Assembly: GCF_900607225.1 (NCBI RefSeq)
Contig: NZ_LR027842.1
Span: 1,718,396 to 1,782,395 of the forward strand
DNA from: [Pseudopropionibacterium] massiliense
GTDB taxonomy: Bacteria > Actinomycetota > Actinomycetes > Propionibacteriales > Propionibacteriaceae
Length of the DNA: 64,000 nt
Direction: 5' to 3'
This document shows, in pieces, positions 1 to 64,000 of this stretch. A model generated the notes under the pieces. That model worked only from the letters and a program-made list of their open reading frames with translations. It did not search any database and was not told where the DNA came from. Position 1 is the first letter of the stretch. Each line of letters starts with the position of its first letter. A program made the translations under genes and the position numbers.

Positions 1-753
1 CACGAATTCCCGGTTCTCGATATTGCGGCAGAAGTACTCGATTTGATCGGCGTAGGTGTTCGGGGTGGAGCGTTCGACGGTGGCGGGCAGGTTGAAGATG
101 ATCTCGCGATTCTGGTCCGGTTTCCAGACCTCTGCCACGGCATTGCACACCTCGACGGCGAAATCCGTCGGGGTCTGGGTGAAGATCTCGGGACTGTACT
201 GGTATCCGAACTCGACCTCGCCCAGGTATTTGTCCGCGTATTTCATGACCAGTTCGGTGCCTCGTGTGGCGAGGTTCACGCACTCGGCCTCGTCGATGCC
301 GAAGACCACCCGCCGGAACAGCTCGGCGGTCGCGTTGTACATGTGGATGGTCGCGCGATGCGCCCCGATCAGGGATTCCGCGGTTCTGGCGATCAGGTCC
401 TCCCGGGCCTGGGTCAGCACCGAGATGGTCACGTCCTCGGGTACGTGTCCGCCGGTGATGAGCTGCCGGACGAAGTCGAAATCGGTTTGGGAGGCCGACG
501 GGAACCCGATCTCGATCTCCTTGTACCCCAGGGCCACGAGCAGTTCGAACATCCGCATCTTGCGGTTCGGGGTCATCGGATCGATCAGGGCCTGGTTGCC
601 GTCGCGCAGGTCGGTGGACAGCCAGCGGGGCGCCCTGGTGATGCGTTTGGCCGGCCATGTGCGGTCCGGAACCACCACCGGTTCGAAGGCACGGTAGCGC
701 CCCACGGGCATGATGGTGGGGTTTTGTATGGGTTTGGGCTGGATGCGGGTCAT
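1..753 (-). CDS. leuA: 2-isopropylmalate synthase, N-terminal part (runs off the window)
   Basis: LeuA condenses acetyl-CoA with 2-oxoisovalerate, the first committed step of leucine synthesis. The first 251 codons are visible; the rest lies left of base 1. The protein opens with the MPVGRYRAF segment seen in actinobacterial LeuA and carries LRDGNQAL near residue 50, which supplies the metal-binding Asp of the HMGL-like TIM barrel. GYKEIEIGFPSAS and the VLTQAR strand follow as expected. The ATG at 753 has an AGGAG ribosome site seven bases upstream. A short Leu-rich leader ORF lies 64 bases upstream, so attenuation control is likely. Family assignment is firm; the C-terminal regulatory domain cannot be judged. 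Confidence 0.95.
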   Translation of the reverse strand, partial: MTRIQPKPIQNPTIMPVGRYRAFEPVVVPDRTWPAKRITRAPRWLSTDLRDGNQALIDPMTPNRKMRMFELLVALGYKEIEIGFPSASQTDFDFVRQLITGGHVPEDVTISVLTQAREDLIARTAESLIGAHRATIHMYNATAELFRRVVFGIDEAECVNLATRGTELVMKYADKYLGEVEFGYQYSPEIFTQTPTDFAVEVCNAVAEVWKPDQNREIIFNLPATVERSTPNTYADQIEYFCRNIENREFV

Positions 754-817
754 TGTTTCTCTCCTTGCTGGATGCAGCCAGGCACACGAGGGCTCCGCAG
801 CGAGGAGGCTGGCCGGT
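754..817 (-). promoter_or_regulatory. Putative leuA attenuator region
   Basis: Between the leader stop and leuA, the minus strand can form a CTCC/GGAG hairpin (stem bases about 795-809) and a CCTGG/CCAG-type hairpin that ends just before the leuA AGGAG site. CAGCC near 811 could pair with GGCTG near 775 as a competing stem. There is no U-run, so control of leuA translation is as likely as termination. The structures are my reading by eye, not a computed fold. Confidence 0.4.
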
Positions 818-868
818 TCAGAACTGGGCCTCGCCGCGGCAGCGAAGGAGAAGGAATCGCTCTGCCAT
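818..868 (-). CDS. leuL: leuA leader peptide (16 codons, Leu-Leu-Leu)
   Basis: An ATG at 868 opens a frame reading MAERFLLLRCRGEAQF and then TGA at 818. Three adjacent leucine codons are CTT, CTC, CTT, which are unusual choices beside neighbours that use mainly CTG. The ORF begins 13 bases after the era stop and ends 64 bases before the leuA start. Leu-rich leader peptides controlling leuA by ribosome-mediated attenuation are known in actinobacteria. Assignment rests on position and the Leu run; the ribosome site is weak. Confidence 0.72.
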   Translation of the reverse strand: MAERFLLLRCRGEAQF

Positions 869-881
869 GCCTGGAAGCCTA

Positions 882-1808
882 CTAGAAACCGAGCCTGTTG
901 AGATATTTCGTGTCGCGCTGCCACTCGCGCAGCACCTTGACGTGCAGGCTCAGGTGGACCGGGGTGCCCAGCAACCGGTTGATCTGGAGGCGGGCCGCCG
1001 TCCCGATCTCCCGCAGGCGGCTTCCCTTGTGCCCGATGATGATCCCCTTCTGGGAGTCACGCTCCACGACGATGGATGCGAACACGTCCAGGAGGGGTTT
1101 GTCCTCGGGGCGGTCGGGACGTGGCAGGATCTCGTCGATCACCACCGCTATGGAGTGTGGGAGTTCGTCGCGCACTCCTTCGAGGGCGGCCTCCCGGATC
1201 AGTTCGGCGATGAGCGTCTCCTCCGGTTCGTCGGTGACCTCGCCGTCGGGGTAGTACATCGGGCCCTCGGGCAGCAGACGCAGCAGCACGTCACGAACCG
1301 TGTCCACCTGGTCGTTGTTGAGCGCGGAACAGGGAACCACCTCGGCCCACTGGATGCCGAGTTCGTCCGCGAGCGCCGAGACGTCCACCAGGTGGGAGAG
1401 TACCCGTTCCTTGCTGACGAGATCGGTCTTGGTGGCCAACGCCACCAGCAGGGGGCGGTTTGACAGTTCGGCGATCTGCGAGACGATGTAGCGGTCGCCG
1501 GGACCGATCCGCTGGTCGCAGGGCAGACAGACGCCGACGATGTCCACCTCGGACCAGGTTTCGCGCACCAGCTCGTTGAGGCGCTCCCCCAGCAGGGTGC
1601 GGGGACGGTGCAGCCCGGGTGTGTCGATCAGCACCAACTGCCCCGAGTCGCAGGTGACTATGCCCCGTACCGCATGCCTGGTGGTCTGGGGTTTCGAGGA
1701 TGCGATCGCGATCTTCTGACCCACCAGGGCGTTTGTCAGGGTGGATTTTCCCGCGTTGGGTCGCCCGACGAAGCAGGCGAAGCCGGAGTGGAACGGCTGG
1801 TCAGTCAC
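882..1808 (-). CDS. era: GTPase Era
   Basis: Era is an essential-type GTPase that binds 16S rRNA and helps mature the 30S subunit. The 308-residue protein has the P-loop GRPNAGKST (residues 15-23), switch DTPGL near 62, and a C-terminal KH domain with GHKGSRL near 254. The G4 motif reads TKTD rather than NKxD, a change I recall in other actinobacterial Era proteins. The GTG start at 1808 lies 6 bases after an AAGGAGG site and overlaps the upstream CBS-domain gene by 8 bases, so the two are translated together. This is the last gene of the phoH-ybeY-CBS-era run. Confidence 0.97.
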   Translation of the reverse strand: MTDQPFHSGFACFVGRPNAGKSTLTNALVGQKIAIASSKPQTTRHAVRGIVTCDSGQLVLIDTPGLHRPRTLLGERLNELVRETWSEVDIVGVCLPCDQRIGPGDRYIVSQIAELSNRPLLVALATKTDLVSKERVLSHLVDVSALADELGIQWAEVVPCSALNNDQVDTVRDVLLRLLPEGPMYYPDGEVTDEPEETLIAELIREAALEGVRDELPHSIAVVIDEILPRPDRPEDKPLLDVFASIVVERDSQKGIIIGHKGSRLREIGTAARLQINRLLGTPVHLSLHVKVLREWQRDTKYLNRLGF

Positions 1809-3108
1809 TGGTTTCCTCCTTGTCCTCCTGGGGTTTCTCGGGGGCGAGACGCACCAGTACGGTCCCTATCTGGTGGCGGCGCCCCACTGCACGGTCGGCC
1901 ACCATCTCGATGCCTTCGTAGGTGACGCTGGAACCCGGGATGGGAACCACGTTGAGAAGTTTCGCCATCAACCCGCCGACGGTGTCGACGTCCTCGTCCT
2001 GCAGCGGGATTCCGAACAGTTCACCCAGCTCGTCGACGGGCAGCCGGGAGCTGACCCGGTAGTGTCCGGGTTCCGGGAGTTCGGCGATGGCGGGGATCTC
2101 GTGGTCGTACTCGTCGACGATCTCCCCCACGATCTCCTCGACGATGTCCTCCATCGTGCACAGGCCCGCTGTGCCGCCGAACTCGTCGATGACGATCACC
2201 AGGTGAGAGTGGCGCAGCTGCATGTCACGCAGCAGTTCCGAGGCGGGTTTGGAGTCGGGCACGAAACTGGCCGGACGCATCAGGTCGCCAACGGTTTCGT
2301 TGCGTTCCGCGTCGGGGTAGTCGTAGACGCGCCTGGTGACATCCTTCAGGTAGACCACACCGAGCACGTCGTCGATGCCGTCGTCACCCACGACGGGGAT
2401 GCGGGAGAAACCGGATCGCAGGGCCAGCGACAACAGCTGTCTGAGGGTGCGGTCCCTGGGGACCCAGACCATGTCGGTGCGGGGAACCATCACCTCCTTG
2501 ACGAGGGTGTCGCCCAGTTCGAACACAGAGTGGATCATCTTCGATTCGCGCGCCTCGATCACCTCGTTGGCCTCGGCGATGTCAACGAGATCCCGGAGCT
2601 CGGCCTCCGAGGCGAACGGACCATCCGAGAACCCGCGCCCGGGGGTCAGCGCGTTCCCTAGCAGGATCATCAGCTGCGCAACCGGTCCCAGCACCGTGGT
2701 CAGCAGCGACACCAGAGGCGCGAAGGACCTCATGATCCGCTCCGGGTGCTGCCTTCCGATCGTTCTGGGGGCAACCCCCCACAGGATGAAGAACACCATC
2801 AGCAGGATCGCCACGAGCGTCACCAGTCGAGGTGCCGTGCCCTCGATGTTCTGGAAGACCACCAACGCCACGAGCGCCATGGCCGTCGCCTCGAAGGACA
2901 TCCGGGTGAACATCACGGCGTTGATGGAGGGGGCCGGGTCCTGTGCCATCAACCGGATCCGTTCCGCCCCGCGGACTCCCGATTCGACCAGTTTGTCGGC
3001 CCGTCCCCGGGAGAACCCCGTGAGGGCGGTTTCGACGGCGACGAGCAGGGAGGCGACGATCGCGCAGGCGAATGCAGCCGTCAGTTCTGTCCACTGGGCC
3101 TGGAACAT
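1801..3108 (-). CDS. CorC/HlyC-type CBS-domain membrane protein
   Basis: This 435-residue protein belongs to the CNNM/CorC ('hemolysin C') family, implicated in Mg2+ or other divalent-cation efflux. An N-terminal DUF21 membrane domain has about four hydrophobic segments (residues about 8-28, 72-85, 92-115, 130-152). A tandem CBS pair follows, opening at MVPRTDMVWV near 208 and including VIVIDEFGG near 305. A small C-terminal CorC_HlyC domain ends the protein. It sits between ybeY and era, its usual actinobacterial place. The 87-base gap to ybeY is larger than elsewhere in the run and could hold a promoter. No good ribosome site precedes ATG 3108, so the start is moderately sure. Confidence 0.9.
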   Translation of the reverse strand: MFQAQWTELTAAFACAIVASLLVAVETALTGFSRGRADKLVESGVRGAERIRLMAQDPAPSINAVMFTRMSFEATAMALVALVVFQNIEGTAPRLVTLVAILLMVFFILWGVAPRTIGRQHPERIMRSFAPLVSLLTTVLGPVAQLMILLGNALTPGRGFSDGPFASEAELRDLVDIAEANEVIEARESKMIHSVFELGDTLVKEVMVPRTDMVWVPRDRTLRQLLSLALRSGFSRIPVVGDDGIDDVLGVVYLKDVTRRVYDYPDAERNETVGDLMRPASFVPDSKPASELLRDMQLRHSHLVIVIDEFGGTAGLCTMEDIVEEIVGEIVDEYDHEIPAIAELPEPGHYRVSSRLPVDELGELFGIPLQDEDVDTVGGLMAKLLNVVPIPGSSVTYEGIEMVADRAVGRRHQIGTVLVRLAPEKPQEDKEETSD

Positions 3109-3195
3109 GTGGAGGTGATCAACCCCAACCTTTGAATGGAAACACTTGAGCGGCCAGTTTAGTGGCGTCCCGCGACGAAACGACCCGACGCACCG

Positions 3196-3678
3196 TCACC
3201 TGTTGCCCGGTTGATCGCTCCGACGGTTGTTCCGAGCCACCTCCCATGCAGCGATGATCCTGTCGTTCAGGCCGAACATGACGGCTTTCTCCTCCGGTTC
3301 GGCGTGGTCGTGCCCGAGGAGATGGAGCAGGCCGTGAATCAGGAGATATTCGGCCTCCGCATCCGGTTCTCGGCCGTTCTCGGCCGCCTGCCGGGCGGTC
3401 ACCTGCGGGCAGAGCACGATGTCGCCGAGCAGCCCGAGGGGTGGCTCCTCATCCTCGGCTGGTTCCCGGAGCTCGTCCATTGGGAAACTCATCACGTCGG
3501 TCGGGCCGGGCAGATCCATGAAACGCTGGTGGTACTCGGCCATGGTGGCCTCGTCGACCAGCAGGATCGACAGGTCCGCCTGGGGATGGATGCGCAGACG
3601 ACCGAGGGCGAACCGTGCCAGGGCCACCAATCCCAGTTCATCGGCCTGAACACCGGATTCATTGTTGATGTCGATCAT
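3196..3678 (-). CDS. ybeY: Endoribonuclease YbeY (16S rRNA maturation)
   Basis: YbeY is a zinc-dependent endoribonuclease needed for 16S rRNA 3'-end processing and ribosome quality control. The 160-residue protein carries the family signature HGLLHLLGHDH near residues 113-123, giving the three zinc-binding histidines. The central DVMSFPMDE segment is also typical. Its ATG overlaps the phoH stop by four bases (ATGA), so translation is coupled to phoH, the usual gene order. Confidence 0.96.
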   Translation of the reverse strand: MIDINNESGVQADELGLVALARFALGRLRIHPQADLSILLVDEATMAEYHQRFMDLPGPTDVMSFPMDELREPAEDEEPPLGLLGDIVLCPQVTARQAAENGREPDAEAEYLLIHGLLHLLGHDHAEPEEKAVMFGLNDRIIAAWEVARNNRRSDQPGNR

Positions 3679-4694
3679 CTGCCGCCCCTGCCCTGCTGGA
3701 TGCTGTCGTAGGAATCGTAGGCGGCGACGATCCTGCCGACCAACCTGTGACGCACCACGTCGCGGGCGGTGAGAGTACAGAAGGCGATGTCCTCGATGCC
3801 GTCGAGGATCTGGGTGACCTGACGCAACCCGCTGCGCACCCCGCCGGGAAGATCGACCTGGGTGATGTCCCCCGTCACCACGACCTTGGAACCGAATCCG
3901 AGTCGGGTGAGAAACATCTTCATCTGCTCCGCGGACGTGTTCTGGGCCTCGTCGAGGATGATGAAGGCGTCATTGAGGGTGCGGCCACGCATGTAGGCCA
4001 GGGGGGCCACCTCGATGGTGCCGGAGGTCAGGAGCTTCGGCACCGAATCCGCCTCAACCATGTCGTGCAGCGCATCGTAGAGGGGACGCAGATAGGGATC
4101 GATCTTGTCGTTGAGGGTACCCGGCAGGAAACCGAGCCGTTCCCCGGCCTCGATCGCCGGGCGGGTCAGGATGATGCGGCTCACCTTCTTGGACTGCAGG
4201 GCCTGCACCGCCTTCGCCATGGCCAGGTAGGTCTTGCCGGTGCCTGCCGGGCCGATTCCGAAGACCACCGTGTGCCGGTCGATGGCGTCCACGTAGCGTT
4301 TCTGGTTGAGGGTTTTCGGCCGCACGGTCCTGCCACGCGCGGAGATGATGCCGGAAGTGAGGATCTCGGAGGGTTTCAGGTCATCGGCCGCCAACCCGAT
4401 GACCCGCTCCACGGTTTCCTCACTCAAACCTTGCCCGGTGCGAATTATGGTGATGAGCTCGGTCAGGATCTCGACGGCGGAGGCCACGTCTCCCGGTTCC
4501 CCGGTCACCGTCACCTGACTGCCACGAACGTGAAGATCCGCGGCGAGCCGGTCCTCCAACACCCGCAGGAAGGCGTCCCGGGGACCGAGCAGCGTCACCA
4601 TGTCGATGGAGGCCGGAACCGTGATCACCCGGCTCGCCCGCTGAATTTCGTCTCCCACAGGTTCCCTTTCACGGCTCGGAGTACCCGAGCCCAT
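3675..4694 (-). CDS. phoH: PhoH-like ATPase
   Basis: PhoH proteins are P-loop ATPases of the helicase-like superfamily, probably acting on RNA with their neighbour YbeY. The protein has a KH-like N-terminal part, Walker A GPAGTGKT, the [17 protein letters not shown] segment and Walker [10 protein letters not shown], then [10 protein letters not shown]. The ATG at 4694 gives 339 residues. A GTG at 4658, preceded by AAAGGGA, would give 327 and is a real alternative. A TAAGCT box lies 8 bases before the ATG. The open frame continues far upstream but that part has no coding character. Confidence 0.93.
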
Positions 4695-4726
4695 GAGGAC
4701 CCAGCTTAGAGGTTCGGGAAGGAGCT

Positions 4727-4756
4727 GGCCGGCCGGGTGCCCTGACCCGACCGGCC
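4727..4756 (-). terminator. GC-rich hairpin after the sugar isomerase gene
   Basis: GGCCGG and CGGGT on the left arm pair with ACCCG and CCGGCC on the right arm, with a single C-A mismatch and a 6-base loop. It follows the TIM-barrel gene stop on the minus strand. No U-tract follows, as is common in actinobacteria. Confidence 0.55.
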
Positions 4757-4765
4757 CGTCCCGGG

Positions 4766-5770
4766 TCATCCGGCCTGGAAGGCCGCCCAGGCCGACTTCA
4801 GCACGTCGGCCGCCACCTGGAGTCCTTCGATGCGTCCGAGCTCGGTGTCCTCGTGCTCGATGTTGAGGCACATGTCGGGATCCACGTCGTGAAGAACCCG
4901 GATGAACTCGGTCCAGTAGGCCACGTCGTGCCCCTTGCCCAGAGCGACGAAATCCCACGACGAATCCTTCGGCCACTCGTTGGCCCACTCGTCGCCGCCG
5001 AGGTTGACGCGCGGCTCGTCCGGGGACAACCGGCGGAAACCGTTGTCCAGGACGCCGTTCAACCTGGCGTTCTCGACGTTGATCCGGACGTCCTTCGCGG
5101 CGGCGTGGAAAATCAGCGGCCCGAGTTCACGGACCACGGCCACCGGATCGGCCTGCTGCCAGAACAGGTGTGAGGCGTCCATCTCGACCCCGATGTTCGT
5201 GGCGCCGGTCAGCTCGACCAGTTTGCGGATGTCTCGGGCGTTGAAGACGAGGTTCTGGGGATGCAGTTCGAGCGCCACCTTGACCCCGTGGTCCTTGGCG
5301 AGCTGGTCGATCTCGCTCCAGAACCTCGCGGCGATCTCCCACTGGTGGTCGAGCACGTCGAGCGCGGCCGAGTTCCAGGCGTTGACGATCCAGTTCGGGT
5401 GCAGGGCTCCGGGCTCGCCACCGGGCAACCCGGACATGGTCACCACCCGGTTCTGCCCGAGCGCGGCCGCCGCACGGATGGAACGGCGGACATCCTCGGC
5501 GTGCTTGTCCCCGATGATCGGGTTGGGGTGGAGGGGGTTGCCATTGCAGTTGAGGCCCGCGATCTCCACTCCGGTGCCGTCGAAGCGCGCCAGATAGGCC
5601 TTCGCGGCGGCCGGGTCGGCGATGATCTCGTCGATCTCGGGGATGTGCACCGGGGGCAGGAAACCACCGGAGTTGATCTCGATGCCGTTCAACCCGAGGT
5701 CGGCGATCACCTTGATCGCATCCTCCAGGGAACGGTCGTGCAGAATCGCGTTGTAGACGCCGAGTTTCAC
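4766..5770 (-). CDS. Sugar phosphate isomerase/epimerase (TIM barrel)
   Basis: The 334-residue protein is of the xylose-isomerase-like TIM-barrel family (AP endonuclease 2 fold), which acts on sugars, inositols or their keto-derivatives. Motifs include LGLNGIEINSGG near residue 30, a metal-ligand region VALELHPQNLVFN near 195, GVEMDASHLFWQ near 220 and IEHEDTE near 310. The GTG start at 5770 overlaps the stop of the upstream dehydrogenase (GTGA). That coupling, together with the LacI regulator next door, marks a small sugar-catabolic operon. The substrate cannot be read from sequence. Confidence 0.88.
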   Translation of the reverse strand: MKLGVYNAILHDRSLEDAIKVIADLGLNGIEINSGGFLPPVHIPEIDEIIADPAAAKAYLARFDGTGVEIAGLNCNGNPLHPNPIIGDKHAEDVRRSIRAAAALGQNRVVTMSGLPGGEPGALHPNWIVNAWNSAALDVLDHQWEIAARFWSEIDQLAKDHGVKVALELHPQNLVFNARDIRKLVELTGATNIGVEMDASHLFWQQADPVAVVRELGPLIFHAAAKDVRINVENARLNGVLDNGFRRLSPDEPRVNLGGDEWANEWPKDSSWDFVALGKGHDVAYWTEFIRVLHDVDPDMCLNIEHEDTELGRIEGLQVAADVLKSAWAAFQAG

Positions 5771-6939
5771 AGGTTCACCTGCTTTCCGTTGTCCGCAGCC
5801 GAGCGGGCGACGGCCGCGAGGATTTCCATGTTGTGGACACCTTCGTCGAAGGACGCGTTGCGGGGCAGGGATTCCTCCTCCGGGATTCCCGCAACCTCCT
5901 CCAGGAAGGCCCGGGCCTGGTAGGTGAAGCCCTCGTTCTGGCCGAAACCGACACCGGAGACGTCGATCGGCATGCCGCCGGCCACGTAGGGGTGGTCCGC
6001 TCCGAGGTTCACGGTGCGGTAGCCGTTGCTGCCGGGGTGGTCGTCGTTGAGGTACAGGCGGACCTGTGAGGGCGTGTCCTGGTGGAAGCTGGCGGCGCCG
6101 TTCTCGCAGAACACCTCGAAGTCGAGCCCGTTCGGGTAGCCGGCCGCGACGCGGGAGACCTCGAGGCTTCCCCGGGTTTCCCCGAAGAACGCGGTGAAGG
6201 TGGCGTAGTCGTCGTTCTCCACGGTCTCCTTCCGATCGGAGACGGCGGCCAGTCCGTGCCCGACCACGGACCCCAGGGGCACGAGACGTTCCTTGATCGC
6301 GGTGGCGAAGGCCCCGCCGGAAACGGCCGTGATCTGACCGCAGAGGAACTCGGACAGGTAGGTCAGGTGGCTGCCGACGTCGGCGAGCGCGCCGGATCCC
6401 ATCGGCCCCTTGTAGCGCCAGCTCATCGGCGCCATCGGGTTGCAGCCGTAGTCGCACCAGTAGCGGCCCGAGAAGTGCAGCACCCTGCCGAGGGTCCCGT
6501 CCCGGATCCAGTCCCTGATCGCCGCGACGCCGGGCTGGCGGCGGTAGGTGAGGCCGATGCGAACGATCGAGGAGGCCTCCCGGGCCAGGTCGGCCATCTT
6601 CCGCGCCGAGGCCAGGGTGTCGGAGAGCGGTTTCTCGCACAGCACATGCTTGCCCGCCTCGACGAGTCCCCTGACCACCTCGAGGTGCAGGCTGTTCGCG
6701 ATGACGACGCTGACCACCTGGATGTCGGGGTCCTCGGCGATGGCCCGCCAGTCCGTGTCGCTGCGTTCATAGCCGTAGCGGCGGGCGGCCGCTCGCCCGA
6801 CCTCGGCGTTCACGTCCCCGATGGAGACATAGCGCAGGTCCGGGAGCGTGGATTCGTAGAGCGTTGGTGCGACCCGGTACGCGGCGGCATGGGCCTTGCC
6901 CGCCATACCGGCTCCGATGACGGCGATTCCTATGGTCAT
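5767..6939 (-). CDS. Gfo/Idh/MocA family oxidoreductase
   Basis: This 390-residue NAD(P)-dependent dehydrogenase resembles inositol 2-dehydrogenase and glucose-fructose oxidoreductase. The Rossmann motif AVIGAGMAGKAH lies at residues 6-17, the family EKP motif (LCEKPLSD) near 100, and GALADVGSHLTYL near 190. The ATG at 6939 has an excellent AAGGAGG site. The start of its mRNA lies at a 24-bp palindrome shared with the divergent lacI-type gene. With the downstream isomerase it probably oxidises and rearranges a sugar or inositol. Confidence 0.9.
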   Translation of the reverse strand: MTIGIAVIGAGMAGKAHAAAYRVAPTLYESTLPDLRYVSIGDVNAEVGRAAARRYGYERSDTDWRAIAEDPDIQVVSVVIANSLHLEVVRGLVEAGKHVLCEKPLSDTLASARKMADLAREASSIVRIGLTYRRQPGVAAIRDWIRDGTLGRVLHFSGRYWCDYGCNPMAPMSWRYKGPMGSGALADVGSHLTYLSEFLCGQITAVSGGAFATAIKERLVPLGSVVGHGLAAVSDRKETVENDDYATFTAFFGETRGSLEVSRVAAGYPNGLDFEVFCENGAASFHQDTPSQVRLYLNDDHPGSNGYRTVNLGADHPYVAGGMPIDVSGVGFGQNEGFTYQARAFLEEVAGIPEEESLPRNASFDEGVHNMEILAAVARSAADNGKQVNL

Positions 6940-6954
6940 GCATCCTCCTTGATC

Positions 6955-6978
6955 ACCACTTGGAGCGCTCCAAGTGGT
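6955..6978. promoter_or_regulatory. LacI-family operator, 24-bp perfect palindrome
   Basis: The perfect dyad has the core CACTTGGAGCGCTCCAAGTG (6957-6976) with matching outer bases on both sides. The central CG step and the TTGGAGCGCTCCAA core are typical of LacI/GalR operators. It sits between the divergent dehydrogenase and regulator genes, so it can control both. Confidence 0.85.
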
Positions 6979-7029
6979 TTCACTGTAGAATCCTGCGAGC
7001 ACTCTGTCAACACCCGGGGAGGAGGAATG

Positions 7030-8070
7030 ATGACCCCGCCGTCACCCAGGCCGACCATCTACGACGTGGCGCGCGAGGCCGGGGTCTCGAAGTCACTGGT
7101 CTCCCTGGTGCTGAACGACTCGCCCCTGGTGGCCGAGGCGAAGCGGGATGCGGTCCGCGACGCGATCCGGAAACTCGGGTACCGACGCAGCCAGGCGGCC
7201 TCCTCCCTGGCGAGCAATCGGACACGGACCATCGGCCTGGTGATCGACGACTTCCGCAACCCGTGGTTCGTCGAGCTGCTGAACGGCCTGCGCACCATGG
7301 TGGGGCCGCACGGCTTCCACGTCGCCGTCAGGGAGCACTTCACGCTGGGTGGCACCACCATGAACGCCGTCGACGGCTTCCGCGACACCCAGGTCGATGC
7401 CCTGGTCGTGGCGGCGGAGCCGGGCCGGGAGTTCGAGGACCTGGGCATTCCCACGGTGCTGGAGGGCACCCGGTGCAACACCATCGAGGGGGCCGACCTG
7501 ATCAGCAGCGACCAGGTCCAGGGGGTGAACCTCCTGATGGAACACCTGCGTTGTCTGGGACACGAACGCATCGGCCACGTCACCGGCACCGGCGGCTCGG
7601 CCGGCATCCGCCGCAGGGCGTACTCGGATTTCATGGAATCGGCGGGCCTGGAGCCCCTGCTCGGCGGGTTCACGAACCCGACCAACGAGGAGGGAGGGTA
7701 TCTGGGAACCGCGGAGTTGCTGCGGGAACATCCCGGGCTGACAGCAGTCTTCACTGCCAACGACACCATGGCCCTGGGGGCACGTGCCGCGCTGCGCGAA
7801 ACCGGATACGAGGTACCGGGCGATGTGTCGCTGATCGGCTTCGACAACTCGCAGCTCGCCCGGAGTCGTTTCCTGGACCTCACCACCGTTGACAATCACG
7901 CCTTCGACGTCGGCGTGGCCTGCGCCGAGGCTCTGCTGCGCCGGATCGCCGATCCCGGCGCCTCACCGGAACGGGTCACCATCCCGACCAGTCTGGTGAT
8001 CCGCACATCGTCAGCGGTCCCGGGACGCACCGAGTCGGGGGAAGCACACCGCGGACACACGGTTCCGTGA
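7030..8070 (+). CDS. LacI-family transcriptional regulator
   Basis: The 346-residue repressor has an N-terminal LacI helix-turn-helix (TIYDVAREAGVSKSLVSLVL, residues about 9-28), a hinge helix with SQAASSLAS near 55, and a periplasmic-binding-protein-like effector domain with TAVFTANDTMALGA near 240. GGGGAGGAGG precedes two adjacent ATG codons (7027 and 7030 in different frames); the one at 7030 is in frame and best spaced. It most likely binds the palindrome just upstream and represses both itself and the dehydrogenase/isomerase operon until a sugar inducer appears. Confidence 0.92.
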   Translation: MTPPSPRPTIYDVAREAGVSKSLVSLVLNDSPLVAEAKRDAVRDAIRKLGYRRSQAASSLASNRTRTIGLVIDDFRNPWFVELLNGLRTMVGPHGFHVAVREHFTLGGTTMNAVDGFRDTQVDALVVAAEPGREFEDLGIPTVLEGTRCNTIEGADLISSDQVQGVNLLMEHLRCLGHERIGHVTGTGGSAGIRRRAYSDFMESAGLEPLLGGFTNPTNEEGGYLGTAELLREHPGLTAVFTANDTMALGARAALRETGYEVPGDVSLIGFDNSQLARSRFLDLTTVDNHAFDVGVACAEALLRRIADPGASPERVTIPTSLVIRTSSAVPGRTESGEAHRGHTVP

Positions 8071-8124
8071 AGCAATGACCGGCCGGGATTTCAAGGAACG
8101 GTGGACCCACCGCGCCCCTCCTGG

Positions 8125-8556
8125 TCAGAAATCGTCCTGATCGTCCTGATCGTCGCGGATGATGTGCATGGCGGCCTCCTCGGCGCTCGCCGCCCCGCCG
8201 GAGAATCCCACGTCCACTCCGAGGGTGTCCTCACCGCCCGATCCCTGGACCCGCATCAGTCGCCCCGCACGTTCCCGCCCGACCTGACGCTCCTCCCCGT
8301 CCGGGTTCCAGGGCGCGTCATCGCGGACGGCCTCCGGTTGCTCCTGGCGGATGCGCTGCTCAATGGTCTCGCCCCGGTGCATCTCCGCGAACGTGTTTCC
8401 GAATCCCTGGCCCACCGACCACCGTTCGGGGGTGATGTAACCCTCATCGAGCACATCGTCCACGCCGCGGTTGATCAGGGAGTCCCCCTCCTGCAACTGA
8501 TCCAGCTGCTCGGCTTCCTCGGGAACCTGGGTGTTGAAGTCGACGATGTCTTCCAT
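8125..8556 (-). CDS. DUF5709 family protein
   Basis: This 143-residue acidic soluble protein matches the actinobacterial DUF5709 pattern: SLINRGVDDVLDEGY near residue 26, ETIEQRI near 64, RAGRL near 97, and a C-terminal GVDVGFSGGAASAEEAAMHI segment. The extreme C-terminus is Asp-rich. The function of the family is unknown. It stands alone, convergent with the LacI gene and divergent from the YhhQ-like gene. The ATG at 8556 lacks a clear ribosome site. Confidence 0.8.
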   Translation of the reverse strand: MEDIVDFNTQVPEEAEQLDQLQEGDSLINRGVDDVLDEGYITPERWSVGQGFGNTFAEMHRGETIEQRIRQEQPEAVRDDAPWNPDGEERQVGRERAGRLMRVQGSGGEDTLGVDVGFSGGAASAEEAAMHIIRDDQDDQDDF

Positions 8557-8625
8557 GACCCAATACTGCCACCACTACGCCTTCAAGACGTAAACCACGC
8601 TTGAACTCATCACCTGGGCGCGGCA

Positions 8626-8631
8626 TAAAAT
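8626..8631 (+). promoter_or_regulatory. -10 box TAAAAT of the YhhQ gene, leaderless type
   Basis: TAAAAT lies exactly 6 bases before the GTG start. TTGAAC at 8601-8606 is a possible -35 with a 19-base spacer. Confidence 0.6.
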
Positions 8632-8637
8632 TCCAAG

Positions 8638-9327
8638 GTGACCCAGCCGGATACCTTTCCCCGCGCCCGCGGCAACTACGACCTGGTGGTGACCTTGTTC
8701 GTCGCACTGCTGCTGATCTCCAACGTAGCCGCCACCAAGCTGATCGCCTTCGGGCCCGAGTGGTCGCCGTTCGGGCTGCCGGTCCTGCCGATCATCACCG
8801 ACGGCGGTGCGCTGTTGTTCCCGCTCACCTACGTGCTGGGCGACGTCCTGGCGGAGGTGTTCGGGATGCGGGGGGCTCGGCGCGCCATCCTCCTGGGTTT
8901 CGGGGTCTCGCTGCTCGCCTCGCTCACCTTCCTGGCGGTCGGTGCCGCCCCTGCAGCCCCCGGCTACGAGAACCAAGAGGCATTCGTCGCGGTCCTCGGC
9001 TTCGTTCCGCGCATCGTCGTCGCTTCCCTCGCCGGTTACCTGGTCGGGCAGTTCCTCAACGCCTGGGTGCTCGTGAAGCTGAAGCGGTGGCGGGGCGGCA
9101 AGGGCATGTGGAAACGCCTGCTGGGTTCCACCGTTGTCGGTGAGGCTGCCGACACCACCATCTTCTGCCTGATCGCCTTCGGCGGGCAGATCGACGGCGG
9201 CACGATGCTGAACTACATCGTCGTCGGCTACCTGTTCAAGGTCAGTGTGGAGGCCGTTCTGCTGCCGGTCACCTACCGGGTGATCAGCCTGGTGCGCAGT
9301 CTCGAGCCCGAACTCACCAAGGTTTGA
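8638..9327 (+). CDS. Queuosine precursor transporter (YhhQ/VUT family)
   Basis: The 229-residue membrane protein has about six hydrophobic helices and the COG1738 signature: NVAATKLIAFG near residue 29, PLTYVLGDVLAEVFG near 62, and GEAADTTIFCLIAF near 168. YhhQ imports queuosine precursors such as preQ0/preQ1, and relatives take up queuine or q. The tgt gene two kilobases away supports this role. The GTG start has a TAAAAT box 6 bases upstream and no ribosome site, so the message is probably leaderless. Confidence 0.9.
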   Translation: MTQPDTFPRARGNYDLVVTLFVALLLISNVAATKLIAFGPEWSPFGLPVLPIITDGGALLFPLTYVLGDVLAEVFGMRGARRAILLGFGVSLLASLTFLAVGAAPAAPGYENQEAFVAVLGFVPRIVVASLAGYLVGQFLNAWVLVKLKRWRGGKGMWKRLLGSTVVGEAADTTIFCLIAFGGQIDGGTMLNYIVVGYLFKVSVEAVLLPVTYRVISLVRSLEPELTKV

Positions 9328-9336
9328 GGAACCACC

Positions 9337-10254
9337 TCAACCCAGGCCCTCGAGCTGCCGGAACTGCTCATACCGGGCGCGCAGATGTTCGATGGCACCC
9401 GGCCGAGCCCGTTCCAGCGATCGCCGGACACGGTCCTGACGTTCTCGGGGTTGCTCCTCCAGGGCTGCAACAAAACCGGGAATCAGCCTCATCCTTTCCC
9501 TGGAGGAGAGGAACAGATCGATCAGTCTGCGGATCCCACGCCAGTTCGGACCATGGTCCAGTTCGAGGACCGCCAGGAGTGGACCGTAGTCGGCAGGTTT
9601 CTGATCCATCGCCCACCGCAGCAGTTGAAGATCACCGTCCTGCCGGAACAGCTCCACGGCCCATCTCCATTCCTCGGGCCAGCCCGTGGGAACCGGATCC
9701 AGGCAGACCTCCGTGACCTCACCACCCAACGCAACGAACACCGTCTCCCAGTGCTGACTCTCGTGGGACCAGAGACGCATCGCGTCAAGTACCAGTTCCC
9801 TCTGCTGCGATCGCCATTCCCCGGCCCATGTCGTGAACTCCCGGCAGGCTTGATCGTCATGGGTCAGTCGTTCCAGGGCATCGGAAATATTCGGGTGATT
9901 CCCGTTGGTTTCCAACCACTCAGGTAACACCCGGGCCGCGACTCTTCCGAAATCCGCGGCGGGATACACAGCCAGGTGTGAATAGATGGCTTCGTAGATT
10001 TCATGGTGTTCGATGGGATGAACCGCCAGCAACAGACTTCGGATGGCGGCCGGCCCCTCTTCCCCGTTCAAGGAATCGACGATCTCGCACAGGCGCTGGT
10101 GTCCGGCCAGTTCCTCCGCCTCCTCCTCGGGGGATCTCGGTGGGTCATCGTCCTGCGTGATGTTCCCGGCAAGTGCGATCAGCTCATCCTGCCAAGGTGG
10201 GACAGCCCCAAACTCGTCCTCGGCGCACATGGTCTCTTCGGTACACATGATCAC
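9337..10254 (-). CDS. Uncharacterised helical protein coupled to tgt
   Basis: I do not recognise this 305-residue protein. It is acidic at the N-terminus, mostly helical in appearance, rich in Trp, Glu, Arg and Leu, and has no signal peptide or membrane segment. The repeated helix-pair look (for example AAIRSLLLAV, RELVLDAMRLW, QLLRWAMDQ) would fit a HEAT-like solenoid, which is only a guess. The GTG start at 10254 overlaps the tgt stop (GTGA), so translation is coupled to tgt; an ATG at 10248 is an alternative. Its other neighbour is the YhhQ-like transporter, so a part in queuine salvage or tRNA handling is possible but unproven. Confidence 0.75.
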   Translation of the reverse strand: MIMCTEETMCAEDEFGAVPPWQDELIALAGNITQDDDPPRSPEEEAEELAGHQRLCEIVDSLNGEEGPAAIRSLLLAVHPIEHHEIYEAIYSHLAVYPAADFGRVAARVLPEWLETNGNHPNISDALERLTHDDQACREFTTWAGEWRSQQRELVLDAMRLWSHESQHWETVFVALGGEVTEVCLDPVPTGWPEEWRWAVELFRQDGDLQLLRWAMDQKPADYGPLLAVLELDHGPNWRGIRRLIDLFLSSRERMRLIPGFVAALEEQPRERQDRVRRSLERARPGAIEHLRARYEQFRQLEGLG

Positions 10255-11474
10255 TGCGTTTTCCGGGCGTTGTAGCGGCCCATGAACTCGTTGCGGAAGC
10301 GGTCGAACTCACCTGTCTCCAGGCTGGCACGGATCTCGTCCACCAGGCGCACCGTGAAACGTTCGTTGTGGATGGTGGCGAGGGTGGAGGCCAGCATCTC
10401 CTTCGCCTTGAACAGGTGATGGAGGTAGGCACGGGTGTAGTGGGTGCAGGTGTAGCAGTCGCAGCCCGCCTCCAACGGTTCGAAGGCGCGGCGGTTCCTG
10501 GCGGTGTTCACGTTGTACCGCCCGTCGGCGGTGTAGATGGCGGCGTTGCGGGCCACCCTGGACGGATTGACGCAGTCGAAGGTGTCCGCACCGAAGGCCA
10601 CGGCCTCGAACAGGTCCTCGGGTTCGGAGATCCCGAGCAGGTGCCGGGGCCGGTCCTCGGGCAGTTCATCGACCATCCAGCCGATGATGCGCCCCAGATT
10701 CTCCTTCTCCAGTGCCCCGCCGAGCCCGAACCCGTCGAACCGGGAACCATCCACCTCGAGGGCCGCCAGGTCCGCGGCCGCTCTCCTGCGCAGATCCTCG
10801 TACTGGGCGCCCTGGATCACCCCGAACAGGGCCTGGTGGGGCCGGCCGGCTCGTTCCTCCGTCAAGCGGGCGTGGGCGCGCAGGCATCGGGCCGCCCACC
10901 GGTGGGTGCGCGCCACGGAGGCCTCCTGGTAGTCGCGGGTGTTCATCAGGGTGGTGAGCTCGTCGAAGGCGAACATGATGTCCGCACCGAGTTGGTGCTG
11001 GATGGTCATCGAGACCTCCGGGGTGAACCGGAGGCGGCTGCCGTTGAGGTGGCTGAAGAAGGTGACGCCGTCCTCGTCGACGTGCGCGCGCCGCTTCTTT
11101 CCCTCGGCGATGACGTCGTCGCCCACGAGCCCCTTGGTGTCCATCGCCAGCACCTTTTTGAAACCGGCACCGAGACTCATCACCTGGAATCCACCTGAAT
11201 CCGTGAAGGTGGGGCCGGGCCAGTTCATGAAGCACCCGAGACCGCCGGCCTCGTCCACCAGGTCGGAACCGGGCTGTAGATACAGGTGATAGGCATTGGC
11301 CAGCAGCGCCTGGGCACCGAGATCGGCCATGGCCTCCGGCAGCACCGCCTTCACACTCGCTTTCGTCCCGACGGGTATGAAGGCCGGTGTGCGAATGTCG
11401 CCGTGGGGGGTGTGGATCACGCCGGTACGCGCCCGCCCCTCGGAACGCACAGCCACTTCAAAACCGAAACTCAC
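10251..11474 (-). CDS. tgt: tRNA-guanine transglycosylase
   Basis: Tgt swaps guanine-34 in GUN-anticodon tRNAs for a 7-deazaguanine base. The 407-residue protein has the general-acid Asp in TFTDSGGFQV (D92), a substrate-pocket Asp (D171 in FAFDEL), the nucleophile D300 in FDCVNPSR, and the zinc site C338, C340, C343 and H369. The residue equal to the pocket Cys of the preQ1-type enzymes is Leu173, and the glycine loop reads GGALEKE rather than GGLAVGE. An insert of about 20 residues sits near 103-135. No queuosine synthesis genes are visible, so salvage is likely. TAACCT lies 6 bases before the GTG start. Confidence 0.95.
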   Translation of the reverse strand: MSFGFEVAVRSEGRARTGVIHTPHGDIRTPAFIPVGTKASVKAVLPEAMADLGAQALLANAYHLYLQPGSDLVDEAGGLGCFMNWPGPTFTDSGGFQVMSLGAGFKKVLAMDTKGLVGDDVIAEGKKRRAHVDEDGVTFFSHLNGSRLRFTPEVSMTIQHQLGADIMFAFDELTTLMNTRDYQEASVARTHRWAARCLRAHARLTEERAGRPHQALFGVIQGAQYEDLRRRAAADLAALEVDGSRFDGFGLGGALEKENLGRIIGWMVDELPEDRPRHLLGISEPEDLFEAVAFGADTFDCVNPSRVARNAAIYTADGRYNVNTARNRRAFEPLEAGCDCYTCTHYTRAYLHHLFKAKEMLASTLATIHNERFTVRLVDEIRASLETGEFDRFRNEFMGRYNARKTQ

Positions 11475-11480
11475 CGGGCA

Positions 11481-11490
11481 AGGTTACCGT
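11481..11490. promoter_or_regulatory. Overlapping divergent -10 boxes of tgt and the lipid kinase
   Basis: On the minus strand TAACCT (11486-11481) is 6 bases before the tgt GTG. On the plus strand TACCGT (11485-11490) is 6 bases before the kinase ATG. The boxes share two bases, and only 22 bases separate the two start codons. Each -35 would lie inside the other gene. Confidence 0.55.
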
Positions 11491-11496
11491 TGGCGC

Positions 11497-12360
11497 ATGC
11501 CCTTCACCGCACTGATCCTGAACCCGGTCCATCCGGGAGCGGCAACGGCGGCACGAGAACTGGGCGCGCTGGGTGAGGTCCGCACCTACCCGACCACCCC
11601 CGCATCCCCCGGCCCCGAGCAGGCGGCGCGGGCCCTGTCGGAGGGGGCCGGTTCCCTGGTCGTCGCGGGCGGGGACGGCACGCGGCGGCTCGTCGCGGGG
11701 GCAGCCGCGGGCACCGGGATCCCCATCGGGATCCTCGCCACCGGCACCGCCTGCATCTACTCCAGGAATCTGGGGCTCCCCCTCGGACCGGCAGGAGCGG
11801 AGCTGGCCATGACCGGGATTGCCCGTTCCATGGACCTCGGTTGGGCGAGTCTCGACGGAGGTTCCCCCGAGCCCTTCCTGGTGGCCGCCGGCATGGGGCG
11901 GGACGCCGAAACCCTCCTCGGGGTCCGGGACAACCTGAAGAAGCGGCTCGGCTGGATGGCCTACGCACGGGCAGGGCTCGGAACCATGGGGCTTCCCAGA
12001 CTGCCTCTGAGGATCAACGGGCAACCGGTCGAGGCCTGGACCGTTCTGGCGGGCAATGTCGGGAGGGTTCCGACGGCCTCCCTCTTCCCCGGGGCGCGTC
12101 CCGACGACGGGAGGTTGCACGTCATGCACCTCGGGGTCGACGGCTGGCGGGACTGGTGGCCCGTTCTGCTCGTGGGAATGACCCGCTCCCGCCGCGACAT
12201 CGGCAAACTGCTCCGTTGGGAGACGGCCCACGTGCTCATCGAGTCGGACATCCCGAGAGCGGTTCACCTGGACGGTGACCCGCGCCCGGCGTCGCGTTCG
12301 CTGGAGGCGTGGATCGATCCCGGGGCCCTGCGGATTCGTTGCCGGGGAAAAGCTGATTGA
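11497..12360 (+). CDS. Diacylglycerol/sphingosine kinase-like lipid kinase
   Basis: The 287-residue protein has the catalytic-domain motif VVAGGDGTRRLVAG near residue 58 and GILATGTACIYSRNLGLP near 85, the nucleotide site of the DagK/YegS/BmrU family. These enzymes phosphorylate lipid hydroxyls; the exact substrate is unknown. The usual family asparagine in GTaNdfAR is changed (GTACIYSR), so it may be a divergent subfamily. The ATG at 11497 has no ribosome site but has TACCGT 6 bases upstream. It is convergent with rsmE, separated by 122 bases in which I see no feature. Confidence 0.82.
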   Translation: MPFTALILNPVHPGAATAARELGALGEVRTYPTTPASPGPEQAARALSEGAGSLVVAGGDGTRRLVAGAAAGTGIPIGILATGTACIYSRNLGLPLGPAGAELAMTGIARSMDLGWASLDGGSPEPFLVAAGMGRDAETLLGVRDNLKKRLGWMAYARAGLGTMGLPRLPLRINGQPVEAWTVLAGNVGRVPTASLFPGARPDDGRLHVMHLGVDGWRDWWPVLLVGMTRSRRDIGKLLRWETAHVLIESDIPRAVHLDGDPRPASRSLEAWIDPGALRIRCRGKAD

Positions 12361-12482
12361 TACCGTTGCGCCCGGAGGGAACTTGGCCGAGAAAGCATCC
12401 GCATCTGCCCCAGGATCCTGGACGTGCCGGGCGCCGGTAGCAACGTCGTGCGATTCCGGGACCGTTGCCGGGAAACGACCCT

Positions 12483-13211
12483 TCAGCGTTCGCCCAGAAC
12501 CGTGAGCTGCCCGATGGCGATGGCTCCCGCCGTGGAGGTGCGCAGCACGCCGTCGCTGATCCGTACCGGAACCGCCCCCGCGCCCCGGAAGCGTTCCAGC
12601 TCCTCCGGGCTGATGCCCCCCTCAGGGCCCACGATCAGCAGGATCTCTCCCGCTTCGGGGAGCTTCACACGGGACAGGGTCTTCTCTGCCGACTCGTGCA
12701 GGACCAGGGCGAGTTCGGCTGCTTCGATCCGCTCCACCACCCGGGTGGTGGTGACGGCCGAGACCTCGGGGATCCGGAACCTCCTGGACTGCTTGGTGGC
12801 CTCACGCGCGGTGGCGGTCCAACGTCCCAAGGATTTCACCCCGCGTTCCCCCTGCCAGCGCACGATGGAGCGCGACGCCTGCCAGGCGAGGATCTCGTCC
12901 ACCCCCAGCTCGGTCATGGTCTCCACCGCGAGTTCCGAACGGTCACCCTTGGCGAGTGCCTGGGCAACCACGAACCGGTGAGCGCGGGGATGTGATTCCA
13001 GAATCTCGGTCACCTCGACCGCCAAACGGTTCCTCTCCGCGGCGACGACGCGCCCGCGGACCGCCCGTCCCGCACCGTCGGCCAGCAGCACGCCCTCCCC
13101 CGGCGTCGTGCGTTTGACGACCACCGCATGCCGGGCCTCGTCCCCGGTCACCTCCACGATCCCACCGATCCTCACCCGGTCGAATCGCGCCAGGAAGAGC
13201 GGGTCGCTCAC
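12483..13211 (-). CDS. rsmE: 16S rRNA m3U1498 methyltransferase RsmE
   Basis: RsmE methylates N3 of U1498 in 16S rRNA using SAM. The 242-residue SPOUT-fold protein has an N-terminal PUA-like domain, then VAQALAKGDRSELAVETMTELGVDEI near residue 88, and the knot motif LLIVGPEGGISPEEL near 197 followed by LRTSTAGAIAI near 225. The GTG start at 13211 overlaps the dnaJ stop (GTGA), so translation is coupled. The hrcA-dnaJ-rsmE order is usual in actinobacteria. Confidence 0.95.
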   Translation of the reverse strand: MSDPLFLARFDRVRIGGIVEVTGDEARHAVVVKRTTPGEGVLLADGAGRAVRGRVVAAERNRLAVEVTEILESHPRAHRFVVAQALAKGDRSELAVETMTELGVDEILAWQASRSIVRWQGERGVKSLGRWTATAREATKQSRRFRIPEVSAVTTTRVVERIEAAELALVLHESAEKTLSRVKLPEAGEILLIVGPEGGISPEELERFRGAGAVPVRISDGVLRTSTAGAIAIGQLTVLGER

Positions 13212-14374
13212 CCGAAGGTTTCCTTGAACCAACCCCTGACACCCTTGTGGCCGGGATGTCTGGCCTCCACCGTGGTCTCGTCACGCAGCTCGGCGAGTTG
13301 GCGCAGCAGGTCGCGTTGTTTCTCGTCCAGTTTCCGCGGGGTCTCGACGACGATGGTGACCCCCAGGTCGCCCCTGCCGCCCCCGCGCAGCCTGGGCACG
13401 CCCCGGCCCTTGAGCGGGATCCGGGCCCCCGACTGCGTCCCGGCCGGCACGTCGACGATGACCTTCCGGTCGGCCTCCTCCGAACCCTCCCACTCGGCCT
13501 CCAGGGTGGCCAGCTCGACGCTGGTGCCGAGGGCGGCAGCGGTCATCGGCAGCGTCATCACCACTTCGAGATTGTCGCCGTCACGGCGGAACCGTTCGTG
13601 CTCGGCCACGACCAGCTCGACGTACAGGTCGCCGGCGGGGCCGCCACCGCGGCCTACCTCGCCGCGGCCCTCGAGATGGATCCGGTTGCCCGTCGACACC
13701 CCCGCAGGGATGCGCACGGAGATGTCGCGGGAGCTGCGCACCCGCCCTTCACCGGAGCATTCCCCGCAGGGGTTGGGAATGATCGTCCCGAAACCCTGAC
13801 AGGTGGGGCACTGCTGCGCGGTGCGGATGTCCCCGATGAAGCTGCGCTGCACCGTGGTCACCTCGCCCTGCCCACGGCAGGTGTTGCAGGTCACGGGTTT
13901 GGAGCCGGGCTCCCCGCCCGCCCCCTGGCACTTGGGGCACACGACGGCAGTGTCGATCCTGATGGATTTCGTGCACCCGAAAACCGCTTCGTGAAGCTCC
14001 AGACCGGCCCTGACCAGCGCGTCGTGCCCCTGCTGGACCCGGGACCGAGGACCGCGTCCAGCGGCCTGTCCCCCGAACATGGCGTCCATGATGGTGGAGA
14101 AGTCGAATCCGCCAAAACCCGCGCCGCCGAAGCCACCCGTTCCGCCGGCGCCGCCACGACCGAGCGGGTCACCCCCCTGGTCATAGATGGCACGTTTGTT
14201 GGGATCATTGAGTACCTCGTAGGCCTCGCTGAGCTCCTTGAACTTCTCGGCTGCATCCTCTCCCTGCGCCACGTCGGGATGCACCTTCATGGCCTTGCGA
14301 CGGTAGGCCTTCTTGATCTGTTCCGTCGTGGCTTCCTCGTCGACCCCGAGGATGTCGTAGTAGTTCTTGCTCAA
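13208..14374 (-). CDS. dnaJ: Chaperone DnaJ
   Basis: DnaJ is the J-domain co-chaperone of DnaK. The 388-residue protein has an N-terminal J domain with HPD in KVHPDVAQ (residues about 32-34), a Gly/Phe-rich linker (about 75-110), and four CxxCxGxG zinc repeats (CPKCQGAG, CNTCRGQG, CPTCQGFG, CGECSGEG) between about 148 and 220, followed by the two C-terminal substrate-binding domains. It starts 3 bases after hrcA, so it shares the CIRCE-controlled promoter. This is the dnaJ copy linked to hrcA, not a dnaK-operon copy. Confidence 0.97.
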   Translation of the reverse strand: MSKNYYDILGVDEEATTEQIKKAYRRKAMKVHPDVAQGEDAAEKFKELSEAYEVLNDPNKRAIYDQGGDPLGRGGAGGTGGFGGAGFGGFDFSTIMDAMFGGQAAGRGPRSRVQQGHDALVRAGLELHEAVFGCTKSIRIDTAVVCPKCQGAGGEPGSKPVTCNTCRGQGEVTTVQRSFIGDIRTAQQCPTCQGFGTIIPNPCGECSGEGRVRSSRDISVRIPAGVSTGNRIHLEGRGEVGRGGGPAGDLYVELVVAEHERFRRDGDNLEVVMTLPMTAAALGTSVELATLEAEWEGSEEADRKVIVDVPAGTQSGARIPLKGRGVPRLRGGGRGDLGVTIVVETPRKLDEKQRDLLRQLAELRDETTVEARHPGHKGVRGWFKETFG

Positions 14375-14377
14375 TGC

Positions 14378-15385
14378 TCAACCTTCTATGAGGATACGGC
14401 TCACGTATCGCGCGACGGCGCGTACGGACGCGATGGTGGAGGGGTAGTCCATGCGGGTGGGACCGACCACCCCGAGGGATGCGGCACGTTCGTTGCCGAC
14501 CGAATAGCCCGTGGCGACCAGGGACGTGGACTTGAAGCCCTCCGCCGTGTTCTCGGCCCCGATTCGTACCGTGATGTCGTCGCTGGTCGCCTCATCGAGG
14601 AGGCGGAGCAGAACCACCTGTTCCTCCAACGCTTCCAGCAGCGGGCGAAGTCCCGTGGTGAAGGAGTGTCCGGCGAGATTCGGCACTCCGGCCACCAGGA
14701 CCTGGGCGGTGGGCTCGGCCCCGAGCAGTTCGAGGGCGACGGCGAACACCGGGTTGAGTTGGGCACGCCGCGCCTGGTCGAATTCGTCCAGGGCTGCGGC
14801 CATGCGGTTCGCGGCGTCAGCCGCGGTGTGCCCGATGGTGGCCTCCCTGAGCCTCAGGTTGGCCACGTGCACCGCCTCCGGTTCCAGACCGGGGAGCTCC
14901 AATATCTGTTGGTCCACCCGGCCCGTGGAGCTGATCACGATGACGAGGAGACGTCCCGGGGTCAGCTGCACAAGTTCGGCGTGGGCAATGGTGCTGCGCT
15001 GCGCCGAGGGATACTGGACGATCGCCACCTGGTGGGTCAGCTGGGCCAGTAGGCGGACGGTGCGGGTGACCAGATCGTTGACGTCGAGGGCGCCGGCCAT
15101 GAAGGCGTTGATCGCTCTTCGTTCGGCCGCGGAGAGCGGTTTGATGGTGGCGAGTTTGTCGACGAAGAGCCGGTAACCCTTGTCGGTGGGGATTCGCCCG
15201 GCGCTGGTGTGGGGCTGGGCTATGTAACCCTCTTCCTCGAGCACGGCCATGTCGTTGCGCACCGTCGCCGGGGACACCCCGAGCTGGTGTCGCTCTACGA
15301 GGGCCTTCGAGCCAACGGGCTCACGACTGGCCACGTAGTCCGTGACGATGGCACGCAGCACCTGCATCTTCCGCTCGTCGAGCAC
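14378..15385 (-). CDS. hrcA: Heat-inducible repressor HrcA
   Basis: HrcA represses class I heat-shock genes by binding CIRCE. The 335-residue protein opens with [19 protein letters not shown] and a winged helix containing [19 protein letters not shown] (about residues 37-55) and [14 protein letters not shown] near 60, all family hallmarks. The GTG start at 15385 sits 5 bases after GAGGAGG; the longer open frame upstream is not coding. A CIRCE element overlaps the region just before this ribosome site, so hrcA, dnaJ and rsmE should be autoregulated. Confidence 0.96.
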
Positions 15386-15398
15386 GGTCACCTCCTCA

Positions 15399-15425
15399 TT
15401 GGCACTCGAAGCATGCGAGTGCCAG
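15399..15425. promoter_or_regulatory. CIRCE element (HrcA operator)
   Basis: TTGGCACTC, a 9-base spacer GAAGCATGC, and GAGTGCCAG form the CIRCE dyad. The consensus is TTAGCACTC-N9-GAGTGCTAA; inner seven bases match on both arms except A to G at the third position. It lies directly upstream of the hrcA ribosome site. Confidence 0.9.
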
Positions 15426-15458
15426 TGTAGAGCACACGGGCAATCCCTTCCGCAGCTG

Positions 15459-15464
15459 TACTCT
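15459..15464 (+). promoter_or_regulatory. -10 box TACTCT of the MBL hydrolase, leaderless type
   Basis: TACTCT is followed by 6 bases and then ATG at 15471, with no ribosome site between. Confidence 0.5.
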
Positions 15465-15470
15465 CGGCCC

Positions 15471-16319
15471 ATGACCAATTCGTCCATCGGTGCGTGGCGA
15501 TCCGTGAGCCCCGCGATCCACCTCTGTGTTCTCCAACCCCACGGGGTGAGCGTCGGACTGGTCGCCGGCGAGCAGCGGGCCGCCCTGATCGACTGCGGCT
15601 CCACCCCCGAGCAGGGCACTGCACTGCTGGAGCGGGCCCGCAGCCTCGTGGGGGTGCCCGTCAACCACGTGGTGGTCACCCATCCGCATCACGACCACTG
15701 GTTCGGCCTGGCCGGGATGGAAGATGTGACCTCCATCGCCCACGAGGACCTGCTCCGCGACCCGGAACCCGAGGTGCTGGATGCCGCAGCAGCCATCGGG
15801 CTCGCGCGGCTGCCGGCACCGGATGAAACGTTCTCCCTCGCGAGATCCCTGGACCTGGGGGGTGTTCGCCTCGAGATGCTTCACACGGGTCCCGCGCACA
15901 CCCGGGCCGACATCGTCGTGGTGGTTCCCGGGGATGACGTCATCTTCATGGGCGATCTCGTCGAGAGCGCGGGCGATCCCCAGTTCGGGCCCGCCTCCGA
16001 TACCGGCAACTGGCCGAGGGTCCTCGACGACGCGCTGGGGGCCTCCAGCGAGGCGACGCGTTTCGTCCCCGGACACGCCCCGGCCGGTGGGGAGGAGCTG
16101 ACGGTGGACAGGGAGTTCTGTTTCCGGCAACGGGCCGAGATCGCCATGGTCCAGGGCACGGTCGAAGGCCTCGTGTACCGGGGCGTGGCGCTGGAGGACG
16201 CCCTCGGGTTCGCGGAGTGGCCCTTCGGCGAGAACACGATGCGGGTCGCGTTGCCCCTGATCTACCGGCGGCTGGCAGAGGAGGGGATCGAACCGAGACG
16301 ACACCTGCCGCTGGTCTGA
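15471..16319 (+). CDS. Metallo-beta-lactamase-fold hydrolase
   Basis: The 282-residue protein has the metal motif HPHHDHWFG (HxHxDH, residues about 64-72), GPAHTRAD near 142, FMGDLVES near 160 and VPGHAPAGG near 200, so both zinc sites of the fold look complete. The arrangement suits a hydrolase of the glyoxalase-II-like or SoxH-like group; the substrate is unknown. It is divergent from hrcA and ends one base before the HisN-like gene on the other strand. Its start lacks a ribosome site and probably gives a leaderless mRNA. Confidence 0.85.
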
Positions 16320-17102
16320 TCAGCCGAACATCCCGGCCAGGCACCGGTGGGCAGTCTCCCAGACCCCGGGGTCGCGGGCCACCAGCAGCCCGCTGGCCTC
16401 GCTGCCCGCTGTGTAGTCGGCGCCGTTCATGGTCCGGGAACCCCCGCCGTTCTCGACCACCATCAGCGATCCAGCCAGGTGGTCCCACGGCATCACCTTG
16501 GTGTAGTGAATGAAGTCGAGTTCCCCGTGCAGCACCCTCGGGTAGTCGAATGCGCAGGCGAAGAGGGAACGGACCACCGGGGAAAGCTCACCACCCCCGG
16601 TGAACCCCTGGACGTGGGTCTTGGACGAGGCACCGAGGGGTGGCCGGTCGTGTTCGTGCGGGGTGACCGGCTCGTCGTTGAGGCGCACTCCGGCGCCCTT
16701 CTCGGCGACGTACCCGCGGCCGGTCCGCGGTTGCCAGATCCATCCCCGGGTGGTGATCCCGTTCCGGGTCTCCGCCAGCATCACCCCGTGTTCCGGACGT
16801 CCCGCGACGAAGTTGCGGGTTCCGTCGATCGGGTCGATCACCAGGGCGTGCTCCGCGGTGGGAAGTTCTCGGCGCAGCCCCGGGTTGGCGAACACCGCCT
16901 CCTCCCCGATCACCAGGGCATCCGGGTAGATCCGGCGCAATGCGGAGGAAAGGATGGCCTCGGCCTCCCTGTCCGCGATGGTGACAAGATCGTCCGGCGA
17001 CGTCTTCGCCTCCACGTCCGCCTGTTCGAGGGCCCGGAACCGGGGATTGATGGCCTTTTCGGCGGTCTCCTTGATCAATTCCAGGATGGCTGCGGTGTCC
17101 AT
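16320..17102 (-). CDS. Inositol monophosphatase-family phosphatase (HisN-like)
   Basis: The 260-residue protein has the Li-sensitive phosphatase signatures: IGEEA near residue 66, DPIDGTRNFVAG near 91, and WDHLAGSLMVVENGGG near 209, giving the Mg2+-binding Glu and Asp residues. Actinobacteria use this family as histidinol-phosphate phosphatase (HisN), as inositol-1-phosphatase, or for 3'-nucleotidase work; context does not decide. TAGTGT lies 6 bases before the ATG, consistent with a leaderless message. Confidence 0.88.
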   Translation of the reverse strand: MDTAAILELIKETAEKAINPRFRALEQADVEAKTSPDDLVTIADREAEAILSSALRRIYPDALVIGEEAVFANPGLRRELPTAEHALVIDPIDGTRNFVAGRPEHGVMLAETRNGITTRGWIWQPRTGRGYVAEKGAGVRLNDEPVTPHEHDRPPLGASSKTHVQGFTGGGELSPVVRSLFACAFDYPRVLHGELDFIHYTKVMPWDHLAGSLMVVENGGGSRTMNGADYTAGSEASGLLVARDPGVWETAHRCLAGMFG

Positions 17103-17108
17103 GGGGCC

Positions 17109-17114
17109 ACACTA
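17109..17114 (-). promoter_or_regulatory. -10 box TAGTGT of the HisN-like gene, leaderless type
   Basis: On the minus strand TAGTGT, six bases, then ATG at 17102. It overlaps the last codons of the upstream DUF3097 gene. Confidence 0.5.
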
Positions 17115-17957
17115 TCCAAGGTCGAGGTGATCCTGCGTGACGAAGTCGATCAGCAGTTCCATGCGCTGGTTCAGCTGGGGTTCGAGGTCGCGCCAGGTTC
17201 GTACCCGGGCGAGCATCGCCCGCCACGCCCGTGCGATGTCGGCCTGGTCGGCGTGGGGCAGGCCGAGAGCCTTGAGGGTGCCCTTCTTGAAATCCTGATC
17301 CCTGGGTACCCGGGGCCATGCCCTGCGCCCGATGCGTTCGGGTTTGATGGCCTGCCAGATGTCGATGAACTCGTGCCCGGTGACGAACACGTGGTCGCGG
17401 TATCCGGCCCGGGCCACCTGTGCCGCGATCCGTGACTCCTTGCTGCCCGCCACCATGTGGTCGACCAGCACCCCCAGCCGACGTCCCGGGCCGGGGTTGA
17501 ACTCGGCGACGATGGCCGGCAGGTCGTCGATGCCCCCCAGGTATTCGACGACCACCCCGACGTGGCGCAGGTCTTCGCCCCAGACCTTCTCCACCAGTTC
17601 GGCGTCGTGGCGGCCCTCGACGTAGATCCGGGAGGGCAGCGCCACCTTCGCCGGTTCCGGGGTTTCTGATGCCCGGGATCCGGATGCGGTGTAGCGGGGT
17701 TTCGGGGTCGTGGCCCGCAGGGGTGGGCGGAGAGCGACCGGTTCTCCCTCGAGCAGGAATCCCGGTCCGAGGGGGAAGCTGCGTTTCTTTCCCTTGCGGT
17801 CCTCCAGCACGACGATGCCGTTCTCCCAGCCGACCACGGCCCCGCAGAAGTCGTCGAACTCGACCACGAGATCCTTCTCGACGGGAACGTCGCGGGTTTT
17901 CCTCAGGTGGGCCTGCTGCCAACCGGGGCGCAGCACGTCGTCGCGGTACCGATCCAT
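17112..17957 (-). CDS. DUF3097 family protein, possible TOPRIM-like domain
   Basis: This 281-residue protein is the actinobacterial DUF3097 family, of unknown role. The N-terminal 75 residues look like a small beta-barrel (FCGAVVGWENGIVVLEDRKG). From about residue 110 it reads IYVEGRHDAELVEKVWG, then VEYLGGIDDLPAIV, LGVLVDHMVAGSKESRIA and HVFVTGHEFIDIWQAI. The EGxxD start and the acidic LVDH strand resemble the TOPRIM fold of RNase M5 and primases, which is my inference; the second metal motif is not a clean DxD. TATCGT lies 7 bases before the ATG. A 42-bp palindrome lies just upstream. Confidence 0.85.
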   Translation of the reverse strand: MDRYRDDVLRPGWQQAHLRKTRDVPVEKDLVVEFDDFCGAVVGWENGIVVLEDRKGKKRSFPLGPGFLLEGEPVALRPPLRATTPKPRYTASGSRASETPEPAKVALPSRIYVEGRHDAELVEKVWGEDLRHVGVVVEYLGGIDDLPAIVAEFNPGPGRRLGVLVDHMVAGSKESRIAAQVARAGYRDHVFVTGHEFIDIWQAIKPERIGRRAWPRVPRDQDFKKGTLKALGLPHADQADIARAWRAMLARVRTWRDLEPQLNQRMELLIDFVTQDHLDLG

Positions 17958-17964
17958 TCGCCAC

Positions 17965-17970
17965 ACGATA
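17965..17970 (-). promoter_or_regulatory. -10 box TATCGT of DUF3097, leaderless type
   Basis: TATCGT, seven bases, then ATG at 17957 on the minus strand. The -35 position falls inside the adjacent palindrome. Confidence 0.5.
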
Positions 17971-17974
17971 GACG

Positions 17975-18016
17975 CCCCGGGCCCCGGTCGTGTCCGGACA
18001 CGACCGGGGCCCGGGG
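17975..18016. repeat. 42-bp perfect palindrome (21-bp arms, no spacer)
   Basis: The left arm opens CCCCGGGCCCCGGTCGTGTC and the right arm is its exact complement, ending in GGGG. It lies 8 bases after the stop of the ABC permease gene and 17 bases before the DUF3097 ATG, both on the minus strand. It could be a strong terminator for the GntR/ABC operon (no U-run follows), an operator over the DUF3097 -35 region, or both. Confidence 0.85.
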
Positions 18017-18024
18017 TTCCGGGT

Positions 18025-18840
18025 TCACCGGAGCGAGATCCGGCGATTCCAGTTGTGGAGCATCCACGGGATGCAGACTGCAACGAGCACCACCATCGCA
18101 ACGACCCAGCCGAGGGGAATGATGGTGTTCTCCTTCATCTGGTAGGCGTGCAGCGTGTCCACGACACCGAGGTTCAACCCCCCGCCTGCATATGTCAGGC
18201 CGATGGGAAGGAAGATCGCCCCGAAGCACAGGATGCTGGTAACCAGATAGCTGGCGATCCAGGTCAGGATCGGCCCCGCGACGCCGAACCCGGCAAGTTT
18301 CGGATCGCTGCCGATCGTGGCGGCGAAGTAGAACATGACGAGGTAGAACCAGCCCAGGAACAGGACCAACAGCACCACCAGCACCCATTGCCACCAAGGC
18401 AGCAGCTCGCCCAGCGAGGCCAGGAACCGGGGGATCAGTTCCTCCATGCCCGGCCCGTCTCCCTGGAAGACCGGGCCACCCAGGTAGGCCATCGCCAGCG
18501 AGGCCAGCGCCACCCACACCAGGGCGACCGCCTGGATCACGGTTCCCCACACCAGTCGCGCACCGAGGATCGTGGAGCCCCTGACCGGGAGGCCGTGGGT
18601 CAGGTACCCCGTCCGTCCCCAGGACGTGCGCCAGAAGTCGACCGCGAGGACGATCTGGATGAAGGGCCACATCGCCCCGACGAGGAAGAGGCCGAAGACC
18701 CCGAACACCGCGGAGACCACGGGAATGTTGAAATGGGACAGGAATCCCGATCCCAGCAGCACCAGGGTGCCCACGCCGAGGATCAGGCCCACTATGGGTC
18801 CGGTGCGGAGGGCCTCGTGTTTGATCAGTTTGCGGACCAT
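18025..18840 (-). CDS. ABC transporter membrane protein
   Basis: The 271-residue protein has six hydrophobic segments (about residues 12-30, 38-62, 88-112, 140-165, 185-210 and 235-255) and no binding-protein-dependent EAA loop, so it looks like an ABC-2/YtrC-like exporter or membrane-stress permease. Its ATG at 18840 overlaps the ATPase gene by 16 bases. It is the last gene of the GntR-ATPase-permease operon. The substrate is unknown; YtrA-type systems often answer cell-wall antibiotics. Confidence 0.85.
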   Translation of the reverse strand: MVRKLIKHEALRTGPIVGLILGVGTLVLLGSGFLSHFNIPVVSAVFGVFGLFLVGAMWPFIQIVLAVDFWRTSWGRTGYLTHGLPVRGSTILGARLVWGTVIQAVALVWVALASLAMAYLGGPVFQGDGPGMEELIPRFLASLGELLPWWQWVLVVLLVLFLGWFYLVMFYFAATIGSDPKLAGFGVAGPILTWIASYLVTSILCFGAIFLPIGLTYAGGGLNLGVVDTLHAYQMKENTIIPLGWVVAMVVLVAVCIPWMLHNWNRRISLR

Positions 18841-19556
18841 GAATAGACCTTTCGGAAGAGCGCGTCGATGGACAGTCCGTGTTCGGCGCGGAGATCGTCC
18901 ACCTGCCCGGTCAGCAGGACCTTGCCGTGGCGCATCATGACGACGGCGTCGAGGACCGGTTCGAGATCGTGGATGAGGTGGGTTGAGATGAGGACCAGGG
19001 CATCCGACTCCAGGTTGCGCACGATCCCCTCGAGGATCACCTCTCGTGCGGCCGGGTCGACCCCGGAGATGGGTTCGTCGAGCAGGAAGACCTTGGCGTC
19101 GCGCGACATGGCCAGGGCGATCTGCGCCTTCTCGCGCATGCCCTTGCTCATCTGCTTCAGTTTCATGTCTCCCGTGAGACCGAAGAACTTGATCATGTCG
19201 CTGGCCTTGTCGGCCCTGAAGTCCGGGAAGAAGTCCGAGAACATCCCGATACACCGGGAGACGGTGGCCGAATCATCCAGATAGCTGGCATCGGGTAGGA
19301 AGCTCACGCAGGCCTTGGTGTCGGGACCCAGCCGCCTGCCCGCGATCCTCACCTGCCCCGCGTGGTCCTGCATAACCCCGGCCAGCACCTTCAACAGCGT
19401 GGTCTTGCCGCAACCGTTCTCCCCGAGCAGGCCGATCACCTGCCCGCCCGCGAGTTCCAGGTCCACGCCCGCGAGCGCCGGGACCGGTCCGAAATTCTTG
19501 TTCAGGTCGCGGACCTCAATGAGTGGCCCGTTGCTCCTGGGGCCGGCCTGGTTCAT
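18825..19556 (-). CDS. ABC transporter ATP-binding protein (YtrB-like)
   Basis: The 243-residue ATPase has Walker A GENGCGKTT near residue 44, a Q-loop area, the signature MSKGMREKAQIALAM near 138 (in place of LSGGQ), Walker B VFLLDEPISGVDP near 160 and a switch His in ISTHLIHD. The MSKGM-type signature is usual for the YtrB/CcmA-like export group. The ATG at 19556 overlaps the GntR stop (ATGA); a GTG at 19568 is an in-frame alternative. Confidence 0.92.
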   Translation of the reverse strand: MNQAGPRSNGPLIEVRDLNKNFGPVPALAGVDLELAGGQVIGLLGENGCGKTTLLKVLAGVMQDHAGQVRIAGRRLGPDTKACVSFLPDASYLDDSATVSRCIGMFSDFFPDFRADKASDMIKFFGLTGDMKLKQMSKGMREKAQIALAMSRDAKVFLLDEPISGVDPAAREVILEGIVRNLESDALVLISTHLIHDLEPVLDAVVMMRHGKVLLTGQVDDLRAEHGLSIDALFRKVYSWSAN

Positions 19557-19912
19557 TGCTGGTTCCACCTTTCTGTGATCAGTGCCATGGCTTCGGCCTC
19601 GGTCAGCCCGAAACCCTTCACCCGGGTTGTGAACTCGTCCGCCGCTCCCTTCGCCAGGTCGCGCCGGAGCCGGGAAATGCGGTGCGCGTCGTCGGTGACG
19701 AACCGCCCCACCGCTCTCTCCGAGCGGCAGAGCCCGTCACGCTCCAGCTCGGCGAGAGTGCGCTGGACGGTGTTCGGGTTGACCCCGAGCTCGACCGCGA
19801 GCTCCCGGACCCCGGGGATCTGCTTGCCCGGGACCCATCTCCCGATGACGATCCGCCTGGTGAACTCCTCCCGGAGCTGGAGCCATATCGGCCGGCTGGC
19901 GTCGAAGTCCAC
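19553..19912 (-). CDS. GntR-family regulator, YtrA type
   Basis: This 119-residue protein is a short GntR regulator: a winged helix with PIWLQLREEFTRRIVIGRW and VRELAVELGVNPNTVQRTLAELERDGL (about residues 36-62), then only a roughly 50-residue dimerisation tail, as in YtrA. The GTG start has GGAGGG 7 bases upstream. It heads the operon with the ABC pair and has an 18-bp AT-rich palindrome in its promoter, so autoregulation of the whole operon is likely, relieved by a membrane-active signal. Confidence 0.92.
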   Translation of the reverse strand: MDFDASRPIWLQLREEFTRRIVIGRWVPGKQIPGVRELAVELGVNPNTVQRTLAELERDGLCRSERAVGRFVTDDAHRISRLRRDLAKGAADEFTTRVKGFGLTEAEAMALITERWNQQ

Positions 19913-19933
19913 GACACGTCCCTCCGTATTTCC

Positions 19934-19951
19934 GTATTAAGTACTTAATAC
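19934..19951. promoter_or_regulatory. YtrA-type GntR operator palindrome
   Basis: GTATTAAGTACTTAATAC is a perfect 18-bp dyad, strikingly AT-rich for this genome, lying 22 bases upstream of the GntR start. It matches the general form of YtrA-type operators and probably overlaps the operon promoter. Confidence 0.8.
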
Positions 19952-20002
19952 AGTAGCACAGCGACGGTGCAAGTCAACCCGCCAGGCATCGACGCACGCC
20001 TC

Positions 20003-20018
20003 CGCCCCGGCAGGGGCG
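20003..20018 (-). terminator. Hairpin after the SDR gene
   Basis: CGCCCC, loop GGCA, GGGGCG lies 14 bases past the SDR stop on the minus strand. No U-tract is present. Apart from this hairpin, 19952-20031 shows nothing. Confidence 0.5.
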
Positions 20019-20031
20019 TGGCGAACCCGGC

Positions 20032-20721
20032 TCAGAAAACGCTGGGCCGGATGCTCAGCTGCTCGACGGTGGCGTTGCCCGGGGTGTCGACGGCCAACCG
20101 CACGGCTGCCGCCACCGACCCGGGTGAGACGTAGCGCGAACCGTCGTAGTGTTCGTTGCCCATCGCCGCCTGTAGCTCACGCTGCATGTCGGTGTCCGTC
20201 CGCCCCGGATGGATGGAGCAGACCCGCACCTTTCCGCGCACCTCCTCACGCAGGGCATCGGTCAGCGCCCGCAGGGCGAACTTGGAACCGGCGTAGACTC
20301 CCCCGCCGGGGCTCGAGAAGAACCCGGCCCCGGAGTTGATGGCCACCACGATCCCCTGGGCGGCCTCGAGGGCGGGCAGGAGAAGGCGGGTGAGGTCGGC
20401 GACGGCGAACACGTTGGTCTCGAAGACCTCGTACCAGAGCGCCCGGGAGGCGGCGCCGATGTCGTCCGAGCGCCCGATGCCGGCGGAGTGGACCAGCACG
20501 TCCAGACGTCCAATCCCGGCGCAGGCCGTGGCGACCGCGTCCTCATCGGCCAGGTCGCAGACGAAGGGTGCCGCGTCGCCCAATTCGGCGACCAGCTCCC
20601 CGACCCGGGCGGCGTCGCGACCGCCCACCAGGATCCGGTGCGTCGAGGAGAGCTCGACGGCGATGGCGCGGCCGATGCCGCGGGTTGCTCCGGTCACGAG
20701 GGCTACAGGGCGATTCGTCAT
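20032..20721 (-). CDS. Short-chain dehydrogenase/reductase
   Basis: The 229-residue SDR has the cofactor motif TGATRGIG (residues 10-17), HSAGIG near 80, INSGAG near 128 and the catalytic YAGSK near 142. The Arg after GATRG and GGRDAAR near 35 suit NADP(H). It follows the NAD-kinase-like gene by 9 bases. TAGATT, whose TAG is also the stop codon of that gene, lies 6 bases before the SDR ATG, so it may also have its own leaderless transcript. The substrate is unknown. Confidence 0.9.
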   Translation of the reverse strand: MTNRPVALVTGATRGIGRAIAVELSSTHRILVGGRDAARVGELVAELGDAAPFVCDLADEDAVATACAGIGRLDVLVHSAGIGRSDDIGAASRALWYEVFETNVFAVADLTRLLLPALEAAQGIVVAINSGAGFFSSPGGGVYAGSKFALRALTDALREEVRGKVRVCSIHPGRTDTDMQRELQAAMGNEHYDGSRYVSPGSVAAAVRLAVDTPGNATVEQLSIRPSVF

Positions 20722-20727
20722 GGGAAG

Positions 20728-20733
20728 AATCTA
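20728..20733 (-). promoter_or_regulatory. -10 box TAGATT of the SDR gene, overlapping the upstream stop codon
   Basis: TAGATT, six bases, then ATG at 20721 on the minus strand. The TAG is the stop codon of the NAD-kinase-like gene. Confidence 0.45.
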
Positions 20734-21606
20734 CTTCAGGCGCATGAGGTTCAGCCCGCCCTCGGCCTTCCGGACGATCAGCCCCTGCCCCCATTCGAGG
20801 CGCAGGAAGTCGCGTTCGATGCCGTCCCCGAAGACCACGAGGGTGGAGCGGGCCGAGAGCTCCAGCCCCTCCCCCTCCGCGAGCAGCCCGGCGGTGAGGG
20901 ATGTGCCGGTGGTCCCCGACGGCCAGGCCTCCCGCACGAAGTAGGCGAGTTCACCGGAGGTGGCCCCCGGTAAGCCGAAACCGGGGCGGTTCTGCCCCCA
21001 CAGCGATGCCAGCCATCCACCGGCACCGGTCCCGGTCCCCACGACCACCCCGGAGGAGGATTGCGTCTCAGCGCTCCCGCCGACCCTGAGGTCGTAGCGC
21101 GCGGACTGATGGCCGCGGTCGCCGGCGAAGATCTCGTTGAGGGCCCGGAGCCGTTGCCCGTCGTCCACGATCGCCTCGACCATCGTCCGAACCTCGGTCT
21201 CCGGCCTGCCCCGGCCCGCCAGCAGGTCCCGCAGGTCCTCGGGCGAGTGGCTGCACAGGACTCCCGGCGCACCCGGGCTGATGCCGAGCACCGGCTGGTC
21301 GCGCAGGTATTTGCTGACGTTGGGAATCAGGCCGTCCTGCCCGACCACGACCACCAAGTCGTCGGGTTCGAAGAGGAACCGGGAGAGCTGACCCCTCTCG
21401 GCCTCCGCGTAACGCCACTGGGCCGGTACCGCGTTCGAGACGGCGTCGAGCGTTCTTCGCTGCGCCTCATCGGCAGCCCGCAGGGTCTCGATCCCCAGCC
21501 CGCGGCCGCTCAGAAAGAACTCGACGGCGCCGAGCGTGGAGTGGACCTCGAGCAGCTCGGCCAGCCAGGTCCGTCGATGCACGACGACGAGACGTGGCGC
21601 GCTCAT
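20731..21606 (-). CDS. NAD kinase-like protein
   Basis: The 291-residue protein has the NAD-kinase layout: a nucleotide motif VVVVGQDGLIPNVSKYL near residue 86 (GGDG changed to GQDG), the conserved ALNEIFAGD near 155, and VVVGTGTGAGGWLASL near 188, close to the TGTGS loop of mitochondrial-type NADK2 rather than the usual TPTGSTAY. ATP/NAD binding is likely; activity is uncertain because of the altered glycine motif. Its start overlaps the SPFH stop (ATGA), so the two are translated together. Confidence 0.8.
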   Translation of the reverse strand: MSAPRLVVVHRRTWLAELLEVHSTLGAVEFFLSGRGLGIETLRAADEAQRRTLDAVSNAVPAQWRYAEAERGQLSRFLFEPDDLVVVVGQDGLIPNVSKYLRDQPVLGISPGAPGVLCSHSPEDLRDLLAGRGRPETEVRTMVEAIVDDGQRLRALNEIFAGDRGHQSARYDLRVGGSAETQSSSGVVVGTGTGAGGWLASLWGQNRPGFGLPGATSGELAYFVREAWPSGTTGTSLTAGLLAEGEGLELSARSTLVVFGDGIERDFLRLEWGQGLIVRKAEGGLNLMRLK

Positions 21607-22640
21607 CCCCGGACCTCCTCCAAGAGCCTGGAGACCCCGCCTGCGAGCAGGTCGGGGGTGAGTGTGAGCGAGTCGATCTTCGGCAACGCGGACAACACCT
21701 CCGGGGCCACGGCTGCCAGCACCGCGACCGGTTCCCCTGCTGAGAAGACCGCCAGCCTGGCCTGGAGGGCGGCATTCTCCGCTTCAGCAATCCGGGCGAC
21801 CTCGCCGGCCCTGGCCTCCGCCATCAGGGTGACCTCGTCGGCCCCAGCCTCCACCCGGAGCCGCCTGTTCGCCGCCTCGGCCTCATTGCGGAGCCGGTCT
21901 CGTTCCAGTTCCTGTTCGGTGCGGCGGCGTTCGTTCATTCCCTGGAGCTCCACGAGCTCGGCCTCGCGGCGAGCCAGTTCGGTTCGGTTGTTCAGCTCGT
22001 TCTCCTTGATGGCCCGTTCCCGGTCCACCGCCTGCGCCCGCCGGTCGTAGGTGGCGCGATCCGCGTCCGCCTGCGCTTCTTCCCGGATACGGGTCTGGAG
22101 GGCCCGTTCGAGCTCCTCGTCGGCCCGGACCGCGACGACACGGACCCCGAGCACCTCGATGCCCGCGCCGCCGAGCTGGCGTTCCCCCGACAGACCCTCG
22201 GCGATCGCGTCGCGGACCAGCCGCAACCCGTCGTCGAGGACCGTCCTGAGGGGCTCCCCCGCGACCACTTCCGCCGCGAACTGTTTCGCGGATTCGGCGA
22301 GGCGGTTCTGCAGGTTCTGCATGGGCTGGCCGGTCCATTCACCGGTTCGCTGGTCGATCTCGAAATCCACCCTCCGAGCGGTCAGCTCGGGATCGGCGAT
22401 ACGCACGGTGAGCGCGGTCTGGACGCTGACCTCCTGGCGGTCGGAGGTGGTGACCCGGAAGATGTTCCCGAACTCCATGTCGTCGACCGGAACCTCGGAG
22501 AGGCTGGTGTCGAGCGGCCGGAACCAGAACGAGGCCCCGGCGCCGCGGTTGACCAGTTTTCCGCGCCTTCCTTGGAAGAGCGCCCTGGTGGCCGAGCTGG
22601 TGGCGTGGGAGAAGAACGGGTAGCGATGAATGGTGGCCAT
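21603..22640 (-). CDS. SPFH/Band 7 domain protein
   Basis: The 345-residue protein begins with an SPFH (stomatin/prohibitin/flotillin) domain without a signal peptide or clear membrane helix (residues about 20-190; FWFRPLDTSLSEVPVDDMEF is typical). A long Ala/Glu/Arg-rich coiled coil follows (about 190-300), then a short hydrophobic tail with LAVFSAGEPVAVLAAVAPEVL. Such proteins form ring or scaffold assemblies at membranes. The ATG has a good AGGAGG site. It heads the operon with the NAD-kinase-like and SDR genes and faces the NrtR-like gene. Confidence 0.88.
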   Translation of the reverse strand: MATIHRYPFFSHATSSATRALFQGRRGKLVNRGAGASFWFRPLDTSLSEVPVDDMEFGNIFRVTTSDRQEVSVQTALTVRIADPELTARRVDFEIDQRTGEWTGQPMQNLQNRLAESAKQFAAEVVAGEPLRTVLDDGLRLVRDAIAEGLSGERQLGGAGIEVLGVRVVAVRADEELERALQTRIREEAQADADRATYDRRAQAVDRERAIKENELNNRTELARREAELVELQGMNERRRTEQELERDRLRNEAEAANRRLRVEAGADEVTLMAEARAGEVARIAEAENAALQARLAVFSAGEPVAVLAAVAPEVLSALPKIDSLTLTPDLLAGGVSRLLEEVRG

Positions 22641-22652
22641 TGGAACCTCCTA

Positions 22653-22671
22653 ATTAATGTGTAACTGACAG
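22653..22671. promoter_or_regulatory. Candidate NrtR operator, SPFH-proximal copy
   Basis: ATTAATGTGTAACTGACAG matches the inverted complement of the copy at 22690-22708 (ATTAACGTCAAGTTGACAG) at 14 of 19 positions. It lies just before the SPFH ribosome site. Confidence 0.55.
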
Positions 22672-22689
22672 TAAAGACTTCTGGAGATT

Positions 22690-22708
22690 CTGTCAACTTG
22701 ACGTTAAT
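22690..22708. promoter_or_regulatory. Candidate NrtR operator, nrtR-proximal copy
   Basis: This copy faces the one at 22653-22671 with an 18-base gap and overlaps the nrtR -10 box, so binding here could shut off nrtR itself. Confidence 0.55.
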
Positions 22709-22710
22709 CT
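22705..22710 (+). promoter_or_regulatory. -10 box TAATCT of the Nudix regulator, leaderless type
   Basis: TAATCT, six bases, then ATG at 22717; no ribosome site is present. Confidence 0.55.
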
Positions 22711-22716
22711 TGGTGC

Positions 22717-23388
22717 ATGAAGCTTCCCGTCATGACCGTCGCCGTCGACATCGTGGTGCTCACCATCGCGGACGCCCGCCTGCAGGTGGCCCTGGTGGAG
22801 CGGGGCATCCCCCCGTACGAGGGGAAACAGGCTCTGCCGGGTGGTTTCGTCCTGCCCGGGGAGTCGGTGATGGATGCGGCCCGGCGCGAGCTGGTGGAGG
22901 AAACCGGCCTGGATCTCGACACGACCCACCTGGAGCAGCTCGCCACCTTCGGCGAACCCGGGCGCGACCCGAGAGGCCGCGTGGTCTCGGTCGCCCACCT
23001 CGCCCTGGCCGCCTCCCTCGGCGGCCTGAATCCCGGGTCGGATGCCTCCGGGGCCCGTTGGTGTCCGGTTGACGACCTGCCCTCCCTGGCCTTCGACCAC
23101 GACGAGATCCTCCGGACGGGGGTCGAACGCGCCCGGGCGAAACTGGAGTACACGACCGTGGCGACCCGGTTCTGCGGGCCCGGGTTCACCATGACCGAGC
23201 TGCGGCGGGTCTACGAGGCGGCCTGGGACACCACGATCGATCCCCGGAACTTCTCACGCAAGGTGCTGGGGTCGCGGGGATTCGTCATCGAGTGCGGGAC
23301 CCGCAGCGGCGGTCGCGGGAGACCCGCCGCCCTGTACCGTGCGGGAACCGCGGACGGCCTTCACCCCCCGATCATGAGGGAGGACTGA
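22717..23388 (+). CDS. nrtR: Nudix-domain transcriptional regulator, NrtR-like
   Basis: The 223-residue protein joins a Nudix domain (residues about 5-135) to a C-terminal winged helix (about 150-215; FTMTELRRVYEAAW and NFSRKVLGSRGFV), the layout of NrtR, a repressor that answers ADP-ribose and controls NAD genes. The Nudix box is intact: G-x5-E then RELVEETGL, so hydrolase activity may remain. Its divergent partner is the SPFH/NAD-kinase-like/SDR operon, and paired inverted repeats fill the 76-base gap. NAD-linked control of that operon is my inference. Confidence 0.87.
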   Translation: MKLPVMTVAVDIVVLTIADARLQVALVERGIPPYEGKQALPGGFVLPGESVMDAARRELVEETGLDLDTTHLEQLATFGEPGRDPRGRVVSVAHLALAASLGGLNPGSDASGARWCPVDDLPSLAFDHDEILRTGVERARAKLEYTTVATRFCGPGFTMTELRRVYEAAWDTTIDPRNFSRKVLGSRGFVIECGTRSGGRGRPAALYRAGTADGLHPPIMRED

Positions 23389-23419
23389 GGAACCATTTGT
23401 TCATGCACCAGAATTAATC

Positions 23420-23717
23420 GTGCGTTCCACCCAGGACTTCCGCAGCGAGGAGGACGACGGCATCACCTTCGGGACCGAGACTCGCGACCGTGAGGAGTAC
23501 GTGCATTTGTACATCGGACACTCGCCGTGTGCGGAACCCGTGGCTGGTCGAGAACCGCTTCACCCCGGCCACGGAAGTGTTCGCCACCGATCTCGTCCCA
23601 GACGACTGGTCGTGGACGAACGTGCTGCTCGTGGCCGAGAAACCCCTGCGAAGCGGGTTGGGGCCGCAGGAAACCTCGCGACCCCAACCGTGTCGCGTCA
23701 TTTCCTCCAGGGTGTGA
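23420..23717 (+). pseudogene. Possible frameshifted gene remnant
   Basis: The 309-base gap between nrtR and the DinB gene is not empty. Frame one (from GTG 23420) reads VRSTQDFRSEEDDGITF and on to LYIGHS with strongly GC-ending codons. From about 23523 the same codon character moves to another frame reading VRNPWLVENRFTPATEVF and on to VLLVAEKPL, ending at 23717. A one-base shift near 23520 would join them. I do not recognise the product. It may be a decayed gene or two unrelated open frames. Confidence 0.3.
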
Positions 23718-24255
23718 CGAACTCGTTGGCGGGCCTCCCCTCGACGGCGGCATTGAGTTCCGCTGCCTTGGCGCCGTCGATCTGCTCCCGGATGATGTCG
23801 GCGTGGCCGGCGTGTCGGGCGAACTCCTCCAGGTCGTGGACGACGACGTACCTCATGGCCGCCTCGGCGGGCTCGTTGCGCCCGTACCAGGGTGCCGGCG
23901 GAACCTGCACCACCCGATCCAGATCGACCTCCTCCACCAGCGCCAGGTACTGCTCGCACAGTTTGTCGTAGTTCTCCAGCAGCGTCGCGAGGTCCTCGTC
24001 CTCGCCCGGGGTGAAGCTGGCCATGAAGTCCTCGTAGCCGGGTTTCGCGTCCAGGACACCGGCCGCAGCCAGTCGGTTGCGCAGGACGTAGGAGCAGTGT
24101 TTGATCACCCCTGCGACGGAGAACACCGAGGCCAAGGGTTGCTGCCGGGCCTGTTCGTCGGTCAGCCCGTGGGCGGCGTCCCGGATGGCCTGGAGCTGCA
24201 CCTGCAGGAAATTGCGTAGTGTGGTGCGTTCATCGTGGATGGCCGGGAAGTACAT
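23698..24255 (-). CDS. DinB-family protein (DUF664)
   Basis: The 185-residue four-helix protein of the DinB/DUF664 group has a metal-binding-type His triad: H in VIKHCSYVL near residue 55, and HDLEEFARHAGHADIIREQ near 140. Actinobacterial members include mycothiol- or bacillithiol-dependent transferases, though the role here is unknown. The ATG at 24255 has AGGAGG 5 bases upstream. It is divergent from a WYL-domain regulator, which probably controls it. Confidence 0.85.
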   Translation of the reverse strand: MYFPAIHDERTTLRNFLQVQLQAIRDAAHGLTDEQARQQPLASVFSVAGVIKHCSYVLRNRLAAAGVLDAKPGYEDFMASFTPGEDEDLATLLENYDKLCEQYLALVEEVDLDRVVQVPPAPWYGRNEPAEAAMRYVVVHDLEEFARHAGHADIIREQIDGAKAAELNAAVEGRPANEFVTPWRK

Positions 24256-24301
24256 GTTTCCTCCTGTTCGGTTCGTTCGACACCAACGTTGCCGCACAAT
24301 C

Positions 24302-24318
24302 CGGACAGATTCTGTCCG
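24302..24318. promoter_or_regulatory. Operator-like dyad between DinB and WYL genes
   Basis: CGGACAG-ATT-CTGTCCG is a perfect 7-bp inverted repeat with a 3-base centre, 23 bases before the WYL start. It is a good candidate site for the WYL regulator on the shared divergent promoter. Confidence 0.6.
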
Positions 24319-24341
24319 CTACCCGTGCAAGGCTTGGGTTC

Positions 24342-25517
24342 ATGAGCGAGATCACCCACCGGGTACTGCGGCTGCTGGGGCTGCTCGAGTCCCGCTCCAC
24401 GTGGACGGGTTCCGAGTTGGCGGAGCGGCTCGGGGTCACGCAGCGAACCATCCGGCGTGACGTCATCAGGCTCCGGGCGCTCGGTTACCGGGTGGAAAGC
24501 GTGCAGGGTCTGGACGGCGGATACCGCATGTCGGGTGGCCGTGCCCTGCCCCCTCTGGTGCTCGACGACGACGAGGCCATTGCCCTGACGGCATGCCTGA
24601 AGATGGCCGCCTTGGACGGCAGGGACCAGATCGGCGAGGCCGCTCTGCGGGCCCTGGCGAAGCTCGACCAGGTGCTGCCCGCGCGGATTCGTCCCGAGGT
24701 CGCAGCGGTTTCGGAGGCCGTGACGACTCTGCCATCCACCCGCCCCGGGATTTCCTGGCAGCCCTTGGCGGCGCTGGCGAAGGCCAAGCGCGACCACTGC
24801 CTGGTGCGGATCACCTACGTGCGCGGCGACGGGGAGGAGTCCGAACGGGACGTGGAACCCGCCCAGCTGCTCGCCCAGGCCGGAAAGTGGTATTTGATCG
24901 CCTTCGACCGGTTGCGTTCCGACTGGCGGATCTTCCGGCTAGACCGCATGAACCAGGTTCGTGTTCTCACCTTCACCTTCGCTCCCCGCTCCCCACCCAA
25001 CCCCCGTGACATGTTGCTGGGTCGGCGCCCGGAGAGCTGGCCGCACGAGGCGGTGGTGACGCTCACCTGTCCCTCACGGGCCCTGGAGGACAGGATTCCG
25101 GAACGCCATTTCGAGTTGTTGGAGGACAACGACGGGGTCTCGACGCTGCGGGTGGGGGCCGATGATCCCGGCCACATGGCCTGGCATCTCGTCGGTGTAG
25201 CGCGCTCTCTGGGAGCGGAGCTGCACGTGGTGCGCGGCGATTCCCTGCGAAACGCCCTGGCGGCCCTGGCAACGGAGTTCACCGAGGCCGCTCAGTCGAG
25301 CAGCCTCAGCACCACGCCGTCGGCCAGGAGACGGCCGCGCAGGGTGAGCACGAGCCGGCCGTCTGCCACGGCCCCCAGTCCTTCGGCGACGATCCCGTCG
25401 ACCCGGGCGGATTCGGTCTCGGTGAGCACGTCCAGCGGTAGTCCCTCGGCCAGCCGGAGTTCGAGCATCACCCGCTCCACCCGGCGATCCTCCGGGGACA
25501 GCACCTCCCGGCCCTGA
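24342..25517 (+). CDS. WYL-domain regulator with antisense C-terminal extension
   Basis: The protein has an N-terminal winged helix (HRVLRLLGLLES and GVTQRTIRRDVIRLRALGY, residues about 5-48) and a WYL domain (KWYLIAFDRLRSDWRIFRLDRM, about 180-205) that usually senses a ligand or nucleic acid. A normal YafY-type protein of about 315 residues would end near ALATEFTEAAQ. Here no stop appears, and the frame runs 226 bases into the hemW 3' end, adding about 75 low-complexity Ser/Arg/Thr/Pro residues for a total of 391. Stop-codon loss or a sequence error could explain this. DNA-binding and WYL parts look intact. Confidence 0.85.
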   Translation: MSEITHRVLRLLGLLESRSTWTGSELAERLGVTQRTIRRDVIRLRALGYRVESVQGLDGGYRMSGGRALPPLVLDDDEAIALTACLKMAALDGRDQIGEAALRALAKLDQVLPARIRPEVAAVSEAVTTLPSTRPGISWQPLAALAKAKRDHCLVRITYVRGDGEESERDVEPAQLLAQAGKWYLIAFDRLRSDWRIFRLDRMNQVRVLTFTFAPRSPPNPRDMLLGRRPESWPHEAVVTLTCPSRALEDRIPERHFELLEDNDGVSTLRVGADDPGHMAWHLVGVARSLGAELHVVRGDSLRNALAALATEFTEAAQSSSLSTTPSARRRPRRVSTSRPSATAPSPSATIPSTRADSVSVSTSSGSPSASRSSSITRSTRRSSGDSTSRP

Positions 25518-26500
25518 GCCGGGGTGTGGCCGTCGGCCAGGGCGGCCGCGTAGCTGCGCGGGTGTTTGCGGTTCCAGAACCTGACCCCCCCGATGTGGCT
25601 GTGGGCGCCCGGGCCCACACCCCACCAGTTCCCGCCCCGCCAGTAGGCCAGGTTGTGCCGGCAGCGCGCGGCCTCGTCGCGGGCCCAGTTGCTGGTCTCG
25701 TAGTTGCGGAATCCCAGAGCCGTCAGGTGGTGCTCGGCCATCAGGTATTTCTCGGCGAGTTCGTCGTCGTCCGGCATCGGCACCTCACCCCTGCGGACCC
25801 GCATCGCCAGGCGGGTTCCCTGCTCCACGATGAGGGAGTAGGCGGAAACGTGGTCGACGGGTGCTGTGGCCACCGCTTCGAGGCTTTTCTCCCAGTCGGC
25901 CGTGGATTCACCGGGGGTGCCGAAGATCAGGTCGAGGCTGATGTGTTCGAAACCGGCCTGCCGGGCCCAGCGTGCCGCATCGAGGCCGCGTCCCGGGGTG
26001 TGTGCCCGTTCCAGGACCTCCAGGACGTGAGGCACCGCGGACTGCATTCCCAGTGATATCCGTGTGAAACCGTTCTCCCGGAGTCGTTGGAGGTATTCCG
26101 GGTTCACGGTTTCGGGGTTGGCCTCGGTGGTGATCTCGGCGTCGCGAGCCAGACCGAAACGCTCCCGGACAGCGTCCAGAAGGCGTGCCAGATCCCCCGC
26201 AGGAAGCATGGTCGGGGTGCCGCCGCCGACGAAGACCGTGGCCGCCTCGGGTGCCCCGTCGCCGAGCACCCGGGCGGCGAGATCGATCTCCTGCAACACC
26301 GCGGTGAGGTAGTCGCCGGTGGACATGCCCCGCAGCTCGGATGCGGTGTAGGTGTTGAAATCGCAGTAACCGCAGCGGCTGCGGCAGAAGGGGACGTGCA
26401 GATAGACGGAGAAGGGACCTGTTTCCAACTCGGCCAGCGCGGAGCCCGGCAGGGTCCCGTCGAGGGGTACTGGGTCTCCGGTAGGCAACTGATTGGCCAC
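25292..26500 (-). CDS. hemW: Heme chaperone HemW (radical SAM)
   Basis: HemW is a coproporphyrinogen-III-oxidase-like radical SAM protein now viewed as a heme chaperone. The 402-residue protein has the cluster motif CRSRCGYCDF (CxxxCxxC, residues about 39-47), GGGTPTML near 92, NPETVNPEYL near 127, and the C-terminal HemN domain. The short YCDFNTY segment and lack of an oxidase N-terminal extension suit HemW rather than HemN. The GTG start has TATATT 6 bases upstream and no ribosome site. hemW normally follows lepA; here a sugar ABC importer lies between. Confidence 0.93.
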   Translation of the reverse strand: MANQLPTGDPVPLDGTLPGSALAELETGPFSVYLHVPFCRSRCGYCDFNTYTASELRGMSTGDYLTAVLQEIDLAARVLGDGAPEAATVFVGGGTPTMLPAGDLARLLDAVRERFGLARDAEITTEANPETVNPEYLQRLRENGFTRISLGMQSAVPHVLEVLERAHTPGRGLDAARWARQAGFEHISLDLIFGTPGESTADWEKSLEAVATAPVDHVSAYSLIVEQGTRLAMRVRRGEVPMPDDDELAEKYLMAEHHLTALGFRNYETSNWARDEAARCRHNLAYWRGGNWWGVGPGAHSHIGGVRFWNRKHPRSYAAALADGHTPAQGREVLSPEDRRVERVMLELRLAEGLPLDVLTETESARVDGIVAEGLGAVADGRLVLTLRGRLLADGVVLRLLD

Positions 26501-26506
26501 CGGGAG

Positions 26507-26512
26507 AATATA
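26507..26512 (-). promoter_or_regulatory. -10 box TATATT of hemW, leaderless type
   Basis: TATATT, six bases (CTCCCG), then GTG at 26500 on the minus strand. Confidence 0.55.
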
Positions 26513-26572
26513 CAGCGCTCAAATTCCCACCCCCGGACTCACACGGAAGACGTTTGGTGAAAGACTCTGGAC

Positions 26573-27835
26573 ATGAACCTGACTCGTCGAAGCATCCTCG
26601 GATTCGGCGGCCTCGCCGCTGCTGCCGCCCTCAGCGCCTGCGGTTCCAACACCGGGCTCAGCGGCGCTGCGTCCTCGGGCGGCGGCCCGGCCCTGACCCA
26701 GTGGTACCACCAGTACGGGGAGGAGGGGGTGAAGGAGGCCGTCGAGCGTTACGCGGCCGAGTACACCGCCACGAAGGTCGACGTGAAGTGGAACCCCGGT
26801 GACTATGAAAGCATCCTCGCGGCCCAGTTGCTCACCGATGACGTTCCTGATGTGTTCGAGGTGGAGCAGGGCGGCTCCCTCGACATGATCCGCTCCGGGC
26901 AGCTGGAGGACCTGACCGAACTGATATCCCCGGTTCGCGACGACTTCAACGAGGCCGTCATCAAACGTTTCACCTTCGACGGAAAGATCCACGGCATTCC
27001 GCAAACCATCGACATGCAGCTGCTCTACTACCGACCCTCCCTGCTGCAGGCCGCGGGGGTGGCCACCCCCGCCACCTTCGATGACCTGGTGAAGGCGGCG
27101 AATGCCGTGGCCACCTCGGAGATGGGTGGGTTCTTCGCTGGCAACAAGGGCGGGGTGGACGTGCTGGGAACCCTGCTGATCTGGGCCTCCGGCCATGACC
27201 AGCTCGATGCGGATCGCACCGCCGCGGCCTTTCTCACCGACGATTTCTACGCGGCTCTTTCCGCCTACAGGGATTTCTACCAGTCCAACGGGTTGCTGAA
27301 GGCGGCCTCGGCCGACTGGTTCTCCGGCGCCGCCTTCGTCAACGGCGAGGCGGCGATGCAATGGGGTGGTTTGTGGTCGCTGCCCGAGATCATCGCCGCC
27401 CACGGCGACGACGTCGGCGTGTTGCCGTTCCCCGCCATCGGTGCGAAGGGACGTGTCGCAGTGCCGTTCGGCGCTTTCGGTTCCTGCGTCGCCGCCAAGG
27501 GCAGGAACGTCGCGGCCGCCAAGGAGTTCGTGAAATGGCTCTGGATCGATCAGACCGACAAGCAGGTTGACTTCTCCGATTCCTACGGCACCCACATCCC
27601 GGCCCGCAAGTCTCTCGTGGCCAAGGCCAAGAAATTGCAGTCCGGCCCCGGGGCGGAGGCAGCTGGGTTCGTCGGGAACCACGGCTTCGCCAACGACATC
27701 ATGTGGTCGGGTTCCTTGGGAGAAGCCTATTCCGCGGCCATCAGCAATGTCGTGGTGCAGGGTCAGGATCCGGTTCAGGCCTTCGCCGGTTTCGCAGAAC
27801 TGGCGGCCACCGAGCTCGCGAAACTGAAGGGATGA
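26573..27835 (+). CDS. Sugar ABC transporter substrate-binding lipoprotein
   Basis: The 420-residue family-1 extracellular binding protein has a lipoprotein signal with a twin-arginine start (LTRRSILGFGG) and lipobox LSAC, Cys at residue 23. The mature body shows the usual clamp folds (FTFDGKIHGIPQTIDMQLLYY near 132; GEAAMQWGGLWSLPEI near 260). It heads a three-gene importer operon with two permeases, joined by ATGA overlaps. No ATPase gene is present, so a shared MsiK-type ATPase elsewhere is likely. The sugar is unknown. Confidence 0.92.
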   Translation: MNLTRRSILGFGGLAAAAALSACGSNTGLSGAASSGGGPALTQWYHQYGEEGVKEAVERYAAEYTATKVDVKWNPGDYESILAAQLLTDDVPDVFEVEQGGSLDMIRSGQLEDLTELISPVRDDFNEAVIKRFTFDGKIHGIPQTIDMQLLYYRPSLLQAAGVATPATFDDLVKAANAVATSEMGGFFAGNKGGVDVLGTLLIWASGHDQLDADRTAAAFLTDDFYAALSAYRDFYQSNGLLKAASADWFSGAAFVNGEAAMQWGGLWSLPEIIAAHGDDVGVLPFPAIGAKGRVAVPFGAFGSCVAAKGRNVAAAKEFVKWLWIDQTDKQVDFSDSYGTHIPARKSLVAKAKKLQSGPGAEAAGFVGNHGFANDIMWSGSLGEAYSAAISNVVVQGQDPVQAFAGFAELAATELAKLKG

Positions 27836-28725
27836 GCCTGACCCGGCGCCGGGAACGCTGGTTCCCGGTCTTCGTGGGGCCGTTCGCCCTGGGTTTGCTG
27901 GTGTTCGTCTACGTCCCGATCCTGTGGAGCGCCTGGCTGTCCCTCCACGAGGCCCGCAACACGCTCACCCCGACGCGTTTCGTCGGCTTCGACAACTACG
28001 CGCATTTGTTGGGCGATCCCCTGTTCCGGGATTCGTTGCTGGTATTCGCGGCGTTCGCCGTGCTCATCGTGCCGCTCACCTATGTGTGCTCGCTGGGGTT
28101 GGCGCTGCTGCTGAACGGGCTGAGGTGGGGGCAGGCCTTCTTTCGTTCCGCCTTCTTCATCCCGACCGCGGTCTCCTACGTGGTCGCAGCCCTGGTGTGG
28201 CGGTTCGGATTCTTCTCCGGGACCCGTTTCGGTTTGCTGAACTCCCTGATCCGGATCTTCGGCGGGGACCCGGTGAACTGGCTCGGAGGTGGTGACGGCC
28301 TGTACTGGATCGCCCTGGTCACGGTGCGCCTGTGGTTGCAGGCCGGGTTCTACATGATCCTTTTCATCGCGGGCCTGCAACGCATCCCGCCCGAGACCTA
28401 CGAGGCAGCGGCACTCGACGGGGCGCACGGCTGGCGGATGCTGCGTCACATCACCCTTCCCCAGCTGCGCGCCACCTCGGCTGCGGTGATCATGCTTCTG
28501 CTGATCGGGGCCTTTCAGGCCTTCGACGAGTTCTACAACCTGCTGGGGTCCATCGGCTCCTACCCACCCTACGGTCGTCCACCGCTGGTGCACCTGTACC
28601 TGACCGCCCTGGGCGGAGGGCAGCAGGACCTGGGGGTCGGGGGCGCAGGGACGATGATCCTGGCCAGCATCATCGTGGTGTTCGGCCTGCTGCAGAACCG
28701 GGTTTTGGGGAGGCGGAACGGATGA
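27832..28725 (+). CDS. Sugar ABC transporter permease, MalF-type
   Basis: The 297-residue protein has six hydrophobic segments and the EAA loop ETYEAAALDGAHGWRMLRHI near residue 190, where the ATPase docks. FVGFDNYAHLL near 45 is typical of this family. Its ATG overlaps the binding-protein stop (ATGA). It pairs with the following MalG-type permease. Confidence 0.93.
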   Translation: MSLTRRRERWFPVFVGPFALGLLVFVYVPILWSAWLSLHEARNTLTPTRFVGFDNYAHLLGDPLFRDSLLVFAAFAVLIVPLTYVCSLGLALLLNGLRWGQAFFRSAFFIPTAVSYVVAALVWRFGFFSGTRFGLLNSLIRIFGGDPVNWLGGGDGLYWIALVTVRLWLQAGFYMILFIAGLQRIPPETYEAAALDGAHGWRMLRHITLPQLRATSAAVIMLLLIGAFQAFDEFYNLLGSIGSYPPYGRPPLVHLYLTALGGGQQDLGVGGAGTMILASIIVVFGLLQNRVLGRRNG

Positions 28726-29546
28726 GGCCATCCCGGCTCGTCACGGCGCTGCGTTACGGGGTGGCGACAGTGCTGTCCCTGTTCTTCCTGCTGCCCCTCT
28801 ACGTGATCGTCAGGAACGCCTTCTCAACGAACCAGAACATCACCGCCCCCCACTGGAACTGGCTGCCCGATCAGCTCAGCCTGGCCAATCTGGACTCCAT
28901 GCTGTCCTCCGATTCGACGGGCGTGTTGAGGGGATTGCTGAACTCGGCGATCATGACCGTCCTGCAGACGGTGGGCACCGTGGTGGTCTCCCTGATGGCG
29001 GGATACGGGTTGGCGTGTTTCAACCACAGGCTGTCGAGGATGGTACTGGGATTGACGGTGTTCACGCTCATGGTTCCGGCCGCCACAACCTTCGTCCCGA
29101 TGTTCATCATCACCGCCCGGTTCGGCTGGGTCGACTCGTTCCAGGGGCTGGTGATTCCGGGCATGTTCTCGGCCTTCGCCACCTACCTGTTCCGGCAGGC
29201 CTTCCTGGACTTCCCATCCGAGCTGGAAGACGCGGCTTTGATGGACGGATGCAACCCGTTCACGGCCTTCTGGCGGATCGTGGTGCCGAACTCCACCGGA
29301 ACGATCGCAGCGGTCGGCACGATCGTGCTGATCGGATCGTGGAACGCCTTCCTGTGGCCCTCACTGATCGGCCGCGAGGCGACGCGCACCGTTCAGGTGG
29401 CGCTCAGTCAGTACATGACCAGCCAGAACGTACGCTACCCAGAACTTTTCATGGGTTCGCTGATCGCGATCCTGCCGATGCTGGTGGTCTTCCTGTTCCT
29501 GCAGCGTTTCCTGGTCCAGGGCCTGGCAACTTCCGGGCTGCGCTGA
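28722..29546 (+). CDS. Sugar ABC transporter permease, MalG-type
   Basis: The 274-residue protein has six hydrophobic segments and an EAA loop ELEDAALMDGCNPFTAFWRI near residue 168. It starts at an ATGA overlap with the first permease and is the last gene of the operon, ending 7 bases before the convergent lepA stop, so there is no room for a dedicated terminator. Confidence 0.93.
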   Translation: MRPSRLVTALRYGVATVLSLFFLLPLYVIVRNAFSTNQNITAPHWNWLPDQLSLANLDSMLSSDSTGVLRGLLNSAIMTVLQTVGTVVVSLMAGYGLACFNHRLSRMVLGLTVFTLMVPAATTFVPMFIITARFGWVDSFQGLVIPGMFSAFATYLFRQAFLDFPSELEDAALMDGCNPFTAFWRIVVPNSTGTIAAVGTIVLIGSWNAFLWPSLIGREATRTVQVALSQYMTSQNVRYPELFMGSLIAILPMLVVFLFLQRFLVQGLATSGLR

Positions 29547-29553
29547 ACGGCGT

Positions 29554-31377
29554 CTACTTCTTGGTGGTCTCCGATGTGGACAAAGCAGCCACGAAGGCCT
29601 CCTGCGGCACCTCGACGCGACCCACCATCTTCATCCGCTTCTTGCCCTCCTTCTGTTTCTCCAGGAGCTTGCGTTTGCGGGAGATGTCGCCGCCGTAGCA
29701 CTTCGCCAGCACGTCCTTGCGCATGGCGCGGATGGTTTCACGGGCGATGACCCGCGAACCGATTGCCGCCTGGATCGGTACCTCGAACTGTTGGCGAGGA
29801 ATGAGTTCCTTGAGTTTGCCCGCCATTCTCAGGCCGTAGGAGTAGGCCTTGTCCTTGTGGACGATCGCCGAGAAGGCGTCGACGGGGTCGCCGTGGAGGA
29901 GGATGTCCACCTTCACCAGGTCGGCCACCTGCTCACCATCGGGTTCGTAGTCGAGTGAGGCATAGCCCTTGGTGCGGGACTTCAGTGCGTCGAAGAAATC
30001 GAAGACGATCTCGGCCAGCGGCAGGGTGTAGCGGATCTCGACCCGGTCCTCGCTCAGGTAGTCGAGTCCCTGCTGCACACCGCGCCGGGTCTGGCACAGC
30101 TCCAGTATGGTGCCGATGTACTCGGACGGGGTGAGGATGGTGCCGCGCACCACCGGTTCGTGAACCTCCGCGACCTTGCCCGTCGGGTATTCCGACGGGT
30201 TCGTGACGGTGTGTTCGGTGCCGTCCTCCATGACCACGCGGTAGACGACGTTCGGCGCGGTGGAGATCAGGTCGAGGTTGAACTCGCGTTCAAGGCGTTC
30301 CCGGACGATCTCCATGTGCAGCAATCCCAGGAAACCGACCCGGAACCCGAAACCGAGGGCCCCGGAGGTCTCGGGTTCGAAGGTGAGGGCCGCGTCGTTG
30401 AGCTGGAGTTTCTCCAGCGCCTCGCGCAGCTCGTTGAAGTCGTCGCCGTCGATCGGATAGAGGCCCGCGTAAACCATCGGGTTGGGGTGCCGGTAGCCTC
30501 CGAGATCCTCGGAGGCGGAACGCGACGCCCCGGTGATGGTGTCACCCACCCGCGACTGCCGCACGTCCTTGACGCCGGTGATCAGGTAACCCACCTCGCC
30601 GACCCCGAGCGCGTCGGACTTCTTCGGTTCCGGGGAGATCACCCCCACCTCGAGGAGGTCGTGCTCGGCCCTGGTGGACATCATGAGGATACGTTCGCGG
30701 TGGCTGAGTTCCCCATCGACCACGCGGACGTAGGTGACCACGCCACGGTAGGTGTCGTAGACGGAATCGAAGATCAGGGCCCGCGCCGGTCCCTCGGGGT
30801 TCCCGACCGGGGCGGGAATTTGAGCGACGATCTGGTCCAGCAGTTCCGCGACACCGGCTCCGGTCTTCGCCGAGACCCTGAGCACATCCGACTCGTCGCA
30901 ACCGATGATCCCCGCCAGTTCGGAGGCGTACTTGTCCGGGTTCGCGCCGGGCAGGTCGATCTTGTTCAGCACCGGGATGATGTGGAGGTCGGCCTCCAGC
31001 GCCAGGTACAGGTTGGCGAGGGTCTGCGCCTCGATTCCCTGGGCCGCGTCGACCAGCAGAACCGCCCCCTCGCAGGCCGCCAGGGAACGCGAGACCTCGT
31101 AGGTGAAGTCGACGTGCCCGGGGGTGTCGATCATGTTGAGGACGTGCTCGACCCCGTCGACGCTCCACGGCATCCGCACCGCCTGCGATTTGATGGTGAT
31201 GCCCCGTTCGCGTTCGATGTCCATGCGGTCCAGGTACTGGGCCCGCATGGCGCGTTCGTCCACCACCTTCGTCAGCTGCAGCATCCTGTCGGCCAGCGTG
31301 GACTTGCCGTGGTCGATGTGTGCGATGATGCAGAAATTGCGGATGATCGCCGGATCGGTCCTACCGGGAGCGGGCAT
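29554..31377 (-). CDS. lepA: Elongation factor 4 (LepA)
   Basis: LepA/EF4 is a ribosome-binding GTPase that back-translocates or remodels stalled ribosomes. The 607-residue protein has G1 AHIDHGKST (residues about 19-27), DTPGH near 86, NKIDLP near 141, the EF-G-like domains and the LepA-specific C-terminus ([20 protein letters not shown]). The ATG at 31377 has AAGGAGG at ideal spacing; the longer frame upstream is not coding. It is divergent from rpsT, the usual layout. Confidence 0.97.
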
Positions 31378-31567
31378 GCATCCTCCTTGGGAGCCGGGAG
31401 CGGGACGAGCCATCTTCTCACGAGTGGCACCTTGGGCACGAGCCCGACGCGGCCGGACCGGGCGGGCCGGGATTTTGCGGCCACCCCGAAGCTCCGCTAG
31501 TCTGAGCAATCGCGTCATCACAACGCACCCACATACCGAGTAACCCAGACTAGTGAGGCAAGCCCAA

Positions 31568-31831
31568 GTGGCAAACATCAAGTCCCAGAAGAAGCGCGTC
31601 AAGACCAACGAGAAAGCACGTCAGCGCAACAAGGCTATCAAGTCGGAGCTGCGCACCCATGTGCGCCACTTCCGCGCCGCGGTCGCCGAGGGCGACAAGG
31701 CCAAGGCCGTCGAGCTCTCCCGGGTCGCCAACCGCGCCCTGGACAAGGCCGTGACCAAGGGCGTCATCCACGCCAACCAGGCTGCCAACCGCAAGTCAGC
31801 GATCAGCCTCACCGTCAACGCCCTCGACTGA
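31568..31831 (+). CDS. rpsT: 30S ribosomal protein S20
   Basis: S20 binds 16S rRNA in early 30S assembly. The 87-residue basic protein ([20 protein letters not shown] at the start) has the usual three-helix sequence. The GTG at 31568 gives the standard N-terminus; another in-frame GTG at 31553 would add five residues. A strong terminator follows directly. It is the only plus-strand gene in the housekeeping backbone, as in other actinobacteria. The 190-base gap to lepA holds both promoters; no clear boxes stand out. Confidence 0.97.
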
Positions 31832-31853
31832 GCCCAGGCCGCGAGGGCAATTC

Positions 31854-31890
31854 CAGCGCCCGGACCCACTCGGTGGTCCGGGCGCTGTTT
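31854..31890 (+). terminator. Intrinsic terminator after rpsT
   Basis: CAGCGCCCGGACC pairs perfectly with GGTCCGGGCGCTG (13 bp) around an 8-base loop, followed by TTT. It sits 22 bases past the rpsT stop. Confidence 0.92.
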
Positions 31891-31926
31891 CGCGTATGCT
31901 TCGGCAGGCACAATGAATGGGGAGCA

Positions 31927-33417
31927 ATGCACAAAGTTGGATTCGACCGGGAAAAATACCTGATTCTCCAGGGGGAACGCATCGAGGCCCGACGACGACA
32001 GTTCGGGGGCAAGCTCTACCTCGAATTCGGGGGAAAACTTGTCGACGACATGCACGCCTCCCGTGTACTCCCGGGTTTCACCCCCGACAACAAGATCGTG
32101 ATGCTGGCAGGCCTCGCCGACGAGGTGGAAATCGTGGTGGTGGTCAACGCCCAGGACTTCTCCCGCCGCAAGGTCCGCGCCGACCTCGGAATCTCCTATG
32201 AGGACGACGTGCTGCGCCACATCGACGCCTTCCGCTCCTACGGTCTCTACGTCGGCAGCGTGGTCATCTCCCACTGGTCCAACGACAACCGTCAGGCCAC
32301 GGCGTTCAAACGAAAACTGGAGCGGCTCGGCATCAAGGTCTACCGGCACCACGTGATCCCGGGTTACCCGCACGACGTGGCACGCATCGTCTCCCCGGAG
32401 GGGTACGGACGCAACGACTACATCGAGACCGAACGCGACCTGGTGGTGGTGACCGCTCCCGGCCCGGGGTCAGGCAAGATGGCCACCTGCCTGTCACAGC
32501 TCTACCACGACCACCAGCGGGGAGTCCGCTCCGGTTACGCGAAGTTCGAGACCTTCCCGATCTGGAACCTGCCCCTCGACCATCCTGTGAACATCGCCTA
32601 CGAGGCCGCCACCGCGGACCTCGACGACGTGAACATGATCGACCACTTCCACCTGGCGGCCTACGGGGAGCAGACGGTCAACTACAACCGTGACATCGAG
32701 ATCTTCCCCGTGCTGGAACGCCTGTTCGAGCAGCTCCTCGACGAATCCCCGTACCAGTCGCCCACCGACATGGGCGTCAACATGGCAGGCATGTGCATCA
32801 GCGACGACGAGGTGTGCCGGGAGGCCTCCAAGCAGGAGGTGATCCGCCGCTACTTCAAGGCCCTCGCCGCGGAGCACCGGGACCAGTCGGAGCCGATCCA
32901 GTCGGATCGCATCGCCTTGTTGATGAGCAAACTGCAGATCTCCCGCGAGGACCGGCCCGTGGTGCTTCCCGCGCTGGAGAAGCAGAGGACCACGAAGGGA
33001 CCGGCCGCCGCCATCCAGCTCCCAGACGGGCAGATCATCGTGGGCAAGACATCACCGTTGCTGGGGGCCTGTTCCGCGATGCTCCTGGATGCGCTGAAGG
33101 CCCTGGCCGGCATCGACCCGGATGTGAAACTGCTCGCCACCGAGACCATCGAACCCATCCAGACGCTGAAGACGAAGCACCTGGGAAGTCGGAATCCCCG
33201 GCTCCACACCGACGAGGTCCTGATCGCCCTGTCCGTCAGCGCCACCCACAGCGACTTCGCCCGCCGCGCACTGGCAGAACTTCACAACATCCGGGGCTGT
33301 GACGTCCACTCGACGGTGATCCTCGGTCCCGTGGACGAGGCCATCCTGCGCAGCCTGGGGGCCTACGTCACGTGCGAACCGGTGTTCCAGACCAAGAGGC
33401 TGTACCGGAAGCACTGA
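31927..33417 (+). CDS. DUF1846 domain-containing protein
   Basis: The 496-residue protein fits the DUF1846 family at its normal length: [15 protein letters not shown] at the start, [16 protein letters not shown] near 137, [21 protein letters not shown] near 182 and [20 protein letters not shown] near 215. Structures of the family show Rossmann-like layers but no settled function. GGGGAG lies just before the ATG. A TATGCT box at about 31895 could be its promoter, just after the rpsT terminator. Confidence 0.92.
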
Positions 33418-33429
33418 GCCCGCGGGGTT

Positions 33430-34383
33430 TCAGGTTCGTCTCTGGCGGAGGACGCCGAGCACCATGCGTTCAAGCGCGTAGTCCGGGTTGGTGGCCGCCC
33501 CCTTGACGTCCGCGTCGGCCCGGGCGATGATCCCGATGGCCGCGGCCACCCCGGCCGGCTGCCAGTTCCGGGAGGTGCGCTGGTACTCCTTCAGTTTGAA
33601 CGGCGGCACCCCGATTCGCCGGGCCAAGTCGGTCCCGCTCCCCCGCGCCTCCAGATACTTGCCCATGCCACGGAAGGCACCGGCCATGGCGGATGTGATC
33701 AGCACGGGGGCCACGCCAGAACCGAGGGCCCAGCGGAGACGTTCCAACGCCAGCGACGCATCACCGGCCAGCACGGCGTCGGAGACCGCGAACGAGGTGA
33801 CCTCCGCCCGTCCCGCGAAGTACTTCCGCACCAGGGCCTCGTCCACCGGCTCCCCGTCGGAGTCGGAGGCGAGCTGCGCGACCGCCGAGGTGAGCGCCCT
33901 CAGATCGTTTCCGACCGCCGCCACGAGCGCCCCGGCCGCGTCCTGGGAGAGCTTCACCTTCCGGGAACGCGCCTCCTCCACGCAGAACTTCGGCAGTTCC
34001 CAGGGTTTGGGGGCCGCCACGGCGACCGTCTCGATCCTGGCCTTCTTCAGTTTGTCGATCAAGCCCCTGCCCTTGTTCCCGCCCTCGTGTGACAGGATCA
34101 GGCACAGCTCGTCGCCGGGGTTCTTCGCCAGGGCGACCAGGGCGTCGACGACATCGGGCGGGGTGGAGCCGACGTCATCGATGATGGCGACGATGTGGTT
34201 CGAGAACAGGGATCCCCCCGTCACCTCCGAGAGCATGGAATCGGCCAGTTCCGCCCCACAGACCCGGTTGACCTCGGCGTCGGGTTCCGCCTCCAGGGCG
34301 GCCCGGCGCCTGCCGTCGATGGCGCGGGCGGCCAGCAGGGATTCCGAACCGGTGACGAGCAGGGTGCGTCCGAAACTGTTCAC
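33430..34383 (-). CDS. holA: DNA polymerase III subunit delta
   Basis: HolA opens the beta clamp within the clamp loader. The 317-residue protein has the family layout: LLVTGSESLLAARAID near the N-terminus, the FSNHIVAIIDD strand, and C-terminal helices with LERLRWALGSGVAPVLITSAMA and LKEYQRTSRNW. The GTG at 34383 gives VNSFGRTLLV. It follows comEC by 28 bases, the standard comEA-comEC-holA order. Confidence 0.93.
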   Translation of the reverse strand: MNSFGRTLLVTGSESLLAARAIDGRRRAALEAEPDAEVNRVCGAELADSMLSEVTGGSLFSNHIVAIIDDVGSTPPDVVDALVALAKNPGDELCLILSHEGGNKGRGLIDKLKKARIETVAVAAPKPWELPKFCVEEARSRKVKLSQDAAGALVAAVGNDLRALTSAVAQLASDSDGEPVDEALVRKYFAGRAEVTSFAVSDAVLAGDASLALERLRWALGSGVAPVLITSAMAGAFRGMGKYLEARGSGTDLARRIGVPPFKLKEYQRTSRNWQPAGVAAAIGIIARADADVKGAATNPDYALERMVLGVLRQRRT

Positions 34384-34411
34384 GGGCCCAGCATGCCAGC
34401 TGACCCCGACA

Positions 34412-36727
34412 TCAGCCACGCCAGCGACGCACACCGAGTCGCCCGTCATCACCCGAGGAGACCGCGATGCTGCCCTCCGTGTCGGTGCGCGCCACCGCCA
34501 TGCCCAGCGAGGTCACCCTGCTCAAGGTCTTGGGGCTCGGGTGCCCGTAGTCGTTTCCCAGCCCACAACTCGCCACGGCCAGCTGCGCCGACGAGGCCTC
34601 CAGGAATTCCGGGGCCTGCCGGGAGGATCCGTGGTGGGGAATCTTCAGGATGTGCACGGAAAGCGGGATGCCCAGGTTCCGGGCCCGCCGGATCGCCTGT
34701 TCCTGACCGCCGGGTTCCGCGTCCCCCGGCAACAGGACCCGCAGACCCGAGATGTCCGCGATTCCCACGACGGAGGAGTCGTTCTCGACCGAGCTCTCGC
34801 TCTCCCCTGCGACGGACGCCCCACCCGGCTGCCAGGCCGAGACCGTCACCCAGTTCACGTCCCCCACTTCCATGCGCTGCCCCGGCTCCGCCACGAGCAG
34901 GCGTGCGCCGTGGGCCTCCGCCGTGGCCTCGACGGATGCCGCCGCGAAACCGGGGGAACGCAGCGGGCTGACCAGCACCAGTTCCGGACGGAACCGGGAC
35001 ACGACGGCTTCCGTTCCCCCGATGTGATCCGCGTGGAAGTGGGTCAGGACCAGCAGCGGGATGCGTTCGACGCCCAAGGACTCCAGGCAGGCGATGGTGG
35101 GGCCAGGTTCCGGTCCCGTGTCCACCAGAACCGCCGTTGCTTCGCCTGCCCGCAGCACCGTCGCATCCCCCTGACCGACATCGCAGAAAACCACCTGCCA
35201 TCGCCCCGGCCATCCCAACGGGGCCGGGCGAATCCATCCTGCCAGCAGCAACCCGAGGGCCAGCAGCAGAAAACCTGCCCGCCGCCGGAGCCCCGCCCGG
35301 GCCAGCACCGCTACCGCCACCGCCAGCAGGACGCTGGTGAGCATCCCGAACGGGGTGGCGGGCCACTCGAGGACGGCCCCCGGCATGGCCGCGCCAAGAT
35401 GCGCGATCCAGAGGATGGGCTGCACCACCCAACCGGCCACCCAGGCCACCGCGGCAGCGACAGGTGGGGCCCAGATCAGAAGGGTGACCGCCAGTCCGAG
35501 CACGGTGGCGGGGCCGACGAAGGGGCCGGCCAGGGCATTGGCGAGCACCCCGACCACGGACACCTGACCGGACAACACCGTCGTCAGGGGAATCGTGGCC
35601 AGCTGCGCGGCCAGAGGTACCGCAACGGCCTCGGCGAGCCATGCGGGAGCCCAGCCTGTCATGATCCTGGCGAACGGCTCCGCTCCCAGGCTGATGCCGA
35701 GGCAGGCAGCCGCGGAGAGCGCGAAACCCCAGGAACGCGCCAGCCAGGGATCCAAGGGCATCAGGACGAGGACCGCGATACTCAGGTTTCGGATGCTGCT
35801 CCTGCCGCGCCCGATTCCCGCGGCGGGCAGGACGACAAGTCCCATGGCAGCCGCCCGCAGCACCGAGGGTTCGGCCCTGCACACCAGAACGAACAGCGCC
35901 ACTCCCCCGGCAGCGATACCCCGGATCGCCCAGCCACGAACTCCCAGGAACCGTACGACGAGCAACAGCACACCGAGCAGCAGCGTCAGGTTCGAACCGC
36001 TGACAGCGAGCAGATGGCTCAGCGAGGTGGCGCGAAAGATCTCGGTGAGTTCCTTGGTGATCCCGCTGCGGTCCCCGACCACCAGAGAAGGAACCAGGGC
36101 CGCCTGTTCGGGTGGCGAGTGAGAAGCAGCCTCACGCAGTCCCGCGTGAATCATGCTCACGAGGGCGTTGAAGACATCCGGGGCACGCGCCTGATCAGAG
36201 ATCCTGCTCACCCGCACGACGAACGCCTCCTGGGAATCCGGCTCCGAGGCGCCGAGCCGGCCCAGGACCTTGTGAACAGAGCCGGGCGCGATGCCGGCCA
36301 GTTCGGTGGCCAGTTGGTCCCCGGCAAGCAGAAGAATCGGCTGCGATGTGGTGAGGCTTTTCCTCCCCACATCCAGCTGCAGCAGCGTGGCACGGACGAT
36401 CGCGAGGCTGCGACCCGAGTGCTTCACCAGGGTTGGTTCTCCGTCCAGACGAACCAGCACGGATGCCAACGGCTCATCCGCGGCCCACCTGGCGGGCATG
36501 CCGTCGTGCAGTCCCGCGGAACGCAACCCGGATGTGAGAACGGCCACCACCAAGGTGCAGGCGGCAAGCCCCACCCAGATGCGTCGCACCAGCAGGAGAC
36601 ACACCACCAGGATTCCCACGCATCCGAGAAGCACCCCCGCTCCGGGCCGCCACCCCGAGGTCCCGGCCCAGCAACCCGCCCAGGCGGCGACCGCCAGTGG
36701 GAAAAGACGCCAGTCGTGCCCTTTCAC
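34412..36727 (-). CDS. comEC: ComEC/Rec2 DNA-uptake channel
   Basis: ComEC forms the membrane channel for single-stranded DNA in natural transformation. The 771-residue protein has N-terminal helices and a soluble DUF4131-like part, the Competence domain with about eight helices (SHLLAVSGSNLTLLLG near residue 235 is diagnostic), and a C-terminal metallo-beta-lactamase domain (CDVGQGDATVLRAG near 512, LTHFHADHIGG near 562, KIPHHGSS near 680). All segments look intact. The GTG at 36727 overlaps the comEA stop (GTGA). No pilus genes are in the window. Confidence 0.93.
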   Translation of the reverse strand: MKGHDWRLFPLAVAAWAGCWAGTSGWRPGAGVLLGCVGILVVCLLLVRRIWVGLAACTLVVAVLTSGLRSAGLHDGMPARWAADEPLASVLVRLDGEPTLVKHSGRSLAIVRATLLQLDVGRKSLTTSQPILLLAGDQLATELAGIAPGSVHKVLGRLGASEPDSQEAFVVRVSRISDQARAPDVFNALVSMIHAGLREAASHSPPEQAALVPSLVVGDRSGITKELTEIFRATSLSHLLAVSGSNLTLLLGVLLLVVRFLGVRGWAIRGIAAGGVALFVLVCRAEPSVLRAAAMGLVVLPAAGIGRGRSSIRNLSIAVLVLMPLDPWLARSWGFALSAAACLGISLGAEPFARIMTGWAPAWLAEAVAVPLAAQLATIPLTTVLSGQVSVVGVLANALAGPFVGPATVLGLAVTLLIWAPPVAAAVAWVAGWVVQPILWIAHLGAAMPGAVLEWPATPFGMLTSVLLAVAVAVLARAGLRRRAGFLLLALGLLLAGWIRPAPLGWPGRWQVVFCDVGQGDATVLRAGEATAVLVDTGPEPGPTIACLESLGVERIPLLVLTHFHADHIGGTEAVVSRFRPELVLVSPLRSPGFAAASVEATAEAHGARLLVAEPGQRMEVGDVNWVTVSAWQPGGASVAGESESSVENDSSVVGIADISGLRVLLPGDAEPGGQEQAIRRARNLGIPLSVHILKIPHHGSSRQAPEFLEASSAQLAVASCGLGNDYGHPSPKTLSRVTSLGMAVARTDTEGSIAVSSGDDGRLGVRRWRG

Positions 36728-37578
36728 AGGGTCACCAGCGGCGACAACTTCTCGAACAGTTTCGACCCGATCCCCGAGACCTGCCGAAGCTGCGAGACAT
36801 CGGTGAAGGAACCGTTGTCCGTGCGCCACTTGATGATGGCCTCGGCCAGGACAGGACCGACTCCCGGGAGTTCCTGAAGCTGCTGCGAGGTGGCTCGATT
36901 GAGGTTCACCAGCCCCGCCCCGGAGGTCGTTGCCGACCCCGTCGCCGAACTGCCACCACCGGGATCCACAACCTCCCCGCGAGGTGACTCCGAGGTCCCC
37001 ACTATGACTTGTTGCCCATCCCTGACCGGGGCCGCGAGATTCAGCTCCCCGGGATCAGCTCCTTGAGCCAGCCCACCGGCAGCCTCGATCACGTCCTGAA
37101 CGATGGCGCCATCCGAAACCGACACCACCCCGGGTCTGGCCACGGCCCCGAGAACGTGAACCCGCACCAGGCCACGACTCGCGGAGGCCTCGGGACCGGG
37201 TGATGCTGCCGCGGTCGAGACGGGAACCACGCTGGGTGATGCAACCGGCAGCTCCGTCGCGGAACTCTGCCCCAGAGCATGGATGGTGATCACCATCCCG
37301 CCGACCAGCAGGGCCGCCACCACGATGATGTGCTCGCGGCCGAGCATCACCACCCGCCGCCACCCCTTGGGGGCCTGCTGCCCGGAGGGTTCAGATGGCT
37401 CCTCCTTCCCGGGTCCGTCATTGCTGAGCGGGACATCGTCAGCCCGGCGCGCCGCACCGAGCGGAGTCTGCCCCGATGCGACGAGCGCCAACCGCGCCCG
37501 TTCGATCTGCTGCTGTTCCGTGAGGCTCCCCATGCCAACACTCTGGGCGGTGTGGAGCCAGATCCTCCACTGAGTCAT
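36724..37578 (-). CDS. comEA: Competence protein ComEA
   Basis: ComEA binds double-stranded DNA at the cell surface and hands it to ComEC. The 284-residue protein has a cytoplasmic N-terminus of about 75 residues, one membrane helix (HIIVVAALLVGGMVITIHAL, about 83-102), a Ser/Pro-rich linker, an SLBB domain (VRVHVLGAVARPGVVSV, about 137-190), and a C-terminal helix-hairpin-helix domain (LNRATSQQLQELPGVGPVLA, about 225-284). The start at 37578 has only a weak AGGG; an ATG at 37533 is possible. Confidence 0.92.
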   Translation of the reverse strand: MTQWRIWLHTAQSVGMGSLTEQQQIERARLALVASGQTPLGAARRADDVPLSNDGPGKEEPSEPSGQQAPKGWRRVVMLGREHIIVVAALLVGGMVITIHALGQSSATELPVASPSVVPVSTAAASPGPEASASRGLVRVHVLGAVARPGVVSVSDGAIVQDVIEAAGGLAQGADPGELNLAAPVRDGQQVIVGTSESPRGEVVDPGGGSSATGSATTSGAGLVNLNRATSQQLQELPGVGPVLAEAIIKWRTDNGSFTDVSQLRQVSGIGSKLFEKLSPLVTL

Positions 37579-37675
37579 GACCCTGTTGGAAACTCTGACA
37601 AAGATTACACCTAATTTAATGCCAGGTTAACAAAAAATTAATTCCTTGACTGGATTGGTGACCGCGCCGGAAGGT

Positions 37676-37690
37676 GATCTCGGAGAGATC
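37676..37690. promoter_or_regulatory. Small dyad in the 5'-nucleotidase leader
   Basis: GATCTC-GGA-GAGATC is a perfect 6-bp inverted repeat about 40 bases before the ATG. The stretch just upstream (37600-37650) is AT-rich and contains TTGACT, so it probably carries the promoter. An operator role is only possible. Confidence 0.3.
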
Positions 37691-37727
37691 GACAACAGCG
37701 TCGACCGGAGAACACCTGGAGTTGCTC

Positions 37728-39791
37728 ATGATTCCGCTCAGGAAACGTTTCACAGCCGGGCTCACGGCCCTGTGCCTGGGGCTCGGGACACATCTCATGG
37801 CACAGCCCCGCGCAGCGGCCGACCCGGCCGACTGCACGCCCGCCAACACCGTTTCGATGTTCACCTACAACGACTTCCACGGCAGGCTGGCGAACGCCGC
37901 GGCCCTGTTCACCCCCGTGGAGAAGGCCCGCGCCTCCCGGGGGGACGCGAATGTCGCTCTCATCAGCAGCGGGGACGACATCGGGGGTTCCACGTTCGAG
38001 TCCATGGCCGATGACGACAACCCCACCCTGAAGGTGATGGCCGCTGCCAAACTCAGCGCACGAACCGTCGGGAACCACGAGTTCGACAAGGGCTGGGCCG
38101 ACCTCGCGGGCCGCGTGAACCCAGCGGTACCCGGGGTGGATCAGCTCGGGGCGAACGTCTACCTCAAGGGAACCAGGCAGGTGGCCTCCCCACTCAAGGC
38201 GTACACGACCTTCAAGGTCGGGGAACTCGATGTCGCCGTGATCGGCGCCGTAACCGGGGATCTGCCGTCCCTCGTCTCCCCCGCCGGGATCTCGGACCTG
38301 ACCATCGGTGACCCCGTGGATGCCGTGAACGAGACAGTTTCCCAGCTTCCCGAGGGAATCGACCTGGTGATCGCCTCCATCCACGAAGGAGCGCCGAGCG
38401 GAAACGGCACCGGTGACGAGCAGGCCGCCACCAGCCCGAACTTCCGGAAGATGTGGACGGGAATCGACCCGAGGATTCGCGTGGTGCTGGGCGGACACAC
38501 CCACCAGACCTATTCGTGGACCAACGACAAGGGGCAGCTGTTCACCCAGGCCGGTTCCTACGCGGCGGCCCTGAACGAGCTCAAGGCCGGGGTCACCGAC
38601 GACGGCGCCCTGTGCGGGATCTCCAACACCACCACCGGGATCGACCCCAAGGCATCCGACACGAGCCTGCCGCGCATCCGGGAGATCACCGACATCGTCT
38701 CCGCCGCCGTCACCAAGGCCGATGAGATCGGCGCACAGGTGATCGGCCAGGCAACCGAGGCCATCTCGACGCCGACCGGCAACTCCGACGTCCGGGACGT
38801 GGAGTCGCCCATGAGCAACATGGTGGCCCAGATGTTCCGGGAGGTGCTGGGCGGCGACGATCCGTATTTCATCGGCGTCCAGAACCCGGGTGGCACCCGC
38901 GACAGCTTCGATGCGGGGGAGATCACCTACAAGGAGGCCGCGCTCACGCTGCCGTTCGCGAACACCCTGATGACCACCCGGCTCACCGGGGCCCAGTTCA
39001 AGACGATCCTGGAGCAGCAGTGGCAGCGCAACGACAAGGGCGAGATCCCCTCGCGCCCGTTCCTGCGCCTGGGTCTTTCCAGCAACGTCTCCTACACCTA
39101 TGACGAGTCCCGCCCGGAGGGGGACCGGATCACCTCGGTCTTCGTCGGGGACTCCCCACTCGATCCGGAGCGGCTCTACACCGTCGGTTCCACTTCCTTC
39201 CTGATCGCGGGTGGGGACAATTTCCGGGAGTTCGCGAAGGGCGCCGGGACCCGGGACACGGGACGCGTCGATCTGGAGGCCTGGACCGAATGGGTGAAGG
39301 CCCGGCAGACGCTCTCCCCCAGCTACGCCAAGCGCGGCCTGCCGCTGATCGACGCCCCCACCGAGATCAACCGGAACGGCGGGACCGCCACCTTCAACTT
39401 CGACGTGCCGGGTGGCGACGTGAAGGCACGGGAGGGCATCGACTTCCTGCTGGGTGAGGCGGCCGGCGCATCCCCGAAGGACCCGGCCAAGGTCAGCCCG
39501 GCGCTCACGAACAACGGCGTCGAGGTCTTCCTGGGCGGGACCGGAATCGGCAGCGGGACCGTGACCGACGGCAGGGCGAAGGTCGATGTCACACTGCCCG
39601 GCGGCTGCTCCGCACCCACCGGAACCCAGACGCTGACCTTCAGGTTCGCCCCCTCGGGGACCCTCGCCCACCGGCAGGTGAACATCACCGGGGACGATTC
39701 GTCGTGTACCCCGGCCCCGCCGGAACCGGAGCCGACGGGGACCCCGTCGCGGACCCTCGTCAGGCCGGGGCTCCCCAGGACCGGTTCGTGA
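37728..39791 (+). CDS. Secreted 5'-nucleotidase / 2',3'-cyclic phosphodiesterase family protein
   Basis: The 687-residue protein has a signal peptide (RKRFTAGLTALCLGLG, cleavage near PRAAA-DP at about 35), a metallophosphoesterase domain (YNDFHGRL near 47, SSGDDIGG near 80, GNHEFDKG near 113, LGGHTHQTY near 255), and a 5'-nucleotidase C-terminal domain (NPGGTRDSFDAGEITY near 400). It would release phosphate from nucleotides outside the cell. The protein ends in GLPRTGS, an LPxTG-like motif with no hydrophobic helix or basic tail after it. GGAG lies 6 bases before the ATG. Confidence 0.93.
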   Translation: MIPLRKRFTAGLTALCLGLGTHLMAQPRAAADPADCTPANTVSMFTYNDFHGRLANAAALFTPVEKARASRGDANVALISSGDDIGGSTFESMADDDNPTLKVMAAAKLSARTVGNHEFDKGWADLAGRVNPAVPGVDQLGANVYLKGTRQVASPLKAYTTFKVGELDVAVIGAVTGDLPSLVSPAGISDLTIGDPVDAVNETVSQLPEGIDLVIASIHEGAPSGNGTGDEQAATSPNFRKMWTGIDPRIRVVLGGHTHQTYSWTNDKGQLFTQAGSYAAALNELKAGVTDDGALCGISNTTTGIDPKASDTSLPRIREITDIVSAAVTKADEIGAQVIGQATEAISTPTGNSDVRDVESPMSNMVAQMFREVLGGDDPYFIGVQNPGGTRDSFDAGEITYKEAALTLPFANTLMTTRLTGAQFKTILEQQWQRNDKGEIPSRPFLRLGLSSNVSYTYDESRPEGDRITSVFVGDSPLDPERLYTVGSTSFLIAGGDNFREFAKGAGTRDTGRVDLEAWTEWVKARQTLSPSYAKRGLPLIDAPTEINRNGGTATFNFDVPGGDVKAREGIDFLLGEAAGASPKDPAKVSPALTNNGVEVFLGGTGIGSGTVTDGRAKVDVTLPGGCSAPTGTQTLTFRFAPSGTLAHRQVNITGDDSSCTPAPPEPEPTGTPSRTLVRPGLPRTGS

Positions 39792-39796
39792 CGAAC

Positions 39797-39832
39797 GGTG
39801 AGGGGACGGGGGAGGGATCCCGTCCCCTCACC
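39797..39832. terminator. Terminator between the 5'-nucleotidase and acyltransferase genes
   Basis: GGTGAGGGGACGGG pairs perfectly with CCCGTCCCCTCACC (14 bp) around an 8-base loop. It lies between convergent genes and can serve both strands. Confidence 0.88.
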
Positions 39833-39844
39833 TTCACAGCCCGA

Positions 39845-41011
39845 TCAGCGCGCCCGGCGCGGGTAGCGCCTGCCGTTGAGCCATGCACCCAGCCAGGTGT
39901 GCCGGACCAGCAGTTCGTAGGTGATCAGCAGGACCGCGGTGGTCACGACCCACGTGACCAGGAGCTTCACCGGAACCGGCCATCCCAGGTCGGCCAGCGG
40001 GATCTCGAACAGCACCAGCAGCGGCAGGTGAACCAGGTACATCCAGTAGGAGGCGTCCGCGAGGTAGCGGATCCAGGTGTGTTCCCGGTCCAGGAACCGC
40101 ACCGCGGCGCCCAACAGGCCGAAACCGAGCAGCCAGCCCGCCAGGGCGACGGCGACCATCAGCGCCTCCCTCGGCACGCCTGGGAGCCACACGACCACTG
40201 TCGCGACGAGACCCAGCACGAGCATCGGGAGCCAGTTCCCGGCGATGCGTTGCACGGAACCCGGGGATGCGTGCAGGAACCAGCCGGTCAGGAACGCCCC
40301 CAGGTAACCGAGCGTCGATGCCGGTTCCGGGACGATGGTGGTCGGGGCGATGATCCCACCCGCCGGTTCCCCACCCTGCACCAGCAATGCGACCACGAAG
40401 ACCAGGGCCGGAAGGAGGACACCGACCGGGTGGGACAGGATCTCACCGATCCGGGTGGCGGCCCGCCCTGCGCGCTCCGCGCCCAGGAACCGGAGCAGCG
40501 CGGACCGGGCGAGAAGCACCAGGGTGGCGAGCTCGAACAGCACCAGCAGGAACCACAGCTGCCCCGGGGTGAACATCATCAGGGGTGAGGCCGGCTCCGA
40601 GGCCATCGGCGCCGGCAGGCCCCGGACCGAGGCCCCGTACATCGCGAGGAGACCGAGCGGGATGACCGTGAACGGCCAGAAGACGACGGCGGGCAGCAGG
40701 ATCCGCTTCGCGCGGTCCCGGAAGTAGCTACCGGACCCGCGCCGCAGGGTGACCATTCGCCCGAAATAGCCGGCCAGCAGCATGAACAACGCCATCCGGA
40801 ACAGGTGGATCGTGCCGAATACCCACAGGGCGAGGATGCTGCGCTCGGAGTCGTTGATCATCCAGACGATGTCGGTGAAGGGCAGCAACGAGTGCAGGAC
40901 TATGCCGAGCAGCAGGGCGCCGGAACGGACTGCGTCGAGGCCGTGCAGGCGTTGCGGGAGGGCATCGGAACGGGCGGTGCCGGGTTCGTGAAGGCATTTT
41001 TCGGTGGTCAT
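39845..41011 (-). CDS. Acyltransferase 3 family membrane protein
   Basis: The 388-residue protein has about ten hydrophobic segments and family marks: LHGLDAVRSGALLLGIVLHSLLPF near residue 22 (catalytic-type Arg and His), FMLLAGYFGRM near 75, and YWMYLVHLPLL near 335. Such proteins O-acylate sugars, glucans or cell-envelope polymers, resembling MdoC/OafA. It is divergent from a two-component system, which may control it. TAACTT lies 6 bases before the ATG with no ribosome site. Confidence 0.9.
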   Translation of the reverse strand: MTTEKCLHEPGTARSDALPQRLHGLDAVRSGALLLGIVLHSLLPFTDIVWMINDSERSILALWVFGTIHLFRMALFMLLAGYFGRMVTLRRGSGSYFRDRAKRILLPAVVFWPFTVIPLGLLAMYGASVRGLPAPMASEPASPLMMFTPGQLWFLLVLFELATLVLLARSALLRFLGAERAGRAATRIGEILSHPVGVLLPALVFVVALLVQGGEPAGGIIAPTTIVPEPASTLGYLGAFLTGWFLHASPGSVQRIAGNWLPMLVLGLVATVVVWLPGVPREALMVAVALAGWLLGFGLLGAAVRFLDREHTWIRYLADASYWMYLVHLPLLVLFEIPLADLGWPVPVKLLVTWVVTTAVLLITYELLVRHTWLGAWLNGRRYPRRAR

Positions 41012-41017
41012 GGTTCG

Positions 41018-41023
41018 AAGTTA
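41018..41023 (-). promoter_or_regulatory. -10 box TAACTT of the acyltransferase, leaderless type
   Basis: TAACTT, six bases (CGAACC), then ATG at 41011 on the minus strand. Confidence 0.5.
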
Positions 41024-41074
41024 CGATTCCGGATCCGCCTCCACCATCGTCCGATCGGTGGATGGCGGCCACCA

Positions 41075-41102
41075 CCACCGGACCGGGACAATGGTCCGGT
41101 GG
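41075..41102. repeat. 10-bp inverted repeat over the histidine kinase start
   Basis: CCACCGGACC and GGTCCGGTGG are exact complements separated by 8 bases. The right arm contains the GTG start of the kinase (41099-41101). It may be an operator for the response regulator or an RNA hairpin that limits translation. Confidence 0.7.
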
Positions 41103-42271
41103 AACGCTACGAGAGCCCGATCGCGATCCGGGCGGCACGCTGGGGACCCTTCGTGCTGCTCGCCGTGTCGGTGATCATCGGCTGGGTCCTGACGGACAGG
41201 CTCATCGACCCCGGGGGCATGCTCGTCTCCCTGTGCCCCGCCGCCCTGATCCTGCTCGGCCGCGTGTTCGTGGCGGTCCGGCCGCCGTCCGGGGGAAGCC
41301 CGGCAGCGCTCGCTTTTGTGGCGGGCAATCTGCTGCTCGCCCTGACGGCCTCCCTGTTCAACCCGTTCATGTGCATCTACCTGTTCTCGGGCTATCCGGA
41401 TGTCGACCGCCTGGTCACGGGATCCTTCCGGGTGCCCGCCACCATCGCCACGGGGCTGGTGATCGCGGTCGGACAGGCCGGTGGGATCCCCGGGGCCTCG
41501 GCGACTCCTTGGCTTTTCACGCTGCTGGCCCTGGTGAACGTCGGGGTGGCCTTCCTCATGCTGACGCTGAACCGGGAGCACGAACGTCAGGTGCGGATCC
41601 GGGAGGAGACCGCCGAGCGGCTGGCGAAGGCCAACGCGGCCAACCTGGCCCTGCACGAGGAGCTGATGGCGCAGGCCCGCCAGATGGGTATCGAGCAGGA
41701 ACGGGCACGGTTGTCGCGGGAGATCCACGACACCGTGGCACAGGGACTGATCGGTGTGATCCGCCAGCTGGAGGCGCTCCCCTCCTCCTTGGACGACTCC
41801 GCCCGGGAAAGGGTCCGGCGGGCAGAACAGGTGGCGCGGGACTGCCTCACGGAGGCACGGCGGGCGGTGCAGGCCCTGGCGCCACACCAGTTGGATGACG
41901 GTCCCCTGGCCGATGCCCTGCACGAGATCGTCAGGGGCTGGGGGCGGATGAACCACATCGTCACCGAACTGGATGCCGACGACGCCCCGGCCGCCTCGCC
42001 GCACGACGGAGTGCTGGTCCGCGTCGCCCAGGAATCCTTGGCCAACACAGCCCGGCACGGCAACGCCAGCCGGGTGTGGGTGCGCCTCGACGGCACACCC
42101 GCCGGGCCGCGGATCCGCATCACCGACGACGGCATCGGTTTCACACCCATCTTCGCCGCCGGGCACGGGCTTTCCGGCATGCGTGATCGCCTGACAGAGA
42201 TCGGCGGCAGCCTGAGAGTGGACAGCGCGCCGGGGAAAGGATGCACGGTGACAGCAGTGGTTCCCTCATGA
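41099..42271 (+). CDS. Two-component sensor histidine kinase (NarL/LuxR class)
   Basis: The 390-residue kinase has about five hydrophobic helices (residues about 12-155) with little extracellular sequence, then a HisKA_3 domain with the phospho-His in LSREIHDTVAQGLIG near 208, and a HATPase domain (VRVAQESLANTARHG near 310, DDGIGF near 343, GHGLSGMRDR near 355). Sensors of this form often detect membrane stress. GACAAT lies 6 bases before the GTG, so the message may be leaderless. It overlaps the response regulator by ATGA. Confidence 0.9.
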   Translation: MERYESPIAIRAARWGPFVLLAVSVIIGWVLTDRLIDPGGMLVSLCPAALILLGRVFVAVRPPSGGSPAALAFVAGNLLLALTASLFNPFMCIYLFSGYPDVDRLVTGSFRVPATIATGLVIAVGQAGGIPGASATPWLFTLLALVNVGVAFLMLTLNREHERQVRIREETAERLAKANAANLALHEELMAQARQMGIEQERARLSREIHDTVAQGLIGVIRQLEALPSSLDDSARERVRRAEQVARDCLTEARRAVQALAPHQLDDGPLADALHEIVRGWGRMNHIVTELDADDAPAASPHDGVLVRVAQESLANTARHGNASRVWVRLDGTPAGPRIRITDDGIGFTPIFAAGHGLSGMRDRLTEIGGSLRVDSAPGKGCTVTAVVPS

Positions 42272-42864
42272 CCCTCCGGCTGGTGGTGGTGGACGACCAC
42301 CCGATCGTCCGGGACGGCCTCGTCGGGATCTTCGCCCTGGAGGAGGACATCGACGTGGTCGGGCAGGCCGGGAACGGCCCCGAGGCCCTGGCCGTCGTGG
42401 CCGAGCACGATCCCGACCTGGTGCTGATGGACCTCAGGATGCCCGGCGGCGACGGATTCGCGGCCATCAGGCAGCTGCGGGAACGGGGAGAGCGTCCCCG
42501 GGTTCTCGTGCTCACCACCTACGACACGGAACGCGACATCCGCAGGGCGATGGCGGCGGGCGCCGACGGATACCTGTTGAAGGACCTTCCCCGCGACCAG
42601 CTCGTGGCGGCCGTCCGGGAACTGATGAGCGGCTCCCCCCGGGCGCACGCCAACGCCCCCCACGGGTCACGGTTGTCGCTCACCGACCGGGAGACCGAGG
42701 TGCTGGCGCTGGTCGCGGACGGTCTGACCAACCGGGCGGTCGCGAGACGACTCGGGATCGGCGAGGCCACCGTGAAAACCCACCTGGCCCACGTCTACGC
42801 CAAGCTGGGGGTGCTGGACCGGGCCGCCGCGGTGCGGGAGGCCTGGGAGCGGGGGCTGGTCTGA
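42268..42864 (+). CDS. LuxR-family response regulator
   Basis: The 198-residue regulator has a receiver domain (VVVDDHP at residues 6-12, phospho-Asp in LVLMDLRMPG near 54, Lys in YLLKDLP near 104) and a C-terminal LuxR helix-turn-helix (LTDRETEVLALVADGLTNRA near 138, GEATVKTHLAHVYAKLGV). It pairs with the kinase just upstream. A likely target is the inverted repeat in front of the operon or the divergent acyltransferase. Confidence 0.95.
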   Translation: MTLRLVVVDDHPIVRDGLVGIFALEEDIDVVGQAGNGPEALAVVAEHDPDLVLMDLRMPGGDGFAAIRQLRERGERPRVLVLTTYDTERDIRRAMAAGADGYLLKDLPRDQLVAAVRELMSGSPRAHANAPHGSRLSLTDRETEVLALVADGLTNRAVARRLGIGEATVKTHLAHVYAKLGVLDRAAAVREAWERGLV

Positions 42865-42888
42865 GAACCGGCCCCCGGCGCCGGGTTC
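42865..42888. terminator. Hairpin between the response regulator and D-LDH-like genes
   Basis: GAACC and GGC pair with GCC and GGTTC across a C-rich loop in the 22-base gap between convergent genes. It is short and imperfect (one bulged G). Confidence 0.4.
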
Positions 42889-45613
42889 AGGGACGCGTGG
42901 CCTGCTCCACGAGTTCGAGGATGTGGACGTAGGGTTTGCCCGTCGCCCTACCGATGCCGATCTCGCAGGTACGGTTGAGCGAGGCGTAGGCGTCGAAGTG
43001 GCGGGAGTTGACCTCCGCGGGCTCCCGTTTCGCGGCCGATGCGTTCAGCTCCGGGGGGGGCATTCCGCGGTCACCGGCGGAGGCGCAGCAACCCCAGTCC
43101 CGCGGGACGGAGGCCTCGTCCGCCATCGCCTCCGCCCGGCCCTTCAGCGCGTCGTTCAACCCGAGGTGGGTGGACGAACAGGTGGGGTGCAGGGCGATGG
43201 AGCCCAGGCGGTTGGTCACCGTCAGGTGCGGCAGGAGCCATTCGTGGGCGAACTTGACCACGTCGACTATCTGGACGGCCTTGAACTCCTCGCTGGAGGA
43301 TTTCGACTGCATGACGTGGAAACCCTCGGTGCAGCTGGCCGCATCCACCACGATGGGAACCGGACTGCCGCCGAGACGTTCCTCGGCCCGCTTGAGCTGG
43401 GTTGCGTATCCCTTCAGGAAACCCTTCGACTTCCACGGGGTGCCGCAGCACAGGCTGCCGGTGTTCAGCGTGGTCACCGGGACCCCGGCCCGTTCGCACA
43501 GGGCGGTGAACGCCTTGGGAACCCCGCTGGCGAACATGGTCTGGATGCAGGCCGGGAGGTAGAAGGCCACCGGATCTGCCGATTCCCGGGCCTTGGGACG
43601 TTTGCCGCCCTTGGGGAGGTCCTTCGAGTACTGGGGCATGACGTCCGGGCTGATGATCTTGCGCGCCACCTTGGTGATACCCGAGGCGACCGGGGCGACG
43701 GCGTGCGCCGTGGTCATCGCGACACTGGCGCCCTTCGTGAACGGCCCCCAAGCCTTGGCGGCGGCTCCCCACACCCCGCCGAGAACACGATTGGCCTGCT
43801 CGGCGCGCAGCCTGCGCACCAGGTCGCCGGTGTTGATGTGGAGGGGGCAGACCTCCCCGCACATGCCGTCGACGGCGCAGGTCTGGATGGCGTGGTAGTC
43901 GTAGTCCTTGTCGAGGTCCTTCAGGAGCTGCTCGTCGGGCTGGTTGGAGGCCAGCTCCCGGCGCAGCGCTATCCGCTGTCGCGGCGTGAGGGTGAGTTCG
44001 CGAGAGGGACAGACGGGTTCGCAGAAACCGCACTCCACGCAGCGGTTCACCTCCTCCTCGACGCTGGGCACCAGCTTGAGGTTCTTCAGGTAGCCCTGCG
44101 GGTCGTCGGTCAGCACCACACCCGGGTTCAGGATGCCCGCCGGGTCGAACAGGCGTTTGATCTCACACATCACCTGGTGAAGCTCGTCCCCGTATTGGCG
44201 GGCGACGAACGGAGCCATGATGCGCCCGGTGCCGTGCTCGGCCTTGAGATTCCCGCCGTGCCCGATCACCAGGTCGACCATGTCCTCGGTGAAGTGGATG
44301 TAGCGCTCCATGCATGCCGGATCCGTGAAGTCCTCGTTGAGCATGAAGTGGACGTTGCCGTCCTTGGCGTGACCGAAGATGACGGAGTTCTCGTACCGGT
44401 GCTGCCCGAACAGCTTGATGAGCTCGGTGCAGGTGTCCAGCAGCGTCGGCACGGGTACCACTATGTCCTCGAGCAGGGCGGTCGCGCCGGGGTTGCGATG
44501 TCCGGCGACCGTGGTGTAAAGGCCCTTGCGGATGTGCCACAGCCGGGCCCGGGTGGGTCCGTGACTGGTGGCCTGGGTGGGGCTCGTCAGCGGCAAGGAG
44601 GCCAGTAGCGGCGCCACGGCCTCGATCTTGTCCTCGACCCCCGCGGCGGTGGCGTCCTGGAGTTCCAGCAGCAGTGCGGCCTGACCGGTCACGTCCAGTT
44701 CCAGGATCTCGGGGGTGGCCTCGGGAAGCGTCTGCGCCACCCTGAGCGACTGCGCATCCATCAGCTCGACGGCCGCGAAACCGGCGGCCACCAGATCGGG
44801 AAGCGCGGCCGTGGCCTCCCGGAGGGTCGGGAAGATGGCCAGGGCCGAGGCCGCGTGGGGCGCCACCGGAATGGTTCGGAAGGTGGCGGAGGCCACGAAC
44901 CCGAGGGTTCCCTCGGATCCGATCATCAGGTGCCTGGCGATCTCGAGGGGGGTCTCGAAGTCCAGCAGGGAGTTGATCCCGTAACCCATGGTGTTCTTCA
45001 TCGCGAACTGGCGGCGAATGATGTTCACCGAGTCCGGGTTGTCCAGGATTCGCTGACGCAGCCTCATCAGCCCCGCGACAAGTTCGGGTTCGGCCTCGGC
45101 GAACTGCCGGGCGGCGTCCGGATCGGCCGTGTCGATCCGGGTACCGGAGGCCAGGACGAACTCCAGCGAATCCAGGGTTGCGTACGAGTTCTCGGTGGTG
45201 CCGCACTGCATACCGGAGGAATTGTTGGCGACCATGCCGCCGATGGTGCAGGCGATCTCGCTTGCCGGGTCGGGGCCGAGTTTGTATCCGTACCGGGCCA
45301 GACGGGCGTTGACGGCGCGAATGGTCTCCCCCGGGGAGACCTTCACGCGACGTCCCTCGTCGAGGACCTGGATCCCGCGGAACCCGCGGCGCGAATCGAC
45401 GAGGATGCCGTCGCCGGCGGACTGCCCGGACAGACTGGAACCGCCGGCCCGGAAGGTCAGCGGGGAACCCTCATGACGGGCGTGGGCGAACAGGTCCAGT
45501 ATGTCGTTGACGCTCTGGGGCCTCGATATCTGCACCGGGGTGAAGGCATAATGAGAGGCGTCGTGCGCCATAGCGAGACGATCTATCGCTTTGGAAGAAA
45601 GCATCGTTGCCAT
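42887..45613 (-). CDS. FAD-linked oxidase with Fe-S/CCG domains (D-lactate dehydrogenase-like)
   Basis: The 908-residue protein fuses a GlcD-like FAD domain (FRAGGSSLSGQSAGDGI near residue 54, TIGGMVANNSSGMQCG near 120, the C-terminal FAD cap to about 520) with a GlcF-like part: two 4Fe-4S motifs (CVECGFCEPVCP near 532; CAVDGMCGEVCP near 590) and CCG-type cysteines (LCCGTPW near 725, WGCCASAGDRGM near 840). Such one-chain enzymes oxidise D-lactate or another 2-hydroxyacid and pass electrons to quinone. TAGGCT lies 7 bases before the ATG. An iron-box-like site lies 43 bases upstream. Confidence 0.92.
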   Translation of the reverse strand: MATMLSSKAIDRLAMAHDASHYAFTPVQISRPQSVNDILDLFAHARHEGSPLTFRAGGSSLSGQSAGDGILVDSRRGFRGIQVLDEGRRVKVSPGETIRAVNARLARYGYKLGPDPASEIACTIGGMVANNSSGMQCGTTENSYATLDSLEFVLASGTRIDTADPDAARQFAEAEPELVAGLMRLRQRILDNPDSVNIIRRQFAMKNTMGYGINSLLDFETPLEIARHLMIGSEGTLGFVASATFRTIPVAPHAASALAIFPTLREATAALPDLVAAGFAAVELMDAQSLRVAQTLPEATPEILELDVTGQAALLLELQDATAAGVEDKIEAVAPLLASLPLTSPTQATSHGPTRARLWHIRKGLYTTVAGHRNPGATALLEDIVVPVPTLLDTCTELIKLFGQHRYENSVIFGHAKDGNVHFMLNEDFTDPACMERYIHFTEDMVDLVIGHGGNLKAEHGTGRIMAPFVARQYGDELHQVMCEIKRLFDPAGILNPGVVLTDDPQGYLKNLKLVPSVEEEVNRCVECGFCEPVCPSRELTLTPRQRIALRRELASNQPDEQLLKDLDKDYDYHAIQTCAVDGMCGEVCPLHINTGDLVRRLRAEQANRVLGGVWGAAAKAWGPFTKGASVAMTTAHAVAPVASGITKVARKIISPDVMPQYSKDLPKGGKRPKARESADPVAFYLPACIQTMFASGVPKAFTALCERAGVPVTTLNTGSLCCGTPWKSKGFLKGYATQLKRAEERLGGSPVPIVVDAASCTEGFHVMQSKSSSEEFKAVQIVDVVKFAHEWLLPHLTVTNRLGSIALHPTCSSTHLGLNDALKGRAEAMADEASVPRDWGCCASAGDRGMPPPELNASAAKREPAEVNSRHFDAYASLNRTCEIGIGRATGKPYVHILELVEQATRP

Positions 45614-45620
45614 GCCTCAA

Positions 45621-45626
45621 AGCCTA
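45621..45626 (-). promoter_or_regulatory. -10 box TAGGCT of the D-LDH-like gene, leaderless type
   Basis: TAGGCT, seven bases, then ATG at 45613 on the minus strand. Confidence 0.45.
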
Positions 45627-45655
45627 ATCTCCTTTGGCGCACACGACGGCAGGAA

Positions 45656-45674
45656 TTAGGTTCACCTAACCAAT
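45656..45674. promoter_or_regulatory. Iron-box-like site (DtxR/IdeR family)
   Basis: TTAGGTTCACCTAACCAAT agrees with the IdeR/DtxR consensus TWAGGTWAGSCTWACCTWA at 15 of 19 positions and has a perfect TTAGGT-TC-ACCTAA core. It lies upstream of the D-LDH-like gene, whose product carries several Fe-S centres. Confidence 0.6.
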
Positions 45675-45688
45675 CTCATTGCGATTAA

Positions 45689-45702
45689 AGATAGGTTTAT
45701 CT
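45689..45702. repeat. AT-rich dyad beside the iron-box-like site
   Basis: AGATA-GGTT-TATCT is a perfect 5-bp inverted repeat at the end of the kinase gene. It could be a second regulator site for the D-LDH-like gene. It is short and AT-rich, so chance is possible. Confidence 0.35.
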
Positions 45703-46639
45703 ATTCAATTTTCTTCTTCGGCGAGGAGAGGAACGCCTCCAGTTCGGCGCGGGTCGGGGGATTCGCTCCTTGCTTGGTGCAGACCAACGCGGATGCCCCT
45801 GCTCCCCAGCGAAGGGCCCGCTCGACATCGTCCGGACGCCTGGCGTAGGAGGCCAGGAATCCCGACATGAAGGTGTCCCCGGCCCCGACCGTGTCCGCCA
45901 GCTCGATGGCGTGACCCGGAACGCGGAACTGTCTCCCGTCCGGCTTGATGGCGACGGCGCCATCGGGACCGAGCGTGACGATGCACAGGGCAAGACCGTA
46001 CTCGATGCACCATGCCTCCGCGTAGGGCAGCGGGTCCGGGTCATCCACGAGCCAGCAGATGTCCTCGTCGCTGGCCTTGACTATGCCGCCGCCGGCCCCG
46101 ACGGCTGCTATCAGCTGTTCGACGCGCTGGAAGTACTCCACGCGGTCGGACAGCACGGTTGGGCGTACGTTGATGTCGTAGCTGAGCGAGGCCGGGGTGG
46201 AGCGCACGAAATTCAGGACGGCCCGCGCCCCCGGCCCGGAAATGGTTCCGATGGATCCGAAGTGCAGCCAGTCATTCTCCCTGAGCTCGGGGAACTCCCC
46301 CGCCCGCCAACCGAAGTTCGACGTGTCCTGGAAATGGAAGGTGTAGGACGCCCTTCCCTCGGCGTCGAGCGAGACGACCGCGACCGACGTGGGTTCCCCT
46401 GCCCTGATCGCCAGATCGGTCGCGACACCGTTGTCCTGGAGGTAACGCTCGAGTTGACGTCCGAAGGCGTCACCTCCCAACCGCCCCAGGAAGTGGCTGT
46501 CCTCCCCGAGCCTCGCAAGCCCGAGTGCAGTGTTCATTGGGCCGCCACCGCACAGCGCCGACCAGTGGGTCTCGGCCGCGGAAACCTGTTCTCTTGGCAG
46601 TAGGTCGATGAGAGCTTCTCCGCAAACAACGAAACGCAT
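45701..46639 (-). CDS. PfkB-family carbohydrate kinase
   Basis: The 312-residue kinase has the N-terminal FVVCGEALIDLLP strand, GGGPMNTALGLARLG near residue 31 and the catalytic anion hole ELADTVGAGDTFMSGF near 250 with Asp255-type base. The form resembles fructokinase (ScrK) or a related sugar kinase; the sugar is not clear. TAGAGT lies 6 bases before the ATG. It is not clustered with a sugar transporter here. Confidence 0.92.
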   Translation of the reverse strand: MRFVVCGEALIDLLPREQVSAAETHWSALCGGGPMNTALGLARLGEDSHFLGRLGGDAFGRQLERYLQDNGVATDLAIRAGEPTSVAVVSLDAEGRASYTFHFQDTSNFGWRAGEFPELRENDWLHFGSIGTISGPGARAVLNFVRSTPASLSYDINVRPTVLSDRVEYFQRVEQLIAAVGAGGGIVKASDEDICWLVDDPDPLPYAEAWCIEYGLALCIVTLGPDGAVAIKPDGRQFRVPGHAIELADTVGAGDTFMSGFLASYARRPDDVERALRWGAGASALVCTKQGANPPTRAELEAFLSSPKKKIE

Positions 46640-46645
46640 GTCCTT

Positions 46646-46651
46646 ACTCTA
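46646..46651 (-). promoter_or_regulatory. -10 box TAGAGT of the PfkB kinase, leaderless type
   Basis: TAGAGT, six bases (AAGGAC), then ATG at 46639 on the minus strand. The AAGGA is too close to act as a ribosome site. Confidence 0.5.
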
Positions 46652-46659
46652 GTGGTCCT

Positions 46660-47598
46660 TCAGTCCGCTGGGAAGGAATCCGGTGGGAAGGGAATGGGAG
46701 GTTTGATGGCCAGAGCTCTCAACCCTCGCAGCAACGGCAGAAGACGGTGTCGCGGAACCAGTTCCTCCAGTTGTTCCAAACATTCCGTCTGTTGTGCTCC
46801 CTGGTTGTCGTACCAGCAGATCAAGGACAGCAACGCGAGTACTTCGGAAACCTGCGCATCGCTGCACATGCGCCTGGCATACGCGATCCTGGGGCGCAAT
46901 CTGGCTGCACTTTCGCGATCGAGACGCGCCACCACCTCCCCTGCCAGCTCGGGGTCACCCACAAGGACCGCCAGCTGCGCTCCCTCGATGGGAAGCATCG
47001 GTTCCCCACCATCCAGCAACTTCTCCATCAGTTCCCTACGTTGCCCTCGTCCAAGCCCAGCAATGTACTCGAGGGCCGAATCCGTGAGGAACTCCGCTTC
47101 CACGGGTTCCACGGAGGGGCGCACCTCCGCGATCACTTCCGACCGGTTCAGGGCTACTGCAATCCCCAGGTAGACGGCTTCAGCGGAAAGTGTCGTTGCC
47201 GTGGGGTCCCACGCACATCCCTCGGGAGGCACCAGGCCCATGGGGGTGACGACCCAGTAACGATCCGAGGTGGCCATGAGCACATCTGTCACCCTGCCCC
47301 TGATCTCCAAGGCGAGACGGATCAGTCGTTCGCTGTTCTCGTCCGGGTTCGCCGTGTATCCGAGGATCACAAAACTGCTGGTTCCCACGGCCTGCGCCGC
47401 GGCATCAACCTGATTGATCAGAGCAGCTCCACCGTCATCGAGCCAGTCGAGGTCCGCACGCACGCAGAACTCCACATGGTTCTCCGAGATCCCCAGTACC
47501 ACGCAGGACTCCGTCGGGCGGAATCCGAGACAGATTCCGGGTATGCAGAGGAGGTCCTCATCGGTGGAGCTGTGCAGGATGGCGTCAGAAGTGTTCAC
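46660..47598 (-). CDS. DUF4192-like protein
   Basis: The 312-residue soluble protein opens with SSTDEDLLCIPGICLGFRPTE, close to the start of actinobacterial DUF4192 proteins (a strand-turn motif 'xxLLaavPyllGFhPxdSlV'). AARLRPRIAYARR near 225 and helical C-terminal segments also suit that family. The function is unknown. A GTG at 47598 is chosen; a TTG at 47622 would add eight residues and neither has a good ribosome site. It is divergent from a small membrane-protein gene. Confidence 0.65.
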   Translation of the reverse strand: MNTSDAILHSSTDEDLLCIPGICLGFRPTESCVVLGISENHVEFCVRADLDWLDDGGAALINQVDAAAQAVGTSSFVILGYTANPDENSERLIRLALEIRGRVTDVLMATSDRYWVVTPMGLVPPEGCAWDPTATTLSAEAVYLGIAVALNRSEVIAEVRPSVEPVEAEFLTDSALEYIAGLGRGQRRELMEKLLDGGEPMLPIEGAQLAVLVGDPELAGEVVARLDRESAARLRPRIAYARRMCSDAQVSEVLALLSLICWYDNQGAQQTECLEQLEELVPRHRLLPLLRGLRALAIKPPIPFPPDSFPAD

Positions 47599-47691
47599 AC
47601 CACCGTTGTGGGAGGCTGCCAACCGAATCGTCCGCTTTCACGGGAACCGCAGCAATTGTTGACAAGATCGACAGGTATGGTGTGAGCCACC

Positions 47692-48309
47692 ATGAACGTT
47701 CCACAGTGGCAGAACCCCTCTCAGCAGAATCCCCCCTCCCGACAGGGGCGAGATCCACGGTTGCCCTTCGGCGCCCCCGCCTCCAACGCCGCGAGTGCTC
47801 CCACACGGATCGAGGCCTACCAGCAGCCACGAGGCGGAGCAGTACGCAGTGTGCTGATCGGGGTCGTGGCCCTCGCTGTGGTCGCTGCCGTCCTGCTGGG
47901 GTTGCAAATCCTCGGATCCAGCCAGGAAGGGGCCACCGGAGGCCCCTCTGCCTTGTCCCCGTCTACAGACATGTCATCGTTGGGCGCGGGAAAAACCCAA
48001 GCACCCTTCGAGGGGAACGGCGGAGGAACCTTTGAGCTTCTCTCCTCCACCTGGACCAGCGACAATGCCGCCGAGGTCCAGGTCCGTATCACCTTGAACG
48101 AGGGTTCTGCTTCCTTCGACATCTACCTGCTGTCGCGCAAGACCACGAAGAGCTACCAACCGACAAACAACCCATCCATGCGGGTCAGCTCCGGACAGCC
48201 CGCGGAAATCACCCTCAAGTTCGCGGCACCGAAGGAGATGAGCACCCTCATTCTCTCGGCCGAGAACGGGAGCGGTCGGGGCCTGGCCGCACTGGAGATC
48301 ACCCCTTGA
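47692..48309 (+). CDS. Single-pass membrane protein, unknown function
   Basis: I do not recognise this 205-residue protein. It has a Pro/Gln/Ser-rich cytoplasmic N-terminus (about 50 residues), one membrane helix (VLIGVVALAVVAAVLLGLQI, about 54-73), a Ser/Gly linker, and an outer beta-rich domain of about 100 residues with AEVQVRITLNEGSASFDIYL and LILSAENGSGRG, which looks immunoglobulin-like (compare DUF4352). Its last 11 bases overlap the convergent transporter gene. TATGGT lies about 10 bases before the ATG. Confidence 0.75.
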   Translation: MNVPQWQNPSQQNPPSRQGRDPRLPFGAPASNAASAPTRIEAYQQPRGGAVRSVLIGVVALAVVAAVLLGLQILGSSQEGATGGPSALSPSTDMSSLGAGKTQAPFEGNGGGTFELLSSTWTSDNAAEVQVRITLNEGSASFDIYLLSRKTTKSYQPTNNPSMRVSSGQPAEITLKFAAPKEMSTLILSAENGSGRGLAALEITP

Positions 48310-49231
48310 CCACGGCACTGGATTCCCTCGCCGCCTTCTCGCGTTCCGCGAGGGTGTCAGGGTGATCCTTGGAGAGCATCACCACTCCGTACACTGCCAC
48401 CGCACCGGAGACGATCATGCCAACGGATGGTCCAATACCCATTCCGGAGCCTTCGCCGAGGACGAACAGTCCGAACAGCACGGCGACGAAGGGATCCACC
48501 GTGGTCATGGTGCCCACCGTGATCTCCGCGGGACCGGATGCGTAACCCTGCTGGATCATCCAGGCCCCCAGGCCGTAGCAGGCGAGCATGTACCCGATGA
48601 CCACCAGGGTGGTGGGGTGCAACAGGTGGAACTCCCCGGACTGGACCATGTTCATGGCCGCCTTCATCATGCCGGAGGCAAGGCCGTAGAAGATCGCCCC
48701 GACCGATGACCACATCATCGCCTTGGCCCACGGGGCGGCCTTCTTGGCCGCGAAGAAGGAGAGCACCGCGCAGCTCACGCAAACCGCGATGAAGGACCAT
48801 GTGATCGGCATGAAACCGAACTGTTTCTCGCCGTTCGCGAACAACGACGAGAACACGGTGAACCCGACCACGCCGATCACGGTCACCAGGACGGCGCGCC
48901 ACACCCGGAAGGGGATCCGGTGGCCGTGGATCCGGGAACTCAGGATCACCGACCACGGAACCGCCAGGATTCCGACCGGCTGGACGACCGCCACGGGGGC
49001 CATGGTCAACGCCCACAGGTGCAGACCGGCCCCGGAGAGCACGCAGAGCAGGCCGAGCAACCATTTGGGAATCAGGAGCAGCCTCAGCATCCCCGTCAGC
49101 GTGAGACGGTTGGAAGACGCCGTTGCGTCAGGATCGAACGTGGACTTCACACCCAAGTGCTGCAGGGTCGCCCCGCTGGCGAACATAAAAGACGAGATCA
49201 CCTGCAACGTGATGGCAAGAGTAATGCCCAC
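48299..49231 (-). CDS. DMT-superfamily (EamA/NIPA-like) transporter
   Basis: The 310-residue protein has nine or ten hydrophobic segments. Its halves resemble each other, with LHLWALTMAPVAVVQPVGIL near residue 70 and EITVGTMTTVDPFVAVLFGL near 235, the pattern of DMT/NIPA-type proteins. The solute is unknown. The GTG at 49231 has AAAGG 8 bases upstream and is preferred over GTG 49240. A small CACCC-TAGT-GGGTG hairpin at 49271-49284 lies upstream. Confidence 0.82.
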   Translation of the reverse strand: MGITLAITLQVISSFMFASGATLQHLGVKSTFDPDATASSNRLTLTGMLRLLLIPKWLLGLLCVLSGAGLHLWALTMAPVAVVQPVGILAVPWSVILSSRIHGHRIPFRVWRAVLVTVIGVVGFTVFSSLFANGEKQFGFMPITWSFIAVCVSCAVLSFFAAKKAAPWAKAMMWSSVGAIFYGLASGMMKAAMNMVQSGEFHLLHPTTLVVIGYMLACYGLGAWMIQQGYASGPAEITVGTMTTVDPFVAVLFGLFVLGEGSGMGIGPSVGMIVSGAVAVYGVVMLSKDHPDTLAEREKAARESSAVVKG

Positions 49232-49304
49232 GCGCGTCACCTTTCACTAGTTGGCAAGGACTGCAAGAGCCACCCTAGTGGGTGATTGACGCCGAACCAT
49301 CAGA

Positions 49305-49326
49305 CCCGGGGCCGACTCACCCCGGG
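49305..49326 (-). terminator. Hairpin after the L,D-transpeptidase gene
   Basis: CCCGGGG pairs with CCCCGGG (7 bp) around an 8-base loop, starting 10 bases past the stop on the minus strand. No U-run follows. Confidence 0.5.
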
Positions 49327-49335
49327 GTGCGGGGG

Positions 49336-50469
49336 TCAGTCGGTGTAAACCACGACCTTGTCCCCAGGCTGCACCTGATCGAACAGTGATGCGATGGCTC
49401 CCTTGTCGCGCACGTTGACGCAGCCGTGGGAGGCCCCGTTGTAACCGTTCTTGGCGAAGTCGGCGGAGTAGTGGACGGCCTGGCCTCCCGAGAAGAACAT
49501 GGCATAGGGCATGGGGGTGTGGTAGATCGTCGAGACGTGGTCACGAGACTTCCATCCCACGGAGAAGACCCCGTTGCGGGTGGGGGTCTCATCCGAGCCG
49601 AACCGTACGGCGAGCGTCATCTGAACCCGACCATCGATCACCCAAGCGAGTTTTCGTTGCGCCTTCGAGATGCACAGCACCCGGCCCTGCAGGCAGCGGT
49701 CGTCGAGCGTCATCCCGTTTTCCTCGGGCTTCTGAGTGGGTTTGACGTTGTTCATCTCGTCCTGGGTGGGTTTGCGGGTCATGGAATTGATCCGGTCCAG
49801 CGTCCGCTGATCCACCTCACCCGTGACGGGGAGCTGTCGCTTGCCCTGGAACCCCTTCACGGATTCGGCAGTGGCGTCGTCGTATTCACCGTTGACGTCC
49901 GGCCCGTACCAGCCGATCTGCTTCAGCCGGGCCTGGAGTTCCTTGACGTTGTCCCCCTTGTCACCTTTCGCCATCAAGGTGGGCCCGGGCTTCAGGACGT
50001 TGTTCATCTCGTCCTCGGTGGGCTGTCGGGTCATCGAGTTCAGGTTGTCCATCGTCACCTGATCCACGAAACCGAGAACAGGAAGGCCACGCTTGGCCTG
50101 AAAACCTTCTACACCGAGTCTGGTCTTGTCGTCGAAGTCCCCTGAGATCTTTCCCTCGAACCATCCGATCTGAAGAAGCCGGTGCTGAAGTTCCCGGACC
50201 CTGTCACCGCTGTCACCCGGGGAGAGCAGGGCGGCCACGGATGCCGTTGTCTCCGGTGTGGGGCTGGGGACCTCACTGGGCTCAGCCGATGCGGAACTCG
50301 GTTCCGCCGATCCGGGGGCGACGGAACTGCTTGAAACCTCACGCGGAGAGTCGCTCGGGCCGGTGCTCGCAGGGACCTCCTGAGTACATCCTGAAAGGAA
50401 AAGAAGCGAAATCACAGGAACGACTGCAAAACGTCTCACCACCGGGCTCCTGATTGACATCGGGCTCAT
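49336..50469 (-). CDS. L,D-transpeptidase lipoprotein with two peptidoglycan-binding repeats
   Basis: The 377-residue lipoprotein (lipobox LSGC, Cys near 28) would form 3-3 crosslinks or attach proteins in the cell wall. A Ser/Pro/Glu-rich linker leads to two PG_binding_1 repeats of about 78 residues (from LSPGDSGDRVRELQHRLLQ and MAKGDKGDNVKELQARLKQ), each ending in NSMTR[QK]PT[EQ]DEMNNV. The C-terminal YkuD domain has the catalytic SHGCVNVRD near 350. GGTGGGG lies just before the ATG; a second ATG at 50460 is possible. Confidence 0.93.
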   Translation of the reverse strand: MSPMSIRSPVVRRFAVVPVISLLFLSGCTQEVPASTGPSDSPREVSSSSVAPGSAEPSSASAEPSEVPSPTPETTASVAALLSPGDSGDRVRELQHRLLQIGWFEGKISGDFDDKTRLGVEGFQAKRGLPVLGFVDQVTMDNLNSMTRQPTEDEMNNVLKPGPTLMAKGDKGDNVKELQARLKQIGWYGPDVNGEYDDATAESVKGFQGKRQLPVTGEVDQRTLDRINSMTRKPTQDEMNNVKPTQKPEENGMTLDDRCLQGRVLCISKAQRKLAWVIDGRVQMTLAVRFGSDETPTRNGVFSVGWKSRDHVSTIYHTPMPYAMFFSGGQAVHYSADFAKNGYNGASHGCVNVRDKGAIASLFDQVQPGDKVVVYTD

Positions 50470-50510
50470 TGCCCCACCTTTGCTAACGGAAATCATGGTA
50501 CAGCATGGAC

Positions 50511-51200
50511 TCAGATCGTGTAGGTGCCGAGACGTTTTCGTCTCTCGACGTGATCCGGGAGGGCCGCCGCCACCAGGGACCAGAACCCCTGACCGTGGTC
50601 GGCATGTTTCAGGTGAGCCAGTTCGTGCACGACCACGTACTCGAGGGCTGCGACGGGGAACCTCACCAGAGCCGTGTTGAGGGTGATCGCCCCGGTCCGG
50701 TGATTGCAGGAACCCCACCTGGTGCGCATGGCGCGATATCGCACCGCGGCTGGCCGCGGCACCCCCATGACGGCCACCCACGAGTCGAGCAGCGGCCGGG
50801 AAACACGTTCCACCTCACGGCGCCGAAACCTGGCGATGGCGCGTTCCCTGGCAGCATCGTCGCTGCCCGCGATGATCAGCCGGTGGCCTGCGACCCAGGC
50901 GCGGGCCCGGCCTCCTTGCCTGTGCTCCACGTCGCACCAGCCACCCCACAGCCTGGCCCTTCCCCCATCCTCGAACCGATCCGCTTCGAGACCCGCGCCT
51001 CGTAGCTCATCACGCTTCCGGTCTATCCAGGGCCGCTGCTCCCGGACGAAACGACTTATCCGCTCCGGTGGAACGCCGAGCGGTGCCGAAACCCTCACCT
51101 CTCCCTCGGGCGGAACGATCCTCAGGCGAATGTTCCTCATCCGTTTCCAGGTTGTCAACACCGAGATATCGTCCACCTGGAGCACGCGACTTTCCACCAT
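50511..51200 (-). CDS. YgjP-like metallopeptidase (DUF45/SprT-like)
   Basis: The 229-residue protein has a central WGSCNHRTGAITLNTALVRFP segment near residue 164 and the zinc motif VVHELAHLKHADHGQGFW near 190 (HExxH with a third His), as in YgjP/DUF45 proteins. The role is unknown; homologues are often near restriction or repair genes. The start lacks a ribosome site. An AT-rich TGATAAT at about 51214-51220 upstream could be its promoter, just beyond the fetB stop. Confidence 0.88.
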   Translation of the reverse strand: MVESRVLQVDDISVLTTWKRMRNIRLRIVPPEGEVRVSAPLGVPPERISRFVREQRPWIDRKRDELRGAGLEADRFEDGGRARLWGGWCDVEHRQGGRARAWVAGHRLIIAGSDDAARERAIARFRRREVERVSRPLLDSWVAVMGVPRPAAVRYRAMRTRWGSCNHRTGAITLNTALVRFPVAALEYVVVHELAHLKHADHGQGFWSLVAAALPDHVERRKRLGTYTI

Positions 51201-51221
51201 GATCGAAACTCGCTTCCATTA

Positions 51222-51971
51222 TCAAAATTCTTGTGGGGTGGGCAGCACGGGGCTGCGTCCGCTCAGGGTCGAGAACAACGTCCCCGTCACGGCGGCGCTG
51301 ACGAGAATGGCGGAGAGCATGGTCAACTGGAACATCGCTGCCTCGACGGGGCTGGAACCCCCGAACAGCGCACCGATGAAAGCCCCTGGCAGGGTGACCA
51401 GGCCCGTGTTGCGGGTCTGATCGATGTTCGGCAGCAGGGACTCCCTCACCGAGCTGCGCCGGAGCCAGGCGGTCGACTGGGACGGGGTGGCGCCCAGGGC
51501 CAGCCAGCCCTCCACCTCTCCCCGGTGGGCGTCGAGATCGGCCCGGATCCTGCGCGAGGTCAGGGTGACTATGTTCATGGAGTTGCCGATGACACTCCCC
51601 GCAATGGCCACGACGTGCTGGGGCGTGGGTGAGATCAGCCCCACCAGGAGGGTCAGGAGCAGGGATGACAATCCTCCCGCCACGACTGCGATCACAGCAT
51701 TGCGCCTCCCGCCGGGAAGCCCCTCGGCCCTGGAGGCTCCCGTCCAGGAAGCGGTGGAAAGCATCAACGCGATGAACCCCAGTACCAGCCAGGGCCACTG
51801 GTTGACGCCGCTCAGCAGCACGGAGATCGCAGCCAGCTGTACCGCCGCCCGCAGGACCGCCGTGAGCGGCAACCAACGCAGCGTCACTCCGTGCAGCCGC
51901 AACAGGAGAATCGCCGTGGCGACGAGCGCCAGAATCCCACCGCCGAACCGCAGCCAGTCCCACACACTCAC
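51222..51971 (-). CDS. fetB: FetB-like iron-export ABC permease (UPF0014)
   Basis: The 249-residue protein has seven hydrophobic helices and the UPF0014 signature: LRAAVQLAAISVLLSGV near residue 40, ASWTGASRAEGLPGG near 75, GNSMNIVTLTSRRI near 128, and LVTLPGAFIGALFGGSSPVEAAMFQ near 190. In E. coli FetA (ATPase) and FetB act together to export iron. No FetA gene is adjacent, so its ATPase must lie elsewhere or the protein acts differently. It is 21 bases before the YgjP-like gene on the same strand. Confidence 0.88.
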   Translation of the reverse strand: MSVWDWLRFGGGILALVATAILLLRLHGVTLRWLPLTAVLRAAVQLAAISVLLSGVNQWPWLVLGFIALMLSTASWTGASRAEGLPGGRRNAVIAVVAGGLSSLLLTLLVGLISPTPQHVVAIAGSVIGNSMNIVTLTSRRIRADLDAHRGEVEGWLALGATPSQSTAWLRRSSVRESLLPNIDQTRNTGLVTLPGAFIGALFGGSSPVEAAMFQLTMLSAILVSAAVTGTLFSTLSGRSPVLPTPQEF

Positions 51972-52001
51972 ACCCGGACTGTACCGCCGCTCATCTCTGG
52001 G

Positions 52002-54581
52002 TCAGAGGCGTATCACGTGCGCACCCCCGATGTGGTCGAAACGTTCCGGCTGGCAGGTGAGGATGATCGTCTGGAGGCCCTTCCCGACGCGGTTCAGGAC
52101 CGCTCCCAGACGAGCCAGGCGATCGGGGTCGGCGAACCCGAGGGCGTCATCAATGATCAGGGGCACTCCCTCACCGGGTTGGACGAGCTGCGCGCAGGCC
52201 AGCCTGCCGAGCAGGGAGAGCTGCTCGCGGGCACCGCTGGACAACGATTGGAAGGGCACCGTCTCACCCACCAGGGTGCGGGATGCGATGTTGAGCTCCG
52301 GGGTCACCTCGACCGCCAGGTCCGGACCGAAGACGAGCCGCCCCAGGGATTCGATGCGCTCCCGGAACGGGGCGACGTAGCGCAGCTGGGCCTCGGCACG
52401 GTGACGGTTCAGTGTCTCCCTGAGCAGGTTCACCGCATCGGCCGCCCGCTGCCGGGAGGCCTGCCGCGCCTCCGCCTGTTCCAGCCGGGCGCGGGCCTCG
52501 GACAGCCTGTCGTAGGTGCCCCCGGCCAGCCGGTCGTCGAGCAGCGTGGAGAGCCTGGTCAGTTCCTCGTCCAGGTCCCTGCGCTCCTTCGTCAATCGGG
52601 TCACCACCGCGCGGGCGTTCCCGAGGCGGGCGTCCAGGCCGGCGGCATCGGCGAGCTCCAGTTCCTCATTCACTGCATCCTGTTCGGCGACGCATTTCTC
52701 GAGGGCGGCGGTGGTCTCGGTCACGGCCTCCCGGATCCGTTCATCCGGGGTACCGGCCCGTGCGGCCTCCAGGCTGGTCGAGGCGTCATCCCTGCGGGCC
52801 TCGAGGCTGCGCAGCTCGGCCTCCTCACGGATCAGGTCCTCCCGCGCCTCCTGCTGAGTGACCCGTGCGGATTCCAGCGCCACGCGCGCGCCGGCCGTCC
52901 GGGCCGCGGCCGCCTCGACGGCCGCGGCGATCCCGGAACGCTCCTCCTCCGCGCCGGCCAGTCCCCCGGCATCCACGTTCCCCACGGATTCGGCCAGCGC
53001 CTCGGCGCGGGCCCGCAGCTCGGCGTCGTTCTCGTCCCCGAGGATCATCCGGATAGTCTCGCTGGCCGCATCCCGCTCCCGCCCGGCCCGGTCGTTCTCC
53101 CCCGCCATCACCCGGGCCGCGGCGACGTCGGGAACACCGTGGCCCGCCAGCGCCTCGGCCAAGGCCTTCTCGGCCTCGCGGGCCTTGCGTTCCACGTCGT
53201 CGGTCCCGTCGCCGGGAGAAACCGTGATCCTCGCATGGCCGGGGATCTCGACGGCAACAGGGGTCTTGACCGGGATCGGGCCGTGGGTTCCGGGTTCAAG
53301 AGCTTCCCCTTCCAAGAGCGTCATGCCCGTCACCTCGACGATGATCCCGGCGGCCCTGGCCTCCCAGGTCTCCCGGGTGATCCGCGCGGTGACCTCGAGT
53401 TTTTCCAGCATGCGGCAGGTCTCGTCGTCGATGGTGTTGATGTTCAGCACGGTCGCCGCTCCATGCAGCCGTCGTTCTGCTTCCGTGAGGCCTTCCAGCC
53501 GCTCTTTGAGGGCTTCGAACTCCGCCAAGTCACGGGCCTGCCGGACACGGTTGTCGATCTCGCGCAGCCGCGCCCGGAGGGTTTCTTCTTCCTCCTCTGC
53601 GCCACGCGCCTCCTCGACGCAGGACGCCAAGGCATCCTGCGCGCTGCTCGCGCGTTGCCGTGTCCGTTCGGTTGCGGCCAGGGTCTCCGCGAGGGTGGCG
53701 TCGAGTTCTCGGACCCGGGCCCTGGCATCCTCCCGTTCGCGGGCCTGCTTCTCAGCGGTCTCCCGGGCCGCCTTGGCTTCCGCAACCTGCGCGGCCGCCC
53801 GGTCCGCGCGCCGGCGGAGTTCGTCGAGGGTCCTGCTCTCCTCGACGAGTTCTGCCTCCTGCAGGTGCGCCTGCTCCAGTCGTTTTCCCTTGGCGTCACG
53901 AGCGGCGACTGCCTTTTCGTGTTTCTCGGTCAGGGACTCGATCTCCCGGCTCGCCTCCTCGAGGACGCACACCTGCTCGGTCAGGATCTCCAGGTTCTTC
54001 TGTCCTTGGGCGTAGTCCCCGGTCGGTTTGCCCGTGGGAGTGAAGTACCTGAGGTATTCCCTCTCGACGACCTCCAGGAGGGCGTCGTGCTCCTCGGTCG
54101 AGGGGCCGACCCCGTCCAACGCCCTGCGAAGCGCGGGCAGCCGGGCCAGGCTGGCCTGCCCCAAGGAGTCACCCTGCACCACCTCGAGGGCCTCGAAGAG
54201 TCCGCCGTCCGTGGTCTCCGCGATGATCTGAAGGAAACGCTCGTGAGCCTCGTCCCCGCTCAGGTTCTCGTGGTGCGGCGCGGTGATGTTCAGTTCGGTC
54301 TTCCTCCCCTTGAGCCATCGCTTGCAGTAAACGAGACGGTATTCGCCGGTGCTGAGCTCCACCTCGGCCTCGGGGCCGACATCCCGTCCCACCGGCTGGG
54401 TGTCACGCACCTCCTTCCGGCTCGTGCCGGCCTTGTGGAGACGTAGGTGCCGCAACGCCTCGACCAGGGTGGACTTTCCCACCTCGTTGCGGCCCTCGAT
54501 CACGGTGACCCCGTCACGGAGCTCCAAGGTGCGTTCCCCGGTACCACGGTAGTTCCGCAGGGTGATCCGGTGGATCCTCAT
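52002..54581 (-). CDS. SMC/SbcC-like AAA ATPase (Rv1278-like)
   Basis: The 859-residue protein has Walker A EGRNEVGKST (about residues 29-38), long coiled coils (about 190-390 and 455-740), and a C-terminal signature LSSGAREQLSLLGRLACAQL near 775 with Walker B PLIIDDALGFAD near 805. In place of the CxxC zinc hook of SbcC there is a beta-rich insert (about 395-455) reading VAVEIPGHARITVSPGDG. It overlaps the metallophosphoesterase gene (ATGA). I recall the mycobacterial pair Rv1277/Rv1278 as the closest known arrangement. A DNA-end processing role is inferred from SbcCD and YhaO/YhaN. Confidence 0.88.
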   Translation of the reverse strand: MRIHRITLRNYRGTGERTLELRDGVTVIEGRNEVGKSTLVEALRHLRLHKAGTSRKEVRDTQPVGRDVGPEAEVELSTGEYRLVYCKRWLKGRKTELNITAPHHENLSGDEAHERFLQIIAETTDGGLFEALEVVQGDSLGQASLARLPALRRALDGVGPSTEEHDALLEVVEREYLRYFTPTGKPTGDYAQGQKNLEILTEQVCVLEEASREIESLTEKHEKAVAARDAKGKRLEQAHLQEAELVEESRTLDELRRRADRAAAQVAEAKAARETAEKQAREREDARARVRELDATLAETLAATERTRQRASSAQDALASCVEEARGAEEEEETLRARLREIDNRVRQARDLAEFEALKERLEGLTEAERRLHGAATVLNINTIDDETCRMLEKLEVTARITRETWEARAAGIIVEVTGMTLLEGEALEPGTHGPIPVKTPVAVEIPGHARITVSPGDGTDDVERKAREAEKALAEALAGHGVPDVAAARVMAGENDRAGRERDAASETIRMILGDENDAELRARAEALAESVGNVDAGGLAGAEEERSGIAAAVEAAAARTAGARVALESARVTQQEAREDLIREEAELRSLEARRDDASTSLEAARAGTPDERIREAVTETTAALEKCVAEQDAVNEELELADAAGLDARLGNARAVVTRLTKERRDLDEELTRLSTLLDDRLAGGTYDRLSEARARLEQAEARQASRQRAADAVNLLRETLNRHRAEAQLRYVAPFRERIESLGRLVFGPDLAVEVTPELNIASRTLVGETVPFQSLSSGAREQLSLLGRLACAQLVQPGEGVPLIIDDALGFADPDRLARLGAVLNRVGKGLQTIILTCQPERFDHIGGAHVIRL

Positions 54582-55693
54582 GACGGGCCCCCTGCAAGCC
54601 GGTGGAGCAGGGACAGGGCGTCCCGTGCGGTGGCGCTCCCGGCACCCAGCCCGACCAGTTCCTGCAGGGCATCGGATGCGAAACCGGTCAGCCCCAGGTC
54701 CGTGAAGTCGTGGTCATCGGGGAGGACCACGAGATCGGTGTGGCGGTTCCACGTGTCGAGCCCGGCGAACAGGGTCCCCAGTTCGGCGAGTTCTTCATCG
54801 AATCGCGCGGATTCCGTGACCGACAGGGTGCCGCGCAGTTTCAGCCAGACCACGGTGCGTTCCTTGTGGGGCAGGTCCCGCAGGCGGGCGATCAGCCGCT
54901 TCACGTCGGCGTGGGAGGAGAGGTCCTCCTCCAGCACGGTGAAACTCCACCGCCCGGTGCGGATCGCCTCCACCCGCGGTGAACCGCCGGAGATCTCCAC
55001 GAGCAGGACGTTACCGGGGTCGGTCTCGCGGCGGGCGGTCACCTCCGGGGTACCCGGATACCAGATCCCGGGCGCCACCTCGGTGAGGGAATGTCTGTCT
55101 CCCAGAACGGCGAAGTGAATCAGGCCCTCGCTGATCCTTGCGGCCAGGGCCGCGTCGTCGATGGCGGCCAGCGATTCCCGGTCCGGGTTGAGACAGGCCA
55201 CCGCGCCATGTCCCACCAGGACACGGACCACTCCCTCGGCAGGGGGCCGCAGAGCGGCGCAGGCCTCGGCCACGAGATCGGTCTCCGGACGTTTCGAGAA
55301 CCAAGGGGCCGCCACAACCTCGGCCCCGGGCACCAGCTCGATGGGCTCCGAGCTCTCCGCGACGACGACGTGGGAGGGGCACCTGTCCACGAAAGCCCGG
55401 GACCGGTAGATGGAGGAAGCGTCCAGGGGATCATGATTGCCGGGTACCAGCAGCACCGGCACCGGGCATGCGCGCAGGGCCTCGAACGCCCGGAGGAGGA
55501 TCGCGCGATCGAGCTGGTTCGACTCGAACACGTCACCACCGACCACCACGAAACCGGCATCGCGACGTGCGGCCAGTCGCCCGATCTCGGCCACGGCGTC
55601 GAGCCGGGCCTGGTGGAACCGCGCACGGGCGTCGTCCTCCAGGAAATGGGCGGCCATTCCCAGTTGCCAGTCGGCGGTTGCGATGAACCTCAT
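54578..55693 (-). CDS. SbcD-like metallophosphoesterase (Rv1277-like)
   Basis: The 371-residue protein has Mre11/SbcD-type motifs: ATADWQLG at residues 5-12, VVGGDVFES near 50, VPGNHDPLD near 82, VGHGAVA near 173 and LGDRHSLTE near 208. The usual first-motif His (DxH) is Gln (DWQ), and the last motif is GDRH rather than GHxH. Nuclease activity with a changed metal site is likely but unproven. GGGAG precedes the ATG. It is translated with the SMC-like gene and divergent from ArsR. Confidence 0.9.
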   Translation of the reverse strand: MRFIATADWQLGMAAHFLEDDARARFHQARLDAVAEIGRLAARRDAGFVVVGGDVFESNQLDRAILLRAFEALRACPVPVLLVPGNHDPLDASSIYRSRAFVDRCPSHVVVAESSEPIELVPGAEVVAAPWFSKRPETDLVAEACAALRPPAEGVVRVLVGHGAVACLNPDRESLAAIDDAALAARISEGLIHFAVLGDRHSLTEVAPGIWYPGTPEVTARRETDPGNVLLVEISGGSPRVEAIRTGRWSFTVLEEDLSSHADVKRLIARLRDLPHKERTVVWLKLRGTLSVTESARFDEELAELGTLFAGLDTWNRHTDLVVLPDDHDFTDLGLTGFASDALQELVGLGAGSATARDALSLLHRLAGGPS

Positions 55694-55790
55694 CGGTTCT
55701 CCCTTCGTCGCACCTCAGGTATATCAGCCACCGCCCACAAAACTCCCGAGACCCGGGACGCCATTGACCCAGATACCTGCGCATGTAATC

Positions 55791-55810
55791 ATCTGCATAT
55801 GAATGCAGAT
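55791..55810. promoter_or_regulatory. ArsR/SmtB-type operator over the regulator start
   Basis: ATCTGCAT-ATGA-ATGCAGAT is a perfect 8-bp dyad whose centre is the ATG start (55799). The layout fits a metal- or stress-sensing ArsR repressor acting on its own operon. Confidence 0.75.
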
Positions 55811-56146
55811 AACTCCTTCCTCGGTTTCCCCGACCCGGAGTACATCGAACTCGCCGTGGCGGTCTTCTCGATGCTGGCCGAGCCGACGAGGGTGCGTATC
55901 ATCCTGGCGCTGCGGGATCGCGAACTCTCCGTCGGGCAGATCGCCGAGGCCGTAGGGAAGGCTCCCGCCGCCGTTTCCCAGCATCTCGCCAAGCTGCGGT
56001 TGGCCCGCATCGTCGCCAGCCGCCAGGAGGGGCAGCGCATCTTTTACAGCCTCACGAACGAGCATGCCCGCCAGCTGGTGACCGACGCCCTGTTCCAGGC
56101 CGAACACGCCGTTGACGAGAATCCGGCGCACCACGGGAGGCCGTGA
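55799..56146 (+). CDS. ArsR-family regulator
   Basis: The 115-residue winged-helix protein has LAEPTRVRIILALRDRELSVGQIAEAVGKAPAAVSQHLAKLRLARIV-type sequence across residues about 25-70, with recognition helix PAAVSQHLAKLR. It has no CxC metal pair in the DNA-binding helix, but His/Asp residues in NEHARQLVTDALFQAEHAVDENPAHHG resemble the alpha-5 metal site of Zn/Ni/Co sensors. The ATG lies in a perfect dyad and has no ribosome site. Its stop overlaps the MFS gene start, so it likely controls efflux of a metal or toxic compound. Confidence 0.9.
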   Translation: MNADNSFLGFPDPEYIELAVAVFSMLAEPTRVRIILALRDRELSVGQIAEAVGKAPAAVSQHLAKLRLARIVASRQEGQRIFYSLTNEHARQLVTDALFQAEHAVDENPAHHGRP

Positions 56147-57342
56147 TGTTGGCCGCACTGCACAATCGCACCTATGCGCGTTTGTTCGCCGCGCAGGTGC
56201 TGGCCCTGATCGGAACGGGGTTGCTGACAGTTGCCCTCGGCCTGCTGGCCGTCGATGTCGCGGGAAACGAGGCCGGGATCGTCATGGGCACCGCCCTGAC
56301 GATCCGCATCGCCGCTTTCGTGACGATCTCGCCGGTGATGTCGGCCCTGGTGAACCGGCTGCCCCGGACCACGGTGCTGGTCGGTTCCGATGCGGTGCGC
56401 GCAACCATGGCGCTGTGCCTGCCCTTCGTCACGGAACCCTGGCAGATCTACCTGTTGATCTTCGGCCTGCAGGCGGCCTCCGCCACCTTCACGCCGGCCT
56501 TCCAGGCCACCATTCCGCAGGTCCTGCCGGATGAGGACGAGTACACGGCGGCGTTGTCGCTGTCGCGGCTGGCCTACGACCTGGAGTCGTTGCTCTCCCC
56601 CGCCCTGGCGGCCGTTCTGTTGAGCGTGATGAGCTACCACACCCTGTTCGCGGGTACCGTGTTCGGTTTCATCGCCTCGATCGCGCTGGTGCTCTGGGCG
56701 CGCCCACCCGCCCCGGTGCCCGATACCCAGTCGCCCTTCCGGGACCGGCTGACCCGCGGTGCGCGCATCTTCCTGCGCACCCCGGACCTGCGTGCCCTGC
56801 TGGTGCTCAACCTGGTGGTCGCCTGCGGCATAGCGATGGTCCTGGTCAACACCGCCGTGCTGGTGAAGACCCGGCTGGGTGGCGACGACTCCGGGGTGGC
56901 ATGGTTGCTGGCCGCCTACGGCGCCGGGTCGATGCTGGTGGCGCTGGTCCTGCCCCGGACCCTCAAACGGCTTGTGGACCTTTCCGTGATGAGAAGCGGG
57001 GCCGTTCTGCTTCCCGTGGGCCTGGTGCTGGCCGCCGCGGCCATCCACATGCCGCCGGGAACGATCCGCTGGGTGGCGCTGGGGCTCGTCTGGTTCCTGC
57101 TGGGGGCCGCCACGTCGCTGATCGCGACGCCTTCGTCGCGCCTGCTCCGCCGCTCGGCCGAGGCGCAGGACCAGCCGGCCGTGTTCGCGGCGCAGTTCTC
57201 CCTGAGCCATGCCTGTTATCTGATCGCATACCCGGCCGCCGGCTGGCTGGGGGCGTGGCTGAGCCTGCCCGCCATCTCGCTCCTGCTGGCCGTCGTGGCC
57301 GCCGCGGCGGCCGTGGCCTCCTGGCCGCTGGCCCGCCCCTGA
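56146..57342 (+). CDS. MFS transporter
   Basis: The 398-residue protein has about 12 hydrophobic helices and the fold of NreB/ENT-like MFS efflux proteins (LFAAQVLALIGTGLLTVALG near residue 13; RLPRTTVLVGSDAVRA near 66). GGGAGG lies 5 bases before the ATG, which overlaps the ArsR stop; a GTG at 56143 is next to it. With the ArsR gene it forms a self-controlled efflux operon, possibly for nickel, zinc or a drug. Confidence 0.88.
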   Translation: MLAALHNRTYARLFAAQVLALIGTGLLTVALGLLAVDVAGNEAGIVMGTALTIRIAAFVTISPVMSALVNRLPRTTVLVGSDAVRATMALCLPFVTEPWQIYLLIFGLQAASATFTPAFQATIPQVLPDEDEYTAALSLSRLAYDLESLLSPALAAVLLSVMSYHTLFAGTVFGFIASIALVLWARPPAPVPDTQSPFRDRLTRGARIFLRTPDLRALLVLNLVVACGIAMVLVNTAVLVKTRLGGDDSGVAWLLAAYGAGSMLVALVLPRTLKRLVDLSVMRSGAVLLPVGLVLAAAAIHMPPGTIRWVALGLVWFLLGAATSLIATPSSRLLRRSAEAQDQPAVFAAQFSLSHACYLIAYPAAGWLGAWLSLPAISLLLAVVAAAAAVASWPLARP

Positions 57343-57371
57343 ACCCCCTGGGAATTGCTTTTTGGCAATGC

Positions 57372-57377
57372 TAATCT
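57372..57377 (+). promoter_or_regulatory. -10 box TAATCT of the methyltransferase, leaderless type
   Basis: TAATCT, seven bases, then GTG at 57385. Confidence 0.5.
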
Positions 57378-57384
57378 TGCACAA

Positions 57385-58188
57385 GTGAGCACAGGTTCCG
57401 AATCGCTTCCCTTCGCAAATCGGCCGACCGAGACGGCTCCGGGGCACTGGGTACTGGCCCGCGCGGGCAAGCGGGTGCTGCGGCCCGGGGGATTGGGACT
57501 GACCCGCGCCATGCTCGGACGCTGCTCCCTCGGTGACAAAGACGTGGTCGAGTTGGCTCCCGGGCTCGGGCGCACCGCGAAGGAAATTCTCGCGGCGGCC
57601 CCCAAGTCGTACACGGGAGTTGACAGCGACGCCACGGCCGTGGCGCGCGTCAACGAGGTGGTAAGGTCAGCGGGCGGTTCCTGCCGCCAGGGCGATGCCG
57701 CGAAAACCGGGCTCGACGACGCCTGCGCGGACGCCGTGATCGGCGAGGCCATGCTCACGATGCAGAGCCCGCGCGGCAAGGCGGAGATCGTCGCCGAGGT
57801 GGCCCGGATCCTGCGACCCGGCGGTATTTACGCGATCCACGAGCTGGGGCTGACGCCGGACGACATCGACCCGGAGATCGGCTCGGAGATCTCGAAGGCA
57901 CTCGCCAGATCCATCCACGTCAATGCCCGGCCCATGACCCTGGCTCAGTGGAGCGAGTTGCTGACCGACCACGGATTGGTCGTCGAGTGGACCAGCACCG
58001 CCCCGATGGCCCTGTTGAAGCTGGGCCGCAACATCGCGGACGAGGGACTCACCGGGGTGTTGCGCATGGCGAAGAACCTGATCACCCAGCCCGATCTGCG
58101 CCGCAGGGTCATGTCGATGCGGCGGACCTTTGCCACGTACGAATCATCGATGTGCGGGGTCACGCTGGTGGCCCGTAAACCCCTTTGA
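57385..58188 (+). CDS. SAM-dependent methyltransferase
   Basis: The 267-residue protein is a class I methyltransferase: VVELAPGLGRTAKEIL near residue 55 (motif I), YTGVDSDATAVARVN near 75 (acidic end of beta-2), DAVIGEAMLTMQSPRGKAEIV near 117 and LRPGGIYAIHELGL near 140. The substrate is unknown. A GTG at 57385 (VSTGSESLPF) is used because TAATCT lies 7 bases upstream; a TTG at 57355 is less likely. A cupin gene follows by 15 bases and may act with it. Confidence 0.88.
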   Translation: MSTGSESLPFANRPTETAPGHWVLARAGKRVLRPGGLGLTRAMLGRCSLGDKDVVELAPGLGRTAKEILAAAPKSYTGVDSDATAVARVNEVVRSAGGSCRQGDAAKTGLDDACADAVIGEAMLTMQSPRGKAEIVAEVARILRPGGIYAIHELGLTPDDIDPEIGSEISKALARSIHVNARPMTLAQWSELLTDHGLVVEWTSTAPMALLKLGRNIADEGLTGVLRMAKNLITQPDLRRRVMSMRRTFATYESSMCGVTLVARKPL

Positions 58189-58203
58189 AACCGGAAGGAA
58201 ACA

Positions 58204-58557
58204 ATGACCACCGATCCCGTCCTGAGCTACGTCCACGGCATGGCCCCCATGATCGAGATCAACGAGGCCGCCACCGTTTCCCGCACCATCATGAAGGCGG
58301 AGACCTGCCGCGCGGTGCTGTTCTCCTTCGACAAGGACCAGGCCCTGAGCGAGCACACCGCCGCGATGCCCGCCGTGGTCCAGGTGCTCGAGGGACGGCT
58401 CCGCATCGACGCCGACGGGCAGAGCGTCGAACTCGTCCCCGGGGACATCCTGCACTTCGGCACCCGCCTCCCCCACGCCGTCCTGGCCCTGGAGCCCAGC
58501 AAGATGCTGCTGCTGATGCTCGACCCCAACGAGAAGGGCGGCAAGAAGGAGGAGTGA
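58204..58557 (+). CDS. Cupin-domain protein
   Basis: The 117-residue single-cupin protein has ALSEHTAAMPAVVQVLEGRLRI (about residues 47-69) and VPGDILHFGTRLPHAVLAL (about 80-98), the two cupin motifs with His residues for a metal. AAGGAAA precedes the ATG at 58204. It lies 15 bases after the methyltransferase, so they are probably cotranscribed. The function is unknown. Confidence 0.9.
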   Translation: MTTDPVLSYVHGMAPMIEINEAATVSRTIMKAETCRAVLFSFDKDQALSEHTAAMPAVVQVLEGRLRIDADGQSVELVPGDILHFGTRLPHAVLALEPSKMLLLMLDPNEKGGKKEE

Positions 58558-58564
58558 CCTCCGG

Positions 58565-59461
58565 TCAGAAAAGACCTTGGTCCTGTTCCTCCCCCGGTGC
58601 CTCATCGGGGGACCAGAACAGGAGCGAATCGGTGAAACCCGAGATCACCGAGACGAACGCCGCGGGCTGCTCCACCCACGGGTAGTGTCCGCAGTCATCG
58701 ATCGCCACGAATTCGCCCCGGGCAAAAACATCGGACAACGCACGAACCGGTGAGCAGCCGACCAGGGCGTCCTCGGCTCCCGCGATGCTCAGGACGGGAA
58801 CCTCGACCTGAGAGATCCGGTCGAGCAGATCGCCGGGGGTCCCGGCCTCCAGGTAGGCCAGGGCCGCCTCCAGTCGGCATTCCCCAACCCTCGAGTGGGC
58901 CTGTTCCGTCTCCCCCCAGTGGGCGTACCCCGCCGGGGCGATCGCTCGTTGCCACTGGTTGAACGTCGGTTCGTCACGGTAGGTCCTGGGACCGGTGACG
59001 ACCCGCCACGCGTCGCGGAAGGCCTCTTCCTTCATGCGTCGCGCCGCGATCTCCGGCCCGTCCGGGGTGGCATGAACCAGCCAGTCGACGGCCGGGGTGA
59101 TCAGCGCGAGGCCCTTGACCCGCGCGGGATTCTGCTGAAGGTATCGAATGGCGACCCGGGCGCCCGCCGAGTGGGCCAGCACCAGCTTGGGACCACCCCC
59201 GAGCGCCTGATCGAGCAGGGCAATGTCCTCGGCCTGCCCCACCCATGTGGCGCGCCCGGGATCCGGGGCGGCGGGAGATTTCCCCACTCCGCGCAGGTGC
59301 GGCAGGATCAGCCGGTTGCTCCCGCCGAGCCCGGCCAGGCCGCCCAGGTAGGCGGGGTGGCGGGCGGGCCCACCGGCCAGTACGATCACCGGATCGGCAT
59401 CGGCCGGGCCGATCTCGTCGAACCACAGCTCGGTCCCGTCAGCGCCTCGGTACAAGGTCAT
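58565..59461 (-). CDS. Alpha/beta-hydrolase
   Basis: The 298-residue protein has the oxyanion segment VLAGGPARHPAYLGG near residue 27, the nucleophile elbow LVLAHSAGARVAIRYL near 93 (AHSAG), an acid residue in IAGAEDALVG near 230 and the catalytic His in DDCGHYPWVEQP near 257. HPAYLGG and NPARVKGLALI resemble proline iminopeptidase-type enzymes, but peptidase activity is not proven. TAGGGT lies 6 bases before the ATG. It lies convergent with the cupin gene. Confidence 0.88.
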   Translation of the reverse strand: MTLYRGADGTELWFDEIGPADADPVIVLAGGPARHPAYLGGLAGLGGSNRLILPHLRGVGKSPAAPDPGRATWVGQAEDIALLDQALGGGPKLVLAHSAGARVAIRYLQQNPARVKGLALITPAVDWLVHATPDGPEIAARRMKEEAFRDAWRVVTGPRTYRDEPTFNQWQRAIAPAGYAHWGETEQAHSRVGECRLEAALAYLEAGTPGDLLDRISQVEVPVLSIAGAEDALVGCSPVRALSDVFARGEFVAIDDCGHYPWVEQPAAFVSVISGFTDSLLFWSPDEAPGEEQDQGLF

Positions 59462-59467
59462 GGGGCG

Positions 59468-59473
59468 ACCCTA
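59468..59473 (-). promoter_or_regulatory. -10 box TAGGGT of the alpha/beta-hydrolase, leaderless type
   Basis: TAGGGT, six bases (CGCCCC), then ATG at 59461 on the minus strand. Confidence 0.5.
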
Positions 59474-59501
59474 CGTCCCGCTTCCCGGACGGCCAAACGC
59501 C

Positions 59502-60086
59502 TCAGTTCTCCCGGAACACCCGGGCCAGGGCCGACAGGCCACGGTCCATGTATTCCTCCAGGGAACTCGACGCCCCGTCCTTCTGCCAGCTCAGGGTCGC
59601 GGACAGCATCCCGTTCAACAGCGCCGCCACTATGAATCGCGCTTCCGTCTCGTCGTAGCGTCCCCCCGCCGCAACGGCCTCGACCACCCGCTCCGAGAGC
59701 TTCGTCAGGTACAGCCCGACGGCCGCCCGGATACCCTCGTGCGTCGCCCACAGTTTCGTCCTGGCCAGGGTGATGTCGCGGTCGCGGTGGAAGTGTTCCT
59801 CGATCATGCCACTCATGCCCTTGTCGAGGGCACCCAGGACCGTCGCTCCGGATTCGAGCTCCGCCAGTGTCGTCCCGAAGATCGCGTCGTCGTACTCGTC
59901 CCGGAACACGAGCCCTTCCTTGGTCCCGAAGTAGCGGTAGATGCTCGACTGCGACACGTCGGCCGCTTCGGCCACCTGTTCAATCGTGACGTTGTCGAAA
60001 CCCTTCTCCTCGAACAAGGCGAAAGCCGTGTGCTGGATGTGCCGCATGGCGGCCTGTTTCTTGCGTTGTCTGAGTCCTGCCACCAC
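59502..60086 (-). CDS. TetR-family regulator
   Basis: The 194-residue protein has the TetR helix-turn-helix at the N-terminus (FALFEEKGFDNVTIEQVAEA and VSQSSIYRYFGTKEGLVF, about residues 19-58), then a helical ligand domain. The GTG at 60086 is chosen because AAGGGG lies 4 bases upstream; a longer open frame further up is not coding. It is divergent from a two-gene ABC exporter, which it most likely represses until a drug or peptide is bound. No clear palindrome was found in the shared promoter region. Confidence 0.9.
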   Translation of the reverse strand: MVAGLRQRKKQAAMRHIQHTAFALFEEKGFDNVTIEQVAEAADVSQSSIYRYFGTKEGLVFRDEYDDAIFGTTLAELESGATVLGALDKGMSGMIEEHFHRDRDITLARTKLWATHEGIRAAVGLYLTKLSERVVEAVAAGGRYDETEARFIVAALLNGMLSATLSWQKDGASSSLEEYMDRGLSALARVFREN

Positions 60087-60149
60087 ACGGCCCCTTCCCC
60101 GTCCTGATCCACGATCCTGCCACAGGCCGACGCCGTGACCGTGGAGGTG

Positions 60150-60155
60150 TACCAT
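60150..60155 (+). promoter_or_regulatory. -10 box TACCAT of the ABC exporter, leaderless type
   Basis: TACCAT, six bases (CACCAT), then ATG at 60162. An in-frame GTG at 60135 is less likely to be the start. Confidence 0.45.
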
Positions 60156-60161
60156 CACCAT

Positions 60162-61079
60162 ATGCGACAGCCACTTGCAGTTGAGACTGACTTTCCTATT
60201 GTGTTGGAGGGTGCAGCCAAACGTTTTGGCAACGTCCAGGCGCTCGCAGGCCTCGACCTGAGGGTCCGGCGCGGTACCGTGCACGGTTTCCTCGGGCCGA
60301 ACGGCGCGGGAAAGTCGACCACGATCCGGGCGCTTCTGGGCCAGATCCGCCTGAACGGCGGCAGGGCCGCGGTGTTCGGGGCCGATCCCTGGCGCTGCGC
60401 CCCGCTGATCCACGAGCACATCGCCTACGTTCCCGGCGACACCGTCCTGTGGCCCGGGCTCACAGGAGGAGAGTGCATCGACCTGATGGGGCGCCTCCAG
60501 GGCAGCCAGGACCGGAGACGACGCGACCAGCTGATCGAACGTTTCAAACTCGATCCCCGGCGCCGGGTCAGCGGCTATTCCAAGGGCAACAGGCAGAAGG
60601 TGGCATTGATCTCGGCCTTGGCGACCCGGGCCTCGCTACTGTTGCTGGACGAGCCGACCTCTGGTCTGGACCCGGTGATGGAACGCCGTTTCGTGGAGAC
60701 GATCCGGGAGATCGCTGCCGAGGGTCGCACGATCCTGTTGAGCAGTCACATCATGAGCGAGGTGGAGTTGCTCTGCCATGAGGTGACGATCATCCGGGCC
60801 GGGCGCGCCATCGTCACCGACTCCCTCGACAACCTCAGGGACCAGGCGCGCGTGCGCATCGGGGCGCGGCTCGATCACCCGTTGCCCGACGGGGCCCTCC
60901 CGGCAGGAACGGTTCATGCGACGAACGACGATCCGTTGCTGCTGGATCTCTCGGTGTCGTCCGATGAGGTGGTACCGGCCGTCTCGGCGCTCCTGTCGTC
61001 GGCTCCCCGCGAGTTGAGCATCACTCCCGCGAACCTGGACGACCTGTTCTGGCAGCGCTACGAGGGGAACCTCCGATGA
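60162..61079 (+). CDS. ABC exporter ATP-binding protein
   Basis: The 305-residue ATPase has Walker A GPNGAGKSTT near residue 45, Q-loop region YVPGDTVLWPGLTGGE near 88, signature VSGYSKGNRQKVALISALA near 137 and Walker B LLLLDEPTSGLDP near 160, then an extra C-terminal domain as in the DrrA/NatA group. It overlaps the permease gene (ATGA). The TetR-divergent layout suggests drug or antimicrobial peptide export. Confidence 0.93.
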   Translation: MRQPLAVETDFPIVLEGAAKRFGNVQALAGLDLRVRRGTVHGFLGPNGAGKSTTIRALLGQIRLNGGRAAVFGADPWRCAPLIHEHIAYVPGDTVLWPGLTGGECIDLMGRLQGSQDRRRRDQLIERFKLDPRRRVSGYSKGNRQKVALISALATRASLLLLDEPTSGLDPVMERRFVETIREIAAEGRTILLSSHIMSEVELLCHEVTIIRAGRAIVTDSLDNLRDQARVRIGARLDHPLPDGALPAGTVHATNDDPLLLDLSVSSDEVVPAVSALLSSAPRELSITPANLDDLFWQRYEGNLR

Positions 61080-62653
61080 GGACCGGATCAGGGGTGTGGG
61101 CCCTGCTCAGGACGCAGTGGCGCACCGCATGGCTCTGGTTGCTCCTGTCCCCCGCCCTGCTGGCGGCCCTGGTCGTCGCCATCGCTTCCGGAGTGAAGGA
61201 TCTGTACGGCGAGGAGACCGAACGGACGATCTACGCGGCGACCATGGGGGCCTCCCCCGCTCAGATCACCATGAACGGACGCGGTTACGACCTGAACGTT
61301 CTGGGTGGTATCGCCGCCTACGAGGTCGGTTTCATGGGGCAGCTGCTGCTTCCCCTGGTCGGTGTGCTGCTGGCCGTCCGTCTCACCCGCGCCCCCGAGT
61401 CCAATGGCGTGCTGGATCTGCTGACCTCCACCCGCGTCCACAGGACCGCGGTGCCGGCGGCGGCATTCATGAGTCTGGTCATCTCGTGGGCGGTGTTCAA
61501 ACTGGGGTGCTGGGCCGGTTTGGTGATGCTGGGATACCCGGCGACGGGCAGCGCCGGGTATTCGCTGGCCATGGCCGGGTTCGGCCTGGCCTGGTCCGGG
61601 GTGGGTCTGCTGACCGCCCAGGTGGCCAGCACACCGCGGGCCGCGAACGGCCTGGGCCTTCTGCTGGCCCTTGCCGGCTACCTGACCAGAATGATCGTGG
61701 ACTCGCAGGACTGGCCCGGTGTCTGGATCTCCCCGATGAGCTGGGTGGTCGAGGTCCGCCCCTGGGACGACCTGCGCTGGCCGCCTCTGCTCTCGCTGTC
61801 GCTGCTGGCTGCAGGAGGCGCGGCCTCCGCCATCCTGGGAACGGCCAACCGCGACCTCGGCTCCGGGCTGCTTCCCGCCCGGCCCGGTCGTCCCGGAGCG
61901 GGGCGCCTGCTTTCCCGGCCTGCCGGGCTCGCATGGCGTTCCACACGCGGGGCGGTGCCGGGCTGGCTGCTGGGATCGGTGACCTGGGTCGCGCTCCTGG
62001 GGGTGATGACCGACGACTTCGCCAACACGATCGCTGCGAATCCCAACCTGCTCGCGGCCCTCGGCGGGAGAGCGGACGACCTGGCCCCGCAGATCGGTCT
62101 ACTGCTCGCCTCGGTCATGGCCACCGCAGCCGGGCTCACCGTGGCCCTGAGGCTCGCCTCGGAGGAATCCCGGGCCCGCCTCGGGTTGCTGCTGTCCGGA
62201 AGGAACGGCCGGTGGGCCTGGTGGCTCGGGTGGAACGGTCTGGCCCTGTTCGTCACCGCCCTGGTGCTGATGCTCTCCGCCGTCGCACTCGGGACGTGCC
62301 AGTGGTGGGCGGCGGGCGATCCGGGGGTGCTGGTAAACGATCTGGCCGCCGCCTCTGCCTTCCTGGCCCCCGCACTCGCAATGGTGGGGTTCGGTTCCCT
62401 GCTCATCGGAGTGGCTCCGCGGCTGGGTTTCCTGTCCTGGGGTTTTCCCGTCTGGACGTTGGTCGTCGGGATGCTCGCGGAGATTCTGCAGCTGCCCGGC
62501 TGGGCACGGCGGTTGTCCCCCCTCGATTGGGTGGGCCGCCTCCCGGGCGAGGCGGCCGATGACCTCGCGGTGCTGCTGCTCGCCACGGGCGCCGCGGCCG
62601 CGGTGCTGGCCGGGGGTTTCACACTCGGCCGCCGTGATCTGCTACGCGGCTGA
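61076..62653 (+). CDS. ABC exporter membrane protein
   Basis: The 525-residue protein has about 12 hydrophobic segments in two similar halves, with the first soluble loop after residue 40, matching the polyketide/antibiotic-export permease group (TipB/'exporter of polyketide antibiotics'-like). LTRAPESNGVLDLLTSTRVHR near 102 is a typical coupling region. It is the last gene of the operon. The 53 bases after it show no feature. Confidence 0.88.
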   Translation: MRTGSGVWALLRTQWRTAWLWLLLSPALLAALVVAIASGVKDLYGEETERTIYAATMGASPAQITMNGRGYDLNVLGGIAAYEVGFMGQLLLPLVGVLLAVRLTRAPESNGVLDLLTSTRVHRTAVPAAAFMSLVISWAVFKLGCWAGLVMLGYPATGSAGYSLAMAGFGLAWSGVGLLTAQVASTPRAANGLGLLLALAGYLTRMIVDSQDWPGVWISPMSWVVEVRPWDDLRWPPLLSLSLLAAGGAASAILGTANRDLGSGLLPARPGRPGAGRLLSRPAGLAWRSTRGAVPGWLLGSVTWVALLGVMTDDFANTIAANPNLLAALGGRADDLAPQIGLLLASVMATAAGLTVALRLASEESRARLGLLLSGRNGRWAWWLGWNGLALFVTALVLMLSAVALGTCQWWAAGDPGVLVNDLAAASAFLAPALAMVGFGSLLIGVAPRLGFLSWGFPVWTLVVGMLAEILQLPGWARRLSPLDWVGRLPGEAADDLAVLLLATGAAAAVLAGGFTLGRRDLLRG

Positions 62654-62706
62654 ACGGGCCGATCCGCACGGATACACGACACCATAGTCCCGGGCGTGGA
62701 TGTCGG

Positions 62707-63498
62707 TCAGTAGCCGTTCTGCCCGTGGCCTCCCTGCTGCCCCCCGTAGCCCCCTTGGGGACCGTAACCTCCTTGGCCGTATCCGCCCTGGGCGCCGGGA
62801 CCGCCCTGGGGTGTTCCATATCCGTTCGGGATCTGCTGACCCGGCATCGCCTGCCCCTGGTATCCCTGCGGTCCTCCCTGGTACCGGTACGGATACGGAC
62901 CGCCGGCTCCCCCGGCACTGGTTGCGCGATTGGCGTTCATCGCCTGGATCACGTGAATGGTGGCCGCTGCGATGACGGCGATGGAGCTGATCAGCAGCAG
63001 GATCAGGCCCCACCCCATGCTCGCCTGGGCCAACCCGGAGGTCTGCTTGTTTCCCGTGCTGATGTTTGTCATGGCGATGAACACCATGATCAGGTTGATC
63101 AGCCCCAGGACCGCCACGGGAATCATCGACCAGGACATCCGTTTCATGGCGGGCAGAAACCCGGACAGACCAGCCAGGGCCACGATGGCGATGCTGAACA
63201 GGAGGGCCAACACGCCAAGGATCCCCCACACTCTCGTCTCCATGCCACTCACGCTGCCCTCGACCCCGAAAACCTTGGCTGTCGCCCATGAGCCAACCGA
63301 CCCGACGAGCGACAGTACACCTGCCCCCATTGCCAGGACCGCGAACAGCGGGAATCCGGATCCGAGAGGCTGAGGACTTCCCGGCATCCCATAGATCGAG
63401 GTCTGGATTCCGGGGGCCGGTTGCTGACCCCATCCACCTTGAGGCCGGCTCGGGCCGTATCCCTGCGGAGGCGTCTGATATGGAGGCTGAGAAGACAT
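62707..63498 (-). CDS. Four-helix membrane protein with Gly/Gln/Tyr-rich tails
   Basis: The 263-residue protein has a Pro/Gln/Gly-rich N-terminus (PPYQTPPQGYGPSRPQGGWG), four hydrophobic helices (about residues 48-70, 85-108, 117-140, 152-178), and a C-terminal tail of about 70 residues built from QGGYG/GQQGG-type repeats. I do not recognise a catalytic motif. Such tails are common in actinobacterial membrane proteins and may drive assembly or surface interaction. AAAGG lies 8 bases before the ATG. Confidence 0.85.
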   Translation of the reverse strand: MSSQPPYQTPPQGYGPSRPQGGWGQQPAPGIQTSIYGMPGSPQPLGSGFPLFAVLAMGAGVLSLVGSVGSWATAKVFGVEGSVSGMETRVWGILGVLALLFSIAIVALAGLSGFLPAMKRMSWSMIPVAVLGLINLIMVFIAMTNISTGNKQTSGLAQASMGWGLILLLISSIAVIAAATIHVIQAMNANRATSAGGAGGPYPYRYQGGPQGYQGQAMPGQQIPNGYGTPQGGPGAQGGYGQGGYGPQGGYGGQQGGHGQNGY

Positions 63499-63689
63499 CC
63501 TGGGCCTTTCGTCATGTCTGTTGTCAGGGATCACTCTGCACCTTTTGCGCCATCTCGCCAACCCCATCCCTGAAACCACCCGGTCCAAGGCGAAACTTCG
63601 CTCCGCCGACCCGCCCCGGCGTCCCACTCGCTGATACACCGGGGTGGGGTGGTTCGGTTTCCCCAGGTTTTCTGACCCTGAGCGTCTCC

Positions 63690-63710
63690 AAGTGGAACAC
63701 AAGTGGAACA
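63690..63710. repeat. Direct repeat upstream of sdaA (11-base period)
   Basis: AAGTGGAACA occurs twice, at 63690-63699 and 63701-63710, one base apart, so the copies lie on the same helix face. It ends 9 bases before the sdaA ATG. A regulator site is possible. Confidence 0.6.
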
Positions 63711-63718
63711 ATTGAGTG

Positions 63719-64000
63719 ATGCAAGCGCTCTCGGTATCAGCGACGAGACCGACCTCGTCAGTTTCCCCACGCCCGCTCTCCGTGGTCGATCTGTTCCGCC
63801 TGGGCATCGGTCCCTCCTCCTCCCACACGGTTGGCCCGATGCGCGCCGGGGCGGCCTTCGTATCGGAGCTGGCGGGATCGCCACGGGCGAACGAGGTCAG
63901 ACACATCACCGTCGACCTGTTCGGTTCCCTGGGTGCGACGGGACGCGGTCACAGCACCGACCGGGCGGTCCTGCTGGGTCTCGGAGGTCACGCACCCGAG
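63719..64000 (+). CDS. sdaA: L-serine dehydratase, N-terminal part (runs off the window)
   Basis: SdaA deaminates L-serine to pyruvate with a 4Fe-4S cluster. The visible 94 codons begin [10 protein letters not shown], then [21 protein letters not shown] near residue 21, the family's SSSHT loop that binds the serine carboxylate, and [20 protein letters not shown] near 68. The cluster cysteines lie beyond the window. AACAAT lies 6 bases before the ATG; a GTG at 63716 is in frame. The 220-base gap upstream holds this promoter and that of the membrane-protein gene. Confidence 0.93.

Follow-up and report, generated by a model that had tools for sequence, protein, structure and literature searches.

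The window analysed here is a stretch of 64,000 nucleotides, and all four open reading frames that an earlier note had claimed for it were found where that note had placed them. Three of them lie on the minus strand and diverge from a regulator gene across a gap with two putative operators and an inferred promoter:

20032-20721, minus strand: SDR oxidoreductase of the PRK08219 type (adh_short and NCBIfam PRK08219)
20731-21606, minus strand: NADKL, an NADK2-like kinase homologue of 291 aa with GQDG for GGDG, an NE motif and an SSG...GTGTG...W loop
21603-22640, minus strand: SPFH/Band 7 protein of 345 aa (Band_7), with the SPFH domain followed by a single long helix (175-299)
22654..22674, no strand assigned: putative operator 2, SPFH-proximal and degenerate, TTACTGTCAGTTACACATTAA on the minus strand, with the -10 box inside (PWM 11.8)
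22668..22673, minus strand: inferred -10 hexamer TACTGT, 17 nt downstream of the -35
22687..22707, no strand assigned: putative operator 1, nrtR-proximal, TTAACGTCAAGTTGACAGAAT on the minus strand, with the -35 box in its right half (PWM 20.6)
22691..22696, minus strand: inferred -35 hexamer TTGACA of the SPFH-NADKL promoter, at a conserved operator offset
22717-23388, plus strand: NrtR-type regulator of 223 aa, NUDIX fused to NrtR_WHD, with an intact Nudix box

The SPFH and NADKL genes overlap by 4 nt. Of the sequence features pointed out in the earlier note, GQDG and the TGTG loop were verified in NADKL, and the Nudix box of the regulator is indeed intact. The SDR matched Pfam adh_short with 143.7 bits and NCBIfam PRK08219 with 289.2 bits (cut-off 218).

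Conservation and spread of the unit

At least 568 relatives of NADKL were confirmed. We examined the best 80 of these loci, which for that reason lean towards close relatives; a single genus, Kribbella, supplies 10 of the 80. In every one of these 80 best loci an SPFH gene adjoins NADKL, and of 41 genomes, 19 have both genes and 22 have neither. The linkage of SPFH and NADKL is far beyond chance. A gene for NrtR lies within 3.5 kb in 62 of the 80 best loci, divergently in 61 of these, while no family other than NrtR, SPFH and NADKL was found near the unit in more than 11 of the same 80. Alignments A2, A3 and A4, chosen from the window and the 80 loci (62 for NrtR), comprise 59, 57 and 46 sequences, respectively.

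The co-occurrence of four genes that the earlier note had proposed thus held for the NrtR-SPFH-NADKL core and failed for the SDR, which lies within 2.5 kb of the unit in 9 of the best 80 of at least 568 loci and is a clear orthologue in only two of them. All four genes are rarely together, and the three-gene core survives this result. An SDR does follow closely behind NADKL in some genomes of the window's genus and of Arachnia, and among the 19 loci L001-L019, which include the window, five have a clear orthologue next to the unit. The distribution of the SDR is independent of the unit: at E<=1e-50 it was found in 5 of 22 unit-less genomes and was missing in 13 of 19 unit-bearing ones. The SDR is outside the conserved unit, and its role as a partner in the system was not borne out.

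All three core genes are also carried by Rhizobium and Cupriavidus, with about 35-40% identity in NADKL. The gaps of these two contain no match to the operator of the actinobacterial unit, and the Nudix box of the Rhizobium NrtR is degenerate. On a viral contig, probably that of a giant phage, SPFH-NADKL is flanked by Nudix/NrtR_WHD-like, nicotinamidase-like and nicotinate-PRTase-like genes. The plasmid records inspected either call NADKL a 'hypothetical protein' or 'sugar kinase' or leave it unannotated. Overall, SPFH-NADKL is apparently an undescribed small gene set found across many actinobacteria, in some proteobacteria and in one probable giant phage; in actinobacteria it is under the presumed control of a regulator type known to sense a product of NAD breakdown. 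The kinase subfamily, with its at least 568 relatives, appears to have no described function.

The regulator and its putative operators

The regulator scored above the Pfam cut-offs for both NUDIX (71.8 bits) and NrtR_WHD (53.3 bits) and below the NCBIfam NrtR equivalog cut-off (114.7 vs 400 bits). Its PDB matches were AraR 5bs6 (1e-26) and 3gz5 (6e-24), the latter deposited as a MutT/nudix family protein and presumably an NrtR. Both the window and 59 of 62 related loci, taken from the best 80 of at least 568, have an intact Nudix box. In a tree of 49 rows, for which 34 sequences were drawn from the 63 unit NrtRs (window and loci), the unit clade is apart from the nadA-linked NrtR. The NrtRs of five genomes of one genus, in which nrtR is unlinked, group with 33 of the 34 sampled unit NrtRs in a supported clade, and the same operator precedes the unlinked nrtR in these five genomes.

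The genes adjacent to nrtR, SPFH-NADKL, are its putative target, and the binding of the regulator in the gap, as suggested by the earlier note, is backed by strong sequence evidence in the form of conserved candidate operators, whose centres lie 33 bp apart in the window. At a PWM score of at least 10, two operators were detected in 56 of 62 intergenics and one in 6 of the 62 (loci from the best 80 of at least 568; L097, where nrtR is non-divergent, was left out); this score was reached in 2 of 1240 shuffled intergenics and in 0 of 2559 random windows. A set independent of matrix building came from the 18 loci without an adjacent NrtR among the best 80 of at least 568, reduced to 17 SPFH upstream regions by the absence of L028: 12 of the 17 score at least 14, four have no site and one has a weak site only. 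The inferred promoter boxes overlap the operators. TTGAC stands at a fixed offset from operator 1 in all 56 two-site intergenics, and TANNNT occurs 17-18 nt after the -35 in 51 of these 56 (16-19 nt allowed; 4.6% in shuffled tails). A generic promoter scan made no call at the SPFH-NADKL promoter of the window.

When the own genome was searched with a degenerate pattern, operator 1 was an exact match and operator 2 had three mismatches. Elsewhere in this genome the search returned only two weaker sites, of which one fitted the pattern better than operator 2 and one equally well; a long ORF starts 43 bp after one of the two. The consensus operator (up to three mismatches) had no match anywhere in the own genome or in genome G008 and none at the unit in genomes G003 and G026. 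The consensus search covered 14 genomes and gave 33 sites, 12 of which are away from both the unit and the five nrtR genes mentioned above. In a reading well supported by sequence, NrtR would repress both nrtR itself and the operon transcribed away from it, SPFH-NADKL, by occupying two 21-bp operators that overlap the -35 and -10 of the SPFH-NADKL promoter.

The kinase homologue, the SPFH protein and their possible function

We would put at about even the chances that NrtR-SPFH-NADKL is a three-gene NAD-stress module. By analogy with described NrtRs, NAD+ breakdown would raise the level of ADP-ribose, which would be bound by the Nudix domain and lead to the release of NrtR; the intact Nudix box may hydrolyse this signal and so reset the switch. 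The operon would add to the housekeeping enzyme a second NAD(H) kinase, of the NADK2 type, whose GQDG phosphate-loop motif may alter the phosphate donor or tune activity, and the presumably soluble SPFH protein might form a ring or cage that holds or confines the kinase. In effect, the module would divert what is left of NAD(H) to NADP(H) during NAD consumption.

The NADK fold is present in NADKL, and its description as an NADK2-type kinase homologue in the earlier note was supported by the NADK2 fold and motifs, the alignment revealing the SSG...TGTG...W loop and an NADK2-like N-terminal region. In a profile alignment to canonical NADK, NADKL keeps the catalytic Asp and the NE motif. None of the 59 aligned rows of A2 deviates at D91 or N157, and E158 is found in at least 90%. 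Conserved region II of NAD kinases includes Asp-189, Thr-200 and Tyr-202 of Ppnk (available text of PMC8553519). In NADKL the Asp is replaced by Ser and the Tyr by Trp, both as in NADK2, while the Thr-200 position (the Thr of STAY) holds Thr in canonical NADKs and in at least 90% of A2 rows and Gly in the window protein. GGDG is invariant in 14 canonical NADKs (A5, which leaves out L180, L115, L120 and L121 as well as the short L126, so that the canonical NADK of the own genome is absent from it); none of the best 80 of at least 568 loci has it, the motif being GQDG in 76, GPDG in three and GSDG in one. Because GGDG is absent, the Pfam NAD_kinase score is under the cut-off (23.2 vs 25.5 bits) and Gly stands for the STAY Thr in the window protein, NADKL may have a changed NAD kinase activity or none.

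An NADK-fold kinase with another acceptor (e.g. NaAD, a modified dinucleotide or an ADP-ribose derivative) or another donor (e.g. polyphosphate) would make the module one that repairs or marks a nucleotide, not one for NADP synthesis. We consider this unlikely. It would agree with the replacement of the second Gly of GGDG in all of the 80 best loci alongside the kept Asp and NE motif, with the canonical NADK that the own genome also encodes, and with the use of polyphosphate as well as ATP by the human mitochondrial NAD kinase (available text of PMC8553519); however, the nearest relative in fold and motifs appears to be NADK2, an NAD(H) kinase. It is quite unlikely that NADKL is a pseudokinase without catalysis that senses NAD(P)(H) by binding and gates SPFH assembly. 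The loss of GGDG throughout the same 80 loci, the sub-threshold Pfam score and the constant pairing with SPFH speak for it, but the retention of D91, N157 and E158 fits selection on catalysis, and Asp, Asn and Glu are vital in a NAD kinase, as the available text of PMC8553519 has it.

The AlphaFold model of a single chain of the SPFH protein (mean pLDDT 87.7) structurally matches Erlin, HflK/C and prohibitin of the SPFH family, and its beta strands begin at residue 3. Kyte-Doolittle hydropathy in 19-residue windows starting within the first 60 residues gave no sign of an N-terminal transmembrane region, with no value above 1.29 in 79 of the 80 SPFH proteins from the best 80 of at least 568 loci (L028, being cut, was omitted). 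The term 'membrane-associated' in the earlier note is left unsupported by these two results; peripheral membrane binding is possible. That note's picture of an SPFH membrane scaffold arranging NAD(P) enzymes, SDR included, at the membrane is very improbable: the Band_7 domain (58 bits vs cut-off 23.6), the resemblance of the model to membrane SPFH complexes, hydropathy windows reaching 1.81 in other parts of some SPFH proteins (that of the window has one of 1.53 at residue 298) and the attachment of flotillins to membranes without a classical membrane helix favour it, but the low N-terminal hydropathy, the early beta strands and the independent distribution of the SDR count against it.

Returning to the NAD-stress module, it is tempting to go further and suppose an undescribed NAD-protection compartment, in which a membrane-free soluble SPFH cage houses a donor-site-rewired NADK2-type kinase and traps NAD(H) as NADP(H) or another phosphorylated dinucleotide on an ADP-ribose alarm of NAD+ destruction, the giant phage having acquired the unit with NAD salvage genes. 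We regard this extension as unlikely; if true, the unit would be a shared weapon in NAD-depletion conflicts. The viral copy would link the unit to the phage-bacteria fight over NAD. If the module is real, a soluble SPFH protein gains a defined partner, and a ready-made operator becomes available for studying ADP-ribose signalling. We know of no other NrtR regulon that drives a second NAD kinase, and this would be the first.

Comparison with known systems

ARG-centred ADP-ribose systems (Nudix or WYL regulators; available text of PMC9503650) likewise have an operon under a Nudix-HTH repressor thought to sense ADP-ribose. Unlike them, our unit is surrounded by no further conserved gene family in the best 80 of at least 568 loci, and SPFH and NAD kinase do not occur in PMC9503650. 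With prokaryotic SPFH subfamilies (Hinderhofer 2009, PMC2636767, in its available text) the SPFH protein shares an SPFH domain with a long coiled region. An N-terminal transmembrane region is described there for 10 of 12 subfamilies, and SPFH8 and SPFH9 are predicted to be soluble. Unlike those subfamilies, the protein has no NfeD-type or other conserved partner beyond NADKL and NrtR in the 80 best of at least 568 loci; the words 'kinase' and 'Nudix' have no occurrence in the text of Hinderhofer 2009.

From canonical PpnK/NadK, NADKL differs in lacking GGDG, in the Ser/Trp of region II in place of Asp/Tyr, and in being a second gene beside a canonical NADK in the same genome. Human NADK2/C5orf33 (PDB 7r4j-7r4m, 7n29), to which it has 20% identity in the structural alignment, carries GGDG, not GQDG; unlike the human protein, NADKL comes from bacteria and is encoded in an operon, with links to SPFH and NrtR. 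It may make relatives of human NADK2 accessible to study in bacteria.

Finally, the regulator resembles MsNrtR of Mycobacterium smegmatis, as presented in the available text of eLife 2019 (PMC6800001), in its Nudix and winged-helix domains, its divergent target operon and a palindromic operator between nrtR and that operon. MsNrtR comes off DNA with ADP-ribose (50 mM). The targets are nadABC for MsNrtR and SPFH-NADKL here, and the Nudix box, degenerate and inactive in MsNrtR, is intact in 59 of our 62 loci. The operator reads TTATCGTCA-N3-TGACGATAA in our unit and GTTTTCGA-N7-TCGAAAAC for MsNrtR (PMC6800001) and, unlike that of MsNrtR, would here occur in tandem and overlap the promoter boxes.

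Conservation of the NrtR–SPFH–NADKL gene set

The four genes that the earlier note had joined into a single system lie exactly where it placed them, as verified by checking the ORFs in the window (families from Pfam/NCBIfam):

20032–20721, minus strand: SDR
20731–21606, minus strand: NADKL, an NADK2-like kinase homologue with GQDG instead of GGDG; sub-threshold NAD_kinase match only
21603–22640, minus strand: SPFH protein (Band_7)
22717–23388, plus strand: NrtR (NUDIX + NrtR_WHD)

The SPFH and NADKL genes share 4 nt, NADKL and SDR are 9 bp apart, and nrtR, facing the opposite way, stands 76 bp from the SPFH-NADKL side. In all 19 first-search loci with a real NADKL (L001–L019, window included), SPFH adjoined NADKL, while NrtR was present in 18. 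A wider scan, with one genome per species, confirmed at least 568 NADKL relatives; the best 80, which were retained, came from 25 named genera (counted from titles), including Nocardioides, Kribbella, Streptomyces, Lentzea, Nocardia, Mycobacterium, Arthrobacter, Frankia and Solirubrobacter, together with MAGs, of which two carry the label Proteobacteria and one Acidobacteria. SPFH adjoined NADKL in 80/80 of these loci, and NrtR was found within 3.5 kb in 62. Among 41 genomes (GCF_900607225.1 and 40 relatives), full-scoring NADKL and SPFH each occurred in the same 19; two additional weak NADKL matches resembled canonical NADK. Judged from sequence, NrtR–SPFH–NADKL is well supported as a real three-gene unit.

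Thus, the proposed four-gene co-occurrence stood for NADKL, SPFH and NrtR, while SDR dropped out: among the best 80 relatives, an SDR match lay within 2.5 kb in nine, with clear orthologues only in the two Arachnia, and at E ≤ 1e-50 SDR was found in 6/19 unit-bearing genomes vs. 5/22 without the unit. No further conserved neighbour emerged from these 80 loci, the commonest family apart from the unit genes being near 11 of them, all SDR-type. Beside the unit in the window (23698–25517) are a mycothiol-S-transferase-type gene (minus strand) and an HTH/WYL regulator (plus strand); the WYL gene was not a member of the conserved unit when neighbour families were counted in the best 80 of at least 568 relatives.

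Within the order, NADKL was found in 72/293 genomes at E 1e-20, one being a fragment. In the phylum sample, 37/396 genomes matched at E 1e-5 and 12 at E 1e-100; beyond these 12, one match was split and another was short and fragmentary, and the remaining 23, restricted to the middle of NADKL, look like canonical NADK.

The operator and the NrtR tree

We examined the nrtR–SPFH gaps of the window and of 61 loci, 62 in all. A palindrome of 21 bp with the consensus TTATCGTCAACTTGACGATAA occurred at score ≥10 in two copies in 56 gaps and in one copy in six; shuffled gaps gave 2 single matches in 1240. The centres of paired palindromes were 33–34 bp apart in 43/56, 44–45 bp in eight and 27–51 bp in the remaining five. 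Because the matrix was derived from these very gaps, a fair test came from the regions upstream of 17 SPFH genes that lack a neighbouring nrtR, not used for the matrix: 12 scored ≥14, one scored 6.7 and four were without a site, with 0/2559 random windows scoring ≥10.

TTGAC stood at a constant offset in the nrtR-proximal site (operator 1) in 56/56 and in the SPFH-proximal site (operator 2) in 6/56, and TANNNT followed it after 17–18 nt in 51/56 (shuffled tails, 4.6%). The −35 box would therefore sit within operator 1, and where the two sites have their common spacing operator 2 would contain the −10 box, so that a repressor bound there would cover the promoter. Control of the SPFH-NADKL promoter by NrtR is thus a well-supported prediction.

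Allowing up to 3 mismatches, the consensus gave 33 sites in 12/14 genomes, and the reversed consensus gave none in the same 14. Directly upstream of a unit were 16 (10 genomes); five preceded an nrtR distant from the unit, a biased count, since the five genomes, all of one genus, were chosen because of that site; the other 12 lay elsewhere, one preceding a pnuC gene. At this threshold, the consensus was absent from the massiliense genome and G008, and in G003 and G026 it was missing beside the unit. Against a degenerate pattern fitted to the window, operator 1 had no mismatch and operator 2 had 3; two other places in the same genome had 2 and 3.

A weaker operator-like site at 37616–37636 in the window, two mismatches from the degenerate pattern, lies 37 bp upstream of a long ORF on the plus strand (37674–39791). 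G063 carries a pair of near-perfect operator-like palindromes separated by 6.4 kb (L165:3570 and L165:10009); the three genes tested beside them had no Pfam matches. In G147, a PnuC–AAA_28–NrtR row (L164:3897–6377), whose AAA_28 gene we read as NadR-like, has a related operator, TTATAGTCA-N3-TGACTATTA, at the pnuC start.

In the NrtR tree, rooted only at the midpoint and with a bootstrap that had not settled, one clade (support 98/97) holds 33/34 sampled unit NrtRs and 5/5 unlinked ones, far from the group containing a nadA-linked NrtR. The clade is not exclusive, as three others and the pnuC-nadR-linked NrtR of G147 fall inside; the NrtRs of L097, Rhizobium and Cupriavidus fall outside.

Distant relatives on plasmids and a probable viral contig

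NADKL at about 35–44% identity was found on Rhizobium, Cupriavidus and Roseomonas plasmids. For Rhizobium sp. Pop5 the annotation lists a 'sugar kinase', whose motif reads GQDG, together with SPFH and a divergently oriented NUDIX gene, whose Nudix box is degenerate; about 2.6 kb from this unit lies a RES-family NAD+ phosphorylase gene (L186:8517–9074). In Cupriavidus, NrtR, SPFH and NADKL were all detected by tblastn, and its gap holds repeated AAGTTGTAC-type palindromes (L187:3899–3942), which probably serve the local NrtR as an operator of another type. Roseomonas has SPFH-NADKL with GQDG, and no NrtR match in the stretch examined.

No GenBank phage matched NADKL. In IMG/VR, one 257.5-kb contig, IMGVR_UViG_3300023296_000874 (L194/L195/L196), carries SPFH and a GQDG-type NADKL side by side. 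It also has a Nudix gene whose NrtR_WHD match is weak (19.8 bits against a cut-off of 27), a gene of the isochorismatase family (33.7 bits, cut-off 27; weak nicotinamidase match) and, immediately after NADKL, a nicotinate-phosphoribosyltransferase-like gene (TIGR01513 1.2e-24, far under its cut-off; Pfam slightly under; PDB 1.3e-9), with ClpP-type and LysS-type (lysyl-tRNA synthetase) genes near this NAD gene cluster. We regard it as a probable giant-phage contig on account of its IMG/VR membership and some PHROG matches, e.g., phrog_7313 at 2e-40; no structural phage genes were among the proteins scanned, covering roughly 18 kb.

Putative mechanism and comparison with MsNrtR

In the proposed mechanism, SPFH would form a ring and would contact NADKL, and NADKL would act as an NAD(H) kinase. 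By analogy with MsNrtR, the NrtR of Mycobacterium smegmatis (PMC6800001), ADP-ribose would be the inducer. Among the matches listed (titles and abstract starts) for NAD kinase/NADK2, SPFH, NrtR/Nudix, NAD-utilizing pathways and phage NAD reconstitution, we found no description of the unit, which the 2008 NrtR paper may possibly mention. The Nudix box is intact in 59/62 unit NrtRs, which suggests that NrtR may also destroy its own signal; in contrast, the box of MsNrtR is degenerate and inactive (PMC6800001).
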